DNA of 64,000 nucleotides from Nitrospirota bacterium. Lineage in GTDB: Bacteria; Nitrospirota; Nitrospiria; Nitrospirales; Nitrospiraceae. The translations under genes and the position numbers were made by a program. The stretch spans positions 1 through 64,000 of the forward strand of contig JAUSMA010000015.1 in assembly GCA_030645475.1 (NCBI GenBank), read 5' to 3'. Of the stretch, positions 1 to 64,000 are shown one piece after another. Below the pieces are notes generated by a model. That model made no database searches. It was not told the DNA's origin and worked only from the letters and a program-made list of their open reading frames with translations. The stretch's first letter is position 1. The number at the start of each line of letters is the position of its first letter.

Positions 1-148
1 CCACCCGGCGACGGTGGCGAGGGTCGAACGCCTGCTCAACCGTAGACCTAGAAAATCACTCGGATTTAAAACGCCCAACGAGGTCTTTCAGGCTCTGGTC
101 AGACGCGGCTGAATGTTATGCACTGGGGAGTTGAATCTGCGATACGAA
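1..148 (+). mobile_element. 3' end of an IS30-family insertion sequence
   Basis: The window opens inside an insertion sequence. It contains the last part of an IS30-type transposase and, from about 113 to 148, the probable terminal inverted repeat (TATGCACTGGGGAGTTGAAT core) typical of IS30 relatives. The element interrupts the methyltransferase gene that continues on the minus strand to 2577. The exact boundary (about 140-150) is inferred from where the methyltransferase protein stops resembling its family; the target duplication cannot be seen because the other end lies outside. Confidence 0.75.
2..112 (+). CDS. IS30-family transposase, C-terminal tail (partial)
   Basis: Frame 2 stays open from the window edge to TGA at 110-112 and encodes 36 residues, including RVERLLNRRPRKSLGFKTPN. 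The RPRK-LGF-TP-EVF pattern is the characteristic C-terminal tail of IS30-family DDE transposases, which cut and join the element ends. The catalytic D, D and E residues lie upstream of the window, so whether the enzyme is intact cannot be judged. It is convergent with the disrupted methyltransferase gene. Confidence 0.85.
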   Translation, partial: HPATVARVERLLNRRPRKSLGFKTPNEVFQALVRRG

Positions 149-2577
149 TACCGCATCTCCAACCGACCACAAATAGTTCCTATCCAAACTAAGTGGAGTT
201 TGGACAGAATGATAGCTAGCGGCCAAAGCTCATCAGTAGGAACATAGAACGCTTTGTTGGTTGGAACTACACTGTCACCCACAAGCCCAGCGGGAAAATA
301 CTCGCGGCTCTCGGAGCTAACTATTGGCACAAAGATTTTCCGAGCCTCGTCGCCCTTGAACTCACGAAATTGATGAGGCCTCGCCGCAAGTTTCTGAACA
401 GCCTTATCTTCCGTTGCGAGGCGATCACGCTCGACGGCTTTAATTCTTGAGGAAATCTGTGGATACGAAATTGCGTCCGTCAAATTATCATCAGATATCC
501 AAAGGCAATAACGAACTTCTCCGTTGATGAATTCATGAGAGCCAATGAACTCTCGTAGATACTTGTCCGGAACGCTGGCTGATCGGAGATCTCTTGCCTC
601 GATGGCTGAGACCAGCAAGCCAGCCGATTTCGAGTAATAGACACCATACTCTAGGGCAACCTGAGAGAATGCAGGACTCCTAAGTGCCTTGATGATGTCC
701 ACCCGATGTGCGGTGAGGTATGGATTAATGTGTTCCACGACTGCCTTTGCGTCATCGTAATAAATAATGCGTGTTCCACTCTTGCGACCATCAACGCCCA
801 CGATAACTACCGTGACACCAGCTTTGTTGTTGGCAAGATTGCTCCACTTAAATGGAGTGACCGCGAATCTGATCCCAAATCCCATCGACAGGAGCAGGGC
901 CCACGTGATGGGAACCTGCTGTCCCTGGCACATGCTATTCGTTGCCACGAATGCAAACGGTGCATCGCTATGAGAGTTGTATTGAGCAGCCTTAAGGAAC
1001 CATGCTCCAACGTAATCTACGTTTTTCCACTGCTTAGTCAGGCCGGAAAACACATCCTTTAGATCATTCTTTTGTGCGACAGTTTGCTTTCGTGTTCCCG
1101 TGAAAGGAGGGTTGCCGCATATGTACGTCTCTCCGCCTTCGTTCTCGAAATCGATCTGTGCTTGATCGAGTGGTGTGCTGAATAAGTCGTCACCGAGTAG
1201 CTTCACTCCCGTGCCTGTGGGCGGGCAGATGCTCAGCCAATTCAATCGCAAAGCGTTGCCGCACGTAATCCAGTTTTCTTTTTCCAGCGGCAGAAACTCA
1301 GCGAGAGCGAGCTTTTTACCACGATAGAGTACGTCGCATTGATACTCGGCAATGATGAGGGCGAGACGCGCGATTTCGGCGGGAAAGTCACGCAACTCGA
1401 TTCCACGGAAGTTTGTAAGCGGGATTTCGGAGCGGCTGTCGCCCTCGCCGCGACGCTTGTTAATCTCGGCCTCAATCGCCCGCATTTCCTTGTAGGCGAT
1501 GACGAGGAAGTTGCCGCTGCCGCAAGCCGGGTCGAAGACCCTGATCCGCGACATGCGCTTGCGAAGGTTGAGCAACGTGCGCGGATTGTCCCCGGCTTCT
1601 TCGAGCCGCGCCCGGAGGTCGTTCAAGAAAAGCGGATTGAGCACCTTCAGGATGTTCGGGACACTGGTGTAATGCATTCCGAGCGCGCCGCGTTCCTTGT
1701 CCTCGGCGACGGCCTGAATCATCGAGCCGAAGATGTCCGGGTTGATCCTTGTCCAGTCGAGATTGCCGATGTGCAGGAGGTAGGAACGCGCAATCTTGCT
1801 GAATCGCGGCACGTTCAAACTGCCCGAGAACAAGCCGCCATTCACGTAAGGAAAGTCATCGGCCCACCGTGGGACGGAAGAACCCTTGCGGTCCTCCTGT
1901 TTGAGGTTCAGAGCCAGGAAGATCGTCTGGATCACCTCATGCGTGTTAGACGAGTCCCGAGCGCTCATGTGTTCGATGGTCGATGTAAACAGGCGGCCGC
2001 CGGCGAAGATGTCCGTGTCCTCGGCGAAGAAACAGAAGATCAGCCGCGCCATGAAGTGGTTCATATCCGGCCGACGCTTTTCCGTGCCCCATTCCGGGTT
2101 ATCCTTTAGCAGCTCGACATAGAGCCGGTTCATGCGGCTGGTCGCGCGGATGTCGAACGAGCTTTCACGCACCTGCTGGACGGTTGTGATACCGGCCAGC
2201 GGGAGAAAGAAGCCAAAATGATCAGGGAAGTCGCGGTAGGCGCAGGCGACTGTCTCGCCGCTCGACAGGTCTTCGGCCTCGAAGGTCTCCCCATCCGTTG
2301 CCAACACGAATTTAGCCTTGGCGCGCGCGGTCGCCGTACTTTCCTTCAACGCGGCTAAGGTCTTTGTGATCTCGCCCGGCGGAGCGACAGCAATATGGAT
2401 ATTGTTGCTCTGAAGGACTCCGCCAAGGTCAGATTTATTGGACTCGCCCTTACGGAGGCGCTTGAGGGTCGTTTCCTTGTTGCCGAAGGCTTGCAGGAAG
2501 GCGAACGGGAACTCCTGGGGGTCGAATGTCTGCTCGGCCAGGGCCGAAATTGCTTCTTCAATCTCAACAGCGTTCAT
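88..2577 (-). pseudogene. MmeI-like DNA methyltransferase, 3' end cut by IS30 insertion
   Basis: This is a SAM-dependent N6-adenine-type DNA methyltransferase of the large MmeI-like restriction-modification family. Motif I is FDPACGSGNF at residues 348-357 and the catalytic motif is NPPF at 489-492. A family-typical N-terminal region and a target-recognition-like C-terminal region surround them. Start is ATG 2577. Family members normally finish with an RY-S-TLVYN-FPWP-like tail; here the frame changes at about residue 810 into codons read from the IS inverted repeat (SPVHNIQPRLTRA) and stops at 88. The last genuine codons are near 145-150. The product lacks its normal C-terminus and may be inactive or of altered specificity. 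No separate restriction gene is visible. Confidence 0.8.
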
Positions 2578-2871
2578 TCTTCCCCATCCCGTTACGCACG
2601 ATAAGAAATGCCTGCTTTCCGTTCACGGATCAACGGACAATTATTGATGGGACAACTAGGGCTAGGCTGAGATTCTCCCAGTGAGGTGATTAGAATAACA
2701 AATACGGGAACAGAATAGGTGTCAGGAACATCTCTCCAACTCACGAAATCGCCGCCGAAGGATACGCTTTCCTCCTCAATAAATCACGCCCCCCAAAGGG
2801 ATGCCTCATCGGAAGTGCTGAGTGAAGAAGGCGAGATGAGCGGGAAAGGCGCGAAATGCGCGACGGGGGGC
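2578..2871. other. Intergenic stretch without a supported gene
   Basis: No frame here looks protein-coding. Around 2813-2862 it contains words shared with other intergenic regions of this window (AGTGCTGAG, GAGATGAGCGGGAAA), which lead into the repeat at 2872. It appears to be repeat-derived spacer between the methyltransferase gene and the toxin-antitoxin remnant. Confidence 0.5.
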
Positions 2872-2924
2872 TGGTCTATCTGGTTGGCCGGATCGGGAAG
2901 CCTCACCAGAGACCGGATAGACCA
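2872..2924. repeat. Dispersed inverted repeat, copy A (TGGTCTATCTGG family)
   Basis: TGGTCTATCTGG at 2872-2883 is matched by its near-perfect inverse CCGGATAGACCA at 2913-2924, giving a 12-bp stem round a TTGGCCGGATCGG-containing loop. The same words recur at 4012-4060, 4195-4240, 5340-5365 and 6291-6376, always between toxin-antitoxin genes or fragments. Confidence 0.7.
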
Positions 2925-2950
2925 GACGAACAGGGAGCCCAGGCGTAGGC

Positions 2951-3244
2951 TTATCGTGATCGCGACTTCCAGTATCCTGGCTCTCGCCGCAAGTGCATGA
3001 TCGCGAGGATCTCAATCGCGTCTAACTTGGTCCGATAGATAATCCCATAGGGGAAGCGGGGGAGCTTGCACTTACGAACCTCGTCCACAACCTTCGGATA
3101 TAGCTGGGGGCGACGACGAATTCTGTGGAGGGCATCGTCGAGAATGTCGAGGAACCGCTGCTCAAGACCTGGCTGTCTTTCCCTCTAAAATCTTGCCGCG
3201 TCGGCTGCCTCCAATCGAGCTTCCGGATGCCACCGGATGTGCAT
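2951..3244 (-). pseudogene. RelE/ParE-type toxin gene with a premature amber codon
   Basis: ATG at 3244 overlaps the TGA of the upstream antitoxin gene by one base (TGATG). The frame reads MHIRWHPEARLEAADAARF, then TAG at 3185-3187 (codon 20), where RelE/ParE relatives have a tyrosine. After it the same frame continues for 77 codons with typical toxin sequence (KLPRFPYGIIYRTKLDAIEI, then MHLRREPGYW) to TAA at 2951-2953. RelE-family toxins are ribosome-associated mRNA interferases and ParE toxins poison gyrase. With one nonsense codon and an otherwise intact frame, this is probably a recently silenced toxin. Confidence 0.8.
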
Positions 3245-3474
3245 CAGGCCTGTTTCTTCCGTAGCTCGGCCATGACAGTATCGGAATCAATCAGTGTGGC
3301 ATTTCCACGATCGATGTCATCGCAGCGGCGCTGAATCTCTGCCCGCCATGATTGGGAGACGTCGAAGTCTTGCTCAAAGTCGAGTCCTTCCAGGAGCGCC
3401 GCGGCGATAAACGCTCGGGTTGCGGGCTCCAACAGCATGGCCTCGTCCAGGATCTTCTTCGCGTCAGCTTTCAT
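3244..3474 (-). CDS. Addiction-module antitoxin (Unstab_antitox type)
   Basis: A 76-residue acidic helical protein that matches the small 'addiction module component' family, usually encoded directly before a RelE/ParE toxin. The pattern of an N-terminal helix (AKKILDEAMLLEPATRAFIA), a WRAEI-RR segment and a C-terminal helix ending ELRKKQA is typical. Its ATG lies inside the end of the DUF2281 gene (11-bp overlap) and its stop overlaps the start of the broken toxin gene, so the three genes form one unit. With the toxin disrupted, it may now be maintained only as a relic or act against other toxins. Confidence 0.75.
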   Translation of the reverse strand: MKADAKKILDEAMLLEPATRAFIAAALLEGLDFEQDFDVSQSWRAEIQRRCDDIDRGNATLIDSDTVMAELRKKQA

Positions 3475-3700
3475 GGCTGCCCTCCTTCAGGCCAGACATC
3501 GGCACGGCATTCCAGACCTCGTCGTCCTCGTTGTCCCATACGTGGCGCATGACCGGTTCCTGCGCCTGCTTTAGTTCTTCAGTGAGACGATCTCTCAGTC
3601 CATGTTTGATTTCAATGTATTCGATGAAATCCAACACTTCCTGCGCGAGTGTGTCCGGGAGCTTTTGCGCTTCCTTGAAGATTCGTTCGGCTGTCGACAT
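3464..3700 (-). CDS. DUF2281-type small protein, probable antitoxin
   Basis: The start is ATG 3700, chosen because AGAGAGG lies nine bases upstream; longer starts lack a ribosome site. The 78-residue product begins MSTAERIFKEAQKLPDTLAQ and carries the EVLDFIEYIE core of DUF2281 proteins, small acidic proteins usually paired with PIN-domain or other toxins. Here the partner directly downstream is a second antitoxin-like gene rather than a toxin, an unusual order. The function is inferred from context. Confidence 0.65.
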   Translation of the reverse strand: MSTAERIFKEAQKLPDTLAQEVLDFIEYIEIKHGLRDRLTEELKQAQEPVMRHVWDNEDDEVWNAVPMSGLKEGSHES

Positions 3701-4011
3701 ATCGCCCATCCTCTCTTTGGCCGCCAAGGCCATGCTCATCTTTTTATTATGGTCCGAGGGCCCTTCGGAAACAACCGATGCCCGTTGCCTCGCTCACGCT
3801 CTCGCGCAAACGGCGCATACTCGACGGACGATCCTAAGCCGAGATTCGTGAGGGATATGAGGCTCTCTGGCCGTTTGAGTATGAGTACATCTGCGATACC
3901 CATTCCACACTCCCCTCAACAGCCACTCGCCTTTGAAGGATACCGATTTGCCCACATCCTGACAAGCTGTACTCGCGAAGTGCTGAGCAAGGAGGGCGGG
4001 ACGAGGGCGGG
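3701..4011. repeat. Intergenic stretch; segment 3935-3985 is repeated near 5245-5300
   Basis: No gene is supported. The segment around 3935-3985 (GAAGG-ACCGATT-CCCAC-TC then GACAAGCTGT) is repeated with changes at about 5248-5300, followed in both cases by GTGCTGAG words and by the TGGTCTATCTGG repeat. The two copies appear to be parts of one larger duplicated spacer. Confidence 0.5.
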
Positions 4012-4240
4012 TTCATCTGGTTTGTCTGGTCTATCTGGTTGGTCGGACAGGGGGATGGTCGGTCTGGTCTATCGCGCCTGCGGGACGGGCACGACTAGCG
4101 GGAAAGACGAGACGTGAGGCGTGAAAGGTGAAACGCAAGGGGTGTCCGGAAGTGCTGCGTGCTGAGCGCGAAGCGCGGCATGGGAAGAGCCGTGCTGGTT
4201 GGCCGGATCGGAAATTCAACCAGAAGAACCAGATAGACCA
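4012..4240. repeat. Dispersed TGGTCTATCTGG repeats, copies B1 and B2
   Basis: At 4012-4050 the words TCATCTGG, TTTGTCTGG and TCTATCTGGTTGG follow each other. At 4195-4240 TGGTTGGCCGGATCGGAAAT is followed by its inverse words CAACCAG, AACCAG and ATAGACCAGA. The pair could fold into a long imperfect hairpin across the region or two small ones. No coding sequence is visible. Confidence 0.6.
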
Positions 4241-4267
4241 GAGGAACAAGAAAGACCGGACAGCCTG

Positions 4268-4495
4268 CTAGGCGGCCGCATAGGTCCTGACGTCGACTTG
4301 GACTCCCGCGCGGACGGCTTCTTCGGCAGTCTTAAGCAGGTGAGCGGTGACGCTTTCTTCCACGTACTCTTCTCCGCAATTCGTACAGACCCGCGCCGGA
4401 ACTCCTTTGATGACGACCGTTGCGCCCTCGCGCTCGAGCGTGACCGTCGCTGTGCCCTGGTGAGTTTCCCCGGTTTTGCAAATGACGCACATCAT
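4268..4495 (-). CDS. YgiT-type zinc-finger antitoxin
   Basis: A 75-residue protein starting MMCVICKTGE with two CxxC pairs (CVIC and CTNC), followed by a helical segment. This is the zinc-binding N-terminal half of MqsA/YgiT antitoxins without the long HTH domain. I start it at ATG 4495, which overlaps the stop of the upstream DUF4258 gene (TGA 4492-4494). DUF4258-YgiT pairs are a recognised toxin-antitoxin arrangement, so the zinc protein probably neutralises the neighbour and may autoregulate the pair. A longer start at 4528 would lie within the upstream gene and is less likely. Confidence 0.8.
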   Translation of the reverse strand: MMCVICKTGETHQGTATVTLEREGATVVIKGVPARVCTNCGEEYVEESVTAHLLKTAEEAVRAGVQVDVRTYAAA

Positions 4496-4779
4496 CGACG
4501 CTTCCTCCTCTTGAATCCCGACTCCCACTCTTCGATATCCGGCTGATAGACGGTCACGATGATCGTTTCCTGGGCCGACCCATTATCGGCTGCCACCACA
4601 TGGAGGGGACGCAAGCCACTCCACCCCAGTATCAGCCGACTTGGAAAGGGCTTATCCGTCGGATAGGTTTCGATGGTCTCCCCCGTTGCGACGACCAGCC
4701 TGACGTCCTCTTTGCTGACTCTCCGTTGGAACATCCGCTGGATAGCATGAACCCGAAAGACCAGGAGAAATTGGCTCAT
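4492..4779 (-). CDS. DUF4258-family putative toxin
   Basis: The 95-residue basic protein reads FRVHAIQRMFQRRVSKEDVR near the start and TVYQPDIEEW near the end, the two conserved blocks of DUF4258. These small proteins resemble RelE/MqsR-type mRNA interferases in size and genetic context. The histidine and arginine-rich start (HAIQRMFQRR) is family-typical. It is translationally coupled to the YgiT-type gene by a 4-base overlap. Activity is inferred from family and context only. Confidence 0.7.
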   Translation of the reverse strand: MSQFLLVFRVHAIQRMFQRRVSKEDVRLVVATGETIETYPTDKPFPSRLILGWSGLRPLHVVAADNGSAQETIIVTVYQPDIEEWESGFKRRKRR

Positions 4780-4887
4780 TCTGTCGTGATCCCCACCCCA
4801 CTTCTTACCCAGCGTCGTTGAAAGGAAGTCTAGCGCAGTCTCACTCGAAAGTCATCCGACCGACGACGATGCGCGGACTGGTGTACC

Positions 4888-4998
4888 CTAGGCTGCGGGG
4901 CGGTCCTTCCTCGAATGGCGTTGGCAAGATCGATGAAACTGGCCCCAAGGAGCAAAAGGGCACTGACCAAGAGGTCCATCGACACTGACGGATCGCCG
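4888..4998 (-). pseudogene. Fragment of an HTH antitoxin, duplicate of the gene at 6408-6749
   Basis: The minus strand encodes GDPSVSMDLLVSALLLLGAS then FIDLANAI, nearly identical in bases and residues to the C-terminal third of the intact antitoxin at 6408-6749. The helix-turn-helix half is missing and the sequence diverges after the ANAI codons. It is a partial duplicate, directly joined at about 4998 to the tail of an unrelated winged-helix gene, which marks a recombination junction. Confidence 0.75.
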
Positions 4999-5014
4999 GC
5001 GAGGCAGGGCTGAA

Positions 5015-5176
5015 TCAGGTGAGTTTGTACTGGCCTGATTTCTGAGTGCCGCTTCGCTGGACCAGCCCTGCTTCCAGGAGCGGATTCAACAGATCCATAG
5101 CTCCCTGTTTAGAGACCCGCAGGCTCTCGCGAATCTCTTTGGGCGTCATCGACCGGCGGTCCTTGAGCAGCCGCAG
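5015..5176 (-). pseudogene. C-terminal winged-helix fragment of a larger regulator or ATPase
   Basis: After an in-frame TGA (5177-5179) the frame reads LRLLKDRRSMTPKEIRESLR and continues to QKSGQYKLT before TGA at 5015-5017. This is a winged-helix DNA-binding tail of the type found at the C-terminus of Fic-like or AlbA_2-type ATP-binding proteins. Upstream, the frame shows DLLVTQ followed by the stop where a tryptophan would fit, and short TTGACTCAT repeats, so the rest of the parent gene has decayed. No start or promoter is visible. Confidence 0.6.
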
Positions 5177-5179
5177 TCA

Positions 5180-5495
5180 CTGCGTAACTAATAGGTCAAG
5201 TATGAGTCAAGTTATGAGTCAACCACACACCAGTCCAAACATCTTTGTTCATGAAGGTGACCGATTGCCCCACGTCCGGACAAGCTGTGCGCGCAATGCT
5301 GGAGGCTCGGTGCTGAGTCCTGGGTGCTGAGCGAGGCGCGGGGATGGTCTATCTGGTCTATAGAGCCTGCGAGATGCGCGGGACTGGTGCGCCTGGCTGA
5401 GGCGTATGGCCGATAGCGGCGGAACAACTCGCCGCCCCCTAGCCTAGACCCATTCGGTTCTTCTCTCTCGTTGAATTAGCCATCAATCGCCGCTG
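5180..5495. repeat. Repeat-derived spacer
   Basis: This stretch holds AGTCAA-type short direct repeats (5198-5225), the second copy of the segment described at 3935-3985, two GTGCTGAG words (5310-5333) and a partial TGGTCTATCTGG repeat (about 5345-5365). No gene is supported. Confidence 0.5.
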
Positions 5496-6089
5496 TCATG
5501 GCCTGACGACAAGATGGCCTCGCCGGTTCTGCTGATAACAGGTCTCGGAGCGGTCTCGACAAAACGGGCGTTCTTTGCCGTAGGACACGACGATGAAGCG
5601 CTCAGGCTTAATCCCGAGTTCCATCAAATAATTGCGGACTGACTTGGCCCGCTTCTCCGCCAGCACGAAATTATAGGTGGTGCTGCCCCGGTCATCGCAG
5701 TGCCCTTCCACTTTCAGCTGGACGGCCGGATGCGTGCGCAGCCACTCGGCATCCCGGCTGAGCGCCTGTCGCCCCTCATCATCGATGTTCCAGCTATCGT
5801 AGCCAAAAAAGACATCACGCAGGCCGGCTGTCGCCGTCGCGGTTTGTTCTGCTCGCATTTGGTCCATCTGCCGTTTCGCGGTAGCCGGGTCCACCTTGGT
5901 GATGGCCATGCCAGGGCCGGGCCGTTCTGTGCCGGGAAGATCGGTCATGGACGTGCTGGGCATACTGTCGATCGGTGCGGGATAGGCGGTGCTCCCGTCC
6001 GATCGGCCAGCTTTGCTTGAGCAGCCCGCGCTCCACAGCACCAGACAACTGATGGCCAGTAGGCTGATCATCCGAACATCACGATTCAT
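5496..6089 (-). CDS. pal: Peptidoglycan-associated lipoprotein (Pal/OmpA family)
   Basis: The 197-residue lipoprotein starts at ATG 6089, with AAGGAGG seven bases upstream. A signal peptide ends in the lipobox LWSAGC, so Cys is the predicted lipidated first residue. The C-terminal OmpA domain runs from VFFGYDSWNIDDEG to the end and contains the peptidoglycan-binding pattern EGHCDDRGSTTYN, then RAKSVRNYLMELGI. Pal anchors the outer membrane to peptidoglycan, normally with TolB. No tol genes are adjacent. An extra pair of cysteines (FCRDRSETCYQ) near the C-terminus is common in this group. It is intact and isolated in an accessory region. Confidence 0.85.
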   Translation of the reverse strand: MNRDVRMISLLAISCLVLWSAGCSSKAGRSDGSTAYPAPIDSMPSTSMTDLPGTERPGPGMAITKVDPATAKRQMDQMRAEQTATATAGLRDVFFGYDSWNIDDEGRQALSRDAEWLRTHPAVQLKVEGHCDDRGSTTYNFVLAEKRAKSVRNYLMELGIKPERFIVVSYGKERPFCRDRSETCYQQNRRGHLVVRP

Positions 6090-6290
6090 GCGAACCTCCT
6101 TGGTGAATACACAATAAGGTTCCGCTCTTCTGCTCGTCGGAATTTTGCTTCTCCTGGCAGGTAGTGTAACTGGGTGACCGGACCAGGGCAATACGCAAGG
6201 GTGAGGAGGGCTATGCTGTCGTGCTATCGAACGAGAAGCGCGCGACGAGGGGGAATGGCTGGAATGGCGAGACGTGGGGGGGCGAAGACG

Positions 6291-6376
6291 GTTTATCTGG
6301 TCTATCTAGCCTGTCTCGTTTGTCTGGTTGGCCGGATCGAGAAATCAACCAGAAGAACCCAAAAGACCAAACAAAC
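6291..6376. repeat. Dispersed TGGTCTATCTGG repeat, copy C
   Basis: TTATCTGGTCTATCTAGCC, then TTTGTCTGG and TTGGCCGGATCGAGAAATC, are followed by inverse words CAACCAGAAGAAC and AGACCAAACAAAC. This matches copies A and B in order, with the inverse arm reading as the complement of the left arm. It lies between pal and the HTH antitoxin gene. Confidence 0.65.
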
Positions 6377-6407
6377 CTAAGAGGTCGAACCGCTAGCGGC
6401 GACTCCT

Positions 6408-6749
6408 CTATGCGGCGCGAGGGCCTGCTTTCTTTTCTCCGCCCTTAATGGCGTTGGCAAGATCGGTGGAACTGGCCCCAAGGAGTAAGAGGGCACTGAC
6501 CAAGAGATCCATCGACACTGACGGATCGCCGGCTTCCATTTTCGCCACTCGGGATTGACTGGATTGGAGGCGCTCAGCGAGCTGGACTTGCGAGAGGCCC
6601 TGTTTATTCCGTCGCTCCCGAAGACTCCGACTGAGCGCCAGCTTCACTTCGATGAGCACCGCCTCCGCTTCTGACAGCCCGAGAAACTCCTTCACGGACC
6701 CGACCACCCATCCGGCAGCTTCCAGTTTTGCGCGTTTCGTTTTCTTCAT
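6408..6749 (-). CDS. HTH antitoxin (HigA-like, XRE family)
   Basis: The product is about 113 residues. ATG 6749 is preferred because AGGAGC sits seven bases upstream; ATGs at 6755 and 6770 are also in frame. The helix-turn-helix is LSQVQLAERLQSSQSRVAKM, followed by the conserved AGDPSVSMDLL segment. Such proteins bind their own operator and neutralise the partner toxin. It overlaps the end of the upstream toxin gene by eight bases. Toxin-first order is the HigBA arrangement. A partial duplicate lies at 4888-4998. Confidence 0.85.
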   Translation of the reverse strand: MKKTKRAKLEAAGWVVGSVKEFLGLSEAEAVLIEVKLALSRSLRERRNKQGLSQVQLAERLQSSQSRVAKMEAGDPSVSMDLLVSALLLLGASSTDLANAIKGGEKKAGPRAA

Positions 6750-6762
6750 GGTCATGCTCCTC

Positions 6763-7101
6763 TTAAGCATTCAGTTGGTCATACTCTCGGAGTCGGCGTC
6801 TGCAGGTCTGAATAATCGATTGAGGCGTCTGTTGAGTCTTCTTCTTCAACACGTCGAGAATGACCACTGCGTCAGTATCTGCCCGGTATATGATGCGAAA
6901 CGTGCAGGACTCATCATTGATCCGCAACTCATGGCATCGAGGCCCAATGGCTGGCATGGGCCGTGAGTGCGGCAGTCCAAGCGATTCGCCCTGCTGCAAC
7001 AACCTGAGCGCATATCCCGCTTCGAGGCGCGCAGCCTGAGAGAACGGCGGTGTCTTGACCCCGCCACGAAGCCAGACAAGTGGTTTGTCTATCTCGCCCA
7101 T
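6763..7101 (-). CDS. Gp49/HigB-like toxin of a type II toxin-antitoxin pair
   Basis: A 112-residue protein of the phage-derived Gp49-like (RelE-superfamily) toxins. It has the family blocks FSQAARLEAGYALRLLQQGE, CHELRINDES and FRIIYRADTDAVVILDVLKK. These toxins usually cleave translated mRNA. Start ATG 7101 is preferred to GTG 7107. The gene precedes and overlaps the HTH antitoxin. The pair seems intact. Confidence 0.8.
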   Translation of the reverse strand: MGEIDKPLVWLRGGVKTPPFSQAARLEAGYALRLLQQGESLGLPHSRPMPAIGPRCHELRINDESCTFRIIYRADTDAVVILDVLKKKTQQTPQSIIQTCRRRLREYDQLNA

Positions 7102-7411
7102 CGTCACACAAGGATCCGTTGACTACACAAGATCATATGTCATATCGGACATACCGTCAATCCCCCAATCCCCGCCTCTCTCCTTTTTCCTCCGACGAAT
7201 CACCCTCTACAGGGAGGCCTTTGGCTTTCGCGGACGTGACCGGAGGAGCGAGGTATCCGCTGGGTTGAGACGGGAGGAAAAGCTGGAACTGACCGACGCT
7301 TCACGGTGGGCACCACCGTGACGGAGGGAATTCCAGAAGGCTTCCACCCGGCGATGCCCGAGCGGATCGCTCCGGGAGGTGCGGGAGCGAAGCCCGAAGG
7401 CATCACTCCCC
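7102..7411. other. Intergenic region, no supported gene
   Basis: About 310 bases separate the toxin gene from pssA. A short palindromic run (GATCATATGTCATATCGG, 7132-7149) and GC-rich sequence at 7325-7410 are visible, but no coding frame with family resemblance and no clear terminator. Confidence 0.4.
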
Positions 7412-8032
7412 CTATACTTTTGGAATACGCAGCGTTTTACTGATCATCAAGGTCCCGGAGAGGACAAACAGGAGGGATAGGGGGTGGAGGTCGCAGGGCC
7501 CGAAGGTCCAGGATCCCCAATAGAGGTGTGCGCCCAACCGGTCCTGCCAGGCGGCCCAGACGAGGACGCCGATCAATAGTACCGTGGTGGGAATGGGAGT
7601 GCCTTCGAAGTAGGCGACCTTGTCCGCTCCCTCGGAGAGGCGCTCGGCGGTGACGTTGTACCGGGCCAGGCGGCTGACCCCGCAGCAGACGAAATAGGTG
7701 AGCATGACCCAGTCCCACCCTCCCCGCAGGCCCGCGGCGAATCCGATGGCCGCCGGCGCGACCCCGAACGAGATGATGTCCGCTAGTGAGTCCAACTCGC
7801 GTCCCAGCGCCGAATGCATGTGCCGCCAGCGGGCGACCCGGCCATCGAGCCAGTCGAAGAGGAGGGCTGCCGGCGCCATGGCCACGGCGGCGAAGAAGTC
7901 GGTCAGGGCCTGGCTGCCCATGTAGCGCATGCTGAAGAACACCGCGGCGAGTCCACAAGCGGCGTTAGCCAGGGTGAGAAAGTCGGCTAAGTGAAACTCG
8001 CGGATCATCGAGAAATGTTTGGAAGGAGCCAT
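7412..8032 (-). CDS. pssA: CDP-diacylglycerol-serine O-phosphatidyltransferase
   Basis: A 206-residue inner-membrane enzyme that transfers a phosphatidyl group from CDP-diacylglycerol to L-serine, leading to phosphatidylethanolamine. The CDP-alcohol phosphotransferase signature is complete: FDWLDGRVARW, then G and D-SLAD with the three catalytic aspartates between residues 60 and 85. About six hydrophobic segments are present. ATG 8032 or GTG 8038 could be the start; neither has a strong ribosome site. No decarboxylase gene (psd), its common partner, follows in the window, because the accessory region lies downstream. Confidence 0.85.
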   Translation of the reverse strand: MAPSKHFSMIREFHLADFLTLANAACGLAAVFFSMRYMGSQALTDFFAAVAMAPAALLFDWLDGRVARWRHMHSALGRELDSLADIISFGVAPAAIGFAAGLRGGWDWVMLTYFVCCGVSRLARYNVTAERLSEGADKVAYFEGTPIPTTVLLIGVLVWAAWQDRLGAHLYWGSWTFGPCDLHPLSLLFVLSGTLMISKTLRIPKV

Positions 8033-8242
8033 TGCCACGGCGGAAATCTACGCTGGATCCCTACGAATGTCCAGACGGCGCGTCTCGGTGCGTGGTCTGC
8101 CGTGAAATGTGAGGGCGGAGATGGTTGGTCTGGTTGGTGGGGCGCCGCGCGAGACGAATGTGCGATTGGATGTCAGCCCGTTGCGTAGCCGCTGGGAAAG
8201 GAGTATTTTTTTCGTACATTGGCAATCAGAAAGGAGGCTCCC

Positions 8243-9424
8243 ATGACACCGTTGCGGCTCCTCTCCTTGACCTGTGTGCTGCTTCTCTCCACCACGTCTC
8301 TGGCGTCGGCGGAAATTCTTGCCCTCCTCAACTATGAGAGTAAGCCGGGCCAGCCGGTGAGACGCGAAGCGATCGCGATCATGGACATCGATCCCGAGTC
8401 TGCGGACTTCGGGAAGATCTTGATGGAGGTTCCCCTTCCCTCCGATCTCGTAGCGCACCACATCTTTTTCAACCGTGATCGGACGAAGGCCTACATTACG
8501 GCGCTGGGCAAACCCCTGCTGCACGTCGTCGATCTCACCCGCTTCCCCTATCGCCTGCGCGCGATTGCCGTGCCGGACTGCCAGGTCGGCGAGGATCTCG
8601 TCGTCTCGGAGGATAACCGAACCTGGTATCTCACCTGTATGGGCTCCAGCAACGTGATCATGGGTGATGCGGTGAGAGATGTGCCCATCAAAACGGTGAG
8701 TGCGGCTGAACCGGCAGCCGCCTTTATCCTGTATCCGCACGGGATTGCGATTCACAACGGCATCGATCGGGTTCTCGTCACCAGCTCCGTCAAGCCGGAT
8801 ATGTCCGACGTGGGTGAGTCGGTCACGGTGCTGGAAGCCAGTACCGGGAACGTGCTCTCGACGCACAAAATCTCGATGAAACCTTCTCCTGCCAAATCCG
8901 CTCCCGTCGAAATCATGTTCAGCCCCCATGCGAATCCCCCCGTGGTGCACATCACCACTATGATGGAAGGGACGCTGTGGGCCGGAATCTGGGATCCGAA
9001 AGCCCAGTCGTTTTCCTTCTATCAGGTCGATGATTTCGGACCACGGCAACAAGGGATGCCATTGGAAATGCTCTACAACAAAAAGGGGGACCGCTTGTAC
9101 GTCACCACGGCCAAGCCGGGGTTTGTCAATCTGTATGACAATACCGATCCACGGCAGCCGAAGTTCCTCCAGGCCATTCCCGCCGCTCCGGGCGCCCATC
9201 ATGCGGTCCTGTCGCCCGATGAACGCTACCTGTTCGTCCAAAATAGCCTGCTCAATCTGGAAGGCATCAGCGACGGGTCCGTCACGGTGATCGACTTGTC
9301 GAAGGGTGGGAAAGTGCTGGGGAGCATCGACACGTTGAAAGCGCAAGGCTTCAACCCGAACTGCATCATGCTGCTGCCGAATCATTTTCAGCTTCAGCAC
9401 AGCACCTTGCGTGTGAGCCGATGA
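8243..9424 (+). CDS. Secreted seven-bladed beta-propeller (lactonase/YncE-like)
   Basis: The 393-residue product starts at ATG 8243, seven bases after AAAGGAGG, and has a clear signal peptide (LRLLSLTCVLLLSTTSLASA). The rest consists of propeller-type repeats such as GDRLYVTTAKPGFVNLYDNT and HHAVLSPDERYLFVQNSLLN, as in 40-residue YVTN/lactonase-like propellers. It is probably periplasmic, with a binding or structural role; no lactonase catalytic residues can be asserted. It is one of very few plus-strand genes and stands alone. Confidence 0.75.
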   Translation: MTPLRLLSLTCVLLLSTTSLASAEILALLNYESKPGQPVRREAIAIMDIDPESADFGKILMEVPLPSDLVAHHIFFNRDRTKAYITALGKPLLHVVDLTRFPYRLRAIAVPDCQVGEDLVVSEDNRTWYLTCMGSSNVIMGDAVRDVPIKTVSAAEPAAAFILYPHGIAIHNGIDRVLVTSSVKPDMSDVGESVTVLEASTGNVLSTHKISMKPSPAKSAPVEIMFSPHANPPVVHITTMMEGTLWAGIWDPKAQSFSFYQVDDFGPRQQGMPLEMLYNKKGDRLYVTTAKPGFVNLYDNTDPRQPKFLQAIPAAPGAHHAVLSPDERYLFVQNSLLNLEGISDGSVTVIDLSKGGKVLGSIDTLKAQGFNPNCIMLLPNHFQLQHSTLRVSR

Positions 9425-9460
9425 GGACGGGACAACGGGACTGAGGGCGACTGAGAAAAC

Positions 9461-9828
9461 CTACGGGGGGCCGGGCTGGGAGCCCGCCCTCTCAGGTCTT
9501 GAAGCCGATGCGGCGGGATTTGGGTCCGGCTCCGCCATGAGTTCACGAATGGCTTCGAAAACAATCCGAAACTGGCCATCGTACTTCTTTCCCAGATCGG
9601 TAAGGCGTCGGGCAAGGGCTTTGTTCGAACCGATCATTTCTCGAAGCTGAACACACGCTCGCATGATGGCAATGTTCACTTGGATCGCCCTCTTGCTTCG
9701 CAACACGCTGGACAACATTGCCACTCCCTGCTCGGAAAAGGCATAGGGCGCATGCCTTCTCCCACCCCACTTCGAACTTGATATCGCAACTTGCGATTTC
9801 AAGTCATCAAACTCCAGTACCTCGCTTT
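9461..9828 (-). pseudogene. ORF6N-domain protein, 5'-truncated fragment
   Basis: The frame carries [32 protein letters not shown] and the C-terminal [14 protein letters not shown] region that follows ORF6N (KilA-N-like) DNA-binding domains of phage or plasmid origin. The first half of the domain is missing. Resemblance ends at about 9828, exactly where the structured repeat begins, so repeat insertion or an associated deletion removed the 5' end. The only in-frame starts are weak (TTG 9802). Confidence 0.75.
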
Positions 9829-9926
9829 AGGGATGGGGGCTGATTGAACTTCCACTGCGCGCGTCCAACGAGGGTCGTCCGCGACCGCGCGTTGCGCGAG
9901 CACAGAAGTTCATCAGCCACCATCCC
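9829..9926. repeat. Core hairpin of a structured repeat, copy 2
   Basis: An outer stem pairs GGGATGGGGGCTGATTGAAC (9830-) with GTTCATCAGCCACCATCCC (-9926). The conserved interior reads ACTGCGCGCGTCCAACGAGG and then CGCGCGTTGCGCGAGCAC. A small inner stem GGTCG/CGACC closes the centre. The interior is almost identical to 13509-13559, while both stems differ in sequence yet still pair. The terminal inverted repeats seen in the full copies are absent here. Confidence 0.75.
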
Positions 9927-9987
9927 GTCTCCCTCTGTTTGCGGTTCAAAAAGAGACTTGTTATAGTCCGCGCAGGTGGAGGGCCGT

Positions 9988-10242
9988 ATGGGAATGGAAC
10001 CGAGTTATATCTTGATCGACGGGCAGACGTTCAGCAAGGCGAAGCTGTCGCTCGACAACCATGTCTACAAGAACTGCGCGATCGATGACTGCGACATCTA
10101 TTTCAGCGGTGGACAATACGAGTTGCTCGATACCCACATCACCAATTCCCGCCTTATCCTCAACCACCCGGCCAAGGGCATGTATAACGCCGTGCAGATC
10201 TTTAAGATGAAGTCGCCGGGGTCACAAGTTATTTTCGAGTGA
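9988..10242 (+). CDS. Small conserved-looking protein of unknown function
   Basis: An 84-residue cytoplasmic protein beginning MGMEPSYILIDGQTFSKAKL. ATG 9988 is chosen because GGTGGAGG lies just upstream. The sequence has alternating beta-strand-like segments (KNCAIDDCDIYFSGGQYELL then THITNSRLILNHPAKG) reminiscent of right-handed beta-helix or pentapeptide-like coils. I do not recognise a family with confidence. It converges on the multihaem cytochrome gene and shares a bidirectional terminator with it. Confidence 0.6.
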   Translation: MGMEPSYILIDGQTFSKAKLSLDNHVYKNCAIDDCDIYFSGGQYELLDTHITNSRLILNHPAKGMYNAVQIFKMKSPGSQVIFE

Positions 10243-10254
10243 CCCGCTGGCCAG

Positions 10255-10312
10255 AGGCGAGAGGGAAGCACAGGCCTCCGACCTTCGGCCTCTTGCCCCA
10301 AGCCTCTCGCCT
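10255..10312. terminator. Bidirectional terminator hairpin
   Basis: AGGCGAGAGG (10255-10264) pairs with CCTCTCGCCT (10303-10312), with a nested GGCC/GGCC stem between, followed by ATTTAATT. It lies between convergent genes and overlaps the stop codon of the minus-strand cytochrome gene. Confidence 0.65.
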
Positions 10313-11549
10313 ATTTAATTGAGATATTCTCTGCGAACTTGACGATCTCGATCGCCTGAAAGACGGGGTCTTGCGAGCCTTTTGAGGATTCGGCTTCGAC
10401 TCGCAGCAGGAATGGGGCAGGGCCTGTGATCGGCGCGTAGTTGAGGATTACTTCAACATCGAACGTCTTGGTGTCTTTCGGCGTGGGGAAGGTAAAGATC
10501 TCGACGCGCAGTTCTTCCGGCTTCAAGACGGTATCTTCCAGGACTTTGACCGCCTCGAAATCGAAGCTCGTCTTCTGACCCTTGGCATCCTGATAGACTC
10601 GCCCATAGACCCGCTTGTCGGTATAGACGGTCTTGAGATTCTTCCCTTTGATATCCAGATCCAGCACCACCGTCGCCCAGGCCGGATGGGTGGTCGGCAG
10701 ACTGTGCGGCACGAGACTCTGCACCTTCACCGTGACAATGGTCTTGTCGCCTTCAATCTTGGTCTGCACGTCCAGCTTGGCTGCTTCCTGGCGGAGCTTG
10801 CCGATGCGTCCGGGGAAGGTATGGTTCGCCGTTTTGCGCTTCTTCTCCCCGTTCGCCGACTCGCCGACCTGCTCCGGCATGTGACAGGTCTGGCATTCTT
10901 TGCCGGACTTCACGGCCTTGCTTTGATCCCAGCTTCCGAGCAGATCGTTGCTCTTCCCTAAGTTGGCCGCCGAGGGGACCGACTGATGGCAATTGAGACA
11001 GAGATCTGATTTCTGAAAGAGCCCGAGCTCCATCGACTGGTGCGCGAGGTTCTGGACGAAGTCCTTATAGGGCCCATAGAGCGTTTTGCTGCCGAGTTCG
11101 TACTTGGGCTCCGGCGGTTGTTTGGTCCGATCGACCTGCTTGATCAAGTGACATTGTGCGCAAGCCACGCCGTCCAACGAGGGGTCGCCGGACTTGGCTT
11201 GATCGACGAAGAGTTGTGCCTGCTCGGGAAATTCGCGCACGTGTGGCGCATGACAGCGGAAACAGAGCCCTTTGTCCTTGCCGGCTGGAGACTGGAGAAA
11301 GGCGTCGAGCGAGGCGCGAAATGCCGGCGAATGAATGGACTTCGATAGCGGCGAGGTTTCCCATTCTTCAAACACACGCTCGTGGCAACGCTTACACTTG
11401 CTGGAGCTGGGAAAGGCCTTCTCAAGGGTGGGCTTGGAGGCATCCTGCGCATAGAGGCCTTGGTCGAGCCCATGCGAAAGCACGAAGGCCGCTACGAGCA
11501 CTATGCCGATTCCTAGCTTCGCACCGATCGACTGTCGCACCATCATCAT
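10311..11549 (-). CDS. Periplasmic five-haem c-type cytochrome
   Basis: A 412-residue exported protein with signal peptide (LGIGIVLVAAFVLSHGL) and five CxxCH sites at about residues 52, 96, 130, 184 and 219 (CKRCH, CFRCH, CAQCH, CLNCH, CQTCHMPE). The spacing resembles the cytochrome c554/NrfA-like multihaem group. The C-terminal half is a haem-free beta-sandwich-like domain. ATG 11543 or 11549 are possible starts (GAGGGG upstream). It lies 18 bases after a paralogous five-haem gene, suggesting a two-cytochrome unit that carries electrons in the periplasm. The redox partner is unknown; NXR-like proteins upstream are plausible. Confidence 0.8.
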   Translation of the reverse strand: MMMVRQSIGAKLGIGIVLVAAFVLSHGLDQGLYAQDASKPTLEKAFPSSSKCKRCHERVFEEWETSPLSKSIHSPAFRASLDAFLQSPAGKDKGLCFRCHAPHVREFPEQAQLFVDQAKSGDPSLDGVACAQCHLIKQVDRTKQPPEPKYELGSKTLYGPYKDFVQNLAHQSMELGLFQKSDLCLNCHQSVPSAANLGKSNDLLGSWDQSKAVKSGKECQTCHMPEQVGESANGEKKRKTANHTFPGRIGKLRQEAAKLDVQTKIEGDKTIVTVKVQSLVPHSLPTTHPAWATVVLDLDIKGKNLKTVYTDKRVYGRVYQDAKGQKTSFDFEAVKVLEDTVLKPEELRVEIFTFPTPKDTKTFDVEVILNYAPITGPAPFLLRVEAESSKGSQDPVFQAIEIVKFAENISIK

Positions 11550-11567
11550 GCCCCTCGATTGGACGAC

Positions 11568-12872
11568 TCAGAGATTTTTCGCCCGGTACGTTAAAAGACG
11601 GGGCTGCGTATATTCTTCAAAAATCTTCTTCGCACTCTCCCGCTCTTTGTCGGTCGCCAAGGTAGCCAGATACTTTTCTTTCAGGCTCGGCTCTGGCGTC
11701 GGGATCAACGCATAGTTCAGCACCGCTTCAATCGATGCGGCGGTCGTGCCGGTGGGAATCGCCAGGGAGAAGGGGACTTTTCTCGTATGGCCCCCCTTGA
11801 TGAAGGGATCGGGAATCTGGCCACGAAGAATTTTGTCGTAAGGCAAGCCGAATTGCTTCGTCTCTTCTTGCAGTACCTTGCCCTGCGCATCCTTGGCGGT
11901 CAGGACCAGATAGAACTGCTTGAGCACCGGGTCGCCGTCTGGGAAGCTATGCGGGAGGCTGCCGATCTTCACCAGCGCCGTACCCTCCACGGCGGAGGCC
12001 GACTTGGTGGCCTCAAGATCCACGCGAGGCATCCATTCGGCCTGTAGATTGCGATTTCTGAGGAGGGTGCCTGGGACAACCACACCACGGAACCAGTGCC
12101 GACCGATGGCGCGAGTCATGGAGCCGCGCCGCGAGGTAGAGCTGCCGGTCGAGGGCTCCATGTGACAGTCCTGGCACACCGTGCCCTGCAAGATCTCTCC
12201 GGCCAGGTCCTTCTGCGTCTCATCCTTGACCTTGTCGAAATGGCAGGAGGCGCAGTAGTTCGCACCACGGAACAGGTCGGATTGCGTCGCCGGATGGACG
12301 AGGTTTTCCTCCGGATTGGGATAGGGGCCGTAGATCATCTTGCCCGGCTCGATCTTGAACGACGGCGGGGAGTTCGGTGTGTGCTCCACGCTCTTGATCA
12401 GGTGGCAGGAGGCGCAGCCGATCCCTTCCACTTGCGGCTTGCCGGACAACACTTGCGCCACAATCTTCTCGACATGTTGCGGGAACACCGTCGTCGACGG
12501 CGCATGGCAGGCGAGACAGCGGCGGCGCTCGTCGGCCGTTGGATTGGTCTGCAGCCAGACACCCAACACCGTGCGGAACACCGGCGACTCCAGCGACGTG
12601 CCATGTAACAGCGCGGCATCGACCCGGCCGAATGTCTTCAGATCCGGCGTCTGTTCGCGCACGCCTTTCCATTCTTCATAATGCCGATCGTGGCATTGCT
12701 TGCAGTCTTCCGATCGAATGAAAATCTTTTCAATCTCCGCCACCCAGTCGGCGTGAGCCGGAGCCTCTGCCTTCTGCGCCATAGCACGGCCATGCGACAG
12801 CGCGATGAGACCCACGATGATCAGGAGGAATAGTCCGAAGGCGATTCGTTGTGCGTACTTGCGTCGTCCCAT
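11568..12872 (-). CDS. Periplasmic five-haem c-type cytochrome, paralogue
   Basis: The start is ATG 12872, directly after the stop of the PDZ gene (TGAGCATG), giving 434 residues. A signal peptide (IAFGLFLLIIVGLIALSHG) precedes five CxxCH sites (CKQCH 57, CLACH 119, CASCH 153, CASCH 207, CQDCHMEP 233). Haem order, spacing and the C-terminal haem-free domain match the following gene, so the pair arose by duplication. Its role is inferred to be periplasmic electron transfer. Confidence 0.8.
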   Translation of the reverse strand: MGRRKYAQRIAFGLFLLIIVGLIALSHGRAMAQKAEAPAHADWVAEIEKIFIRSEDCKQCHDRHYEEWKGVREQTPDLKTFGRVDAALLHGTSLESPVFRTVLGVWLQTNPTADERRRCLACHAPSTTVFPQHVEKIVAQVLSGKPQVEGIGCASCHLIKSVEHTPNSPPSFKIEPGKMIYGPYPNPEENLVHPATQSDLFRGANYCASCHFDKVKDETQKDLAGEILQGTVCQDCHMEPSTGSSTSRRGSMTRAIGRHWFRGVVVPGTLLRNRNLQAEWMPRVDLEATKSASAVEGTALVKIGSLPHSFPDGDPVLKQFYLVLTAKDAQGKVLQEETKQFGLPYDKILRGQIPDPFIKGGHTRKVPFSLAIPTGTTAASIEAVLNYALIPTPEPSLKEKYLATLATDKERESAKKIFEEYTQPRLLTYRAKNL

Positions 12873-12874
12873 GC

Positions 12875-13360
12875 TCAATCCCGTTTGCATCCGACGAAAT
12901 GAAAATTCACACCCCACCCGACCGGATCGCCTGGATCGGCCGGCTCATAGGTGCCGACGGTGAAGTTGCATTCCTTCATCCCGCGCTTGATCGCTTTCCC
13001 GAAATCGAGCATGTTTCTGATCTCGGTCTTGTCGATCTCTTTGATGACGGACCGGACCTTGATGCCGGCATAGTCGGCGCGCGAGTTCCCGATCACTTCA
13101 AACACCGCGACGCCCTGCGCCCGTTCGAGTTTCAATTCTTTTTTGATGTCTTCGTCCACGTCGCCAACGATCACGCCGAATTCTTCACCTAATTTCGCCG
13201 CTTCATCCACGGTCATCGGCTCCGGCTCCGCCGCATGTACCGATGGCTGCCCAACGCCGCTAAGGATTGCCAGGCACAGGCCGACACACAAAAAAAAGGC
13301 CCTTCCGCTCCGAAGGGCCTTTGTGTGAGCAGTGACGGCACCGATTCGAGCAACCTCCAA
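12875..13360 (-). CDS. Exported PDZ-domain protein
   Basis: A small secreted protein with a PDZ-like core: GVAVFEVIGNSRADYAGIKV, SVIKEIDKTEI and FGKAIKRGMKECNFTVGTYE. It may bind exposed peptide ends or act as a scaffold for its cytochrome neighbours. The start is uncertain. TTG 13360 gives 161 residues with a believable signal peptide (KALRSGRAFF, then CVGLCLAILSGV), but this region spans a perfect terminator-like hairpin. The first ATG (13216) would remove the signal peptide. It is translationally linked to the five-haem cytochrome gene that follows. Confidence 0.65.
   Translation of the reverse strand: MEVARIGAVTAHTKALRSGRAFFLCVGLCLAILSGVGQPSVHAAEPEPMTVDEAAKLGEEFGVIVGDVDEDIKKELKLERAQGVAVFEVIGNSRADYAGIKVRSVIKEIDKTEIRNMLDFGKAIKRGMKECNFTVGTYEPADPGDPVGWGVNFHFVGCKRD
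13290..13322 (-). terminator. Terminator-like hairpin inside the signal-peptide coding region
   Basis: On the minus strand AAAGGCCCTTCGG and CGGAAGGGCC form a near-perfect stem followed by eight T residues. It has every mark of an intrinsic terminator, yet lies in frame within the predicted N-terminus of the PDZ protein. It could end transcripts from the NxrC-like gene at 13602-14432, or act as an attenuator for the cytochrome genes. Confidence 0.7.
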
Positions 13361-13433
13361 CGTTCGCGCCTTTCATCCGCACAGGTAGCGTTATCTTAAC
13401 AAAACACCTGGCAGGCTGCAGAAGACCAATCCC

Positions 13434-13603
13434 GCAGGCTGCTCAAACAGTTCGTCAGCGAGGCCGCAGGCGAACTATCCTTCACTAAGGGGTGGCTGGG
13501 ATGATCCCTACTGCGCGCGTCCAACGAGGGCTTTCTCAAGCCGCGCGTTGCGCGAGCACGGGGATCGTCTCAGCTACCCCGTCTCCCTTTTCAGCAGCCT
13601 GCT
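13434..13603. repeat. Structured repeat of about 170 bp, copy 1 (full length)
   Basis: Terminal inverted repeats GCAGGCTGCTCAAA (13434-) and TTTTCAGCAGCCTGC (-13602) bound the element. Inside the left end is CAGCGAGGCCGCAGGCGAAC. The core folds with an outer stem 13489-13508/13560-13580 and an inner GGCTT/AAGCC stem. Its right end starts within the TAG stop of the NxrC-like gene. Compare copies at 9829-9926 (core) and 56339-56531. Confidence 0.75.
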
Positions 13604-14432
13604 AGAGCTTCACAATAGGGTCGATCACCAACTGAAACCACGGCGCGACGGCCTTTTGCCCGTTCCGCTCTTTGTTCTCCCCGTTCCATACAGCAAACGA
13701 CACGGTTTGCACTCGTCCAGGAATCAGCTTGGCTTCGTTCTCTTGCTCTTCACTCACCAAAGGCCTGCGCATGACCACGTGCCAGACCCCATCTTTCCAG
13801 GCAGCCTTCCCTTGAACCCGCCCCTGCTTTTCTTTGGTCGTCAGCGTGCTAAAGCCTCCGCCGATGAGGTCCTCGACCGAAGAGACCCTGCGCGGAATGA
13901 CTTCAAAGGTCCGCACGCCGTCTTTGGATTTTTCAGACGTCTTGGCAGCCCGGCGATCGATATCGCTCTGCCAATCGGCCTTCCAATGCCAGATGTTGAT
14001 GTAGTGATCGAGTTGGCCCATGCAGAAAAATGCGGGCGCATCGCCGAGGGGCAGCCCGATCGCGACACCGTCGCGAAAGGTCCCCGGCGTCAAGCGGTCA
14101 TTTTTTGTGTTGTCCTGCCATTCCAGCAGAAAGGCGATTTCGGTGCCGTTGTGGAGCGATCGCACCGTGAGGGCCCGTGCGGTCGGTTCAGGCCAGACCG
14201 GCCTGGTAATGACCTGACCGCTCAAGGGAAGAGTCATCGGCGCGACCTTGGCCCATGCCGTATCCTCGGGGCCCGTCGGCAGCTCCCCCTCAACGAGGCG
14301 CGCACGAATCATCATGCCCTCGGAACTGACGAGGGGCACGTCGAAGCCCACTAAGAGGCCAGCGGTCACCAGGATGAAGAGGAACAGCAGCAGTAACGGG
14401 CGGGAAGCCATCTTCGTCGTCGTACGCACCAT
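13602..14432 (-). CDS. NxrC-like haem-b-binding gamma subunit, short form
   Basis: A 276-residue exported protein of the ethylbenzene-dehydrogenase/DMSO-reductase gamma-subunit family. In these enzymes it carries haem b and passes electrons between the iron-sulfur beta subunit and a cytochrome. Start ATG 14432 (GAGG eight bases upstream) is followed by a hydrophobic export segment. Family blocks include CMGQLDHYINIWHWKADWQ, whose Met is a probable axial ligand by analogy with EbdC, and FAVWNGENKERNGQKAV, whose Lys is the probable second ligand. It shares both blocks with the 317-residue protein at 20210-21163. No catalytic molybdenum subunit is in the window. Confidence 0.8.
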   Translation of the reverse strand: MVRTTTKMASRPLLLLFLFILVTAGLLVGFDVPLVSSEGMMIRARLVEGELPTGPEDTAWAKVAPMTLPLSGQVITRPVWPEPTARALTVRSLHNGTEIAFLLEWQDNTKNDRLTPGTFRDGVAIGLPLGDAPAFFCMGQLDHYINIWHWKADWQSDIDRRAAKTSEKSKDGVRTFEVIPRRVSSVEDLIGGGFSTLTTKEKQGRVQGKAAWKDGVWHVVMRRPLVSEEQENEAKLIPGRVQTVSFAVWNGENKERNGQKAVAPWFQLVIDPIVKL

Positions 14433-14525
14433 GCAAGGTCCTCGGGTGACTGGCGCGAGCCACATTCTTACGGGTTCAGAATACCACAACCCCCAGGCGA
14501 GGCCAAACCGGCGGCCTCGTGATTT

Positions 14526-15779
14526 CTACCAGAGTTTCACGCGGCGAATTTTATTTTCGCCCCGTTCGCAAATGTAGAGATAGCCCTGGGAGTCCAGCGA
14601 CAGTCCGACGGGAGAGTTAACGACGGCCTCGATTCCGAGGAGCCCGTCTCCATGTTTCACGGTCCCGGACGATTCTTTCGCCACGAAACGCGCCGCGCCG
14701 CAGCCACCCATATTCTTGTCTTCGTAGCCGCTGTCTCCGTTGCCCGCAACCGTGGTAATCACGCCGGTCGCAACGTCGACCTTCCGCACGCGATGATTCA
14801 TCGTATCGGAGATGTAGAGATTGTCTTGATGGTCCACCACCACAGCTTCCGGCGCATGGAGCATCGCTCTGACGGCCGGCTTGTCGTCACCGTCGTAGCC
14901 ATACCGGCAGACACCGGCCACGGTCGAGATAATCCCGGTCTTGTGATCGATGCTGCGGACGCGGTTGCTGCCCTTGTCGACGAAAATGATATCGCCTTTC
15001 CCGTTCACCGTCAGCCCAACGACGTCGTAGATGCGGGCCTCGAGCGCGGGCTTGCCGTCGTCGAGGTACATGGACATGTCCAGTCCGTCCGAACAGACCG
15101 GCATGAGCCAGCCATGGTCGTCGCTGAAATCGATGCCGATCGCATCGCCGGACAGCACAACAAGATTCCGCGCCACGAGCGGCTGCTCGCGTGCTTCGTC
15201 CTCGGCTGTCCAGGCCCCGGCGACGGTCGTGACCATGCCGGTCTTGGAATCATAGCGGCGGATGCGGTGCGCCTGGGTATCGGCGATATACATCACATCG
15301 TCGGGATCGAAGGCGATGGCGGCGGGCCAGGTGAGATTGGTCTCAAGGGCCGGACCATCTCCGTTGAACCCATGCTGCCCGGTGCCGATGATCGTGGTGA
15401 TGATGCCGGTCTCGCGGTCGACTTTGCGAATACGGTTGCTGCCGGAGTCGCAAATATAGAGGTCGTTGTGGGAATCGAATGCGACGTCGAGCGGCAAGTA
15501 GAGCCCGGCTTCCCCGCAGAGACCTTCGTCGCCGCTGTAGCAGGTTTCGCCGATCCCGGCAAAATTATGCAGCGTGCCTTCCTTGAGACTGACCCGTCTG
15601 ATGCGATCGGATCCGGACTCGGCAAAATAGAACCAAGTCTCGTCCTTGTCCAATGCCGCGTGGTGAGGCAATGGAATCCCCGATTTGACCGCCCGCTTCC
15701 CATCGCCGGTGCTTCGGGCCTTGCCGTTGCCTGCGAAGGTTTCGATATAACCGGTCGCGAGCTGCAGTTCGGTTTCCAT
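14526..15779 (-). CDS. NHL-repeat beta-propeller protein
   Basis: A 417-residue protein built of repeated NHL units. Examples are DSGSNRIRKVDRETGIITTI, DTQAHRIRRYDSKTGMVTTV and DTMNHRVRKVDVATGVITTV, six or so in total, forming a propeller. No signal peptide is evident at the N-terminus (METELQLATGYIETFAGNGK), so export is unclear; it lies directly downstream of tatA. NHL propellers are protein or ligand interaction platforms. A functional assignment is not possible from sequence. Confidence 0.75.
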   Translation of the reverse strand: METELQLATGYIETFAGNGKARSTGDGKRAVKSGIPLPHHAALDKDETWFYFAESGSDRIRRVSLKEGTLHNFAGIGETCYSGDEGLCGEAGLYLPLDVAFDSHNDLYICDSGSNRIRKVDRETGIITTIIGTGQHGFNGDGPALETNLTWPAAIAFDPDDVMYIADTQAHRIRRYDSKTGMVTTVAGAWTAEDEAREQPLVARNLVVLSGDAIGIDFSDDHGWLMPVCSDGLDMSMYLDDGKPALEARIYDVVGLTVNGKGDIIFVDKGSNRVRSIDHKTGIISTVAGVCRYGYDGDDKPAVRAMLHAPEAVVVDHQDNLYISDTMNHRVRKVDVATGVITTVAGNGDSGYEDKNMGGCGAARFVAKESSGTVKHGDGLLGIEAVVNSPVGLSLDSQGYLYICERGENKIRRVKLW

Positions 15780-15805
15780 AGACCTGTGACCTTAATCCCG
15801 GCTGA

Positions 15806-16096
15806 TTAGCCGCGTGAAACTGATTGAACCGTTTCGGCTTGCTGTACCACTGGCGCTGCGGCTTGCACCGGAGGCGCGGAAATCGCTGGCTGCGGAGCCG
15901 CAGCCGTCTGCTGCTGCGCGGCTTGTGCCGCTTGCGCTTCGGCTTCGATGAGGTCCGCCTCATGCACGGACTTCTTGAAACCCTTGATTGCCTTGCCGAT
16001 CCCTTCTCCCAGCTGCGGCAATTTGCCCGCGCCGAAGATGATCAGCACGATGAAGAGGATCAGGATCAACTCTGTAAAACCAAGACTCCCAAACAT
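15806..16096 (-). CDS. tatA: Sec-independent translocase subunit TatA
   Basis: The 96-residue protein has the TatA signature. It shows a short N-terminal membrane helix ([18 protein letters not shown]), then [20 protein letters not shown], the amphipathic helix, then an Ala/Gln/Pro-rich tail. TatA forms the pore that exports folded proteins with twin-arginine signals. Its place beside NxrC-like, chaperone and iron-sulfur genes suits export of cofactor-loaded NXR-type enzymes. No tatB or tatC is in the window. Confidence 0.9.
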
Positions 16097-16124
16097 GGTG
16101 TGTTCCTCCGTACGAATGGGTAAA

Positions 16125-16934
16125 TCAGGATGCGCTGGTCTCTTTGGCCCGCTTGGAAAACCGCTCCTTCAACCGATTCCGCGCCTGTTCGGCCTGCTCG
16201 AACATCTTGGCCTTGTCGTAGACGCTGATCAAGTTGTAGTAGGCCAGCGGCTCCTCTGGATTCTGCTCGACGGCATCTTCCATCACCTTGATGGCGAGAT
16301 CGGTCTTCTTGTGATTCATCGCCAGCTCCATCAGCTTGAAACTGCCCTCCAGGTGCTTCGGGTCCAGTTCGAGCGTACGGATATAACATTGGATAGCCAT
16401 GTCGATGGTGTTGTAATCCGACACCTGGGGATTATCGAGTTCGACATAGACTCCGGCAAGATTGTACCAAGCCATGGGATCGTCCGGCGTGATTTCGACC
16501 AGACGCTCGTAGAAATCCTTGGCTTCCATGAACTTCTTTTTGTCCGCATAGACCCGCCCGAGATTGAAGAGCGCCAGCACATCGTGAGGGAACACGTCGA
16601 GCGCATGTTTGAATTCGACTTCGGCTTCGTCCGTCATGGCCTTCGTCGCGTAGATCGTGCCCAAATTCGAATAGTACATCGCGAGCGATCGATTCATTTC
16701 GGCGCGGAGACCCTCCGCCATCTCAATCGATTTCTTGACCTCGACGAGCGCATCGTCCATCCGGCCTTTGCTGAAATAGAGCTCGCCCAATCGGCAGCGG
16801 GCCTGAAAATCGTCCGGCTCGGTTGCCAAGAGCTTTTCGATCTCGAGAATTTCTTCGTCGGGATTCAATGGCTGATCGCCCGGATCGACAACGGCTTGAC
16901 TTGGCTCAGAAACAGAAGAGGTTGGTTCGTTCAT
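16125..16934 (-). CDS. Tetratricopeptide-repeat protein
   Basis: A 269-residue soluble protein with about six TPR units, for example [40 protein letters not shown] and [15 protein letters not shown]. No signal peptide is visible, so it is probably cytoplasmic. TPR arrays mediate protein-protein contacts. It sits 29 bases upstream of tatA in the same direction and may assist assembly or export of the redox proteins encoded nearby. Confidence 0.8.
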
Positions 16935-16960
16935 ACGATTCCCTATAGTAAAAAGGTTCG

Positions 16961-18082
16961 TTAGATATGTCCGCCTGCCAATGAGTCCGGCGTGCTGATC
17001 ATGGGAGCGTTCGTCGCCGGCGCCGAATCCGTTGCGTCACGCCGATACCGGTCCATCGTCAACAGCATCACACCGAGCACCACCATGAGCGTCAAATTCG
17101 AATAGAGGAGCGCATACCCGGCAATAAACATCAGCCCGATCCCGTAGCCGGCGAGTCGCCCCATGGTCAGCAACTTGATGACCGTATAGGACCAGCAGAG
17201 CAAGCCGGTCATATAGAGCGCAAAGGGGAGGAAAAACGTGTAGCCCATGCCGAACTGGAAAATCCACCCGATGCCGTCTGCCGCCTTCCGAATGTTGCCG
17301 GCCATCGCCGGGTCATATCGATTGAGCAGATAATCCAAGAACAGCATGAGGGTGAAAATGGACACGGCCGTCGCCCAAAACCAGATCGCGCGGCGGCGTT
17401 GCCGTTGATTGCGCGTCCGAAAGGAGACGCCCCGCCCATAGGCCCAAAACACAAGGATACTGGAGAGGACCATCAAGGCCTCGCCTGCGCGATGGGCCTC
17501 GTACACGAACGGCGGAGCCGCGACGGTCCCGATGAAACTATAGGTCGTGGACACGATCTGGTAATACAGCCAGCCCCCGATTCCTAACAGATAGGTCACG
17601 CCCATCGCGCGATGCGACCATTCGGTGTGGGTGGAGAGGTATTCCACCATAAGGCAGATCAAGGCGATCAAGGCGACGGAATTATAGATGGCCGATCCCA
17701 GGAAGGCGGGAGGCACCAACAAGAAGCCCACCGTGAGAAGCAGCAGCAGTACCACGCAGGGAATGACGATCCTATTCGATCCGACAAACCCGCGGCCGGC
17801 CATTCGATTGATCACCCCTACCGCCAAGGCGAGAAACAGCAGAATGGCCACAACATTGAGCAACCACTGCCCGACCTCCGTCAATGCCGTGAAGGTCGGA
17901 ATAATCCACTCATGTGTCTGCGCCAACTTGCTGAGATGCATCCCCAACCGGGACACAAGCCGATAGAGGATCAATTCCGAGAAGGACACAATCAGGACAA
18001 GCTTGATCGTGTACTGGAATAACAGGGATTGATCGCCGATCTTCCCGGTTATTCGATCGATGGTAGAATTTGTAGCCGTCAC
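16961..18082 (-). CDS. Polytopic membrane protein of unknown function
   Basis: About 373 residues with roughly ten hydrophobic helices, for example VVAILLFLALAVGVI, IVIPCVVLLLLLTVGFLLV, VALIALICLMVEYL and GIGLMFIAGYALLYSNL. Two GTG starts are possible; 18082 has AAGGG at a suitable distance. I see no signature of a known transporter or oxidase. Isolated histidines (residues in TEWSHRAMGV and YEAHRAGEALM) lie near membrane segments and might bind haem, but this is a guess. It is transcribed with the TPR and tatA genes. Confidence 0.6.
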   Translation of the reverse strand: MTATNSTIDRITGKIGDQSLLFQYTIKLVLIVSFSELILYRLVSRLGMHLSKLAQTHEWIIPTFTALTEVGQWLLNVVAILLFLALAVGVINRMAGRGFVGSNRIVIPCVVLLLLLTVGFLLVPPAFLGSAIYNSVALIALICLMVEYLSTHTEWSHRAMGVTYLLGIGGWLYYQIVSTTYSFIGTVAAPPFVYEAHRAGEALMVLSSILVFWAYGRGVSFRTRNQRQRRRAIWFWATAVSIFTLMLFLDYLLNRYDPAMAGNIRKAADGIGWIFQFGMGYTFFLPFALYMTGLLCWSYTVIKLLTMGRLAGYGIGLMFIAGYALLYSNLTLMVVLGVMLLTMDRYRRDATDSAPATNAPMISTPDSLAGGHI

Positions 18083-18155
18083 GCTGTACACCCTTGAGGA
18101 AAGGACAAATTATACCGATCGAGAAAAGCCAGGGTCAACGCCGCACAGAACACGG

Positions 18156-19940
18156 TTACTCCGACCCTGTCGGCTGTGGCACGCACACTTCCTGGGCCTT
18201 GGCCCTGGCGATATACAGCAATCCATCGGCCATCGAGTAGTTGAAGGGCAACTCACAGACCACTTCGCTGACCTTTTCGTAGACATGCTGGTAGAGCCGT
18301 TCCGACTCATCCGGCGTCATGCCTTCCGACACTTCATAGAAAAATCCAAGACTGAGGTCTTCTGCCGACGGACGCATGATGCGCCGGATTCCATAACTGC
18401 CCGGATCGCTCATGATCGGGGCCTCTTTTTCCAAATCGAAGAGGCAGGGCTGGCAGGAGAATCCGTACGATTCGTTGAGCCGTTTGTTCTCGACGATGAA
18501 ATTCATCGTCTCACGGGCTTCCTCTTCCTTCTCGGTCGGGAACCCCACGATGATGTAACAATGCACTGCGATCCCCAAGTCGACACAATCGTCGGCGATG
18601 CGCCGCACCCATTCCTGTTTGATCCCTTTCTTCATGAAATCCATCACCCGCTGGTTGAAAGACTCCAATCCGAAAACGATCTTTAAACAGCCTGCGTCCC
18701 GCATCGACGCCAGGAGCTCACATGTGAGATGCTTTTCGAAACGCATCTCACAGGTCCATTTAATGTCCAGCTTCTTGTCGATGATCTGCTGGCACAGGCG
18801 TTTGGTCGGCGAGAGGGCGAAACACTCGTCGGTAAAGAAGAACCGTTGCGCACCATAGCGCTGCTTCAGCCATTCCAATTCCTCAACGGTTCGTCCCGGT
18901 TCCTTCTGCCGGAAGTTCTGGTGATCCAGCGTGAGGGCGCAGAACGCACAATCCTTATAGTAGCAGCCCCGTGAAAACTGGACCGGCAACACCGGCTCCG
19001 GCGACAGGTACAGTCCCAGAGGAAAGCCGTCATAATTCGGCGCCGGCAACTGGTTGATATTTTCCGAGTAGAACGGCTGGTTGACTGTGATCTTCCCGTT
19101 CTGCCGATAAATCAGGTTGGGAACCTTGCTGAAATCTTTCTTCCCGTCCAACTGATTGACGAGTTCAAGCAACGCCGTTTCGCCCTCGAATACGATAATA
19201 TCGTCGGTCAGATCGAAGAGGCTCGGACAGCGCCGTAAGTTATCGACCAATCTGGTGAAGATGCTGCCGCCAATGGTCAGATGGATATTGGGAGCCGCCT
19301 CCTTGATCAAACGACAAAGTGTCAGACCAGGAATAATCTGCGAGGTCGCCGTAATCGAGACACCGATTAAGTCAGGCTGATCACGGATAATCGACTGAAG
19401 GAATCGTTCACGGAACAGCTTGATATAGGGATTCTGCGTCTCATCCCTGATGATCTTCATCAGGTCTTTGGACGAATAGATGGAACAGTTACCGAACTGA
19501 TTATCCACGACTGTCAGCCTGGTCGGGAAGTAGACCGTGGAAATTACTTCCAGCCATTTGTCGATCAGAAAGAGGCTCTCTTTGTAGGATTCAATATCGT
19601 AAAAACCTTCCCCGCGAAGGGTCTCTTTGGCCGGTTCAATCCGATCAATGAGATAGGGGAAGCGGTCCAGCGACTCCACGACTCTCGCCAAATGCTCGGC
19701 ACTTCCCGGTCCAGTTTCACCGGTTCGATTCTGTTCAAGCGCTCGCCGTTTATCGAGCAACTCTTGATACAGCTCCACTCCGTAGGCGTGCGTCACCACT
19801 CCGTCTAAGAGTTCAATCCCAAGATCGCGTTGAGAGACGTTCGAGACGCCACCCTGAACGAGAAATCCCGTCAATGAAGGAAGGCTGAGATAGGGCTGTG
19901 AGGGATGCCACGTTGGAGGAAAGAGCAGTGAAACCTTCAT
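18156..19940 (-). CDS. B12-type radical SAM enzyme (uncharacterised)
   Basis: The 594-residue protein has an N-terminal cobalamin-binding-like region (MKVSLLFPPTWHPSQPYLSL ... IGVSITATSQIIPG) and a radical SAM core. The iron-sulfur motif is SRGCYYKDCAFC, the CxxxxCxxC spacing usual in the B12-radical SAM group. The later GLESFNQRVMDFMKKGIK and IVGFPTEKEEEA blocks belong to the same family. Such enzymes methylate or rearrange unreactive carbons. No substrate is suggested by the neighbours. Length and motifs appear intact. Confidence 0.8.
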   Translation of the reverse strand: MKVSLLFPPTWHPSQPYLSLPSLTGFLVQGGVSNVSQRDLGIELLDGVVTHAYGVELYQELLDKRRALEQNRTGETGPGSAEHLARVVESLDRFPYLIDRIEPAKETLRGEGFYDIESYKESLFLIDKWLEVISTVYFPTRLTVVDNQFGNCSIYSSKDLMKIIRDETQNPYIKLFRERFLQSIIRDQPDLIGVSITATSQIIPGLTLCRLIKEAAPNIHLTIGGSIFTRLVDNLRRCPSLFDLTDDIIVFEGETALLELVNQLDGKKDFSKVPNLIYRQNGKITVNQPFYSENINQLPAPNYDGFPLGLYLSPEPVLPVQFSRGCYYKDCAFCALTLDHQNFRQKEPGRTVEELEWLKQRYGAQRFFFTDECFALSPTKRLCQQIIDKKLDIKWTCEMRFEKHLTCELLASMRDAGCLKIVFGLESFNQRVMDFMKKGIKQEWVRRIADDCVDLGIAVHCYIIVGFPTEKEEEARETMNFIVENKRLNESYGFSCQPCLFDLEKEAPIMSDPGSYGIRRIMRPSAEDLSLGFFYEVSEGMTPDESERLYQHVYEKVSEVVCELPFNYSMADGLLYIARAKAQEVCVPQPTGSE

Positions 19941-20103
19941 GCTAAATCACCACCAACTTGAGTGAAAAATAAGACGTTTTCTCAATAAAATCGGACAATG
20001 TTTTATACACTCCGGTATCGGCCAAATGCAACCCTCGGAGGTCCTGCTCATCGCATAGAGAGCGGTCGCAACGACTTGCCGCTGGCTCTGTCCAGCCTGC
20101 CAG

Positions 20104-20145
20104 TAAAAAAGAGAAACCCCAGTCCAGCTTCACGCCGGACTGGGG
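20104..20145 (-). terminator. Intrinsic terminator after the NxrC gene
   Basis: CCCCAGTCCAGC pairs with GCCGGACTGGGG across a five-base loop (20117-20145). On the minus strand the stem is followed by TTTCTCTTTTTTAC. The hairpin lies about 65 bases after the stop of the gene at 20210-21163 and probably ends that transcript; CTTTCTTG on the other side allows partial plus-strand use. Confidence 0.85.
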
Positions 20146-20209
20146 CTTTCTTGTTGGCTCTGACTCCTACCCTAGCGGTAAGAGATGGTCTCTCCAGAGA
20201 CCGGTTTCC

Positions 20210-21163
20210 CTACTGAAGCTTCAGGGTAAACCAGGTGGAGAGCGCCTTCATGCCGTTACGCTCGACGTTGTTGCCGTCCCACACCGCGAAGGCGATGGGC
20301 ACAGACATTCCCGCCTTGAACTGGGTATCGTTGGCGTCACCGGTTTCCAACGAGCGCTTCACCACTACGCGCCAGGTTGGACCAGAGTATCCACCGCCCT
20401 TGACGGAACCTGATGGCTCCCACACGCCGTTGCCGATGACATCCTGATGCGCTTGTGTGGTCAGGGTGCTGAAGCCATTGGCGTTCAGATCCTCGACCGA
20501 GCTCACGCGCAACGTCGGATCGGACATGATGTTGCCCGACCAGATACCAGGATTGAAGGGCCCGAGGCTGCGACCGATCCGGTCAGGATAGGTCACGCCG
20601 CCAGCCGGCTCTTCAAAATAGTAGTCCCAGAAAATGCCCGGGTATTGATCGTCCACGTCCCACATACCCGCGCTATCCTTACCGAGATCCTTCTGCCATT
20701 CTGCGTTCCACCGCCAGATGTTGGTGGTGCCGCCCGACTGGCCCATACATTGGAACGGTGGTGCTCCAGCCGTGTTGACCGGGAACATAAGCGCCACCTG
20801 GTCCCGAAAGTCCTGGGGACCAATCGTCGTATCGTTCTTGGTCTGGTCATTCCACTCCAAACGCATACCGACTTCTTTACCGTTGGTCATGGCCTTCACA
20901 AACACCGACTTCACCGAAATGTTCGGGTGCATCGGTGTGGTGATCAGCTGTCCGCTCAACGGAACGATCACGCCTGGCACACTCTCCCAAACCGGGTTGG
21001 CGCCATCCATGGGAATCGCTCCCTTGATGGCCTTCGCCGGAATCGTGACCGGTTGGCTGACAGCCAACGGCACCTGCCCGATCGTCAGCATCACGCCGAC
21101 GATCAACGCAGAGAGAAGAATGCCAAACACCACACGCTTACTGTGTGTCTGCACTACTCTCAT
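20210..21163 (-). CDS. nxrC: NxrC-type gamma subunit of a nitrite-oxidoreductase-like enzyme
   Basis: A 317-residue exported haem-b protein of the DMSO-reductase type II gamma-subunit family. It has a signal peptide (VVFGILLSALIVGVMLTIGQ). The family blocks are PLSGQLITTPMHP, RLEWNDQTKND, QCMGQSGGTTNIWRWNAEWQ (probable Met ligand), VSSVEDLNANGFSTL and FAVWDGNNVERNGMKALSTW (probable Lys ligand). Nitrospira NXR is periplasmic-facing, and proteins like this are the proposed third subunit. It is a single-gene unit with its own terminator, followed upstream by the TorD-like chaperone gene. The symbol rests on family resemblance; catalytic subunits are elsewhere. Confidence 0.75.
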   Translation of the reverse strand: MRVVQTHSKRVVFGILLSALIVGVMLTIGQVPLAVSQPVTIPAKAIKGAIPMDGANPVWESVPGVIVPLSGQLITTPMHPNISVKSVFVKAMTNGKEVGMRLEWNDQTKNDTTIGPQDFRDQVALMFPVNTAGAPPFQCMGQSGGTTNIWRWNAEWQKDLGKDSAGMWDVDDQYPGIFWDYYFEEPAGGVTYPDRIGRSLGPFNPGIWSGNIMSDPTLRVSSVEDLNANGFSTLTTQAHQDVIGNGVWEPSGSVKGGGYSGPTWRVVVKRSLETGDANDTQFKAGMSVPIAFAVWDGNNVERNGMKALSTWFTLKLQ

Positions 21164-21260
21164 AGGACTACTCCTCCTCTCGATTAAAAGATTAAGAACG
21201 GTGGCCCAAGATAACTGCCGACAAACAAAAAATAGAGACCCTCATAAATACAGACAATGG

Positions 21261-22232
21261 TTAGGCGGTTCCACTTGGCCCCCCCTCCTCCTTGTCTTTG
21301 CCCTGATCCTTTTTATCCAAGAACGACTCGGCGCCCACTTCGTTCAGCAACAGGCTCAGCTCGTTTCCCTGATCTTGCGCGCCGCACTCGTACGTCTGGC
21401 CTTCCGGCGCATTAAACGTTGCCGGACGATAATCGGTTTCCGAATAGGGCTGCGGAATGACCCCCAGGAACGCTGCTTCAAAATCCATCCACTCCGCCAT
21501 TAAGTCTGCTACGTGTTTATACAAACCTGAATCCGCCTTCTTCCCCAACATCAGGCAAAACAGCGGGACCCACCGGCCGATATGATTCTTGACGAATTTT
21601 TTCTGCGCATCCAGAACGATCTGCGTCTTGTCTGCTCCATCGTGGCAGCGGGAGTAGGATTCTTTGTAGGCGAGAAAATGCATGAACTCAAACTCGACGC
21701 TCAAATGATCAAGTCGCTCATGAATATCTTTGGACAGCTCCACCCCGAACGCACGATAGAATCCTGCGATATCCCCCATAACCTGAGATTGCGCAAACAC
21801 GTGGTCGTTTCCGAAGAGCGTTTCGTAGGGAGGACAATCAAGGGTGATGACATTACTGAAGACTCGACGATGCTCGGCCTGCAGATCGATGAGTTGCCAG
21901 TTCGCACATTCTGACGCGACAACTTTCCCGATCTGATCGAACTGCTTGCGCAACAGCACCAGCTTTTGCTTGGCTCGCTCCCCGCCAATACCGTCGAGCG
22001 CTGCGTCTAAGGCATCGATCGCCGCGCGACCATCCTCGACAAACTCACCACATTGTACGTAATCAAGAAACTCATCGTCTTCGGGGTAGAGCAAACTCCA
22101 GGACACGAGCAGATAGAGTTTGCTGCGATTGAGGGCGCGTTCGACCGCAGGCGAGTCTTTAATGGCCGGCGTAGTCGGAATGACCGCGGCTGCGACTGGA
22201 GAATTCATTTGCACCGGCTGTTTACTCGTCAT
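21261..22232 (-). CDS. TorD/NarJ-like molybdoenzyme chaperone
   Basis: The start is ATG 22232, with GAGGAG upstream, giving 323 residues. The conserved chaperone block is CPPYETLFG, then VMGDIAGFYRAFGVE and DHLSVEFEFMHFLA, as in TorD, DmsD and NarJ proteins. These bind the twin-arginine leader of a molybdoenzyme and hold it until the cofactor is inserted. Here the client is probably NxrA. The N-terminal 40 residues and the acidic C-terminus (KKDQGKDKEEGG) extend beyond the usual length. A good sigma-70 promoter lies upstream at 22315-22343. Confidence 0.8.
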   Translation of the reverse strand: MTSKQPVQMNSPVAAAVIPTTPAIKDSPAVERALNRSKLYLLVSWSLLYPEDDEFLDYVQCGEFVEDGRAAIDALDAALDGIGGERAKQKLVLLRKQFDQIGKVVASECANWQLIDLQAEHRRVFSNVITLDCPPYETLFGNDHVFAQSQVMGDIAGFYRAFGVELSKDIHERLDHLSVEFEFMHFLAYKESYSRCHDGADKTQIVLDAQKKFVKNHIGRWVPLFCLMLGKKADSGLYKHVADLMAEWMDFEAAFLGVIPQPYSETDYRPATFNAPEGQTYECGAQDQGNELSLLLNEVGAESFLDKKDQGKDKEEGGPSGTA

Positions 22233-22314
22233 GAGAATCAGCTCCTCGGTTGACCCTGTTGCCCACATCAATTTTCCGGGCACTTGAGGTCAAACCTTTG
22301 GCACAGGCTCGCGT

Positions 22315-22343
22315 ATGATAGGTAAAGGCCCAGGGGTTGTCAA
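22315..22343 (-). promoter_or_regulatory. Sigma-70-type promoter for the TorD-like chaperone gene
   Basis: On the minus strand TTGACA (22343-22338) and TATCAT (22320-22315) are separated by 17 bases. The match is 6/6 at -35 and 5/6 at -10. It lies about 83 bases before ATG 22232. Confidence 0.7.
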
Positions 22344-22463
22344 GCGCGATCTCACCCTGTGCAAGGGATAATCTAAGCCGATGATTTCTCAAATTATTCT
22401 CCCGCGTAATACATTCATTTTTGCTTCAATTTTCCTGCTTGCATTCAGACACATTTCTGTGGA

Positions 22464-23066
22464 CTACGAACTCGCCTGCGCCAACAATCTATACGGCGTG
22501 ATTCGAATGGCCACATGATCATTCACCGTTCGACAGACTTGCTCACACAATCCACATCCGACGCACCGCTCAGCCGTCACCACAAGCCGCTGCATGTCAA
22601 AATCCATTGATAAGGCATCCGTAGGACACTTCGACGCACAGGCATGACAGCCCTGCCCCGCCGTGCAGACTCGATGCGATACCACAGCACGGCCCATTCG
22701 TATCTGCTCGCGTCCTTCGACCGGGAGCAGCGCGTCAGTCGCACAGGCCGAAATGCAGGGCACATCCTCGCAAAGATAGCAGGGCACCTGATCCGCAAAA
22801 ATCACCGGCGTCCCGTTCTGCGGATGGAATGTGATCGATCCGTACGGGCAGATCTTGGCGCAATCGCCGCACTGCGTGCATCGCTCTAGAAACAATGTCT
22901 CGTCCACGGCACCGGGAGGGCGCAACCAATCCGTCCGTACCGGTGGTGGAGCTGGCTGCTCCGGCACCGCCGCTTGATGCTTGGCAAACTCCTGTGCCGC
23001 CTTGGCGACGGACACGACGGAATCCTTGAGAAAGTCGCGACGTCCGTATGATGAATCGGTAGCCAC
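22464..23066 (-). CDS. NapG-like ferredoxin with four [4Fe-4S] sites and a Tat-type leader
   Basis: A 200-residue iron-sulfur protein. The N-terminus contains GRRDFLKDSVVS, matching the twin-arginine RRxFLK pattern of NapG-type proteins. Four cysteine clusters follow: CTQCGDCAKICP, CYLCEDVPCISAC, CTAGQGCHACASKCP and CVGCGLCEQVC. It resembles NapG/NapF and could carry electrons to or from a periplasmic molybdoenzyme. The start is GTG 23066 without a strong ribosome site. It is 14 bases downstream of the HELLH protein gene, implying one transcript. Confidence 0.8.
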   Translation of the reverse strand: MATDSSYGRRDFLKDSVVSVAKAAQEFAKHQAAVPEQPAPPPVRTDWLRPPGAVDETLFLERCTQCGDCAKICPYGSITFHPQNGTPVIFADQVPCYLCEDVPCISACATDALLPVEGREQIRMGRAVVSHRVCTAGQGCHACASKCPTDALSMDFDMQRLVVTAERCVGCGLCEQVCRTVNDHVAIRITPYRLLAQASS

Positions 23067-23080
23067 AGCGGTTCACACCG

Positions 23081-24079
23081 TTACATGACACCGTCGGCGC
23101 GCAGCTTGTAGACCTCGACGCAACGATCGCACGCCCCGAATTCAATGTCCCAGCCCGGGTGATTCTCGCGGATAAAATCGAGCACATAGGGCTCGATCTT
23201 GTTGCCCATATCCTCGACCCACGAATAGGTCGGAAACCGGCAGAGGGGGCAGGGAAACCCCGGCATCAACATGACTTTATTTTCGGTTTCCGGAACCTCT
23301 CCCCCCTCGACATCCACGGCACGGTCCATCACCCGCAAGGTATCCGAGGCCATTTCGATCAATTCCGAGTGGGTGAAGAAACTGGTCTGCCACAACCCCT
23401 CGAATACGGATTTCAATTGTGGTGCGGGAATTTTACGATACCAGGACCGAAACTCTTTGAACCGGTCTTCCTTCCTGAGCATCGGCTCTTTGCCGGCGAC
23501 CGTCAGTCGGCTGTCCACGGTGAGACTCCACAAGATGCGATAGCGATGGAGGATGAGGGTTTCTTCACCGGGATTTTGCCCAACCTTGGTATCAGGATCG
23601 TACCCAAAAACAGGATCCAGCATGTCCGAGATATGCAACAATTCGTGGCGGCAATACCGCGTGAGTGCAGGATCGTAGAATCGGCGCGGAATCAGCTTAA
23701 TCCCGACGCCCTTCAATCCCTTCTCTTCGAACTCCCGAGCCATCTCATGTTCGACGGATCCCCACTTCCGAAGAATGTCGACACCTTCCTGATCTTCCTT
23801 GAGCACCCCTTTGACGAGCACGATCCCGACGCGCTCTTTCAGAAGAGGATACTCGTTGAAGGCATCGCGGATGATGTCGGAGAATCCCCAGGTCCCGAAC
23901 ATATACTGGTAGAGCTTCTTGAACTCACTCTCACGATCATCGAGCGTAAACTTCTCATAGATCGGATCGGCGAGTTCGTGAAACTCCTTATAATAGGTGG
24001 GGTCGCCTTCCCGTTCCGTCTTTTCAACGAACGAGTCGATCACCTCTTGCAACAATGCAGGCTGAAAACGAAGTTCCAT
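23081..24079 (-). CDS. Unrecognised protein with HELLH motif and paired CxxC sites
   Basis: The start is ATG 24079 (MELRFQPALLQEVIDSF), giving 332 residues; longer frames would begin in non-coding sequence. It contains RYCRHELLHISDMLDP with HELLH at residues 145-149, the HExxH pattern of zinc peptidases. The C-terminal end has CPLCRFPTYSW and CDRCVEVY, four cysteines fit to bind a metal. No signal peptide or membrane helix is seen. Immediately upstream of the NapG-like gene and close to the chaperone gene, it may serve maturation of NXR-like enzymes. I know no named family for it. Confidence 0.65.
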   Translation of the reverse strand: MELRFQPALLQEVIDSFVEKTEREGDPTYYKEFHELADPIYEKFTLDDRESEFKKLYQYMFGTWGFSDIIRDAFNEYPLLKERVGIVLVKGVLKEDQEGVDILRKWGSVEHEMAREFEEKGLKGVGIKLIPRRFYDPALTRYCRHELLHISDMLDPVFGYDPDTKVGQNPGEETLILHRYRILWSLTVDSRLTVAGKEPMLRKEDRFKEFRSWYRKIPAPQLKSVFEGLWQTSFFTHSELIEMASDTLRVMDRAVDVEGGEVPETENKVMLMPGFPCPLCRFPTYSWVEDMGNKIEPYVLDFIRENHPGWDIEFGACDRCVEVYKLRADGVM

Positions 24080-24294
24080 AGATAGTCCTTGGTCGTCCAC
24101 ATCCGGACTGGGTTCGACGGCACACCCCGTTGAGGGATGCGAGCCGGCTCTCATCACGGCTTGACTTGATAGCGGAGCTTCTCTTACGATCACCTCAAGC
24201 CGACGCGAATTATACGGGCCCGAATCGCCGATTTGCAATCAAGCCGGTCGTCGTGGGCCGCTCCATCTTGTTCCGACCGTAAGGATTATGAAAC

Positions 24295-25395
24295 ATGGCT
24301 GATCAGATTGCGCCCCCACTTGCTCCCTCGCCATCCCCGCTCACCCCATCGTCACGAGCAGGCGCCGCGCCAGTCGACTTCCTCGAGTACTGGAAAACAG
24401 GGGCACGGGAGCTCACGACGTATCGCGGCCATTCGCATGGCGTGTGGTCGGTCGCCTTCTCGCCGGACGGATTGACCCTTGCCAGCGGAGGGGTCGACCG
24501 GCTCGTCCGCATTTGGGATATTGAAACCGGGCGCCTCCTGCGCTCGCTCAGGGGACATACCGCGGACATCCGATCCGTCGTGTTTACGCCAGACGGCCAG
24601 ACGTTGGCCACTGCCAGCGAGGACCGGACCATTCGCCTCTGGAACCCGCACACCGGTGAGTCCAAGAAGCTGCTCTTTACGCGCTACGACCATAACGTCG
24701 TCAGTCTCTCTCTCTCACCGGACGGTCTCATGCTCGCGCGCGGCAGCCACAATAAAGACATCAAGATCTGGGAAGTCACCACCGGCACCGAGCTCATGAC
24801 GCTCCTCGGCAAGGACCAGTACGACCACCATTGGTCGGTCTGCGTCGCCTTTTCACCGGATGGGATGCACCTCGCCAGTGGAACGGACATCGGCAAGATC
24901 AAACTGTGGGAAGTGCTGCCGAGCGGAGAAGAAAAGATCCTGCATAACGGGCATTGGAAACAGGACGACGACGATACCAGTGAAACGCGCGGATACTTCG
25001 TCGAAGACGACGGGGGATTTCAAAAGCCGATGGATTATTGGATCGGCGCCATGACCTTTACCCCCGATGCCAAACTCCTGATTACCGGGAGCCGCGATCA
25101 GACGATCAAATTATTCGACATGCCCAAGGTGGCGGAACAGCGGACGCTGAAAGGCCATACCGGCTGGGTACGTGCGCTCGCCGTGACCCCGGACAGCAAA
25201 GTACTCATCAGCGCCGGCGATGACGCCACGATTCGCTTCTGGGACCTCTCGAACGGCCGCTGCTTCAGAACGCTCAAGGCCCATACTGCAGGCATCCGCG
25301 GGATTACCCTCTCTCCAGATGGCATGACATTGGCCAGTGCGTCATGGGATCGCACGGTGAAAATCTGGGTGGGGGGAACGGAACCGGCAGAGTAA
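24295..25395 (+). CDS. WD40-repeat protein
   Basis: A 366-residue protein with seven WD40 units. Each ends in a pattern such as DRLVRIWDIETGRLL, DRTIRLWNPHTGES or DATIRFWDLSNGRCF, and begins GHSHGVWSVAFSPDG-like. A complete seven-bladed propeller is expected. No signal peptide; the N-terminus is proline-rich (LAPSPSPLTPSSRAG). It is the only plus-strand gene for many kilobases and converges on the two-component genes. Its function is likely protein interaction. Confidence 0.85.
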   Translation: MADQIAPPLAPSPSPLTPSSRAGAAPVDFLEYWKTGARELTTYRGHSHGVWSVAFSPDGLTLASGGVDRLVRIWDIETGRLLRSLRGHTADIRSVVFTPDGQTLATASEDRTIRLWNPHTGESKKLLFTRYDHNVVSLSLSPDGLMLARGSHNKDIKIWEVTTGTELMTLLGKDQYDHHWSVCVAFSPDGMHLASGTDIGKIKLWEVLPSGEEKILHNGHWKQDDDDTSETRGYFVEDDGGFQKPMDYWIGAMTFTPDAKLLITGSRDQTIKLFDMPKVAEQRTLKGHTGWVRALAVTPDSKVLISAGDDATIRFWDLSNGRCFRTLKAHTAGIRGITLSPDGMTLASASWDRTVKIWVGGTEPAE

Positions 25396-25408
25396 CACAG
25401 GGCACCAG

Positions 25409-25449
25409 CAGGGCTGAGCGGAGAGCGGACCCCTGCCGCCTCAGCCCTG
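25409..25449. terminator. Hairpin between convergent genes
   Basis: CAGGGCTGAG (25409-25418) pairs with CTCAGCCCTG (25440-25449). It lies between the convergent WD40 and response-regulator genes and may terminate both, although T tracts are weak. Confidence 0.5.
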
Positions 25450-25489
25450 ACTCCATTCTCAAGAATCCAGCGGCCTGTTCAGCATCGTG

Positions 25490-26929
25490 CTATACCTCCT
25501 CCGGTTCGTCTTTGGCCGAAGGAATGCCGTAGCGCTTGCACTTTTCCCAGAGGGCTTTCCGCGAAAGGCCGAGAATCTTCGCACCGGTCGTGCGGCTGCC
25601 CTCCACCCGCGCCAACACCGACACAATATATTCCTTCTCAAACTGTTCACGCGCCGTCGCCAGCGAAGTCAGCGGACGTTCCTCACGCTTCTGCCCCGTC
25701 AGCCCTTCGCTACAAAATCCACAGGACTCTTGCGGCACCCCGCCCGTATAGGGGCAGGACTGAAACCCGCACAGATCCGACGGTTGAATCGGTTCACGCT
25801 CCCGCCCCAACGCCACCGCACGCTCGACCATGTTCTCCAACTCCCGCACATTCCCGGGAAATGAATACCGCAAGAAGAGCTCACGCGCGGCGGAAGAAAA
25901 CCCCTTCACCGTCTTATTCATCTTGGCAGAGCAAACCTTCAACACATGCTCCCCGATGACCATGATGTCTTCCTGCCGTTGGCGTAACGGCGGAATCACG
26001 ATAGGCACGACATTGAGCCGGTAAAACAAGTCTTCTCGAAACCGCCCCTGAGCGACTTCTTTCCGAAGATCCCTCTGGGTCGCGCAAACCAAACGCACGT
26101 CGACGTCGATCGTGTCGTTCCCTCCCACACGCTCGAACTGCCTTTCTTGTAGGACCCGCAGCAATTTCACTTGGATGACCGGCGAGATTTCACCGATTTC
26201 GTCGAGGAACAACGTGCCTCGATGCGCCAGTTCAAATCGCCCACGCCGCTGCTTCATCGCTCCGGTGAAGGCCCCCTTCTCATGACCGAATAGTTCCGCT
26301 TCCAACAGGGTTTCCGGTAACGCCGCACAGCTGACCTTGATCAACGGGTGCTGGCTTCTGGCGCTGTTTTGGTGAATGGCATTGGCGACCAACTCCTTGC
26401 CCGTGCCGCTCTCTCCCAGAATCAAGGTCGTCGAATCCGTCCCTGCGACCAGTTTGATTTTCTCAAGTACCGCTCGCATTTGATTGTTGGTGCCGAGGAT
26501 GCCCCCGAAGCTGAACTTGTGTTCCAATGCCTCCTTGAGATCCTGATTCTCTCGCCGCAACGCCACCACACGGCCTGCACGCTCGACGATCAACAGCAAT
26601 TCGTCCATCTGAAACGGTTTGGTGATGTAGTCGAACGCACCGAGTTTCATGGCGCCGACCGCTGTCTCCACCGATCCATGGGCCGTAATCACCACGACCT
26701 CCGTCTGGGCCGATTGCTCTTTCGTCGCAGCCAGCACCGTCAATCCATCTGCGCCGGGCAGCCGGAGATCGGTGATCACCAGATCGAAAGGCCGCTGACG
26801 AACGGCGTCGATCCCCTCCGTCCCGGATGCCGCCGCCAAGACGTCATGGCCAACCGCTTCCAACGCATCGACCATCGAAAGCCGCATCAGCGGCTCATCA
26901 TCAACGAGCAGAATCTTCAGCCCCTTCAT
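25490..26929 (-). CDS. NtrC-family sigma-54-dependent response regulator with cysteine insert
   Basis: A 479-residue regulator. The receiver domain (residues 1-120) has Asp 54 as phosphoacceptor in VITDLRLPG. The AAA+ domain has GESGTGKE (172-179) and the sigma-54 contact loop GAFTGA (219-224). The Fis-type helix-turn-helix is at the C-terminus (TTGAKILGLSRKALWEKCKR). Between the last two is an unusual insert with C387-X4-C392-X10-C403-X2-C406, which could bind a metal or iron-sulfur cluster. The ATG overlaps the TGA of the histidine kinase gene (ATGA), so they are cotranslated. Targets are unknown. Confidence 0.9.
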   Translation of the reverse strand: MKGLKILLVDDEPLMRLSMVDALEAVGHDVLAAASGTEGIDAVRQRPFDLVITDLRLPGADGLTVLAATKEQSAQTEVVVITAHGSVETAVGAMKLGAFDYITKPFQMDELLLIVERAGRVVALRRENQDLKEALEHKFSFGGILGTNNQMRAVLEKIKLVAGTDSTTLILGESGTGKELVANAIHQNSARSQHPLIKVSCAALPETLLEAELFGHEKGAFTGAMKQRRGRFELAHRGTLFLDEIGEISPVIQVKLLRVLQERQFERVGGNDTIDVDVRLVCATQRDLRKEVAQGRFREDLFYRLNVVPIVIPPLRQRQEDIMVIGEHVLKVCSAKMNKTVKGFSSAARELFLRYSFPGNVRELENMVERAVALGREREPIQPSDLCGFQSCPYTGGVPQESCGFCSEGLTGQKREERPLTSLATAREQFEKEYIVSVLARVEGSRTTGAKILGLSRKALWEKCKRYGIPSAKDEPEEV

Positions 26930-29900
26930 GACACCCTCTCCAACAACGAACGTTCTCTCGAAACAGGAAGATAGAGGGTAAAGGTCGTCCCCTTCCCGAC
27001 CTCACTATCCACCACGATCTTTCCTCCGTGGCGCTCGACGATGCCGAGGCTGACCGACAGGCCGAGACCGGTCCCTTCGCCTTCGCTCTTTGTCGTAAAG
27101 AAGGGATCGAAAATCCTCGGCAGAACCGCCGGCGGAATGCCCGACCCCGTATCGCGCACTTCGACCAGACAGACTCCTTCGACCACAGAGGTTCGAATCG
27201 TCAGCGTCCCACCATCCTTCATCGCATGCACCGCATTCAAGACCAAGTTCATCAGCACCTGCTCGATCATGTGCTGGTCGATCATCACATTCGGCAGCCC
27301 CTGTCCGAGTACCGTATCCAACCGGATTCGATTCGGAGCAAAGAGGTGCGTCGTCAAGACCAACACCCGATCGACGACGTGATTGATATCCGTCAGCGCA
27401 AACTCCGGCTCATGCTGCTGGGAAAAATCGAGGAGCTGCCGAACAATCTTTTGCACACGCCGCACGCCATCCTCCATCGACACCCGATATTCTTCTTGCC
27501 GGCCTGGCGACAGCGTCCCTTTTCTCAAGTTGTAGAGACAGTTGAGGATGCCGCCAAGGGGATTGTTGATTTCGTGGGCCACCCCTGCGGCGAGCCTGCC
27601 GACCGAGGCCAGTTTCTCGGAATTCCTGATCTGTTGCTCCAGCTTCTTGGTCTCGGTCATATCTCGCGCAATGCCCAATACACCAAGTATTGCACCCTCG
27701 ACATCGTGCAGGGGGGAGACACTCACCATGACCGCCCTCGGCTCCCCCGTGCGCGTCACCACTTCAACTTCATACACCTGCTTCGCACCGATATCCAGGG
27801 TGCTCTTGAGGCGCTTCCCTCGATGTCGCTTGGAGAGCAACGCAAGGTACGGGCGTCCGAGCAGATCGTCTTTCCGATAGCCCCAGGCTTCGATCTTGCT
27901 GTTCACGTAGGTAAACCGTTGCTCGGTATCGAGGGTATAGATGACATCGTTCGCGTTCTCGAGCAGATTCTCAAGATACTGCTTGGTCTCTTCAATCTCC
28001 CGCGTGCGTTCTCGGACCTTATCTTCCAACTCCTCTCGGTACGTCTCCAACTGCCGTTCGAGCGCCTTCCGATCGGTGATGTCCCGTAACTGCACCATCA
28101 CCAACAGTTTGTCCGCCACTCCGACTCGAATCAAATCCATTTCAGCCGGAGTTTCCAGCCCGTCGGCATGGCGCACCATGATCTCCTGGGTCGGCACTTT
28201 CCGCTGCCCCGTAATGATGTCGCTCAACCATCCGCGTAACGAATCGTGATAACCAGCGAGCACCACTTCGAGCAGACTGCGGCCGACCACGTTCGCCTCT
28301 GCATACCCCAGCGCTTGCTCCTCACGTTTATTGACAGCCACGATCATTCCGCTCGGATCCACCATAAAGACCGAGTCGGCCACCAAGTCGAACAGCGCCT
28401 TATAGCGCGCCTGCGAGGCCACGAGCTGCTGGGTCCGCTCCGACACCGCCGTCTCCAGCTTCGTCGTATATTCCTGCAACTGCTGCTCAAGCCGGCGCCG
28501 TTCGGTCACGTCGCGCACAAAAGCGCGTGAGTGCACCAGCCCGCCTCGTTCTTGATCGATCAATGCTGTGGCATGAATTTCCACATCGATCGGGTGACCG
28601 TCTTTTGCCACAAACACCGTCTCGATCGAACTGCGGCCCTGGGCAACCAACCGTTCCAGATATTGCAGGACGAGTGGCTCCTGACCTCGCGGCACCAAAT
28701 CCCACAGCCGCATCGACAGCATTTCCTCGAGGGTATATTTCAACTTCTCGAGCCCCGTCTTGTTCACATGGACGAAGCGGCCACTCCGATTCAATTGATA
28801 GATCATCTCCGGAGAATGTTCGATCAAATCGCGGTACTTTTCCTCCAGGCGATGCACATCCACCACCCGCTGCTCGATCTGCGCAAACGATCGTTGGAGA
28901 TTCGTCGCCATCTGGTTGAATGCATCGGCGAGCCCTTCAATTTCATCTCCGGTCTTCAGCTCCAGTCGCCGGTCCAACCGTCCACTTCCGATTTCACGCA
29001 CCCCGTCGTGTAACAACTGAATGGGGCGGGCAATCCGCCGGGCAACTACCACGCCAGTTCCCCAGAGCACAGCCAGGACAAGCAACCCGTACAGCAGCAC
29101 TTTGGCCACGAGTTCAGCAAGCGGCGCATAGGTCTCCTGGGGATCCTGCCGCACCACGGTGATCCATTGTTTTCCGCCGAGGCTCCCAGGGACCAAGCTC
29201 TCGCCGAATCGGACCGGCGCGAACCCGATCAAAGCGTTCCGGCTTCCATGCGAATCGTCCGCCACAACGGACCAGCCGGCTTTCAGCCCTCGAAGGGCAC
29301 CAACGAACTCGGGCTTGATCGAATGCTCTTCCGGAGCCAGAACCGGACAAATCACAGGAGCCCCATCGGAACTGAATAACATCGCGTGACCGGTCGTCCC
29401 GATGGTGACTTCGGCAATGGCACGGAAAATAGTGTCGCGACGCAACAAAATCGTGACGGTTCCGAGCACAGCCCCCTTCGTATCGTCCAGAATGGGGACT
29501 GCAACCACGACCACATGAGTTCCGAAACTTGGGTCAAACGCGATCTCGCCCACATATCCACTGGGACCGGGGCTTTTCATCACCGCTTGCCACCAAGGCG
29601 TCTTCCCGTAGAAATACTCTACTTGCGGGATCGAACTGACCACCAGCGCCCCCTGCTGGTCGGTGACCAAAATCCCGACATAGTCCGATTTACGGATGTC
29701 GTGCCACCGGATGAGGTAGTTGGTGACAATACGATTGATGAAGAGCGGAAACTCGCTACGCTTATCCCGCTGGCGCCATCGCTGCTGCCAATCCTTGATC
29801 ATGCCCTGGATGTTTTGGGCATCCTTTCCTTCGTACGTACGGTTGGCTTCGGTGACGGCGGTGCGAAGAAAAGGGGTGGCGGCAAGCTGCTGGGCCTCGT

Positions 29901-30105
29901 TCATCCCACGGCTGACCTGCATTTCGATGCGGCGAGCGGCTTCCACGGCGACTTCTTTGAAGTTGGCGCCGGTCATTTCGCGAAGTGCGCGACGCTCCTC
30001 AATGTAGGTGAGCGCCAGCAGAAGAGTCAGTGGCAAGAGTCCGACCATCACGATGGCCGTGATGATCTTATGCTGGAGACTATGAGAGCGACTCCAGAAC
30101 GTCAT
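26926..30105 (-). CDS. Membrane sensor histidine kinase with dCache, HAMP and three PAS domains
   Basis: The start is ATG 30105, giving 1059 residues. A first membrane helix (ITAIVMVGLLPLTLLLALTY) is followed by a periplasmic dCache-like sensor to about 330. A second helix (VLLYGLLVLAVLWGTGVVV) and a HAMP linker follow. Three PAS domains lie roughly at 420-540, 570-680 and 720-840. The phosphorylated His is in GVAHEINNPLGG, and the ATP-binding boxes are LMNLVLNAVHAM, VRDTGSGI and GTGLGLSVS. It phosphorylates the adjacent NtrC-type regulator. The multiple PAS domains suggest several intracellular cues. Confidence 0.9.
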   Translation of the reverse strand: MTFWSRSHSLQHKIITAIVMVGLLPLTLLLALTYIEERRALREMTGANFKEVAVEAARRIEMQVSRGMNEAQQLAATPFLRTAVTEANRTYEGKDAQNIQGMIKDWQQRWRQRDKRSEFPLFINRIVTNYLIRWHDIRKSDYVGILVTDQQGALVVSSIPQVEYFYGKTPWWQAVMKSPGPSGYVGEIAFDPSFGTHVVVVAVPILDDTKGAVLGTVTILLRRDTIFRAIAEVTIGTTGHAMLFSSDGAPVICPVLAPEEHSIKPEFVGALRGLKAGWSVVADDSHGSRNALIGFAPVRFGESLVPGSLGGKQWITVVRQDPQETYAPLAELVAKVLLYGLLVLAVLWGTGVVVARRIARPIQLLHDGVREIGSGRLDRRLELKTGDEIEGLADAFNQMATNLQRSFAQIEQRVVDVHRLEEKYRDLIEHSPEMIYQLNRSGRFVHVNKTGLEKLKYTLEEMLSMRLWDLVPRGQEPLVLQYLERLVAQGRSSIETVFVAKDGHPIDVEIHATALIDQERGGLVHSRAFVRDVTERRRLEQQLQEYTTKLETAVSERTQQLVASQARYKALFDLVADSVFMVDPSGMIVAVNKREEQALGYAEANVVGRSLLEVVLAGYHDSLRGWLSDIITGQRKVPTQEIMVRHADGLETPAEMDLIRVGVADKLLVMVQLRDITDRKALERQLETYREELEDKVRERTREIEETKQYLENLLENANDVIYTLDTEQRFTYVNSKIEAWGYRKDDLLGRPYLALLSKRHRGKRLKSTLDIGAKQVYEVEVVTRTGEPRAVMVSVSPLHDVEGAILGVLGIARDMTETKKLEQQIRNSEKLASVGRLAAGVAHEINNPLGGILNCLYNLRKGTLSPGRQEEYRVSMEDGVRRVQKIVRQLLDFSQQHEPEFALTDINHVVDRVLVLTTHLFAPNRIRLDTVLGQGLPNVMIDQHMIEQVLMNLVLNAVHAMKDGGTLTIRTSVVEGVCLVEVRDTGSGIPPAVLPRIFDPFFTTKSEGEGTGLGLSVSLGIVERHGGKIVVDSEVGKGTTFTLYLPVSRERSLLERVS

Positions 30106-30173
30106 GGATGTGCCCAGAGGAGAATGCGACAATCCGCGCGAAGCTCGCGAGGCAGGCTGAAGGCTGAAGCTGG

Positions 30174-30225
30174 GAAGGCCGAAGGTTGAGGTTCAAAGTT
30201 TTGAACACTTTAGCCTTCGGCCTTC
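30174..30225 (-). terminator. Hairpin between secF and the histidine kinase gene
   Basis: GAAGGCCGAAGG (30174-30185) pairs perfectly with CCTTCGGCCTTC (30214-30225) around a loop that itself holds TTCAAAGTTTTGAA. No long T tract follows on the minus strand, so it might be an attenuator or a processing site rather than a strong terminator. Similar AAGGCTGAAG words surround it. Confidence 0.5.
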
Positions 30226-30273
30226 TCCTCGGCCTTCGGACTGCGATCGACGAGCGCTTATGTCACCTTCCGG

Positions 30274-31191
30274 CTAACTCCGTTTCAACAGCCGCCCGGA
30301 GGCTCCCGGCCAGAGCAACAGCAACGGACTGGCGACGAAGATCGACGAATAGGTCCCGAATATCACGCCCCAGAGCAAGGCGAGCGAGAAGTCGTGCAAG
30401 ACCTCTCCGCCGGCCAACGTCAGAGGAATCAGTACCAATACGACGGTCAAACTGGTGACGATCGTGCGGCTCAACACTTGATTGACCGCATTGTTGATAA
30501 TCGTCTCCTCGCTGTCCCGCCGCCGCATCCTGAGGTTTTCTCTGATCCGATCGAAGACGACGACCGTATCCGTCATGGAATAGCCGGCCAACGTCAGCAA
30601 CGCCGTCACCACCAACAGGGTGATTTCCTTATCCAGAATGTAAAATGCGCCCAGGACCGCCAAGACGTCATGGAACGTCGCCATGGCCGCCGCGATGCCG
30701 AATCGAAGCTCAAATCGCCCCGCCACATAGAGGATGATCCCGGCAAAGGAGATGAGGACCGCGATGAGAGCGTCCTCTTGCAGCTTATGCCCGATAGCCG
30801 GCCCGATTTCCGTACTGGAATCGACCACGAAATGGTTCGACGGGAATTCCTTCGTGAACACCGCCACGACCCGTTCGGCAACCTTCTCCTCAAGAGTCGT
30901 CGATGTTTTCAGGCGGATCAGGAGTTTGTTCTCCTGACCGAACTCTTGCAGTTCGGCATTGGCCAAGCCGTTCTCCTCCAATATTTTTCGGGCTTCGTCG
31001 ATCCGGATCGCTTGGTCGAACTTCAGCTGGACCGCGGTGCCGCCCACGAAATCGATGCCGAGGTTGGCTGCCCCTCGGCTAATCTGAATGACCGCCACAA
31101 GCCCCAGCACCACCATGATGCCGGAAAACAGAAAGGAAAAGCGGCGCTTTCCCATGAAATCAAAATTGGTTTTTCCAAGAATCTCTAACAT
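30274..31191 (-). CDS. secF: Protein translocase subunit SecF
   Basis: A 305-residue inner-membrane protein with six predicted helices. Typical SecF blocks are FDFMGKRRFSFLFSGIMVVL, GIDFVGGTAVQLKF, ALLTLAGYSMTDTVVVFDRI (the catalytic proton-path region) and NQVLSRTIVTSLTVVLVLIP. With SecD it uses proton motive force to help pull exported proteins across the membrane. It lies 16 bases after secD in the standard yajC-secD-secF order. Confidence 0.95.
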   Translation of the reverse strand: MLEILGKTNFDFMGKRRFSFLFSGIMVVLGLVAVIQISRGAANLGIDFVGGTAVQLKFDQAIRIDEARKILEENGLANAELQEFGQENKLLIRLKTSTTLEEKVAERVVAVFTKEFPSNHFVVDSSTEIGPAIGHKLQEDALIAVLISFAGIILYVAGRFELRFGIAAAMATFHDVLAVLGAFYILDKEITLLVVTALLTLAGYSMTDTVVVFDRIRENLRMRRRDSEETIINNAVNQVLSRTIVTSLTVVLVLIPLTLAGGEVLHDFSLALLWGVIFGTYSSIFVASPLLLLWPGASGRLLKRS

Positions 31192-31206
31192 GCCGGCTCC
31201 TTCGAA

Positions 31207-32850
31207 CTAGATGCTTAACTGTTCGACTTTGTGTCGTTGATTCATAAGGTCGAAGATGACCTTCGTGCCCACCAGGGCGGTAAACAGATTGATCCCGATG
31301 CCGAGACAGAGGGTCACGGCGAACCCTTTGATCGGTCCCGTACCGAAGAGAAACAGCGCTACTCCCGTGATCAGCGTGGTCACGTGAGAGTCGATGATCG
31401 TCAACATCGCCTTGTCATATCCACCATCCACCGCGAGCCTGACCGCTTTTCCGAGTCGCAGTTCTTCGCGGATACGCTCGAAAATCAGGACATTCGAGTC
31501 GACGCCCATCCCGATCGTGAGCACAATTCCGGCAATTCCCGGCAAGGTCAAGGTGGCGTTTAGCGCAGAAAGGGCCCCCATTAAACAGAGCAAATTCAGC
31601 GCCAGCGCAAAGTCCGCAATCACCCCGGACGTCCGGTAATAGACCATCATGAACAAGACCACCAGAGCACCGGCAAACAGCGTGGCCTGCACGCCTTTCT
31701 CGATCGAGTCCTTCCCTAGCGACGGTCCGACGGTGAGATCTTGAATAATCTTGAGCGGAGCCGGCAGGGCGCCGGCCCGGAGGACAATGGCCAGGTCGCT
31801 CGCCTCTTGCATCGAGAACGTCCCGGTAATTTGCGCGCGCCCCCCGGTAATACGTTCTTGAATCACCGGAGCCGAGTAGATTGTGTTGTCGAGTACTACG
31901 GCCATGCGCTTCTTGACGTTGTCACCCGTAATCCGCTCGAACTCCCGACCACCCTTGGCGTCAAAACTGATCGAGACGTAGGGATCGTTGAATTGACCGA
32001 TCGACACCCGCGCATCGCTCAACACATCGCCGGTCAACATAACCCGTTTTTTCACGAGATAGGGAATCCGGTACTCGCGGCCGGTGTCTTTGTCGACCGC
32101 CCGTTCGAAAAGAATTTGATCGCCGACAGGCAACTTCGCCTCGGCCTGTTTCAGGACCTCCGCCTCTTTTTCTTTGGGAATGCGAGCCGGCAGATCGAGC
32201 TTCAGCTGATTGTCCTCGTCGAGCATTTTAAACTCGAGCAAGGCCGTCTCTTTGATCAAATCCTTAGCGCGCTTGGGTTCTTTCACGCCGGGCAACTGCA
32301 CGACGATCTGCTTCAACCCCTGCCGCTGCACCATCGGTTCGGCCACGCCGAACTGGTCGATGCGGTTCCGAATCGTTTCCAAGGCCTGGTTGATCGCGGA
32401 ATCCTTAATCCGCTTAACCTCTATTTCTCGCAACTCCCACACCAGCTTATTCGCCGACCCCGCAGACTCCGTCTCGGTGAAGGTCGGATACTCATCGAGC
32501 ATCTTCTGAATCTGCGCCTTGAGTTCGGCGTTTTGGAATTGGATCGTGACCTGAGTCGGTCCCGTCCTGTTCACAGACTCGACGGGAATTTTCTTATCGA
32601 CCAACAGGTCTTGTAGCGACACGACCGATCGATCGACGGCAATTTCGACCGCGCGATCTTCGTCCACTTCCATGACGAGATGAATCCCGCCTTGAAGATC
32701 CAGCCCCAAGGTAATCCCTTTGTTCGGCATCACGTTCTTCAGCCAGCCAGGCAGGGCTTGATAGAACGGCTGATAGGACGGGATGAAAAAGATCACCGAT
32801 ACGACGACCACCAACGCCAGCAATGTTAACCGCCCACTCACTTTTTTCAT
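31207..32850 (-). CDS. secD: Protein translocase subunit SecD
   Basis: The 547-residue product has an N-terminal membrane helix, LDLQGGIHLVMEVD, a large periplasmic domain and the C-terminal six-helix RND-like domain with AIVLRAGALPAPLKI and GIVLTIGMGVDSNVLIFERI. It partners SecF in late-stage protein export. The length is normal for SecD. It follows yajC by 30 bases. Confidence 0.95.
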   Translation of the reverse strand: MKKVSGRLTLLALVVVVSVIFFIPSYQPFYQALPGWLKNVMPNKGITLGLDLQGGIHLVMEVDEDRAVEIAVDRSVVSLQDLLVDKKIPVESVNRTGPTQVTIQFQNAELKAQIQKMLDEYPTFTETESAGSANKLVWELREIEVKRIKDSAINQALETIRNRIDQFGVAEPMVQRQGLKQIVVQLPGVKEPKRAKDLIKETALLEFKMLDEDNQLKLDLPARIPKEKEAEVLKQAEAKLPVGDQILFERAVDKDTGREYRIPYLVKKRVMLTGDVLSDARVSIGQFNDPYVSISFDAKGGREFERITGDNVKKRMAVVLDNTIYSAPVIQERITGGRAQITGTFSMQEASDLAIVLRAGALPAPLKIIQDLTVGPSLGKDSIEKGVQATLFAGALVVLFMMVYYRTSGVIADFALALNLLCLMGALSALNATLTLPGIAGIVLTIGMGVDSNVLIFERIREELRLGKAVRLAVDGGYDKAMLTIIDSHVTTLITGVALFLFGTGPIKGFAVTLCLGIGINLFTALVGTKVIFDLMNQRHKVEQLSI

Positions 32851-32880
32851 ATGATCTGTAACCCCTTTGTCGCTCGCGGT

Positions 32881-33225
32881 CTACGAGTCCTTATCCTTGT
32901 CTTCATCGTCGGCGCGCAATCGAGCGATGTGCTCCCGTTGTATCCGGACCTTGGCACTATCGGCGATCTGCAACGTCACCGTCTCTTTCCCGAGATTCGT
33001 CACGGTCCCCCAGATGCCCGACCCCGTGATCACCTTGTCGCCCTTCTTCAGGGCCTCCAGCAATGCCTTCTGCTGTTTCGCGCGTTTTTGCTGCGGCAAA
33101 ATGAGCAGGAAGTAAAAAATCACGAAGATCAGCGCAAACGGAATGAGAGACAAGAGCGTCCCGGAACTCGAACTCGCCCCTCCACCACCGATTCCTTGAG
33201 CCCATGCGACCGATTGCATTACCAT
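32881..33225 (-). CDS. yajC: Sec accessory subunit YajC
   Basis: I start it at ATG 33225 because GAGGAGG lies upstream; the frame extends further but into the tgt spacer. The 114-residue protein has one membrane helix (LSLIPFALIFVIFYFLLILP) followed by QQKRAKQQKALLEALKKGDK, the YajC signature. It joins SecDF in the holotranslocon. It lies between tgt and secD, the usual arrangement. Confidence 0.95.
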   Translation of the reverse strand: MVMQSVAWAQGIGGGGASSSSGTLLSLIPFALIFVIFYFLLILPQQKRAKQQKALLEALKKGDKVITGSGIWGTVTNLGKETVTLQIADSAKVRIQREHIARLRADDEDKDKDS

Positions 33226-33250
33226 GCGAACAGAGTCCTCCTCGACAGGG

Positions 33251-34414
33251 TTAGTCCAACCTGGCATGCCGGTGAATATCAGCCTCAGCCACGTCGATCG
33301 CGGAAACGTCCGATGCCGCCCTGGATCGATAAAAATCATCCCGGAACGACCGCAACGTCCCCTGTGCGATCGCTGACCGTACCTGGCCCATCAGCTCGGC
33401 AAAATACCAGAGATTGTGGATCGTATTCAGTCTCGACGACAACATTTCTTTCACCTGGAAAAGGTGATGCAGATAGGCCCGCGAATAGCGCGCGCAGACC
33501 GGACAGCCACAAGCCGGATCGATCGGCTGTTCATCACGGATATACCGCGCTTGCTTGATCACCACTCGCCCAAAACTGGTAAACAGCGAGCCGGTCCGCC
33601 CATGGCGCGACGGCACGACACAATCGAAGAGATCGATCCCCCGAGCGACGCCTTCGATCAAGTCCTCCGGCATCCCGACACCCATCAAATAGCGAGGTTT
33701 CGAAGTCGGCAACTCCGGCACCGTCACATCCAACATGGCATGCATCTCAGCCTTCGACTCTCCCACCGAGAGTCCTCCGACAGCATAACCCTCGAAGCCA
33801 AGCCCGACGAGATCGCGCGCGGAAGTGACGCGGAGCTCTGCGTCCAACCCGCCTTGTACAATTCCGAAGAGGGCTTGATCCGTGCGACGCCGGCTGTCCT
33901 GACAGCGTTTCGCCCAGAGGGTGGTCCGTCGCACCGCATCCCGCACCACCTCTTTTTCAGCCGGCAAGGCCACGCAATGATCGAACGCCATCATGATATC
34001 GGCCCCCAGCGCTTCCTCGATCTCGATGGCCGTCTCCGGTGTGATGAAATGCGTGGACCCATCGAGATGCGACTGAAAACTCACGCCTTCATCCGTGACC
34101 TTGCACAATTTGGCAAGACTGAAAATCTGGAATCCACCGCTATCCGTCAAGATCGCTCCGGGCCACCCGGTGAAACGATGCAATCCACCCATCTCAGCCA
34201 CGACCTTATGCCCAGGCCGCAGATAGAGGTGGTAGGCGTTGTTCAGCATCAGACCAAAGCCGAGCTGCTCGAGATCGGCGGGATCGATCCCTTTCACCGG
34301 CCCCAACGTGCCAACCGGCATGAAGGCCGGCGTGTCGATAGCACCATGGGCGGTGCTGAGTCTCCCCAACCGCGCACTGGTCTCACGATCTTCCTGCAGC
34401 ACTGAAAAATTCAT
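33251..34414 (-). CDS. tgt: Queuine tRNA-ribosyltransferase
   Basis: A 387-residue enzyme that exchanges guanine 34 in the anticodon of Asp, Asn, His and Tyr tRNAs for the queuosine precursor preQ1. Diagnostic blocks are LTDSGGFQIFSL, FDHCVALPAEK, GGLSVGESK and the zinc site CGCPVCARYSRAYLHH. Length is standard. It precedes yajC-secDF, as in many bacteria, though queA is not adjacent. Confidence 0.95.
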   Translation of the reverse strand: MNFSVLQEDRETSARLGRLSTAHGAIDTPAFMPVGTLGPVKGIDPADLEQLGFGLMLNNAYHLYLRPGHKVVAEMGGLHRFTGWPGAILTDSGGFQIFSLAKLCKVTDEGVSFQSHLDGSTHFITPETAIEIEEALGADIMMAFDHCVALPAEKEVVRDAVRRTTLWAKRCQDSRRRTDQALFGIVQGGLDAELRVTSARDLVGLGFEGYAVGGLSVGESKAEMHAMLDVTVPELPTSKPRYLMGVGMPEDLIEGVARGIDLFDCVVPSRHGRTGSLFTSFGRVVIKQARYIRDEQPIDPACGCPVCARYSRAYLHHLFQVKEMLSSRLNTIHNLWYFAELMGQVRSAIAQGTLRSFRDDFYRSRAASDVSAIDVAEADIHRHARLD

Positions 34415-34429
34415 AGTCCCTTTTGCACG

Positions 34430-36184
34430 CTACATCTGATCCGGTGCGGAAACCCCGAGTACGCCGAGTCCATTTTTCAAGACTTGCTGGATGCCTCGCA
34501 TCAGCGCCAATCTTGCCGCAGTCCGTTCAGGGACTAGCACTTCTTTCGGCACTCCCTCGACAGGGACCAATCCCTCCGGCGTAACCGCCAGCAGATCTCG
34601 ATCCGCAGCGGGAGGCAGAATCCGGTGCTTGTTGTAAAACGTATGGAGCAACCCGGCTAACTGCTGAAGATAATAGGTCATCCGGTGAGGCTCATAGGCC
34701 AGGGCACTGCCCTGTAGGACTGACGGATACGCCGAGAGCTTGCGAAGCAACCCCAATTCATCCGGATCCGTCAATACCGATAGATCCGCCTCGCTTGGCA
34801 GAGGACAGGCGATGCCGCGCGCAGCCGCGACGCGCCAGAGGCTGGCGATCCTGGCATGGGCATACTGCACATAATAGACGGGATTATCGGATGACCGCTG
34901 CTTCGCCAACTCCAAATCGAAGTCGAGATGTGAATTCGAATCGCGCATCAAGAAAAAGAACTTGGCCGCGTCGGCCCCGACTTCATCGATGACCTCCCGC
35001 ATCGTAATGAACTCGCCGGCCCGCTTCGACATTTCAACTTTTTTCCCGCCGCGCAACAGATTCACCATCTGAACCAGCACGACCTGAAGGCGATCTTTCG
35101 GATGCCCATAGGCCTGCACGACCGCTTGCATGCGGGGAATGTAGCCATGGTGATCCGCGCCCCAGACGTCGATCAAGAGATCGTATCCGCGCCGCAACTT
35201 ATCCTGATGGTAGGCGATATCGGACGCCAGGTAGGTGTACTCACCGTCCTGCTTCCGGACAACACGGTCTTTCTCATCACCGAATGCGGAGGATCGGAAC
35301 CACCAGGCCCCTTCCTCCTCAAACAGGAACTGCTGCGCTTTCAATTCATCCAACACCCGCTGCACCGCACCAGAATCTACAAGGGAGGCCTCGCTGAACC
35401 AGGACTCGAACTCGATCCCGAAATACTTCAGATCCTCGCGAATCAGCCCCAGCAACTCCTCATAGGCAAACGTGCGACAGCGCTCCTCTACCTCTGCAGC
35501 CGTTCGTCCGGTCAGCTCAGATTCGAGCTGTTGCTTCACATGCTCGGCCACAGCCGTGATGTAAGCCCCGTGATAACCTTCTGTCGGAAACTCTACCGGT
35601 CGATTGGACAATGCTTCGTACCTGGCATAGACAGAGGTTCCCAGCAGTTTCATCTGCCGGCCGGCATCGTTGATATAGTACTCACTCACGACGTCATACC
35701 CGACAGCCTTGAGCATATTCGCAACCGCCTGCCCGACCGCCGCGCCGCGCCCATGGCCCACATGCAATGGGCCAGTCGGATTGGCACTCACATATTCCAC
35801 CAACACGCGGCGACTCTCACCCAATTCAGCTCGCCCGTAGGTTGATCCTTGCGTCTCGATTTCCCTGAGCACTTCCTGCCAGATGGAAGGCTTGAGCGTG
35901 AGGTTCAGGAACCCGGGTCTGGCAATTTCGACACGGTCAAAGAGTTGTTCGCGCTGAGAGAGGTTGTCGATGATAATTTGGGCAATGTCATGGGGCGCTC
36001 GTTGCTCGGAGGCCGCGAGAGACATCGCAACCGTTGAGGCTAAGTCTCCCCATTCAGGCCGTTTGGGAGCATCCAGACTCAGTTCAGGCCAGGCTTCCGT
36101 CTTCAGTTGGCCCTTCTGTTTGGCTCCATTGAGCGCTCCGAGGAGTGCACTGGTGACCTTTTCCTGAACGACCCCGCTGGACAA
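34430..36184 (-). CDS. argS: Arginyl-tRNA synthetase
   Basis: A 584-residue class I synthetase that charges tRNA-Arg. It has the ATP-binding HIGH-type motif as PLHVGHGRGAAVG, the KMSKS-like VEMSKRAGEF, and the C-terminal anticodon-binding DALR domain. The start appears to be TTG 36184, six bases after AGGAG (TTAGGAGTTTATC); no in-frame ATG near the N-terminus fits. It lies 15 bases before tgt. Confidence 0.95.
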   Translation of the reverse strand: MSSGVVQEKVTSALLGALNGAKQKGQLKTEAWPELSLDAPKRPEWGDLASTVAMSLAASEQRAPHDIAQIIIDNLSQREQLFDRVEIARPGFLNLTLKPSIWQEVLREIETQGSTYGRAELGESRRVLVEYVSANPTGPLHVGHGRGAAVGQAVANMLKAVGYDVVSEYYINDAGRQMKLLGTSVYARYEALSNRPVEFPTEGYHGAYITAVAEHVKQQLESELTGRTAAEVEERCRTFAYEELLGLIREDLKYFGIEFESWFSEASLVDSGAVQRVLDELKAQQFLFEEEGAWWFRSSAFGDEKDRVVRKQDGEYTYLASDIAYHQDKLRRGYDLLIDVWGADHHGYIPRMQAVVQAYGHPKDRLQVVLVQMVNLLRGGKKVEMSKRAGEFITMREVIDEVGADAAKFFFLMRDSNSHLDFDLELAKQRSSDNPVYYVQYAHARIASLWRVAAARGIACPLPSEADLSVLTDPDELGLLRKLSAYPSVLQGSALAYEPHRMTYYLQQLAGLLHTFYNKHRILPPAADRDLLAVTPEGLVPVEGVPKEVLVPERTAARLALMRGIQQVLKNGLGVLGVSAPDQM

Positions 36185-36281
36185 GATAAACTCCTAAGTC
36201 ATTAGCAATGAAAGGAAAAACGAACTGGCCACTGTAGCATACGGGATGGTTAGTGACAAGGCAGCCGGATGGGATTCTCTG

Positions 36282-37271
36282 TCAGACTACAGCTTCTTTG
36301 AGCTGTGCCAGACAGAGTGACACAAGATCATCCTGCGATATCTTGAGGCAGGGTTGCTCCTCGCAGCGGCTAACATCGTCCCACGACCGGCAGAGACAAG
36401 GCTGCCCCTGCACGATGGTGACATGGGCGCCACGGGGAGCCCACCGCAACGGCTCAGTCGGCCCAAACAACGCCACCGTACGCACCCCTATTAACCCCGC
36501 CATATGTGTCACGCCTGAATCCTGCCCGAGATAGAGCCGAGCTTGAGCCAGCACCCCGGCAACGGTGAGAACATCCAGGCCCTTCAAGACAACCGGCGGT
36601 TGTAGACATGCCTGAAAAATCCGTTCGACTGGCTCCCGGTCTGCTGGCCCCTCGAGAATCACTGGGATCGTTCCGGAATGCTGAAGCGCGGCAACGACGG
36701 ATGCGAGTATCTCTGGGCCCACACACTTATGGGCACTCCCACTCCCAGGGTGAATGACGGCAAAAGGCTGGCCGTTCGAAAGACCCGCCGTTTCAAGACA
36801 GGCTTGTCCGAGAGAGAAGAGCGGTTCCGTCACCGCCAACTCTGCATGCCCCTCACCGGCATACGGTGCCTCATTGATCGCCTCAAGAAATCGATCGCGT
36901 TGGTGTGTCGCATGGATCGTGAGTGAGAATGGAGACCTCACGATCACCTCGCGGACGCCAGCTGCCTTGAGTGCCCCGCTCAACCTGCCATCGGCATCCT
37001 CCATCCAGCCAATGGCAAGATCACAATCCTTCAGCCATGTCTGTAGCTGACCCGTAACCGAACCGGCGAACAAGTCCGCACAAGCACGTCCCTGCAGAGA
37101 GGTCCAGTCATCGATATTTCTGCATGCAAGCAGCAGCGTTGCGACTTGGCCTCCGGCACAGAGCAGGAGCCGATGGCTGGTAAAGCGGTTGCGCAATCGT
37201 GTCATAGCAGGCACAGCCAAGAATACATCGCCAAGGCCACCCGGATGGATCATGACGATCGTTCTTGCCAC
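36282..37271 (-). CDS. Family 9 glycosyltransferase (heptosyltransferase-like)
   Basis: A 329-residue cytoplasmic enzyme of the ADP-heptose:LPS heptosyltransferase type, which builds the inner core of lipopolysaccharide. It starts at GTG 37271 with IVMIHPGGLGDVFLAVPAMT, the family N-terminus. Nucleotide-sugar-binding blocks are AVIHPGSGSAHKC and YLGQDSGVTHMAGLIGVRTV with ALFGPTEP. Several cysteines near the C-terminus (PCLCRSWDDVSRCEEQPCLK) are a variant feature. The acceptor cannot be predicted. Confidence 0.8.
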   Translation of the reverse strand: MARTIVMIHPGGLGDVFLAVPAMTRLRNRFTSHRLLLCAGGQVATLLLACRNIDDWTSLQGRACADLFAGSVTGQLQTWLKDCDLAIGWMEDADGRLSGALKAAGVREVIVRSPFSLTIHATHQRDRFLEAINEAPYAGEGHAELAVTEPLFSLGQACLETAGLSNGQPFAVIHPGSGSAHKCVGPEILASVVAALQHSGTIPVILEGPADREPVERIFQACLQPPVVLKGLDVLTVAGVLAQARLYLGQDSGVTHMAGLIGVRTVALFGPTEPLRWAPRGAHVTIVQGQPCLCRSWDDVSRCEEQPCLKISQDDLVSLCLAQLKEAVV

Positions 37272-37279
37272 GATGTACC

Positions 37280-37900
37280 TTACTGTCCAGAGGGAGGTAA
37301 CTGTGCCAGCAGGGATCGCGCGACTTCAAGATCTGCCGGTGTATTCACATTTTGGAAAGAACGGCAGGAGGGGTCGATCCCAACCAGATCCCCCTCAGTC
37401 ACATATTGAACCCGGAGGGACTCGCACGACACAATCTCTTGAATCTTGAGCTGTCGTGCCAAAACCATCTGTTCAATGACAGGCAGGCACCGGTTGCTAT
37501 ACAAGGCGTGCATTGGATGTAACCGGCCCGCGAGTTTCGCCATAACAATGTCTGCAGACCTTCTTCGACTTGTGAACTGGGAAATAACCGCCTGATCAAG
37601 AAACGGCATATCGCAGGCAACTACGAATATGTAGGGTGTCGTGGCCTCTGTAAGCCCGGTATACAACCCTCCAAGACTGCCGCAATCCGGCACCAGGTCT
37701 CGAACAGTTCTCGCGTCGACATCGAGTGCCGGACTGTCCTGCGCAATGACGATCAACACCTCCTGAAAGATTGAGCGAAGCACGGCGAGTCCTCGTTCAA
37801 GGAGGGTCTGTTCCCCCACAACGAGATACCGTTTATCTTCGCCCATTCTCCGGCTTTTTCCCCCGGCAAGCAGGACGCCGGTTACGTCACTCTCCATCAT
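37280..37900 (-). CDS. mobA: Molybdenum cofactor guanylyltransferase
   Basis: The 206-residue protein begins VTGVLLAGGKSRRMGEDKRY, the nucleotidyltransferase signature LAGGxSxRMGxDK. It also has LVPDCGSLGGLYTGL and VVACDMPFLDQAV. MobA attaches GMP to molybdopterin to form the bis-MGD-type cofactor, required by NXR, nitrate reductases and other enzymes of the DMSO reductase family. ATG 37900 or 37897 follows a GAGGAC site; a TTG at 37921 is less likely. Its position beside the respiratory operon suits cofactor supply. Confidence 0.85.
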   Translation of the reverse strand: MMESDVTGVLLAGGKSRRMGEDKRYLVVGEQTLLERGLAVLRSIFQEVLIVIAQDSPALDVDARTVRDLVPDCGSLGGLYTGLTEATTPYIFVVACDMPFLDQAVISQFTSRRRSADIVMAKLAGRLHPMHALYSNRCLPVIEQMVLARQLKIQEIVSCESLRVQYVTEGDLVGIDPSCRSFQNVNTPADLEVARSLLAQLPPSGQ

Positions 37901-37921
37901 GTCCTCAAAGTCGACGGCCAA

Positions 37922-37960
37922 AAAGAAAGAGGGGGTGGGTTACCCCCACCCCCTCATACT
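37922..37960 (-). terminator. Intrinsic terminator of bd-like oxidase operon A
   Basis: GAGGGGGTGGG pairs with CCCCACCCCCTC (37930-37955) and is followed on the minus strand by TTTCTTTTTGG. It lies about 30 bases after the stop of the cytochrome c/NxrC-like fusion gene and separates the respiratory operon from mobA. Confidence 0.85.
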
Positions 37961-37988
37961 TTTCCAGACTCTCTCGCGCAGATGAACG

Positions 37989-39764
37989 TTAGAGGGTCTT
38001 TCCCTTCCGCTTGTTCGATCGTCTCGTGAGGACCCACCCTTCCAGGAGGACCACACCAAAGGCAATCACAACCGGATAGATATAGGCTTCGCGAGGCGTC
38101 GGCGGCTCCAGGAAGGTGTAGTAGAAGGCCGAAACGGCCATCTTCCGTCCTGCGTCGCCGTTGTGGCCGTCCCAAGCAAAGAACACCGTGGGAATGTATT
38201 GTCCCATTTCGAAGAAGGTATCTTCGTCGTAATCCTGATCCTTCTTGTTTCCCAAAGGACGCTGAATGATGACCGTCCAACGTCCATTCTTCCACTCTGA
38301 GTGAAGAATCTTGATATTCTCCTCGTAGGTATCGCGCTGTGTGAAGTCCTTGTCCCATCCGGTACCTTCAAAGGCACGGAGTGAGCCATCAGCTTCCCAC
38401 TTCACAATATCAACAGGGAACTGCTCATTGCTGCCGAACAGATACCGTGGCTTAATCGGCGCCGGAAGTTCTTTCCACTTCACGGCCGTTTGCATCGCGA
38501 CCGCATCGTTGTACACCGTGTAGTTATTCTGATGCGAGGCAATCGAACCCTCTTCGCCAGTCTTCGGATCTTGTTCCTTGACATCGACATTCACTGACGT
38601 CGGCGCCCAAGGCAACTTCCCTTCGGCCACACTCTTCGTCCGGTCGTCCCACTGGAACATGAATACGACATGCTTGTCGTTATAGAGGGACTTCACCCAA
38701 ATATCGTCGATCCGATTCACGAAGTTTCTTGGCTTGTGAGTGATCTGACCACCCATCGCGATATACCGTCTAGCCCGATTCTTCCACAACTCATGCTCTG
38801 GATCTGCCGGGATTTCCCCTTCGACCACCCCTGAGGACACCACAAAGTTGATCTTCGGCTTGTCCGCCTGCGGATCGATCGCTAGGGGTTTCCCGTCAGC
38901 CTCTCGCTCACACAGCGAGTTCACGAAGTTGGCAATGTGCCACCGTTCTTCAACCGTGCTGTTGTCAGCGAACGAGGGCATCGGCGTACCGTTGACTCCG
39001 GTCGAAAACGTCCGGAAAATGTTTTTGACATTATAGGGATCTTGGCGGCTGCCCCTGAAGTTCCAGCACTTGTGCCAGTCGGCCGGCTGAATTGAAAAAC
39101 CCCAGTCATCTTTCAGATTGAACGCATTGCCGTCGCCACGGCCTTCAGCGCCGTGACATTCCACACACTTCTTCTCGACGATGAGCTCTGCGCCCTTCTT
39201 TAAACTCTCTTCTGACGCGGCAATCGGCTTCAGCTCATCAAGCTGTAGAACGGTCTGACTTTCAGATGCCTTATCGGTGAACTTTCTATCCTTCACCAGC
39301 TGTGTCGTGACAAAAGACAAGACTTGGAGCCGCTGCTCTTCAGTCAGAATACCTTCCCAGGATGGCATGGCTGAACCTGGCAGACCATGTGTGACGGTCT
39401 CAAACAGATCGTTCTGACCAGGAATGGGCTTCTTGGCATCGAACAACGGCAACTCACCGCTCGCCGTGCGACGAATCTTGAACGTGCCCTGGTTGAAGTT
39501 ACGGGGGCGAGGCCAGAGACGATCTGCGCCAGGTCCATCACCCGCACCATCGACGCCGTGGCACCAGACACACTTGGTAAAGTACACGCGCTTGCCTGCC
39601 TCAATCATGTCGGCAGCAGGTTCAGGCGACAATTCAGCCTTCTTGAAACCCTCAGGAAGGGCATCTGCGGCAAAAGCTACGCCCCCGGTGCTCCCGGAGA
39701 CCAGGATAATTCCGAAGGCAGTCGCGAGGAGCGCCCCCGCCTTCAGACTAAACGAATTCTTCAT
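37989..39764 (-). CDS. Dihaem cytochrome c fused to an NxrC-like domain, membrane-anchored
   Basis: A 591-residue protein. ATG 39764 is preferred (GAGGG five bases upstream). A signal peptide is followed by two cytochrome c domains with CVWCH (65-69) and CVECH (200-204), each with a distal MPSW or MPSF Met. The second half is a gamma-subunit-like haem-b domain, with QWDDRTKS and FAWDGHNGDAGRKMAVSAF. The usual CMGQ block is replaced by LFGSNEQ, so the Met ligand seen in other NxrC-like proteins is not evident. A C-terminal helix (YIYPVVIAFGVVLLEGWVL) anchors it outside the membrane. It is the last gene of operon A and probably feeds electrons to bd-like oxidase 1. Confidence 0.8.
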   Translation of the reverse strand: MKNSFSLKAGALLATAFGIILVSGSTGGVAFAADALPEGFKKAELSPEPAADMIEAGKRVYFTKCVWCHGVDGAGDGPGADRLWPRPRNFNQGTFKIRRTASGELPLFDAKKPIPGQNDLFETVTHGLPGSAMPSWEGILTEEQRLQVLSFVTTQLVKDRKFTDKASESQTVLQLDELKPIAASEESLKKGAELIVEKKCVECHGAEGRGDGNAFNLKDDWGFSIQPADWHKCWNFRGSRQDPYNVKNIFRTFSTGVNGTPMPSFADNSTVEERWHIANFVNSLCEREADGKPLAIDPQADKPKINFVVSSGVVEGEIPADPEHELWKNRARRYIAMGGQITHKPRNFVNRIDDIWVKSLYNDKHVVFMFQWDDRTKSVAEGKLPWAPTSVNVDVKEQDPKTGEEGSIASHQNNYTVYNDAVAMQTAVKWKELPAPIKPRYLFGSNEQFPVDIVKWEADGSLRAFEGTGWDKDFTQRDTYEENIKILHSEWKNGRWTVIIQRPLGNKKDQDYDEDTFFEMGQYIPTVFFAWDGHNGDAGRKMAVSAFYYTFLEPPTPREAYIYPVVIAFGVVLLEGWVLTRRSNKRKGKTL

Positions 39765-39814
39765 GGTTTCCCTCATGTCGTAAATCCAGGTTGGCTAGAA
39801 ATTCCCGTGAACGA

Positions 39815-40852
39815 TTAGTCCCAGGTTCGGGGGTAATACCCCGTGTGCCAATATTCGAACAAGATGACTTTCCAGATTTCGTCCACAGTCAGATGCTGCT
39901 CCCACGGTGGCATCACAGAGGCCCAGGGGAACCCTTCGTTCGGCAACCCGATTCCACCCTTGGCCACACGCCAGAAAATGAACGTTTCCTGTAATTGTGC
40001 AATCGTTCCCGGATCAGTAAAGTTCGCAGGAATTGGATTGAAAGCAAATGCATGGAGGCCGCGACCGTTCAGGTTATCGCCGTGGCAGAAGTGGCAGTTT
40101 TGGAAGAAGATCTCTCCCCCCTCACGCACATACTTCAGGTAGCCCTGAGCATCTTTATCCCAGGGATTGGCATTCGGCTTCATCAACCGACCCATACCCT
40201 GCTCCACAATATTCGCGTTGCTATATTCCTGATCGAACTTCCCTTCGAGGTTGACACGATAGGGGTTCTGCGATGTTTGAAGTGTATACGTCTTTCCATG
40301 CACCTTGGTGCTGGCCGGTGGCGCCGGATGCACCGTGCGCAACTCGATGGGCTCCTCTGACTTCGGCACCATCGCGTTATAGGAGAACCCGCCGATCAAA
40401 ATCGGCAACAGGACCAGATAGGCGTACCGCAACAATTTGTTTGCCCCGGTTTGGGCATCCAAAATGTTCATGATCGGCTGCTTGAACTTCTTCCAATCTT
40501 CCTCGTTCGCTGAGACCCACATAAACACAGCTATGAGCGAGACGGTCCCGTACATAGCGCGAACGCTGAACGGAATCGGCGGATACACACGATACTTCAA
40601 ATACAGAAGAATGAACGACCAAAAGAAAATCCCCTGCCAGAAGCGAGGGAGCGCCATTCCCATGGAAGCCGACATATAGCTTAGCCCTGTAAAACCCGCG
40701 ACAAATAGCGCGAGCTCAAAGAGCACTTGCATAGGCATGTAACCTTCGACCAGGCGCACGGTATTTGACGGAATGATATCCACAATCATTCCGGCAAGCA
40801 GGAGTATCCCAACAGCTCCTATGAGTGCCGCGACTGACATTAATGCTTTCAT
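39815..40852 (-). CDS. Membrane cytochrome c with one haem
   Basis: The start is ATG 40852 after AAGGGAG, giving 345 residues. About five membrane helices occupy the first 160 residues (LIGAVGILLLAGMIV, VLFELALFVAGFTGLSYM, FWQGIFFWSFILLYL, VSLIAVFMWV, LVLLPILIGGFSY). A periplasmic cytochrome c domain follows, with CHFCH at 253-257 and the later FPWASVMPPWEQHL, whose Met is the likely sixth ligand. It is the middle cytochrome of operon A, between the two-domain cytochrome and the NxrC-like fusion, and is a probable oxidase subunit. Confidence 0.8.
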   Translation of the reverse strand: MKALMSVAALIGAVGILLLAGMIVDIIPSNTVRLVEGYMPMQVLFELALFVAGFTGLSYMSASMGMALPRFWQGIFFWSFILLYLKYRVYPPIPFSVRAMYGTVSLIAVFMWVSANEEDWKKFKQPIMNILDAQTGANKLLRYAYLVLLPILIGGFSYNAMVPKSEEPIELRTVHPAPPASTKVHGKTYTLQTSQNPYRVNLEGKFDQEYSNANIVEQGMGRLMKPNANPWDKDAQGYLKYVREGGEIFFQNCHFCHGDNLNGRGLHAFAFNPIPANFTDPGTIAQLQETFIFWRVAKGGIGLPNEGFPWASVMPPWEQHLTVDEIWKVILFEYWHTGYYPRTWD

Positions 40853-40895
40853 CGGCAAACTCCCTTTACTCAACAAAAGAGGTAGACAGACAAGA

Positions 40896-42209
40896 CTATG
40901 AAATCTTCGGTGGCGGCGATCCCGCCTTCACCTGCGACAAATAATCGACGATCTTCTTCAGCGCCCCGGCGCTGAGCTTCTGTCCGAACACTTTCGGCAT
41001 CGTATTGTCCGGGAATGGCTTCACCACATAGGCACTTGGTGAGACAATCGACTCCATAATGTAATCCGGAACAGTTTTTGCCGTCCCTTTGTAGTCCTTA
41101 TCCTTTATGCGAAGAGGAGCATTTGTGCCTTCTTCGAGCTTAGGACCAATCGTACCAACTGCCCCAGGAATGCCAGGGATAGTGTGGCAGGACACGCACT
41201 GAGCCTTTGCTAAAATCTGATCCACCGGCTCCGTTCCATCTGCCAGCAAGGCGCTGGGCGGTCCGGCTGCCTTGTCATCTTGCTGCTTTGGACGATCGGC
41301 TTCCGGAATAAACTTCTCATAGGACTTGACGATCTCGTCATATGTCGGAGCGTCTCGCCCTTCGCGGATATAGAGCCACGTATCAACAGCCGCCAACTCT
41401 GCGAGACTCAGCGAGATCGGTGGCTTGTGGATGGCAGGCATTGGGCTTTCTTTATCGTTCGTACCCTTCACACCAAAGCCGGCAACAACGTAACAGCTCG
41501 GGCAGGAGTGGGACTCAGCGATATACTCTTGGCCATTTTCTGCAGTGCCCGCTCCAGGAAATGCTTCCTTCTGAGCATAGTCTCTACCTGCAGGCTTTCC
41601 CTTGCTGTACTTAGGATCTTCCAGCCGCTCTTTACCTGCACGCTCAGGAATACCGTCAAGGTTTGGTGCACGCTCTCCCAGCATTCCTTTGTGGAACGCA
41701 TGACAAAGTGGACATTGCCCTTTCCCAATCGCGCCCTGAACCTTATTTTGCCCGATGCCCCCGAAAATGATCTTTTCGCCTTCATCGGCCAACTGCTGCG
41801 CGGTCATCGCCTCATACTGAAGCTTCTCTTCTTTCGGAGGAAATCCACCTTCGACCTGCGGCAACCAATTGCCATAGCCTGATAAGCCAGCAGCAACAAG
41901 GAACATGAAGCCGCCGATCTTGAGCAATGCGGCTTGATTGGGAAAGTAGATCCCCATCATAAAACACATTGCAGTGATGAGAACTAAGGAGACAGGCAAC
42001 ATCCGGTTCGCACCATAGAAACTGGTCTCATAGTGCGCAATTGCCAGCAACAGCATGAACGCAGCGATCGTGCCAATAAAGAGCTTGAACGTTGCGCGCT
42101 TCTTTGCAGTTGGATCACTAATCGATATCAGAGAGTACACGAGAAGCCCCGCGAGAAGCGCGAGCAGTGGCCACCCTATTGAAATAGCTTCGTTTATCAG
42201 ATCGCCCAC
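40896..42209 (-). CDS. Membrane cytochrome c with two normal and one degenerate haem site
   Basis: I place the start at GTG 42209, seven bases after CAGGAGG; the upstream in-frame codon lacks a ribosome site. The 437-residue product has about four N-terminal helices and three c-type segments. CPLCH at 166-170 and CVSCH at 338-342 are normal, but the middle one reads CPSCY (236-240), with TAC in place of a His codon. It follows bd-like oxidase 1 directly in operon A and is a likely electron-donating subunit of that oxidase. Confidence 0.8.
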   Translation of the reverse strand: MGDLINEAISIGWPLLALLAGLLVYSLISISDPTAKKRATFKLFIGTIAAFMLLLAIAHYETSFYGANRMLPVSLVLITAMCFMMGIYFPNQAALLKIGGFMFLVAAGLSGYGNWLPQVEGGFPPKEEKLQYEAMTAQQLADEGEKIIFGGIGQNKVQGAIGKGQCPLCHAFHKGMLGERAPNLDGIPERAGKERLEDPKYSKGKPAGRDYAQKEAFPGAGTAENGQEYIAESHSCPSCYVVAGFGVKGTNDKESPMPAIHKPPISLSLAELAAVDTWLYIREGRDAPTYDEIVKSYEKFIPEADRPKQQDDKAAGPPSALLADGTEPVDQILAKAQCVSCHTIPGIPGAVGTIGPKLEEGTNAPLRIKDKDYKGTAKTVPDYIMESIVSPSAYVVKPFPDNTMPKVFGQKLSAGALKKIVDYLSQVKAGSPPPKIS

Positions 42210-42291
42210 GATTGTAACCTCCTGAGGTTTTGGTAAGAGCGGAGGCACGTACCACGCGCCTCCACTCCCCCAAGCAAGATCCTAAAGATGA

Positions 42292-44205
42292 TCAGTGGCT
42301 CCCAGCTGGCTGCGCAGCGCCGCCTGGAACCCCTGCCTTTACTTCAACTGGCGCCTTCTTTATCCCGAGGCTACCAAGCCAGAAGACAAAGAGAATGCTG
42401 ATCCAGAAGAACAACACATTGAATGAAATCATATTTGCGGCAAATCCCACTGTATGGGTATAGGCCCAAGGTGAGTTATCCCGCATGATCTCATTCACGT
42501 GCCAGAACAATCGGACTGAGGAGCGAATGTACCCCATCAACCCCATCATCCAAGTAAAGGCTGTCGCAAGCATGATCAAAGCATACTGCGACCGAGCTGA
42601 GATCTTTCCCCACTCGATAGGCCCCATCTGCTTGGCGCCCTTCATCATGAAGCTATTGAGTGCAAACATGAAAAAGAGGCAGGACAGCGTCGTAGCGACT
42701 TGAGGCACCGACAGACCGACTCGCACGTTTGCCGGGATATAATATCCCAGGACCGCGAGCCCAATAATATTGACGTAGGCACAACCAAAGAACATACCCA
42801 TGAAGATATTGCCGAACTTCGACCAGGACACCGTCGAGACCTTGTTGCCTCGCATGTACCAGACGAAACTAAGAATGGTGGTGGTAATGATGACGTTGAT
42901 TCCACCGTTCTTGGCCGACATGACGCCATAGTTCCCCAACACCGGGTGCTGCTGACCACCCATCGCCTTGAGCTCAGCGGGAGTCATGACAATCGTGTGA
43001 GGAGTAATGAACACCAGGTAGCCGCAACAGAGGACGAACACGAGATACTTGATGTAGCGTTGATATTTCTCGGCACCACGCATCCGGCCTAGAGCCTGCC
43101 AGAGATAGTAGTTAGTGCTGAGAAAGAGAATGCCGATCATCGTAGCTTGAATGATGAAGAGCCAAGCCAGAAGACCGCCCATGAGGGTAATGCCCATCTG
43201 CTGACGGTAGGCATACACTTCGCGCATCAGCCAATAACCGGCGAATGGCAAGGGGATCAAGAACGCCACGCCGAGCGCCATGGCGATATAGCCCATCCAA
43301 TCATAATGCGCACGATCTTCGTCGGTCTTGGAGGCCAAAAACTTGTACGCCGCGTAGGCCGCCACGACACCACCACCGAACGCCATGTTACCCAAAATGC
43401 GATGCAGGTTCAGCGGATTCCAAAGTGCGGTATGGATGACGTGCCAGATGTTCCCAAGATAGCGCCCCTGCTCATCGACTCCGGCCGGCGACATCATGAA
43501 CCCGATCCAGGAATTCGCCAAGAACATGAGCAACGTTCCGATCACGTTCAAAATGACGGACAGGCTCAAGTGAATCCACTTCAGAAACCCTTCCCTCATC
43601 TTGTCCCAGCCGTAGTAATAGATGTAGAGGGTTCCGCTCTCCGCCACAAACATCAATGCATAAATATGCATGACCGGACGGAAGATACTGGATAAGTAAC
43701 CGAAGAACGCCGGATACAGAGTCAGGAAGGTGAAGATCAAGATACCACCGAGAATGGCGGTCAACGAATAGGCCGTCAGACTGATCTTGATGAAGTCGTA
43801 GGCGAGCTGATCATACCGCTTCGCCATCGCTTTATCCTTCGTCACCACTCCCATGAACTCGATGACCATGCAGAAAATCGGAACCGCGAGCACAAAACTT
43901 CCGTAATAGAGGTGCTGCTGATTTGCGAACCAGAGCAACACGCGACTCTCGAAGTTGTATCGCGGATAATCCCGAGGACCATCGACGGTCTTCGGAGCAG
44001 GGGCACCGACAACGATACCCTCCGTCTTATAATAGACGTCTCTCCCCTTCTCGACCTTCGCCTCACCATCCTTCTTCACCGCATCAGGCGCATCCGCGCC
44101 CAAAGCTAGCGTTGGAAGCGATACGGCGATGGGGAGCAGGAGAAGGCCAATCATCGCGCAAAGCGCCATGATTGAGAACAACTTCTTCCCAGCCACTAAA
44201 CCCAT
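42292..44205 (-). CDS. Atypical cytochrome bd-like oxidase subunit, copy 1
   Basis: ATG 44205 follows AAGGAGG; the 637-residue product has a signal or first helix (FSIMALCAMIGLLLLPIAVS) and about fourteen membrane helices. CydA-like blocks include QQHLYYGSFVLAVPIF (His in the CydA H19 position), FVAESGTLYIYYYGWDKMRE (Glu of the proton path), NPLNLHRILGNMAFGGGVVA and PFAGYWLMREVY. The quinol-oxidase GRQPW motif is absent, and c-type cytochromes are encoded downstream, so a cytochrome c rather than a quinol may be the donor. Probably a terminal oxidase of the nitrite-oxidising chain. About 55% longer alignment blocks are shared with copy 2 at 47767-49638 by eye. Confidence 0.8.
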   Translation of the reverse strand: MGLVAGKKLFSIMALCAMIGLLLLPIAVSLPTLALGADAPDAVKKDGEAKVEKGRDVYYKTEGIVVGAPAPKTVDGPRDYPRYNFESRVLLWFANQQHLYYGSFVLAVPIFCMVIEFMGVVTKDKAMAKRYDQLAYDFIKISLTAYSLTAILGGILIFTFLTLYPAFFGYLSSIFRPVMHIYALMFVAESGTLYIYYYGWDKMREGFLKWIHLSLSVILNVIGTLLMFLANSWIGFMMSPAGVDEQGRYLGNIWHVIHTALWNPLNLHRILGNMAFGGGVVAAYAAYKFLASKTDEDRAHYDWMGYIAMALGVAFLIPLPFAGYWLMREVYAYRQQMGITLMGGLLAWLFIIQATMIGILFLSTNYYLWQALGRMRGAEKYQRYIKYLVFVLCCGYLVFITPHTIVMTPAELKAMGGQQHPVLGNYGVMSAKNGGINVIITTTILSFVWYMRGNKVSTVSWSKFGNIFMGMFFGCAYVNIIGLAVLGYYIPANVRVGLSVPQVATTLSCLFFMFALNSFMMKGAKQMGPIEWGKISARSQYALIMLATAFTWMMGLMGYIRSSVRLFWHVNEIMRDNSPWAYTHTVGFAANMISFNVLFFWISILFVFWLGSLGIKKAPVEVKAGVPGGAAQPAGSH

Positions 44206-44286
44206 GGGATACCTCCTTAATGCATTCCGAAAAAGACTCACCATAATTCCCTGCAAACTCAACTCAGCACAGAATAGACCCAGGAC

Positions 44287-44409
44287 CTACTTCCTGAACA
44301 AATACCAGAAGTCCAGTCCCTGCGAATCCATCAAAAAGTGATCGACTCCCACGAAATAGGCAACACAAATTACTAGCGACACAAGCACATAAACGATTGT
44401 CTGACCCAT
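44287..44409 (-). CDS. 40-residue single-helix membrane peptide, oxidase operon A
   Basis: ATG 44409 follows GGGAGGGAG by five bases. The peptide begins MGQTIVYVLVSLVICVAYFV, a near-continuous membrane helix, and ends SQGLDFWYLFRK before TAG 44287-44289. It lies 81 bases before the start of bd-like oxidase 1 and 61 bases after another 40-residue peptide. Size and place recall CydX/CydS or CcoQ-type accessory subunits of terminal oxidases, though no sequence relation is claimed. Confidence 0.7.
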   Translation of the reverse strand: MGQTIVYVLVSLVICVAYFVGVDHFLMDSQGLDFWYLFRK

Positions 44410-44470
44410 TAGACTCCCTCCCTCACAGCTTGCAGACATTCAAAAACCCCAGAAATAGAGCGGCCCTCAC

Positions 44471-44593
44471 TTAGCAGGGGCACTGAATTCCTGCGAACCA
44501 ATAAAAAAACCAGATTCCAGCCGCACAGGTGATGTAGAAAATCATCTTGCCGATGTTAACCTTCATCTCGCTATCTGCTACCACTGTTGCCAT
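44471..44593 (-). CDS. 40-residue membrane peptide, first gene of oxidase operon A
   Basis: ATG 44593 follows AGAAGGAGACACA, a good ribosome site. The peptide starts MATVVADSEMKVNIGKMIFY, then ITCAAGIWFFYWFAG forms a single membrane helix, and it ends IQCPC before TAA 44471-44473. A consensus promoter lies about 150 bases upstream. The terminal CPC may bind a metal or haem. It is probably a small oxidase subunit or assembly peptide. Confidence 0.7.
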   Translation of the reverse strand: MATVVADSEMKVNIGKMIFYITCAAGIWFFYWFAGIQCPC

Positions 44594-44649
44594 TGTGTCT
44601 CCTTCTTCTGATGGAAATAATACGCGCCTAGTTCAGCTCAGCGAATTTC

Positions 44650-44678
44650 TTGACACACAGATTTTCATATGTTATTCA
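44650..44678 (+). promoter_or_regulatory. Possible sigma-70 promoter for a plus-strand micro-ORF
   Basis: TTGACA (44650-44655), a 17-base spacer and TATTCA (44673-44678). It points to the 34-codon frame at 44717. The -10 matches only four of six positions. Confidence 0.4.
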
Positions 44679-44716
44679 AAATTCTTTGCCGCACACGAAA
44701 TATCAGGGGAAAATCG

Positions 44717-44821
44717 ATGATTGCAAACTCAAAAGTGTTCGACATTATAGTTTTGGCCGGTATGGTTGTCAATATAATTTTGGCCGTGTTCCTCATTCTC
44801 TACCACTTTGATTTGTTGTAG
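44717..44821 (+). CDS. Possible 34-residue membrane peptide
   Basis: ATG 44717 lies six bases after AGGGGAAAATCG. The frame reads MIANSKVFDIIVLAGMVVNI then ILAVFLILYHFDLL and ends TAG at 44819-44821, a good single membrane helix. However, the minus-strand consensus promoter of operon A lies inside it (44744-44772), and AT-rich promoter DNA easily encodes hydrophobic residues. It may be real or a by-product of the promoter region. Confidence 0.4.
   Translation: MIANSKVFDIIVLAGMVVNIILAVFLILYHFDLL
44744..44772 (-). promoter_or_regulatory. Perfect consensus sigma-70 promoter of oxidase operon A
   Basis: On the minus strand TTGACA (44772-44767) and TATAAT (44749-44744) are separated by exactly 17 bases, both hexamers matching 6/6. 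AT-rich sequence (CAAAATTATA) lies just upstream of -35, as in UP elements. Transcription would start near 44737 and leave a leader of about 140 bases before the first 40-residue peptide. Confidence 0.85.
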
Positions 44822-44853
44822 ATTTTTCATGGTTTCAGGCTCAAGTTCTACTC

Positions 44854-45732
44854 TTATTTCATGCCTGAAACCGCACAGCGAAATCCGATCGTTTCATCGC
44901 GAAAGTCGGAAACCATTTTACTCCGACTGGTGATACGAATATCAGCCCCCGTGGTCGCGTATCCTCCCCCTCGAAGCACCCGAAAGGTGCCAAACTCAGG
45001 GCCTTGAGGGTTTCGTTCGGGAGTCTCCTTAAAATAGCTTTCCGCGTACCAGTCGGCCACCCACTCCATCACATTTCCTGCTCCATCCATGACACCGTAC
45101 GGGCTCTTATCGGTCAGAACGGCACCGACAGGCGCGGCGACATCATGACCATCCTGCACCCTGGCCCAATTCGCTCCGTTGGGCTGCTCCACATTACCCC
45201 AGGGCCAGAGACGGCCATCCGTTCCTCTCATCGCCTTCTCCCACTCCGCCTCAGTGGGAAGCCGCTTCCCCTTCCAATGACAATAGGCTTCCGCATCCTC
45301 CCATGACACGTACACCACGGGCTGATTGATGCCACGCATCCTGCTCATGTTCTTGGCGTAGCGGGAAGGAGGACCAGACTTGCGGTGGCCGGTCGCATCG
45401 ACAAATTGCTGGTAATAAAAGTTGGCCACTTCGTACCGATCAATGGCAAAGGCATCCAGCACCAGCGTGCGCTGCGGCCGTTCGTCAAATCCGTCATGAT
45501 CGGTCCCGCGGATGAAGGGCCCTGCCGGAATTGAGACCATCTCTTCCCGGACCGGCTCTTCACGAGTAACCTGAGAGGAATCGAGCGGCTCTGACGGGGT
45601 TGCATCCGTGGAATTGCTTGGAGGATCCTCAAATGGAGTCAGCGTGGTGCCACGGATGATTGCCAGGATGGGAAGCGCAGCAAACACGAGGACGGTAAGA
45701 AGAAACGCGATCTTAAATTTACTTTCAAGCAT
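44854..45732 (-). CDS. Membrane-anchored FGE-sulfatase-domain protein without catalytic cysteines, copy 1
   Basis: ATG 45732 gives 292 residues. An N-terminal helix (IAFLLTVLVFAALPILAII) anchors a formylglycine-generating-enzyme fold: MVSIPAGPFIRGTDHDGFDE, RLPTEAEWEKAMRG, YGVMDGAGNVMEWVADW and TIGFRCAVSG. In true FGE the GGSxxC segment holds the active cysteines; here it is RGGGYATTGADIRITSR, with none. Thus it is probably a binding or assembly protein rather than a sulfatase activator. It is the last gene of operon B and starts six bases after the stop of copy 2. Confidence 0.8.
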   Translation of the reverse strand: MLESKFKIAFLLTVLVFAALPILAIIRGTTLTPFEDPPSNSTDATPSEPLDSSQVTREEPVREEMVSIPAGPFIRGTDHDGFDERPQRTLVLDAFAIDRYEVANFYYQQFVDATGHRKSGPPSRYAKNMSRMRGINQPVVYVSWEDAEAYCHWKGKRLPTEAEWEKAMRGTDGRLWPWGNVEQPNGANWARVQDGHDVAAPVGAVLTDKSPYGVMDGAGNVMEWVADWYAESYFKETPERNPQGPEFGTFRVLRGGGYATTGADIRITSRSKMVSDFRDETIGFRCAVSGMK

Positions 45733-45737
45733 GTCTG

Positions 45738-46661
45738 TTATGACGCCGAGGGGCTGTCGCCAATCTCCATATCGCTCGCACATCGAAACCCGATCGTAAT
45801 ATCCGTCCGCCAATGCTTCGCCGCAAATCGTTTGGATAGCCGGGCGTTATGCTCAGTCTCTCGCCACGACCCCCCACGCACCACCTTCAAATCGACATCG
45901 TCCGGCCCTTTCGGGTCACGGTAGGGCGCTTTCTGGTAGTAATGCTCATCGTACGAATCCGCGACCCATTCCGCGACGTTCCCCGTCATGTCATAGATTC
46001 CATAGGGACTTCTCCCGGACTCGAACGACCCGGGAGGCGCGAGATACCGATAGCCATCTTCACTCCCATCCACATTGGCATTGGCGCGGCCATTCATGAA
46101 GGTGTCGCCCCACGCGTACTTCCGCTTCCCCTCGCCACGGCCGGCCTTTTCCCATTCCGCTTCCGTGGGAAGCCGCTTGCCTGCCCATTTGCAATAGGCC
46201 CCCGCCTCGTCCCACGACATGCTCATCGCCGCAAACTCCGGCTTCAGCAGCTTGGATTGATCGTCTTCAAACACCTCGATCTTCGGCAAGGGCCGCTTGG
46301 TCATTTTAGCGAACCGGGCATATTCCTCTTGCGACACCTCTTTCTTGTCGAGAAAGAACCCCTTGAGAAACACTTGACGCTCCGGCACTTCGTCTGGATC
46401 ACCATCTTTGCTGCCCATGATGAACGGACCTTCGGGGATCTGCACCATTTCGCGGCCCTCATCGCCCATCTTTGTTTTATACATGGAGTAATCCAGCGAA
46501 GGGGCACTGCTCGGCGCAGGACGAGACTCAGTCTTGATCGACAGAACCAGCTCTTTCATCTTCTTCGCCTTGTACGATTCATAGACCAGCAAGCTGATGA
46601 TCAGGAAGAACGACGCAAAGACAAAAATGATCGAACCGATGAGTACTCCCCTATTTTCCAT
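45738..46661 (-). CDS. Membrane-anchored FGE-sulfatase-domain protein without catalytic cysteines, copy 2
   Basis: A 307-residue paralogue of the following gene. An N-terminal helix (GSIIFVFASFFLIISLLVYE) precedes the same fold: MVQIPEGPFIMGSKDGDPDE, RLPTEAEWEKAGRG, YGIYDMTGNVAEWVADS and TIGFRCASDM. The catalytic segment reads RGGSWRETEHNARLSKR, again lacking cysteine. Tandem copies with differing termini could form a heterodimer outside the membrane. Context: immediately downstream of a glycine-rich membrane protein and bd-like oxidase 2. Confidence 0.8.
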   Translation of the reverse strand: MENRGVLIGSIIFVFASFFLIISLLVYESYKAKKMKELVLSIKTESRPAPSSAPSLDYSMYKTKMGDEGREMVQIPEGPFIMGSKDGDPDEVPERQVFLKGFFLDKKEVSQEEYARFAKMTKRPLPKIEVFEDDQSKLLKPEFAAMSMSWDEAGAYCKWAGKRLPTEAEWEKAGRGEGKRKYAWGDTFMNGRANANVDGSEDGYRYLAPPGSFESGRSPYGIYDMTGNVAEWVADSYDEHYYQKAPYRDPKGPDDVDLKVVRGGSWRETEHNARLSKRFAAKHWRTDITIGFRCASDMEIGDSPSAS

Positions 46662-46667
46662 CGCGTC

Positions 46668-47066
46668 TCATGCTCCTTCGATTGTGCGTGACACGGAGGG
46701 ATCGACCGGCTCAGATGCGGCTTTCTTGGCCGCATACATATCCAGCAACATCGAGATCTGCACACCCAGAAATCCACCCATGGCGGCGCCGGCCCCCGCG
46801 CCAACGGATATTCTCTCCGGCCCGGCAATGAACCAGGCCAACGCCCCGCCCAACAGCGTTCCTACCAAAATACTCACCAGGAAGCGCCGTCCCCCCATAA
46901 ACCCGATGACTCCGCCAAGTACCAGCCCCGCCCCACTCGCAAGCGGCAATATACCGCCACCCATAATGACCCCGATGAGCGTTCCGACTGTTCCCATGAC
47001 GGCCACGCCAAACAGGATATCGAGCATCGCACGGGGTGCAACTTGTTCCGTACCAGACTCGGTCAT
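46668..47066 (-). CDS. Glycine-rich membrane protein
   Basis: A 132-residue protein with about four glycine-rich helices ([70 protein letters not shown]). No family is recognised. It lies six bases upstream of the first FGE-like gene and 20 bases after the DUF3047 gene in operon B. Glycine-zipper helices suggest tight packing in a membrane complex, an inference only. Confidence 0.6.
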
Positions 47067-47086
47067 GCTAATGACAACTCATTTCT

Positions 47087-47770
47087 TTAACGGCCTGCGC
47101 TCGCAACCATCGATCCAAAGTCGATTTCCACCCCAGGCCCGGCAATGATCGAAATACCCCAGGCTTTCGCCGCCGGCTCATGCTGGTGAATCCGCTTGAA
47201 ATCTTCGTAGACGTTCACGCGCTCTTCAAACCACTGACCGACATCCTTGGTGCCGCTTTGCACCACGATCTCCGAGCCGCTGAACATGCCCCCTTCGGTC
47301 ACCGTCCCCTCAGGCTTCGAGGCACTCCAGATATACTTCGTGAACACCGGGATGAACATGAGATCCGTATCCAGGGAGGCGTAAATCGCTGCAATCGGTT
47401 CCGTTCCTGCCGTAGCGGATTTATGCAGGCGCCAGCGCCAGGTCAAGACCGGAAACGCCTTCGGGTCCCAATCGATCTTCTTCTTCTTGATTCTCTGTCC
47501 TGCATCCTTCGCCGCCAGAAAACTCACACCGTTCTCAGTCTGAACCTTATAGGCATCCCGCCCCTTGGACTGACTTCGCTGATTTTCATGATCCCAATTC
47601 GATGGGAACCCGTCCGTTTCCTTTGCCTGAAAATCCTCCAGAACCAAAGATGGGTTTTGGGCCGAGATCGCACCCTGCATCACGAAGCTTCCACAGATAA
47701 CCAGCCCGACTGCGAGATATCGTCGAATTATCGCCCCTCGCCTCATACGCGCAACCCTTTCGCTGTTCAT
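47087..47770 (-). CDS. DUF3047 secreted protein
   Basis: A 227-residue protein with a signal peptide (RYLAVGLVICGSFVMQGAIS). The domain matches DUF3047: LVLEDFQAKETDGFPSNWDH, VLTWRWRLHK, IYASLDTDLMFIPVFTKYIW. Its function is unknown; the fold is thought to be a beta-sandwich. Its ATG overlaps the stop of bd-like oxidase 2 by four bases, so the two are translated together. This close coupling hints at a periplasmic accessory role for the oxidase. Confidence 0.75.
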   Translation of the reverse strand: MNSERVARMRRGAIIRRYLAVGLVICGSFVMQGAISAQNPSLVLEDFQAKETDGFPSNWDHENQRSQSKGRDAYKVQTENGVSFLAAKDAGQRIKKKKIDWDPKAFPVLTWRWRLHKSATAGTEPIAAIYASLDTDLMFIPVFTKYIWSASKPEGTVTEGGMFSGSEIVVQSGTKDVGQWFEERVNVYEDFKRIHQHEPAAKAWGISIIAGPGVEIDFGSMVASAGR

Positions 47771-49638
47771 GCCTCTTGCGACGACGACGGCGCCAGAACC
47801 GTCGCATTTCCTTCGACCAAGTCTTCTCCCATCACGGGCAACTGATCACGCTGGCACATCCAGAAGAGCGCGAACACCGCTCCCCAGAACACCACCATGT
47901 TGAGCGTCACCATCTTCGCCGCAAACGCCAGATCCGGTGTAAAGGCCCAGGGAGAAACATCGGCCATCACCTCACTCACATGCCAAGCCAACCGCCCGGA
48001 CGAACGAATATACCCCATGAGACCCATGACCCATGAGAAGGCAGCCGCCAATCCGAATAGGCCCACCATGCCTCTGACCGATATCTTCCCCCATTGGACC
48101 GGCCCACGAATAAGCGCCCCCTTGAGCATCATGCGATTGATCACCAGCGCGCCCACCAGAACCGTGAACGTCGTCACCGCCTGCGGCGACGACAACCCGA
48201 CGCGAAGCTTCGCCGGCAGATAGAACCCATAGACCGAGAGGCAGATAATGTTGAGTGCACCGACCAGAAACAGCGCGCCGATCAGAAAGTTTCCTTTCTT
48301 CACCCAGGAGACAACCATCGTTCGATTTGCGCGCCGATAGTAGATGAAGCTCAGTGTGGTCACGAGAATCAAGATATTGACTGCGCCGTTCTTCGCCGAC
48401 ATCACGCCATAGTTGCCGACTACGGGATGCGACGAACCGCCCATCGCCTTCACCTCACTGCCCGACATCATGACGGTATGCGGCGTCAGCCAAATAAACA
48501 GGGCTAAGATCAAGACCCCGAGCAGCGACTGGTAATACGGCTGATACCGTTCACCGCCACGAAGGCGCGCCATGCTCTGCCATAGGTAATAATTCACGCC
48601 AAGAAACAACGCGCCGATCAAGAGCGCCTGCACCACGAAGAGCCAGGTGAGTAAGCCGCCCATCATCGTGACGCCCATGCTCTGACTAAACGCATAGACC
48701 GACCGCATCAACCAATAGCCGGCAAAGGGCATGGGTAACAACGCGCAGACCGTGACGAACAGAAACACATACCCCACCCAGTCGAAATAGGCGCGCTCTT
48801 CATCGGTCTTGCTGGTAAAGAAGCGATAGCAGGCATAGGCCAACACCACCGCACCGCCGGACATAATGTCTGCCAGGAAACGATGGACGTTTAATGGATT
48901 CCACAGCGCCGAATGGAGCAAATGCCATCCGTTGCCCAGAAACCGCCCTTTGGCATCGACACCGGCCGGCGCCATCATGAAGGCCGACCAGGAGTTCGCC
49001 AAGAACAGCAGCGCGGCCCCGAACAGGTTCGTCAAGACACCGATCGAGGCATGCCCCCACTTCAGCGCCGGCGCAGCCATCCGGCTCCAACTGTAGTAAT
49101 AGAGAATGAGCAGCAGCGATTCCCCGACGAACACGATCGCATAGAACGGCATGAAGGCCTTGAACGTCCCGCCCATATACTTCATGAAACTGGGATAGAA
49201 GAAGATGAACATCCCGAGCATGAGGCTCCCGACCACAGCCGTCACCGACAGAGCCAGGAGAGAGACTTTTGCCAAATCTCGCGCGAGGCCATCATAACGA
49301 AGGGCCAGCGCAGGCTTTTTACTGCTGAGCCCCAGGAACTCCAGCAAGACACAAAAGATCGGCAGTGCGAGGACAAACCCTCCGAAATACGTGTGCTGTT
49401 GCGTGACAAACCACACGAGCAATCGGCTGTCGAACGAACCGATCCTCGAATAAACCGTCTCTTGAGGAGAAGGAGCCGGCGGCCCCTGGGGAACGCCAGG
49501 TGTCTTGAAGTAGAGGTCGGTGGCATCCTCGGCAAAGGACTGGCTCTGACCACCCCAGCCGATCCAGGAAACAGCCAGCACAATCGCGATCAGGGCAACA
49601 AACCAGAACGCCCCGTGAGTTCTTTTTTTCATGGCCAT
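47767..49638 (-). CDS. Atypical cytochrome bd-like oxidase subunit, copy 2
   Basis: A 623-residue paralogue of the protein at 42292-44205, with the same order of blocks: QQHTYFGGFVLALPIFCVLL, FVGESLLLILYYYSW, NPLNVHRFLADIMSGGAVVL, PFAGYWLMRSVYAFSQSMGV and HPVVGNYGVMSAKNGAVNIL. The N-terminus has a leader helix (FWFVALIAIVLAVSWIGWG). The GRQPW quinol motif is again missing. Operon B lacks the c-type cytochromes that follow copy 1, so it may use another donor. It is five bases from the upstream membrane-protein gene and overlaps DUF3047. Confidence 0.8.
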   Translation of the reverse strand: MAMKKRTHGAFWFVALIAIVLAVSWIGWGGQSQSFAEDATDLYFKTPGVPQGPPAPSPQETVYSRIGSFDSRLLVWFVTQQHTYFGGFVLALPIFCVLLEFLGLSSKKPALALRYDGLARDLAKVSLLALSVTAVVGSLMLGMFIFFYPSFMKYMGGTFKAFMPFYAIVFVGESLLLILYYYSWSRMAAPALKWGHASIGVLTNLFGAALLFLANSWSAFMMAPAGVDAKGRFLGNGWHLLHSALWNPLNVHRFLADIMSGGAVVLAYACYRFFTSKTDEERAYFDWVGYVFLFVTVCALLPMPFAGYWLMRSVYAFSQSMGVTMMGGLLTWLFVVQALLIGALFLGVNYYLWQSMARLRGGERYQPYYQSLLGVLILALFIWLTPHTVMMSGSEVKAMGGSSHPVVGNYGVMSAKNGAVNILILVTTLSFIYYRRANRTMVVSWVKKGNFLIGALFLVGALNIICLSVYGFYLPAKLRVGLSSPQAVTTFTVLVGALVINRMMLKGALIRGPVQWGKISVRGMVGLFGLAAAFSWVMGLMGYIRSSGRLAWHVSEVMADVSPWAFTPDLAFAAKMVTLNMVVFWGAVFALFWMCQRDQLPVMGEDLVEGNATVLAPSSSQEA

Positions 49639-49642
49639 AGGC

Positions 49643-50728
49643 TTAACCCTTTGAACCAGCCGTCATGGAGATGCCTGCACCGGTCGACTTGCCAAGAATT
49701 CCCATCACAAAGGGACAGCGAAGCAAGGCACTCGAGATCGTCAGTCCCTGTTGTTCTTCGACCTGCCGGCGAAACCCGAGATAATAACAATACAGCGCCA
49801 TCATGCCCGTCACACACCCGCCACCGACCATGGCGTAGGCAGTGGGAATGCCAGGCTGTCGCAAGAGAAAAATGACCGATCCTGCCGCCACGAGATAGTA
49901 CGTCGCGGCAAAGGCCAGTCCAGGCCACCACCAGTACTTCAGCAATTCACTGGCCTTCGTCTGGAACAATCCTTGAGTCCATGACGCGTCTGGACGAAGC
50001 CCGCCGAAATAGGCACAGAGCGCGACTCCGCCTCCCAACGACGCCACAGCAGACAACTGGACCAGCGCCGCTCCCTGACTTCCCTCGACGAACTGTCCTA
50101 ATGAAGCGCCCACAGCACCGACGATGAGGCCAACTCCAACCCAGGGGGCCAGTTCCATCCCATGACTCTGCACCAGCGTGCGAAGGGCTGCTCCATCTGG
50201 GAACGTGGGAAACGGACGGCCCATGAGAGCAATTTTCCGCACATGGCCAATCTCAAACGCGTCGCGCGCGACGGCGGTGCAGGAAATGATAATGGCCATC
50301 ATGGCCGGCCCATCCGGATGTTGGAGATAGTCATATCCCACGAGCCACAACAGCGCCAAGACCAACAGGGACAACTGGACCCCGTAGACAAATCCAATCC
50401 AGCCGCCGAGCCAGAGCAACAGACGACGCCCATCCTCTTGGAGGATCTTCCCCCATGCCGTAGCCCGACCGACGCGATAGGCAGACAGCGCCGTCACCAC
50501 CGCAACAAGACCGCTGACCAGCAACAACACGACCGGCTCTGATAGTGGCACCAGCAGCTTAGCCAACCGATAGACCACGAACGCCACCAAGCCAGGCACA
50601 AACATGACGATCCGCTTCTGCTTGCGCACCACATCTTCCGTGACGACAAGACTCAGGCTTGGCAATACTCGCAATGCCATTCGATGCAGCATGTAAAATT
50701 CAACGATAAACGTGGAGCGATGAGCCAT
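49643..50728 (-). CDS. Polytopic membrane protein, operon B
   Basis: A 361-residue protein with about nine helices (MFVPGLVAFVVYRLAKLLV, VVLLLVSGLVAVVTALSAY, LLALLWLVGYDYL-type segments, VGVGLIVGAVGASLGQFV, AFAATYYLVAAGSVIFLL, VGGGCVTGMMALYCYYLGF). Family not recognised. The start at ATG 50728 lacks an obvious ribosome site; ATG 50692 is an alternative. Five bases separate its stop from bd-like oxidase 2, suggesting a subunit or assembly partner. Confidence 0.6.
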   Translation of the reverse strand: MAHRSTFIVEFYMLHRMALRVLPSLSLVVTEDVVRKQKRIVMFVPGLVAFVVYRLAKLLVPLSEPVVLLLVSGLVAVVTALSAYRVGRATAWGKILQEDGRRLLLWLGGWIGFVYGVQLSLLVLALLWLVGYDYLQHPDGPAMMAIIISCTAVARDAFEIGHVRKIALMGRPFPTFPDGAALRTLVQSHGMELAPWVGVGLIVGAVGASLGQFVEGSQGAALVQLSAVASLGGGVALCAYFGGLRPDASWTQGLFQTKASELLKYWWWPGLAFAATYYLVAAGSVIFLLRQPGIPTAYAMVGGGCVTGMMALYCYYLGFRRQVEEQQGLTISSALLRCPFVMGILGKSTGAGISMTAGSKG

Positions 50729-50781
50729 GAGCGAGAAAGAGAACTCTTGACGATTCTCTTCTGTCGTTCATCATTCAGCGT

Positions 50782-51285
50782 TCAACGTTCTGCGCTGCCT
50801 TTGGAGCCCATTCCGAAATAACGCGCTTTCACTTCTTCCATCAACGCGACGGTAATTCGTGTCTCGCCGCGGTCGGCCACAGTCCGCTCCAATTCAATAC
50901 GGGCCATCGCACGAACCGGTGCCGGCACTCTATCCAATCGACGTTCCGCCTCAGGTTCCCACTCGATCCGTTCGCCGGTCCGAGGCCGAAGCAACGTGTC
51001 GTATGTGACCACCCGTTCTCCTCTGACCCGCACATCCTGTTCCACCTCACCGCGCACGAGCGGGGCAAGGTAGGGCGGCATACGGTCCAGCCGATGCAGC
51101 GCATCATCGGTCCACATCGTCCGATCGACAAACCCGCCCGGTTGGCCGGCAGGAACATCGACACCGACCTTCAGCCCACAGCCGAGACATTCCGACCGAA
51201 TGAACCATTGGGGCGTTCCATCATCGTAGGAACGTTCCTCAACCCCCTCGGTATGCATCCAGCGGCCACAGCCACAGGTCAGCAT
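50782..51285 (-). CDS. PCP_red-type protein with two repeats and an N-terminal cysteine cluster
   Basis: A 167-residue protein. The C-terminal half reads WEPEAERRLDRVPAPVRAMA and ALMEEVKARYFGM, the small helical domain first named in protochlorophyllide reductase subunit B (PCP_red). A second, more diverged unit lies before it (WTDDALHRLDRMPPYLAPLV). The N-terminus has CGCGRWMH and SECLGCG, four cysteines likely to bind zinc or a cluster. Nitrospira makes no chlorophyll, so a role as a redox-sensing or interaction module is likelier. It lies in operon B. Confidence 0.7.
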   Translation of the reverse strand: MLTCGCGRWMHTEGVEERSYDDGTPQWFIRSECLGCGLKVGVDVPAGQPGGFVDRTMWTDDALHRLDRMPPYLAPLVRGEVEQDVRVRGERVVTYDTLLRPRTGERIEWEPEAERRLDRVPAPVRAMARIELERTVADRGETRITVALMEEVKARYFGMGSKGSAER

Positions 51286-51296
51286 AACGGGGCCTC

Positions 51297-51327
51297 AGTG
51301 CTGAGTGCTGAGTGCTGAGTGCTGAGT
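51297..51327. repeat. Tandem heptamer repeat AGTGCTG
   Basis: Four perfect copies of AGTGCTG plus AGT between the DUF420 and PCP_red genes. Single copies of the same word (AGTGCTGAG) occur at about 2815, 3978, 4150 and 5310 beside the TGGTCTATCTGG repeats. Downstream, CATCGCTCATCGCTCACCAT at 51352-51371 is another short direct repeat. Confidence 0.7.
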
Positions 51328-51381
51328 AAAGAGGCCGTCCTTAGGTCATCGCTCATCGCTCACCATTCATCGTTGGCCCCA

Positions 51382-52098
51382 CTACCCGATCTTTCCCGGA
51401 TAGAGAAGATACAGCATGGTGTAGGTGGTGGTACCGGTCACAAAGAGGACGCAATACACGATCATCGTAAACAGCCCAAGTGCCCGATGCCGCCGCGCGC
51501 CGTTCGGCCAGATCCGCTGAATCGTCATCTCGACCGAAAATACGATGGCGATCAGCAGCAACAGGCTGAGATAGACTTCGAATTTGCGCATGGAGAATCC
51601 GGCGGTGGCCACGCGCGAGAAGAACAAGAACATTACCAGGGCCGTGACGCTCCCAAAGATCACCCCGACCTTCCTCCAGGTCGTCAGGAGCAGCGTCTCC
51701 TTGAGCGAACGAGCGCCATCGATGACTTGCTGGGAACGGAAACCCAGCACGATCATGTAGATCGCCATAATCAATCCGAGAATGACCAGAATGATGTGCA
51801 CGGTCAGAACAGGGATGAAGACATAATCGTAGAGCGCTTGCGACCCGCCAAAACCTTCTTTCCCCTCAAAGGCCAACACGCCTAATTGACGAAACAAATA
51901 GTAGCTCATGAAGAAGGCCACCATGGCGATCATCCCGCCCAGCATCATCCAATGATGGGCATCTGCCCGCCGTCTCCGCGCCTGGATCCAGCCGATCACG
52001 AAGAGCCCCGTGAAGAACGTCGCCATGAGCTGGCTCATGTCCGCCCCGACCGTGGCATGGGTGCCAAAAAAACCAGGCTGTTTTAGCCATTCAAGCAT
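51382..52098 (-). CDS. DUF420-like membrane protein
   Basis: ATG 52098 is chosen after AAGGAA; upstream codons overlap the methyltransferase gene. The 238-residue protein has about six helices and histidines at membrane edges (DAHHWMMLGGMIAMVAFFMS, PVLTVHIILVILGLIMAIYM, RRHRALGLFTMIVYCVLF). DUF420 proteins such as CtaM assist cytochrome oxidase maturation. The resemblance and its place in operon B suggest an assembly factor for bd-like oxidase 2. Confidence 0.65.
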   Translation of the reverse strand: MLEWLKQPGFFGTHATVGADMSQLMATFFTGLFVIGWIQARRRRADAHHWMMLGGMIAMVAFFMSYYLFRQLGVLAFEGKEGFGGSQALYDYVFIPVLTVHIILVILGLIMAIYMIVLGFRSQQVIDGARSLKETLLLTTWRKVGVIFGSVTALVMFLFFSRVATAGFSMRKFEVYLSLLLLIAIVFSVEMTIQRIWPNGARRHRALGLFTMIVYCVLFVTGTTTYTMLYLLYPGKIG

Positions 52099-52124
52099 AA
52101 TATTCCTTGCCGCGTACTCGGCTC

Positions 52125-53114
52125 TCAGGCCTGACTGGACTTCGTACCCAGCACAACCGCTGTCGGTTCCAGCTCTGTCACAGTTGGAAAGCCGGCTTCG
52201 CTCATCCACTGCATCGCATCTGCCGTCTTATAGCAACCGCCCCGCTGCGTATTGACCAGAATATGCACCGCGAAGGCGGTGGTCCAGGCCGGACCGGTGC
52301 CTGTCTCATTGAGGAATCGATCCTTGATGATTAAACGGCCGCCTGGCGCCAAATGGGTCCAGACCCTCTTGACCAATGCCGCGTTCGTCGGAAAATCCTG
52401 GTAATGCAGGATATCGGACATCAGAGCGACATCGTAGGGTCCACCAAGTCCATCCTTGTTAAAATCGCCTGACTGCAACGAAATCCTCGATTCCAAGCCA
52501 GCCTCTTTCACCGTTCGTTCCGTGAGCCGAAGCGTCGCAGGTAAATCGAACACCGTCGCCGTCAATTCCGGGTAGACCTGGCAGAAGGCAATCGCATTCG
52601 TCCCGGCTCCGCCTCCCAAATCCAGCAGCCGAACCGGCCCGCTCAGCTGCAGCCGCTTGGCGAAATCCGGCCCGCTCTGCTGCCCGATTCGATGAAGTAC
52701 CGCCAGCACGTTGAGGCCTAACTCAGGATCGGTCTCAAAGACATGCCGATCGACAGACCGCTGTCCCGTGCGAATCGTCTGCTCCAGCTTGCCCCAGTTG
52801 TCCCATTCAGCATCGTGAAGCAGGAGAAGATGCCCGATATATTGAGCAGAATTGCGAACCAGATGCGTGGCTGCAGCCGTCGAGTTTCCGTAGGAATCCC
52901 CGTCCTTTTCCAACAGCCGCATCGCAACAAGGGCATTCAACAAGAGTCCCAATGTCGGCTCATGGGCGCCAAGACGACCGGCCACGTCATGAAGGGTTTT
53001 CCGTTTCCCATCCAAGGCGGAAAACACATCCAGCCTAATGGCCGTCAATAGAATCTTCGTCTCCCAGTAGTACCCCAGCTGGAAAATTTCTGCGAGCGAG
53101 AGTTCTCGTGACAC
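52125..53114 (-). CDS. O-methyltransferase family 2 protein
   Basis: A 329-residue SAM-dependent methyltransferase. The N-terminal dimerisation domain (LAEIFQLGYYWETKILLTAI) precedes the catalytic domain with LLDLGGGAGTNAIAFCQ (motif I), VFDLPATLRLTE, LMSDILHYQDFP and LAPGGRLIIKDRFLNE. It resembles hydroxyindole O-methyltransferase-type enzymes. The start is GTG 53114 after AGGAG. It opens operon B, after the terminator of the cupredoxin-like gene. The substrate is unknown; a quinone or haem precursor is conceivable but untested. Confidence 0.75.
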   Translation of the reverse strand: MSRELSLAEIFQLGYYWETKILLTAIRLDVFSALDGKRKTLHDVAGRLGAHEPTLGLLLNALVAMRLLEKDGDSYGNSTAAATHLVRNSAQYIGHLLLLHDAEWDNWGKLEQTIRTGQRSVDRHVFETDPELGLNVLAVLHRIGQQSGPDFAKRLQLSGPVRLLDLGGGAGTNAIAFCQVYPELTATVFDLPATLRLTERTVKEAGLESRISLQSGDFNKDGLGGPYDVALMSDILHYQDFPTNAALVKRVWTHLAPGGRLIIKDRFLNETGTGPAWTTAFAVHILVNTQRGGCYKTADAMQWMSEAGFPTVTELEPTAVVLGTKSSQA

Positions 53115-53215
53115 ACCACTCCTATCAGGAAAATTGCCTTGAAAGTCGGCATCTTACCTAGATCGGAAACTGAAAGGCAAGGCAGCTGACCGGACGCAGC
53201 ACTCTGTACAAACAC

Positions 53216-53245
53216 AAAGGGCAGCGGATTGCTCCGCTGCCCTTT
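53216..53245 (-). terminator. Terminator after the cupredoxin-like gene
   Basis: AAAGGGCAGCGG and CCGCTGCCCTTT form a perfect 12-bp stem around ATTGCT. On the minus strand TTTGTGTTTG follows. It closes the transcript of the gene at 53281-54075 ahead of operon B. Confidence 0.8.
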
Positions 53246-53280
53246 GATTGCGGGTGACCCCGCGAAGACACAACGCTGGC

Positions 53281-54075
53281 TTACTTGATTTCAGCCTTGA
53301 CTGTGGCAGTTCCGCCCTCGGTCACGTCCACGTCAAATTCAACCTTCTTGCCCTTGGCTGCAAACGGATGCCAGGCCACAATCTTGTGCTTGCCAGCCGG
53401 CACATCCTTGAGCTCGAACGATCCATCTTCCTTCACCACGGCAAAATGCGCATTCGACACCGGGAGAAAGAAGCCCTGCATGAACTCATGCTGGTCGCAC
53501 TGTAAACGATAGAAGCCGTCCTTCTCTGCACCGCCACGGAACACCACTGGCTTATCGAGCTTGTCGCCCTTCTTGGCCAATGCGATGTTGAAGCCGGTGG
53601 CCGAGCTGGAGCCCTTCACCACGAAGCTATGAGGATTGTGCAACACACCCTGGACCGACTTTGGGTCATCGGCATCGGCGTCGTGATTTTCAACTTTGAA
53701 AGACTTATTGTTCACCACCACACCGGTAAACGGAAGGAACTCGCAGAACTCCGCTACGGCTTCGGTGCCGGCATAGGCATCCATGAAGGCCTTGTCTTCG
53801 ATATCGACAACGGCTACGACGGCGCCCTTGAGACCGCCATCCTTGCCCACTTCAATCTTCTTGAAGAAGCGCTTGTCCCCATCGATCAACGCCTTGTTGG
53901 GATTCTTCACGCAAAACTTGGGGTTGGGGAACTTCGCGAAAGAAAATTCGCCTTGCTCAGACTTGCCTGCAAAGGTCACTTTGCCGGCAATGGTTCCGCC
54001 TGCAAACGAGGTGAGAGGCGCCGCGACAAACGCGACGGCTGCCACGCCTAATATAACTGATAACGCACTCTTCAT
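53281..54075 (-). CDS. Secreted protein with cupredoxin-like and regulatory-like beta domains
   Basis: A 264-residue exported protein (leader MKSALSVILGVAAVAFVAAP). It begins with a TIAGKVTFAGK strand pair and a DGGLKGAVVAVVDIE block. The copper-site-like pattern is LQCDQHEFM, with Cys193, His196 and Met199, plus His146/His149 in LHNPHS, as in type 1 copper centres. A carboxypeptidase-regulatory-like unit (GSFELKDVPAGKHKIVAWHP) follows. Its paralogue lies at 56530-57471. Probably an abundant periplasmic electron carrier or metal protein; it has its own strong promoter and terminator. Confidence 0.75.
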   Translation of the reverse strand: MKSALSVILGVAAVAFVAAPLTSFAGGTIAGKVTFAGKSEQGEFSFAKFPNPKFCVKNPNKALIDGDKRFFKKIEVGKDGGLKGAVVAVVDIEDKAFMDAYAGTEAVAEFCEFLPFTGVVVNNKSFKVENHDADADDPKSVQGVLHNPHSFVVKGSSSATGFNIALAKKGDKLDKPVVFRGGAEKDGFYRLQCDQHEFMQGFFLPVSNAHFAVVKEDGSFELKDVPAGKHKIVAWHPFAAKGKKVEFDVDVTEGGTATVKAEIK

Positions 54076-54234
54076 ATGACTGCCTCCTTGTGATGGACAA
54101 ATAACTGCTGCGTTGATGCTCTCGTTCCCTTAACTCCTAACCACCGGCCATGAGGGGAAACGGGAACGCATTCCGCCCTGGTGACTCGAACATAATTGAG
54201 ATTCGCATTGGCGAGGCTAGTCTCAAGCCGAGTC

Positions 54235-54264
54235 TGTATACAAAACTCTACCCTACCCTGTCAA
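54235..54264 (-). promoter_or_regulatory. Sigma-70 promoter of the cupredoxin-like gene
   Basis: On the minus strand TTGACA (54264-54259), an 18-base spacer and TATACA (54240-54235). It leaves a leader of about 150 bases before ATG 54075. Confidence 0.7.
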
Positions 54265-54301
54265 TCTGAAACAAGGGGGTCGCCCTATCCGTTGGATAAA
54301 T

Positions 54302-55690
54302 CTACTTCTTCTGTTGAAGCAAGTGCAACAGCGCTCCTGCCGCAGTGGCTCGCACGGCATCGTTGGTGTCATGAAGTAGTTCCTTCATGAGGGGAACCAG
54401 CTCACGGTCCCCCACATGCCCAAGCGATCGGAGTGCCACGATCTTCGGACCGGGAAGCGGATCAGCCGTCAAACTGGTTAACAGGGCGATCGCCCCCGGA
54501 GCATTGGCCTTGGTTGCCTTCCCAAGGGCATAGGCCACAGAAGCACGCATAGCCGTATCGTTCTGTTGGGCCAGCGATTGTACGGTAGGCGCCACGGTCG
54601 AGTAGGGCTGGCCGAGTTGGAGCAACCCGGCAATTGCTGAGGCACGGACGGTAAAGCTGCCGTCACCGAGCGCCTGCGTGAGTGCCGGCACTGATTCAGT
54701 CCCTCCCAGATCCGCCAAGCTCCCCACCGCCGATTCCCGCACGCCCGGGATAGGGTCCTTCAGAAGCTGCTCAATCTGCCCCCGAACCTCTTTTCGTCCG
54801 AGATGCCCAAGCCCCCTGGCCGCCGCACCGCGAACGGAGGGTTGTTTATACGTCAACGACTCGATCATGATGGGGACGCCTCGCTGGTCGTTCAAGTCGG
54901 CGATCGTGCGAATCGCGTCAGCTCGATCCTCAGGATTCAGCGACTCTGCGGCCTGATGCAATTGAGTCCAAGCCTCCTTCTTGCCGAGCCTGATCAAGGC
55001 CGCATAGGCCGCGATACGAACCGTGCTCAGTTCGTCCTTGGTCGCTGATTCGACTAACGACATGACGCCTGGATCTCCCGTTCGACCGAGCGTTTTCACC
55101 ACGCGCGCCTTCACCAATCCTGCTTGATCCTCGATCGCCGCGCGCAATTTCGTCGATTTCCGACCGGCCTCGGATCGCCCGAGCCCCTCGACGGCAAGAA
55201 CCCGAACCGGGCCTGAACCATCGCTGAGCCCATCCTCAAAATAGGGGACGACCTCGTCCGAATCCACCTCTTTGAGTGCAGTGTACGCAGCCCCGCGCAT
55301 TTGATCGCGCATGTCCTTCACCATCACAACGATGAACCCCAGCGCCACCTCTCGGAGGAGGGGGATCTCATCGTGCTTGAGCGCAAGCTCCAACTTGTCG
55401 TACTCACCGAGCGCGTCCTTGGGATTCGCCAGTTTAAGAAAGGAGTGAATCCTCAGCCGTCGGACGTCCGGGCTGAGATTCTGCTCCTTCTCCAACTTGG
55501 CCAACAGATCAATCACCTGTCCATACTGTTTCTTCTCGTACGCCTCTTGCGCTTCCTTGGGCACCGATGACGTTCCGGCAGCCAACACCGGTTGATCGAC
55601 GCCACTCCACACCGTCAACCAGGCAACCGCCATCGCGGTGAACAGATACCAATGACGACCCGACCGCCTGCTCCAATTCCATTCACCCAT
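54302..55690 (-). CDS. Secreted HEAT-repeat protein
   Basis: ATG 55690 gives 462 residues. A signal peptide (WYLFTAMAVAWLTVWSGV) is followed by TPR-like helices and then about ten HEAT units. Examples are VRVLAVEGLGRSEAGRKSTK, VRGAAARGLGHLGRKEVRGQ, VRESAVGSLADLGGTESVPA and VRATAAGALLHLLQQKK. Such solenoids bind other proteins. The start overlaps no other gene but is only seven bases from the stop of the LolA-like gene. A role in periplasmic complex assembly is inferred. Confidence 0.8.
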   Translation of the reverse strand: MGEWNWSRRSGRHWYLFTAMAVAWLTVWSGVDQPVLAAGTSSVPKEAQEAYEKKQYGQVIDLLAKLEKEQNLSPDVRRLRIHSFLKLANPKDALGEYDKLELALKHDEIPLLREVALGFIVVMVKDMRDQMRGAAYTALKEVDSDEVVPYFEDGLSDGSGPVRVLAVEGLGRSEAGRKSTKLRAAIEDQAGLVKARVVKTLGRTGDPGVMSLVESATKDELSTVRIAAYAALIRLGKKEAWTQLHQAAESLNPEDRADAIRTIADLNDQRGVPIMIESLTYKQPSVRGAAARGLGHLGRKEVRGQIEQLLKDPIPGVRESAVGSLADLGGTESVPALTQALGDGSFTVRASAIAGLLQLGQPYSTVAPTVQSLAQQNDTAMRASVAYALGKATKANAPGAIALLTSLTADPLPGPKIVALRSLGHVGDRELVPLMKELLHDTNDAVRATAAGALLHLLQQKK

Positions 55691-55697
55691 CGTCTCG

Positions 55698-56339
55698 CTA
55701 CCCCCGTCCTTGCGGCACAGTGGCCGCCATGCGCTTTTTATATCCCTGCGGCTCTTCAAAGTAATAGGCCGGCTGAGGGGACAGTCTAAACCGTTCATAC
55801 TCAAACGACCACTCCCGATCCCGACTGACGAGCTTCAAGACCACGCCTGTTTCCACGTCGACCCATTCGTAAAACCGCTCGACCCGGCCATGGTGGTCGG
55901 TTTGAACTTCGAACAGCTTCGCGGTGCGACCGGCGGCCGTCGCGTCACCGACCAGGATTCGCTCCTGCTCACCCGGTAAGGCCTGACTAACCGGGAGCAG
56001 ATCGTCAGGGTCCAGCCCTGTCACCAGAAATTCCTTCTGTTGGGCCAGCAGATACCAGGTCTCGGATTTATCCAGCCGGATGATTTCGATCGCCGCATAC
56101 CCGCGTTCGGTTCGAATCGCATACTTGTACTCCAGCCGCAACCGGTCGCCCTTCGCAAACACTTGCGCCTGGTATTGCTTCCCCTTGATCTTCTTGACCA
56201 ATAAGCCGGAGAACTCCACTAATGGAGTAGCCGCATCGTCAGCCAGGACATGCCAAGGCATGCTCGCCTGCCCCAGGTACAGGGCCAGCAAGAGGCAGAG
56301 CCCCCACCTCCAGGACTTATTCCATAGCCTAACTCTCAC
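55698..56339 (-). CDS. LolA-like periplasmic protein
   Basis: I start it at GTG 56339; the frame continues further upstream but only through the structured repeat. The 213-residue product has a leader (WRWGLCLLLALYLGQASMPW) and a half-barrel of strands: EFSGLLVKKIKGKQYQAQVF, RLRLEYKYAIRTERGYAAIE, IIRLDKSETWYLLAQQKEFL, as in outer-membrane lipoprotein-sorting (LolA/LolB-like) proteins. It may bind a lipid or lipoprotein. The repeat at 56339-56531 directly abuts the start codon, so the repeat supplies its leader. Confidence 0.65.
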   Translation of the reverse strand: MRVRLWNKSWRWGLCLLLALYLGQASMPWHVLADDAATPLVEFSGLLVKKIKGKQYQAQVFAKGDRLRLEYKYAIRTERGYAAIEIIRLDKSETWYLLAQQKEFLVTGLDPDDLLPVSQALPGEQERILVGDATAAGRTAKLFEVQTDHHGRVERFYEWVDVETGVVLKLVSRDREWSFEYERFRLSPQPAYYFEEPQGYKKRMAATVPQGRG

Positions 56340-56531
56340 AGGATGCTCAAAATGTCTGTCCAGCAAGGCCGCAGGCGAATCGAAACAGGAGGCGTACCCT
56401 CGGGGGCGCACGGTGCGACGAATAAGGAGCACCACGTTTGTGCGCGCCGCCGAGTGGTGAGGCGGCCGGGTCCCCGTTGAGGATTTCGATGAGCCGAGAA
56501 CGATGCTGGCCGACCTTTTCAGCATCCTGTT
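56339..56531. repeat. Structured repeat of about 190 bp, copy 3 (full length)
   Basis: The ends CAGGATGCTCAAAATG and CTTTTCAGCATCCTGT are inverted repeats. CAGCAAGGCCGCAGGCGAAT inside the left end matches the same position of the copy at 13434. The centre differs but forms its own hairpin (GGGCGCAC with GTGCGCGCC). The right end overlaps the TAA stop of the gene at 56530-57471, and the left end touches the GTG start of the LolA-like gene. Confidence 0.75.
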
Positions 56532-57471
56532 AGTGCTGATGCTCGACGAGTGGCTGGATATCGACGGAGTAACCCAGCGTGTCCGGGCCGAAACGGGGAT
56601 TATCCATCACCTTAAAGGCGGAACGATTCCCCTTTGGAGCGAGGAGAGAAAGACGTTCGACCAATGCACCGTCCGGCTGGATTGTGACCGTCTTGGTGAC
56701 ACCAGGACCGGTCTGCGGATGCCACACGACCAACTGATAGGTGCCAGGAGGAATGTTCTCGATCGAAAACTTTCCGGACGAGTCAGTCAGCGCATAGTAG
56801 GGGTTGTTGACCGCCATCGCCCAACTTTCCATGTAGGCATGGAAGCCGCACTGCATGTAGAACGTCCGACGCCCTTTATTTAGATACACCGGGCCAACCA
56901 GAGACTTTCCCGGTGCATGATTGTGGGTCGCATGGATGTCGCCACGGTGGTGCTGCTGGTTCATCACCAGCGGCGTATTGAACAACGTACGCGCACCGGA
57001 TTCGAGCGACGTTTCGTAGCCTTGAATGTCGTGCATCACGGGATCCATGTTGATCACTTCGACGGCATGCCCGTTTCGCACGATCGTCATGAAGGGTTGG
57101 AACTTGCAATCACGCGCCTCGATCAAGGGTACGGACGTTTCAAACGGCTTGCCGGATTGAACCCCTTCGAGTAACACGATGGCGTCTTGCAGGCCCCCTT
57201 GAGGGCTCACGACAAAGTCGTGGAGCAGGCGCCAGCCCCGACCGTTGGAAATCCGGCCACAATATACCGGATCCGGAAACGTGATCAGGTTGAAGCCTTT
57301 CGGCTCGGGAAGCGCCCCCTTCAACTCAACGGTACCTGCAATCGTCCCGCCATGAGGGACCTCGATTACATCGTAGGACCAGACGAATGTACCTGAGAAG
57401 ATCAGACAGAATACAATGACTGCGACATTCACCGCAGCATGAAAGGCGGTGCACATACGATATCTCTGCAT
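56530..57471 (-). CDS. Secreted cupredoxin-like protein, paralogue
   Basis: ATG 57471 follows GGAAGGAAATC, giving 313 residues. A leader helix (NVAVIVFCLIFSGTFVW) precedes TIAGTVELKGALPEPKGFNL and the block QGGLQDAIVLLEGV, matching the gene at 53281. The copper-site-like residues are His147 (DPVMHDIQGY), Cys208, His211 and Met214 (MQCGFHAYM). A His-rich segment (QQHHRGDIHATHNHAPG) lies between them. A regulatory-like beta unit (GKFSIENIPPGTYQLVVWHP) ends the protein. Probably a periplasmic copper protein. Confidence 0.75.
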   Translation of the reverse strand: MQRYRMCTAFHAAVNVAVIVFCLIFSGTFVWSYDVIEVPHGGTIAGTVELKGALPEPKGFNLITFPDPVYCGRISNGRGWRLLHDFVVSPQGGLQDAIVLLEGVQSGKPFETSVPLIEARDCKFQPFMTIVRNGHAVEVINMDPVMHDIQGYETSLESGARTLFNTPLVMNQQHHRGDIHATHNHAPGKSLVGPVYLNKGRRTFYMQCGFHAYMESWAMAVNNPYYALTDSSGKFSIENIPPGTYQLVVWHPQTGPGVTKTVTIQPDGALVERLSLLAPKGNRSAFKVMDNPRFGPDTLGYSVDIQPLVEHQH

Positions 57472-57532
57472 GAGACGATTTCCTTCCAGTTGGAACGATT
57501 CTCGGCATCGTACCAAAGGGAGCTCTAAAGAA

Positions 57533-57558
57533 AAAGGGGGGAGGCCTTAGGCCTCCCC
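57533..57558 (-). terminator. Terminator of the multicopper oxidase gene
   Basis: GGGGAGGCC (57538-57546) and GGCCTCCCC (57550-57558) form a perfect stem round TTA. On the minus strand the T run TTTTTC follows. It lies about 45 bases after the oxidase stop codon. Confidence 0.85.
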
Positions 57559-57603
57559 CCTCTCTTGATTCGTCACCTCCTGCGATCGGCAGGAGGGACG
57601 GTC

Positions 57604-60600
57604 TTACTTCGCTGCGACCGGAATGGCCTGCACCGGTTGCTCAACCGATGCGCTCTTCATTCCTGCACCAGCTCCGTGCAAGGGCAGCAAGCGAGTATCG
57701 CCGGACGGCAACACACGCACATAGCCCCATTGTCCGGACTGGGAGTACGGCAACCGCTGGTTGCTGTACACATAGTCACCGGGCAGGCGGTACGGACCGC
57801 CGGCAGATGGCAGGAACGCATCGAGGATCTCCGATCCGGAGAACTCGACCACGCTGATCACATCCGCGCCGCGCATGAAGGGCTCAATCGGCCACTCATG
57901 CTTCTCGACGCTGAACATGCCGTTCTGCTCATTGTTCGCCCCGATCACATGGATGCGCACTGGATCGCCCGCATGCGCTTCGATGAGCGGAGTGGCTGGA
58001 TCTTCAGGCTTGTCCGCCTTGCAAGGCTGGAACATCTTGCCCAGCGAGCAACCCTGCTCCTCACGATACTTATACGGCTCAGACCGGTAGTTGACGCCGG
58101 TCAGACCAGCGACGTTCTGCACATACGGCATGAAGCTGGTGCCGATGATGTTATCTTCGTCTTGGAAGAACAACGCCACGTCACGATAGTTCGGACGCAT
58201 TTCATTCCCCGGCACCGAGCGATCGATGATCACGTCGGCAGCCCAGGAATTCTTGTTGCTGAGATCGGCACCGGTCCTCGGATCCCGATACTTGGATCCC
58301 TTCGGGCCGACCACGACCGCTCCGAACAACCCGTTGCGCGGGTTGACCATCACGTTACCCCAATCCCACACCAACGACGTCGTTTCACCGTTGAACGGAT
58401 CCGCGTAGTAGGTATAGGACCGCTCGGCACCAGGAGCGATCGTCTGATCGCCCGGGTTGTTGCCGACGTTCAGGCCCATTGAGTCCTTCGGATCAAAGGC
58501 CAATCCGATGGCAGAGAAGGACGCCTTGCTGTCCTTCATCTTGTTCTTCAGATTGACTTTGACGCAATCGCCGACGTTCACACGGAGCGTGAGCGGCATC
58601 GGGTGCATGCCACCCGCCACCTTCGCGGCATCTTCCTCCAAGGCATAAATCTTGGCCTCAGGGTTGCTGATTTGAATCTTCCGTTCGAAGTCCACTTCGA
58701 TAGACTCAGGCGCCTTCGCATTGAACTTCATCGCAGGATAATCCAACGCCAGCACATTGAAGCTCTTCACCGGCGCATCCGCCGGACAGACCGGCACTGC
58801 CTTGGGAATCTCTCCCTTGGTGGAGAACCCTGACGGCAACTTCTTCAAGTCTGCCTGCTCTTTGTCGTAGACACGGATGATGCCCCAACCGCCTTCGGAG
58901 AACTTCGACGACCGTCCGTTGAAGTGGATGTAGTCACCCGCTTGCAAGCGGGGTCCGCCGGCCTGCGGCACCACGAGGTCGTAGCGCTCGGCAATTCCGA
59001 CGTGCATCGAATTCTTCCGGTTCGCATCGCCCGCATACCGTTCACTCAAGAAGGTATGGCCGGAGATGGTCCAGGTCATCGTCTCGTTCATCAGCGTATG
59101 CAACAACCGGAACACCATCGTATCTCCGACGTACGCCCGCAGGAGCGGCGTGTACGGATCGCCATGGATCTGGCTGTTGAATGCCTGCGACACATCCGGG
59201 TTCGTAGCCAACCGCTGAGCGATTGGAGCTGCCCGGAAGTTCAAACCGCTTCCCGTGGTGTGCGTCCCACCGTTCAGGAAGGGCATCGGCGTCATATAGA
59301 TTTTCTCAGGCATCATGAAGGACACGGTCTTCCCCGCTTCGAGCGCCACTTCAATCGGCTGCCCAGGAGGATTGCCCGCAGTCACGATGTTGACGGTATG
59401 CGGCACGGTATCGTGCAACTGCACCATCAACTCACGGAAGCTGTTGTTCACCCCGTGCCCCACTGGCTCGACGGTGCGAATGTCCGCGATCGGACCGCTC
59501 CGGATCATCTTGCCGGTCTTCGCATCATGATAGGTCGATCCAACCGGTTCAGCGATGAAGGTTCCGAATCCACCGTGCGGCCAGGTGGTCGCGCCGAATG
59601 CATGGTCGTGCCAGAACACGGTTCCCACGTCTGCATCGACCCAGAACCGCTGACGGACGAACTCCACCGTGATGATGTCGTTCGCCGGGTGATCGTTCTT
59701 CAATCCCTTCGCCAAGGTGATTGTGTTGCCGCTGATCGCCTTGATACGGGAGATTTCGTTACCCTTCACGTTATCGGCGCCGACAAGAATCAGCGTGCCG
59801 ACATGGTATTGACCTGCGTTCTTCACTGAGAGCGAGGCGGCCCCCTTCTTCGCCGGCGCAGTCAGCACCGTGTTCATCGGAGCAGGCAACCCCTTTTTAT
59901 TGTCCTTCTTCAACATCGTGAACGGGCGGACCGACTGCTCATAGGAGAAGCCGGTGATCACACCGTCGGACGCTTGATTATCGAACTGGAGGAAATGCCA
60001 ATGGGTATTGATCTTCGATGACTGGAAATTCGTGTAGTCATCGTCGTCCCACTCGCTGGTCAGCGTCCAATCCACGCAATCGTAGATGTTGCCGCGAACG
60101 ACCAACGGATACTTCAGATCGTCGTTGGCCCGGATTGCGGCCTCTTCTTCATGGAGGACATAGATCAATCCGTTCGGATCGACCACTGCCGGCTCCTTGC
60201 CCTGCGCCTTGGCGATCTTGATCGGCAACTTAATGAAGTGAACGTTGAAATCCTTCCGGCCGGCATTCTCCGGACAGAGGCTCCAGATGCCGTTCTCTCC
60301 CGGCTTCGCCTGATCGGTGCTCTCCTCGCCGTTCGCATCCCGACGGATCATCTCCAACCAGGGCGCGCCGGAATGGTTCGGGGAGAACATGACCCGACGA
60401 CCGAAATGCGGCGTCAGGTGTGGCCAGGCCACTTTGCCCGTCATCGACTCGAACATAATCGGATGCCGCTTGCCCGGATGCGTGGACTTGTATTTGGGAT
60501 TGTCGATCGTGCTCTCTCGTTCGCTCATCGCACGATTGCCGTCCCAGGCCCAATCCAACACCGTCGCGTCGTAGGAAACCGTCTGGCCCTTTTCATCGTC

Positions 60601-62448
60601 CTTGTGGCCAGGCTTGCCCATGGTGGGCATCTGCATCGCGACCCAATCCTTCACCGTGACGGTGGCAGGGTTGGTGGTCCAGTTGCTCTTACCTTTGTCG
60701 GTGATCGTGAACTGCTTTCCGAACCAATCGACCGTCTGACCGACCAACTTGTCCGACGAGATCGGAGTCTTGATCCGGCCCTTGCGATCCGGCAATTCTT
60801 GAAGGTCCGGCATCACGTCGTTCCGGAGGTCCCCCTGCTGGATCGTGTTGTACACGCGCCAGTAGCCCCACATACCAGCCACATAATGGTGCGCCACGTG
60901 GCAATGGAAGAGGAAGTCACCGGCCAACTGTTGGCAGAGACCCGATCCACACTCCGTCTCGAGGTCGAGGGCTTCTGAAGGCCCGATGACTTCGACGTCG
61001 ACCCGGTCCGTCTTCGCACGAATCACCGGATACTTAACCGGGCCGTTCACGGCGGTGGCCCAGAGGTTCATGTCGTCGATCGCCCGCGGGCTGCGCGGCC
61101 AGCGAATGGTTCCACCATGGGGGTGGTGCGAGTGGAACACTTCCGATCCACCGTGGACCAAGCGGAACTTGGCAGGATCGCCGATGTACGAACGGGGAAT
61201 CGTCGGCGAGGGATCGCCGAACGTATAGGAGCTATAACCCATCGACTCGTCTTCGAATCCGAAGTACTCGTGCTGCACATGCATGTTATTGATGCCGAAC
61301 GGCTCGCTGCGATAGTTGATCGCACGGCCACCAGGACGGTAGGCATCGGTCAGAGGATCGCGCTGCGGGAGGAAATCCCCCTTCTTGTTCAAGGGACGGA
61401 ATGCTTCGTCGCCGACTTCGTGGTAATAGAGCACGAACTCACGGAAGTCAGGACCGGTTCCATTCTTGATCATGACCTGCCAGCCGCTGGAGGCCGGAGT
61501 CACGGCACCGCTGCCGAGCGCTTCCCAATAGGACGAACCGCGGGGCTCGACCACGAAAGACCCGAACATGCCCATCACCGTCAGCTCACGGTCTTGGCTG
61601 TAGGTATGGAACTGGCGGACACCCTCTTGGGTGTTCGGGTGGATGTACCACTCGAACTCGCCGCTCTTCTTTTCCTCGACGACCGAATCAGAATTGGTCG
61701 TCGTCGCCGCCGCGCCGGTGGCGCTCACGACCATGCTCGATCCATGGATATGCAAACTGACCGACCCGCCGCCCTCTTCCAGCTTGTTCGAAAGCTTGAG
61801 CTTGACGCAATCGCCCTGGTTGGCACGGATCGTCAAAGGCTGAATCCACTGAGCCTGTACACCTGGAATGATCGCGCCAGGATCGAACCCTTCCTTCTCG
61901 CGCGCTTCCTTATTCTTGGTTTCTTCCGCACGCACCTTCTCGATATTCTCGTCCAGCACGTACATGTAGCCGGGATAGAAATCCAGCCACTGGTTCAGCG
62001 TGATCTCGACGTTGATCGCGGAGACGTTGTACTGCTTCACCGGGGCCGTGGCCGGGCACTTCCCGCCGCCCGTCAGCGCGACCGGTTCCACCCGAGGATC
62101 GGACACCAGGAGCATGTCCTGCCCACCCGCTCCATATTGGTGCATCATGGAGGAGGTGTTGTACATGCCCGTATTGATGCCCTGCAGCTGAGGATCGCTG
62201 GCCATATGGTCCATGATCCGCTGATGCTGCTGTTCAACCATCGCGGAACGCTCGGGCTTGCCGCCCATCGTATCCTCGACGATCGTCTGACCTTTGAGTT
62301 TTTCTGCCCAACCGGGCAGCTGGTGATTCATCGCAACGTGCTGCGATGGGCTCTCAGCGGATGCGAGCGGGACCCCGAGAAGGGCCACCGCCGCCATCGC
62401 GCTAAGCATGCGGGTAGGGACACAGACCCGTAGCGTACGGAAAAACAT
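57604..62448 (-). CDS. Giant double multicopper oxidase, secreted
   Basis: The 1614-residue protein starts at ATG 62448, after AAGGAGG. A signal peptide (MLSAMAAVALLGVPLASAES region) precedes many cupredoxin domains. Copper motifs occur in two sets. The first has LHIHGSS, HSHHPHGG and FLFHCHVAHHYVAGMWGYW (near residue 520), a full type 1/2/3 site. The second has NTHWHFLQF and FWHDHAFGATTWPHGGFG (near 820-960). Later domains repeat the KSFNVLALDYP and LRVNVGDCVKVNLKNK cupredoxin pattern. The length is about three times a laccase. It may oxidise metals or an organic donor, or reduce a nitrogen oxide; the substrate is not evident. It is a single-gene unit with promoter and terminator. Confidence 0.85.
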   Translation of the reverse strand: MFFRTLRVCVPTRMLSAMAAVALLGVPLASAESPSQHVAMNHQLPGWAEKLKGQTIVEDTMGGKPERSAMVEQQHQRIMDHMASDPQLQGINTGMYNTSSMMHQYGAGGQDMLLVSDPRVEPVALTGGGKCPATAPVKQYNVSAINVEITLNQWLDFYPGYMYVLDENIEKVRAEETKNKEAREKEGFDPGAIIPGVQAQWIQPLTIRANQGDCVKLKLSNKLEEGGGSVSLHIHGSSMVVSATGAAATTTNSDSVVEEKKSGEFEWYIHPNTQEGVRQFHTYSQDRELTVMGMFGSFVVEPRGSSYWEALGSGAVTPASSGWQVMIKNGTGPDFREFVLYYHEVGDEAFRPLNKKGDFLPQRDPLTDAYRPGGRAINYRSEPFGINNMHVQHEYFGFEDESMGYSSYTFGDPSPTIPRSYIGDPAKFRLVHGGSEVFHSHHPHGGTIRWPRSPRAIDDMNLWATAVNGPVKYPVIRAKTDRVDVEVIGPSEALDLETECGSGLCQQLAGDFLFHCHVAHHYVAGMWGYWRVYNTIQQGDLRNDVMPDLQELPDRKGRIKTPISSDKLVGQTVDWFGKQFTITDKGKSNWTTNPATVTVKDWVAMQMPTMGKPGHKDDEKGQTVSYDATVLDWAWDGNRAMSERESTIDNPKYKSTHPGKRHPIMFESMTGKVAWPHLTPHFGRRVMFSPNHSGAPWLEMIRRDANGEESTDQAKPGENGIWSLCPENAGRKDFNVHFIKLPIKIAKAQGKEPAVVDPNGLIYVLHEEEAAIRANDDLKYPLVVRGNIYDCVDWTLTSEWDDDDYTNFQSSKINTHWHFLQFDNQASDGVITGFSYEQSVRPFTMLKKDNKKGLPAPMNTVLTAPAKKGAASLSVKNAGQYHVGTLILVGADNVKGNEISRIKAISGNTITLAKGLKNDHPANDIITVEFVRQRFWVDADVGTVFWHDHAFGATTWPHGGFGTFIAEPVGSTYHDAKTGKMIRSGPIADIRTVEPVGHGVNNSFRELMVQLHDTVPHTVNIVTAGNPPGQPIEVALEAGKTVSFMMPEKIYMTPMPFLNGGTHTTGSGLNFRAAPIAQRLATNPDVSQAFNSQIHGDPYTPLLRAYVGDTMVFRLLHTLMNETMTWTISGHTFLSERYAGDANRKNSMHVGIAERYDLVVPQAGGPRLQAGDYIHFNGRSSKFSEGGWGIIRVYDKEQADLKKLPSGFSTKGEIPKAVPVCPADAPVKSFNVLALDYPAMKFNAKAPESIEVDFERKIQISNPEAKIYALEEDAAKVAGGMHPMPLTLRVNVGDCVKVNLKNKMKDSKASFSAIGLAFDPKDSMGLNVGNNPGDQTIAPGAERSYTYYADPFNGETTSLVWDWGNVMVNPRNGLFGAVVVGPKGSKYRDPRTGADLSNKNSWAADVIIDRSVPGNEMRPNYRDVALFFQDEDNIIGTSFMPYVQNVAGLTGVNYRSEPYKYREEQGCSLGKMFQPCKADKPEDPATPLIEAHAGDPVRIHVIGANNEQNGMFSVEKHEWPIEPFMRGADVISVVEFSGSEILDAFLPSAGGPYRLPGDYVYSNQRLPYSQSGQWGYVRVLPSGDTRLLPLHGAGAGMKSASVEQPVQAIPVAAK

Positions 62449-62554
62449 GGACCGGCCTCCTTGTTTTGGTGAGAAAAACAGCTACAAACTAGAATGACGT
62501 ATGTATGGACCGAATAATGGACCGGCCTCCTTCAGATGAGGAGTGAAACAGCTA
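62447..62554. repeat. Direct duplication of the oxidase ribosome-binding region
   Basis: ATGGACCGGCCTCCTT at 62447-62462 recurs at 62517-62532, and AACAGCTA recurs at 62477-62484 and 62547-62554, both 70 bases apart. On the minus strand each copy reads AAGGAGGCCGGTCCAT. In the true start the next base gives ATG; in the upstream copy it gives ATT. Confidence 0.8.
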
Positions 62555-62634
62555 GCAAAAATAAACAACTCGTACGCATGACACATTCCTCTACCGACTC
62601 ACGAAGAAATGTTCATCTTCATAATGAGGGGCGA

Positions 62635-62664
62635 ACGATACTGAAATTCCACATAGCATGTCAA
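62635..62664 (-). promoter_or_regulatory. Possible promoter of the multicopper oxidase gene
   Basis: On the minus strand TTGACA (62664-62659) is followed after 18 bases by TATCGT (62640-62635). The -10 matches four of six positions. It would leave a leader of about 180 bases that contains both copies of the duplicated ribosome site. Confidence 0.5.
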
Positions 62665-62835
62665 CCCCTGTGGGTTCAGGCACTCCAGGCAAACTGCCGT
62701 ATACCGCATCGCATGCGGAACCACACACACCACCCTGTCAAAATCATCCATATCTGGCGGGTGTTTCGCGCTCCGATAATTAGGCCTTCTTCTTCGGTGC
62801 GCCAGCCTCTACTTCTGTGCGATAATTATTCCCAT
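62665..62835. other. Divergent intergenic region
   Basis: It separates the oxidase and transporter genes. GCGATAATTATTCCC precedes the transporter ATG, and a similar word (CCGATAATTAGGCC) lies at 62776-62789. A second TTGACA occurs on the minus strand at 62741-62736 without a good -10. No ribosome site stands out for the transporter start. Confidence 0.4.
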
Positions 62836-64000
62836 GCTACTTAAACGTTGGCTCGTTGGAAATCCACTGAAGACCGCGCAAGCCGCTCACCAGCGGCTCT
62901 CGAAGCGCTTAGCCTTGGCCGTGTTTTCCTCCGACGCCCTCTCTTCAGTCGCGTACGCCACAGAAGAAATTCTCCTGGTCCTCGTTCCATCCAGCCTGGC
63001 CTTTGCGCATTTCTCGATTCCGATCAGCCTCATGATCATCCTGCTACTGGGAATTTTGACTCTTTCTTACTCCCAGATCATTTTCGAATATCCCGGCGGC
63101 GGCGGCGCCTACATCGTCTCAAAATCGAACCTGGGTGAATGGCCGGGACTAACTGCAGCAGCCTCATTGATGATCGATTATGTCCTAACCGTCGCAGTCA
63201 GCGTGGCGGCCGGTATTGCCGCCATCACCTCCGCAGTTCCCGCGCTCTATCCGTATCGCACAGTGCTCGGCGTGGTCGCCATTCTGCTCGTGCTCCTGGT
63301 CAACCTGCGCGGCGTTCGGGAGTCGGGAAAAGTATTTGCCGTCCCGACCTACATGTTCATCGGGACCATGCTCCTCATGTTGGCTGCAGGAACGTATCAA
63401 ATCCTGTTCGGGCAACTCACCCCCGTCGTCGCCCAGAGCATGGCCACCCAAACGGCGGTTGAGTCGGTGTCGCTGTTTCTCCTGCTCCGTGCTTTCTCAT
63501 CAGGCTGTACGGCACTCACCGGCGTCGAAGTCATCTCGAACGGCGTGCCGGCCTTTCGTCCCCCGGAGCCGAAGAACGCTGCTATCACGATGATCGCGAT
63601 GGCGGGCATCCTGGGCGTACTTTTCCTCGGCATCAGTACGATGGCCTATCACTTGGGTGTCCTGCCGAAAGACGATGAAACCGTTGTCTCACAAGTGGCG
63701 CGCGCCATCTTCGGCGAAGGATTCCTCTACTACTTGATACAGATTTCCACGATGTCGATCCTGGTCCTCGCAGCGAACAGCGCCTTCGCAGGGTTTCCAC
63801 GTCTCGCATCGCTGTTGGCCCGCGACAGCTACATGCCCCACCAGATGGAACTCATGGGCGACCGCCTGGTGTTCTCCAATGGCATTCTCATCCTGGGAGT
63901 CTTCTCGTGCTTCCTCATTGTCATATTCAGCGGTGACACCCACGCACTGATTCCGCTCTATGCCGTCGGCGTGTTTCTCTCGTTCACCCTCTCGCAAGCA
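62836..64000 (+). CDS. KimA-like APC-superfamily transporter (partial)
   Basis: ATG 62836 begins an open frame that runs past the window end (388 codons visible). It starts MLLKRWLVGNPLKTAQAAHQ, then RLALAVFSSDALSSVAYATE, matching the KimA/YdaO group of potassium importers within the amino-acid/polyamine permease superfamily. Helices follow with EYPGGGGAYIVSKSNLGEWP, the APC ligand-binding signature. About nine helices are visible. KimA proteins take up potassium with protons and are c-di-AMP regulated in Firmicutes. The C-terminal cytoplasmic domain lies outside the window. Confidence 0.8.

Follow-up and report, generated by a model that had tools for sequence, protein, structure and literature searches.

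In the window (the 64,000-nucleotide stretch of Nitrospirota DNA analyzed here), the operon of a bd-like, CydA-type membrane protein is headed by two genes for short membrane peptides, A and B, with a third gene, C, divergent from them. That all three are real protein-coding genes under purifying selection is close to certain from comparison of their sequences, and they probably constitute three small subunits of a membrane complex formed by the bd-like protein, c-type cytochromes and an alternative NxrC. Each peptide is the founding member of a new family.

RESULTS

Three small genes at the head of the bd-like operon

The initial annotation had reported two unlisted membrane peptides with strong ribosome sites between a promoter and the bd-like gene. 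Both open reading frames were present (Table 1), each with a single hydrophobic stretch (A, MATVVADSEMKVNIGKMIFYITCAAGIWFFYWFAGIQCPC; B, MGQTIVYVLVSLVICVAYFVGVDHFLMDSQGLDFWYLFRK), and a clear ribosome site preceded both, AAGGAG 5 nt ahead of the start of A and GGGAG 4 nt ahead of that of B; the ribosome site of the bd-like gene was AAGGAGGT. The location was also as described, with a promoter that agrees with the consensus at all 12 positions upstream and the bd-like gene downstream. The shared length of exactly 40 residues is correct for A and B here but not for their relatives, which range from ~27 to 47 residues (A) and from ~33 to 58 residues (B), and it is a coincidence of this genome. 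For its part, the count of two peptides fell short, the divergent gene C (translation MIANSKVFDIIVLAGMVVNIILAVFLILYHFDLL; ribosome site AGGGG) having been overlooked. The bd-like gene comes immediately after A and B and is followed by two cytochrome genes and then by the gene for the alternative NxrC.

Table 1. Features of the peptide locus and its surroundings in the window
Feature	Positions	Strand	Description
Alternative NxrC gene	37989..39776	minus	two c-type cytochrome domains and a heme b domain of the ethylbenzene-dehydrogenase type
Membrane-anchored c-type cytochrome gene	39815..40876	minus	same operon
Membrane c-type cytochrome gene	40896..42248	minus	same operon
bd-like (CydA-type) membrane protein gene	42292..44205	minus	637 aa; the bd-like_3 of published work
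Peptide B gene	44287..44409	minus	40 aa, one TM helix
Peptide A gene	44471..44593	minus	40 aa, one TM helix
Candidate promoter of C	44650..44685	plus	TTGACA at 44650-44655 plus a conserved block
Peptide C gene	44717..44821	plus	34 aa, one TM helix, divergent from A
Operon promoter	44772-44744	minus	TTGACA-17-TATAAT, sigma-70 type, 12/12; inside the C coding sequence
Formylglycine-generating-enzyme type gene	44854-45813		sulfatase-modifying-factor type
Formylglycine-generating-enzyme type gene	45738-46661		sulfatase-modifying-factor type
Second bd-like gene	47767-49638		52% identical to bd-like_3

The conserved residues of the three peptides lie mostly inside or beside the helix. B carries the motif YF..hD..hM..QGL, with Y18, M27, Q30 and L32 invariant in the family alignment, and C has G15, N19 and Y29 invariant. 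The C terminus of A keeps a CPC across most Nitrospirales, and many deeper relatives have His at or near the end. Flanking charges suggest that A and C are oriented N-in, C-out.

Two adjoining genes of the formylglycine-generating-enzyme type, assigned by a look at their sequences, lie beyond C. Similar genes stand beside the peptide loci of other families (L271 to L275), so the pair may belong to the peptide neighborhood.

Frame-specific purifying selection on A and B

The annotation had left the reality of the peptides to be judged by conservation at the protein level and by the ratio of synonymous to nonsynonymous change, and on both counts A and B behaved as genes. In single-sequence searches, A was recovered from 159 and B from 155 of 175 Nitrospiraceae genomes, without internal stops, and where compared the two were separated by ~185 nt. 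All 75 Nitrospiraceae assemblies holding a bd-like orthologue with its upstream DNA, as tallied by hand from the listing of orthologues, contained both. Four other assemblies were left out of this tally: G075 and G128, in which the bd-like gene is cut by the contig end, and G027 and G111, in which no orthologue was seen in the assembly (in G111, A itself stops at the contig edge). Nei-Gojobori counts on 69 to 72 distinct coding sequences gave in-frame pN/pS values of 0.23 for A and 0.28 for B (0.18 and 0.11, respectively, in close pairs), versus 0.93 to 1.79 in four of the five other frames. The remaining frame, an antisense one, gave lowish values (0.36 to 0.42), as is expected of a frame whose third positions coincide with those of the proposed one. 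A, B and C are single copy in nearly all genomes.

Peptide C and the embedded operon promoter

A single-sequence search recovered C from 54 of 58 Nitrospirales genomes. C occurs in the same genomes as A, and at every Nitrospirales locus examined it was divergent from A, at 70 to 172 nt from 5' end to 5' end. Its pN/pS was 0.18. The promoter of the A-B-bd-like operon lies within codons 10 to 19 of C. Of 82 distinct C sequences, 76 keep this perfect promoter; when the peptide was recoded at random with synonymous codons, 69 of 200,000 codings had it. These codons are thus under two constraints at once.

With the conserved -35 and -10 boxes lying in its coding sequence, C might be no gene but a mere echo of conserved promoter DNA. 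That reading is almost certainly wrong, and C as a by-product of promoter conservation was ruled out on two grounds: codons 20 to 34, beyond the promoter, showed 45 additional synonymous codons as opposed to 15 additional amino acids, and in deeper lineages the C protein was retained while the promoter was not. A separate plus-strand promoter probably serves C: a TTGACA is accompanied there by a conserved TGTTATTCAAAATT block; the -10 of this candidate is poor, and its conservation was judged by eye.

Distribution and gene order across Nitrospirota

Searching ahead of the bd-like genes of relatives, as had been proposed, A and B were found to recur upstream of the same gene across Nitrospirota: in other families they precede bd-like orthologues whose identity goes down to ~60%, one lineage still having them at 50%. 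A profile search of 246 Nitrospirota genomes detected B in 92, C in 95 and A in 103, with ~10 of the A matches weak (E above 0.001) and probably due to chance. B and C were absent, a few weak matches aside, from genomes without the bd-like_3 clade, and the phylogenetic profile of the three peptides tracked that clade. The profile E values at the source loci are not independent, the profiles having been built from those loci; the single-sequence searches with A, B and C and the first-round seeds of four and five sequences are independent of them.

Gene order varied more than gene content. In the deepest lineages (f13 and f18) the order was C-A-B-bd-like-cytochromes on one strand, and in f4, f5 and f8 C lay ~2.5 kb upstream on the opposite strand. 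These rearrangements have not parted C from A, B and the bd-like gene, so a common function is very probable. Lone copies of A (E values of 3e-16 to 9e-20) were seen in three Nitrospiraceae genomes (loci L285, L286 and L287), with neither a bd-like nor a cytochrome gene nearby.

Host operon and other bd-like copies

The bd-like protein matched Pfam Cyt_bd_oxida_I (E of 8e-20), gave profile matches to 9r2g and 5doq, and in its N-terminal half showed sequence similarity to Geobacillus and mycobacterial CydA. Its AlphaFold model (mean pLDDT of 82) has the CydA fold, with VIA-align Z scores of 30 to 34 against bd oxidases versus 20 to 23 against the membrane subunits of alternative complex III, and the sequence matches of its core among solved structures were to bd oxidases only. 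No cydB gene was found in the A-B-bd-like operon.

The operon matches the bd-like_3/alt_NxrC_2 cluster of Nitrospira moscoviensis, the genes of which are among the 40 most transcribed in that organism (PMC6606698). It is very probably also the TO_1 of Manganitrophaceae, an equation that we draw because TO_1 combines a bd-like protein with a periplasmic cytochrome b; TO_1 is proposed as a terminal oxidase (PMC9040806). Reverse electron flow has also been proposed for the complex (PMC3578206, PMC6606698), and the bd-like protein of the conserved cluster is reported to be without a copper ligand and a heme ligand that another variant has (PMC8026999). The literature is divided on O2 reduction by the complex (PMC3578206, PMC6606698, PMC8026999, PMC9040806). 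The three small genes go unmentioned in the passages of PMC6606698 and PMC9040806 that were consulted.

Around the three other bd-like genes of this genome, a look for small open reading frames resembling A, B or C found none. The window has its second bd-like gene 3.6 kb upstream of A, with no small frames of its own; the protein of this second gene might be the partner of bd-like_3 in a CydAA'-like pair. In the tree, the peptide-bearing bd-like proteins formed one clade that included three peptide-free members, namely, this second protein, whose placement is unsure because of long branches, and two further copies elsewhere. Lone second bd-like copies, 75 to 79% identical, were seen at L097, L098, L288 and L289; these have neither cytochrome genes nor peptides, which indicates that the peptides go with the full operon.

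DISCUSSION

Function of the peptides

The proposal that the peptides are missing subunits of a bd-like oxidase holds in part. A, B and C are real single-helix proteins, they are linked in one operon and they travel with one bd-like gene, and that they are small subunits is on these grounds the best reading; they are three rather than two, and they accompany only the bd-like gene of the alternative-NxrC cluster. By its CydA fold and its Cyt_bd_oxida_I match the host protein belongs to the cytochrome bd superfamily. Oxidase is a putative name for the host complex: anammox bacteria share the large-gene operon, and the literature offers both oxidase and reverse-flow readings. That anaerobic anammox bacteria have the operon speaks against O2 reduction as the sole role of the complex, though it may reduce O2 in Nitrospirota.

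The subunit reading is supported by near-universal co-occurrence, selection, synteny, the conserved promoter, the restriction to one bd-like clade and the CydA fold of the partner. It is weakened by the anammox operons without peptides, by the rare lone copies of A and by the fact that assembly factors would give the same pattern. The helices of A, B and C would pack around the bd-like core, the cytochrome anchors or both, and by analogy with CydX, CydH and CydS in cytochrome bd the complex may require them in order to assemble stably and to place its hemes. High-potential electrons would enter the complex from the periplasm, in Nitrospira from nitrite via NXR and elsewhere probably from other donors, and would reach the bd-like core by way of hemes c and b, with O2 or quinone as the end acceptor. 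A more elaborate scheme, in which the three helices replace CydB, the CPC or His of A (probably periplasmic) ligates a metal or heme at which electrons enter, and anammox bacteria compensate by extra bd-like helices, seems improbable.

Among the other explanations, the one to be taken most seriously is that the peptides act in assembly or maturation, by heme or metal insertion or by chaperoning the bd-like core or the cytochromes, and leave the finished complex. Such factors would leave a genomic pattern no different from that of subunits, A could use its C-terminal Cys-Pro-Cys or His for metal or heme binding, and the orphan copies of A fit this role. Against it speak the strong 1:1 linkage, the position at the head of a structural operon and the confinement of conserved residues largely to the helix and its borders, as in packing subunits; we regard assembly factors as rather unlikely. 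Much less credible is a leader-peptide or regulatory function, in which translation of the short frames, not their product, would control the operon. A and B do sit downstream of the conserved promoter and before the bd-like gene; however, their amino acids are kept while synonymous change is free, C lies on the other strand and changes place, and a search of the operon leader for known RNA elements found none. Small membrane toxins, or other unrelated membrane proteins present by chance, are equally hard to defend: some toxins are typically short, hydrophobic peptides with a single helix, and orphan A copies occur, but throughout a phylum the peptides accompany one respiratory operon almost without exception, in conserved synteny.

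Few respiratory enzymes of the nitrogen cycle are as poorly understood as the bd-like complexes of nitrite-oxidizing Nitrospirota, their partners, substrate and product being guessed from gene clusters. Three apparently overlooked subunits would make the inventory of components more complete for work by purification, heterologous expression and cryo-electron microscopy, in which an enzyme may disintegrate for want of one small subunit. A, B and C also mark the bd-like_3 clade in genomes, and the locus offers an example, throughout Nitrospirales, of a divergent small gene that harbors the promoter of an operon.

Comparison with known systems

The anammox operon (PMC3578206, PMC8026999) resembles that of the window in containing the bd-like protein, c-type cytochromes and an alternative NxrC in the same order, with ~37 to 48% bd-like identity, and differs in the absence of the peptide genes in front. 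No small TM frames were found in the right place ahead of the anammox operons, and B and C had no match genome-wide in 14 anammox genomes, A having been looked for at the locus. The Kuenenia/Brocadia-type bd-like proteins (L197 to L203 and L211) carry an insert of approximately two helices near position 470 to 490 of the window protein; that this insert represents fused peptides is at most a speculative idea, no convincing similarity being apparent by eye. In Scalindua and Anammoxibacter types, the diheme cytochrome is fused to the bd-like protein. Fusion loci (L204, L206, L207 and L268) showed this union as well as that of the monoheme cytochrome with alternative NxrC, the latter in a protein of 757 aa in L207 and probably also in the 749-aa frame of L268. 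Such natural fusions support one physical complex.

Searches of A and B against Pfam and NCBIfam gave no family match, and those against solved structures gave no credible one. Member by member, the A, B and C families matched no Pfam model of a bd small subunit at an E value of ≤1, including that of CydZ (DUF2474, PF10617), and none of a cbb3 small subunit; scattered matches to SecE (0.02), FixP_N (0.013, one A relative), TUNAR (0.0065) and syndecan were taken as chance. The peptides are thus not recognizable relatives of CydX, CydZ or CcoQ.

Solved complexes of the CydA fold carry small single-helix subunits. CydH and CydS are single-helix proteins of ~30 to 50 residues encoded beside a CydA-type gene and are often missed by annotation. 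The same is true of CydX, the most familiar small subunit of cytochrome bd, and of CydY and CydZ (PMC4325964), and A, B and C are like them in all these respects. CydX is encoded downstream of cydB and has the motif YxxWxxGx15E/D in 97% of its homologues (PMC4325964). This motif (Y-x2-W-x2-G-x15-E/D) was absent from the A, B and C sequences, and none of the three genes closes a cydAB operon on its 3' side, A and B being upstream and C divergent. The host complex also differs from cytochrome bd in having c-type cytochromes and no CydB gene in its operon. In the association of a small single-helix partner with an oxidase bearing c-type cytochromes, the arrangement recalls CcoQ/FixQ and the other small subunits of cbb3 oxidases, from which A, B and C are set apart by the lack of a Pfam match to CcoQ. 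Single-helix small subunits of bd-type enzymes are already known; what is new is the three families, the probable presence of three per complex and an operon without a CydB gene. As with known respiratory small subunits, each of the three is a conserved single-helix protein that is encoded and co-inherited with the large subunit.
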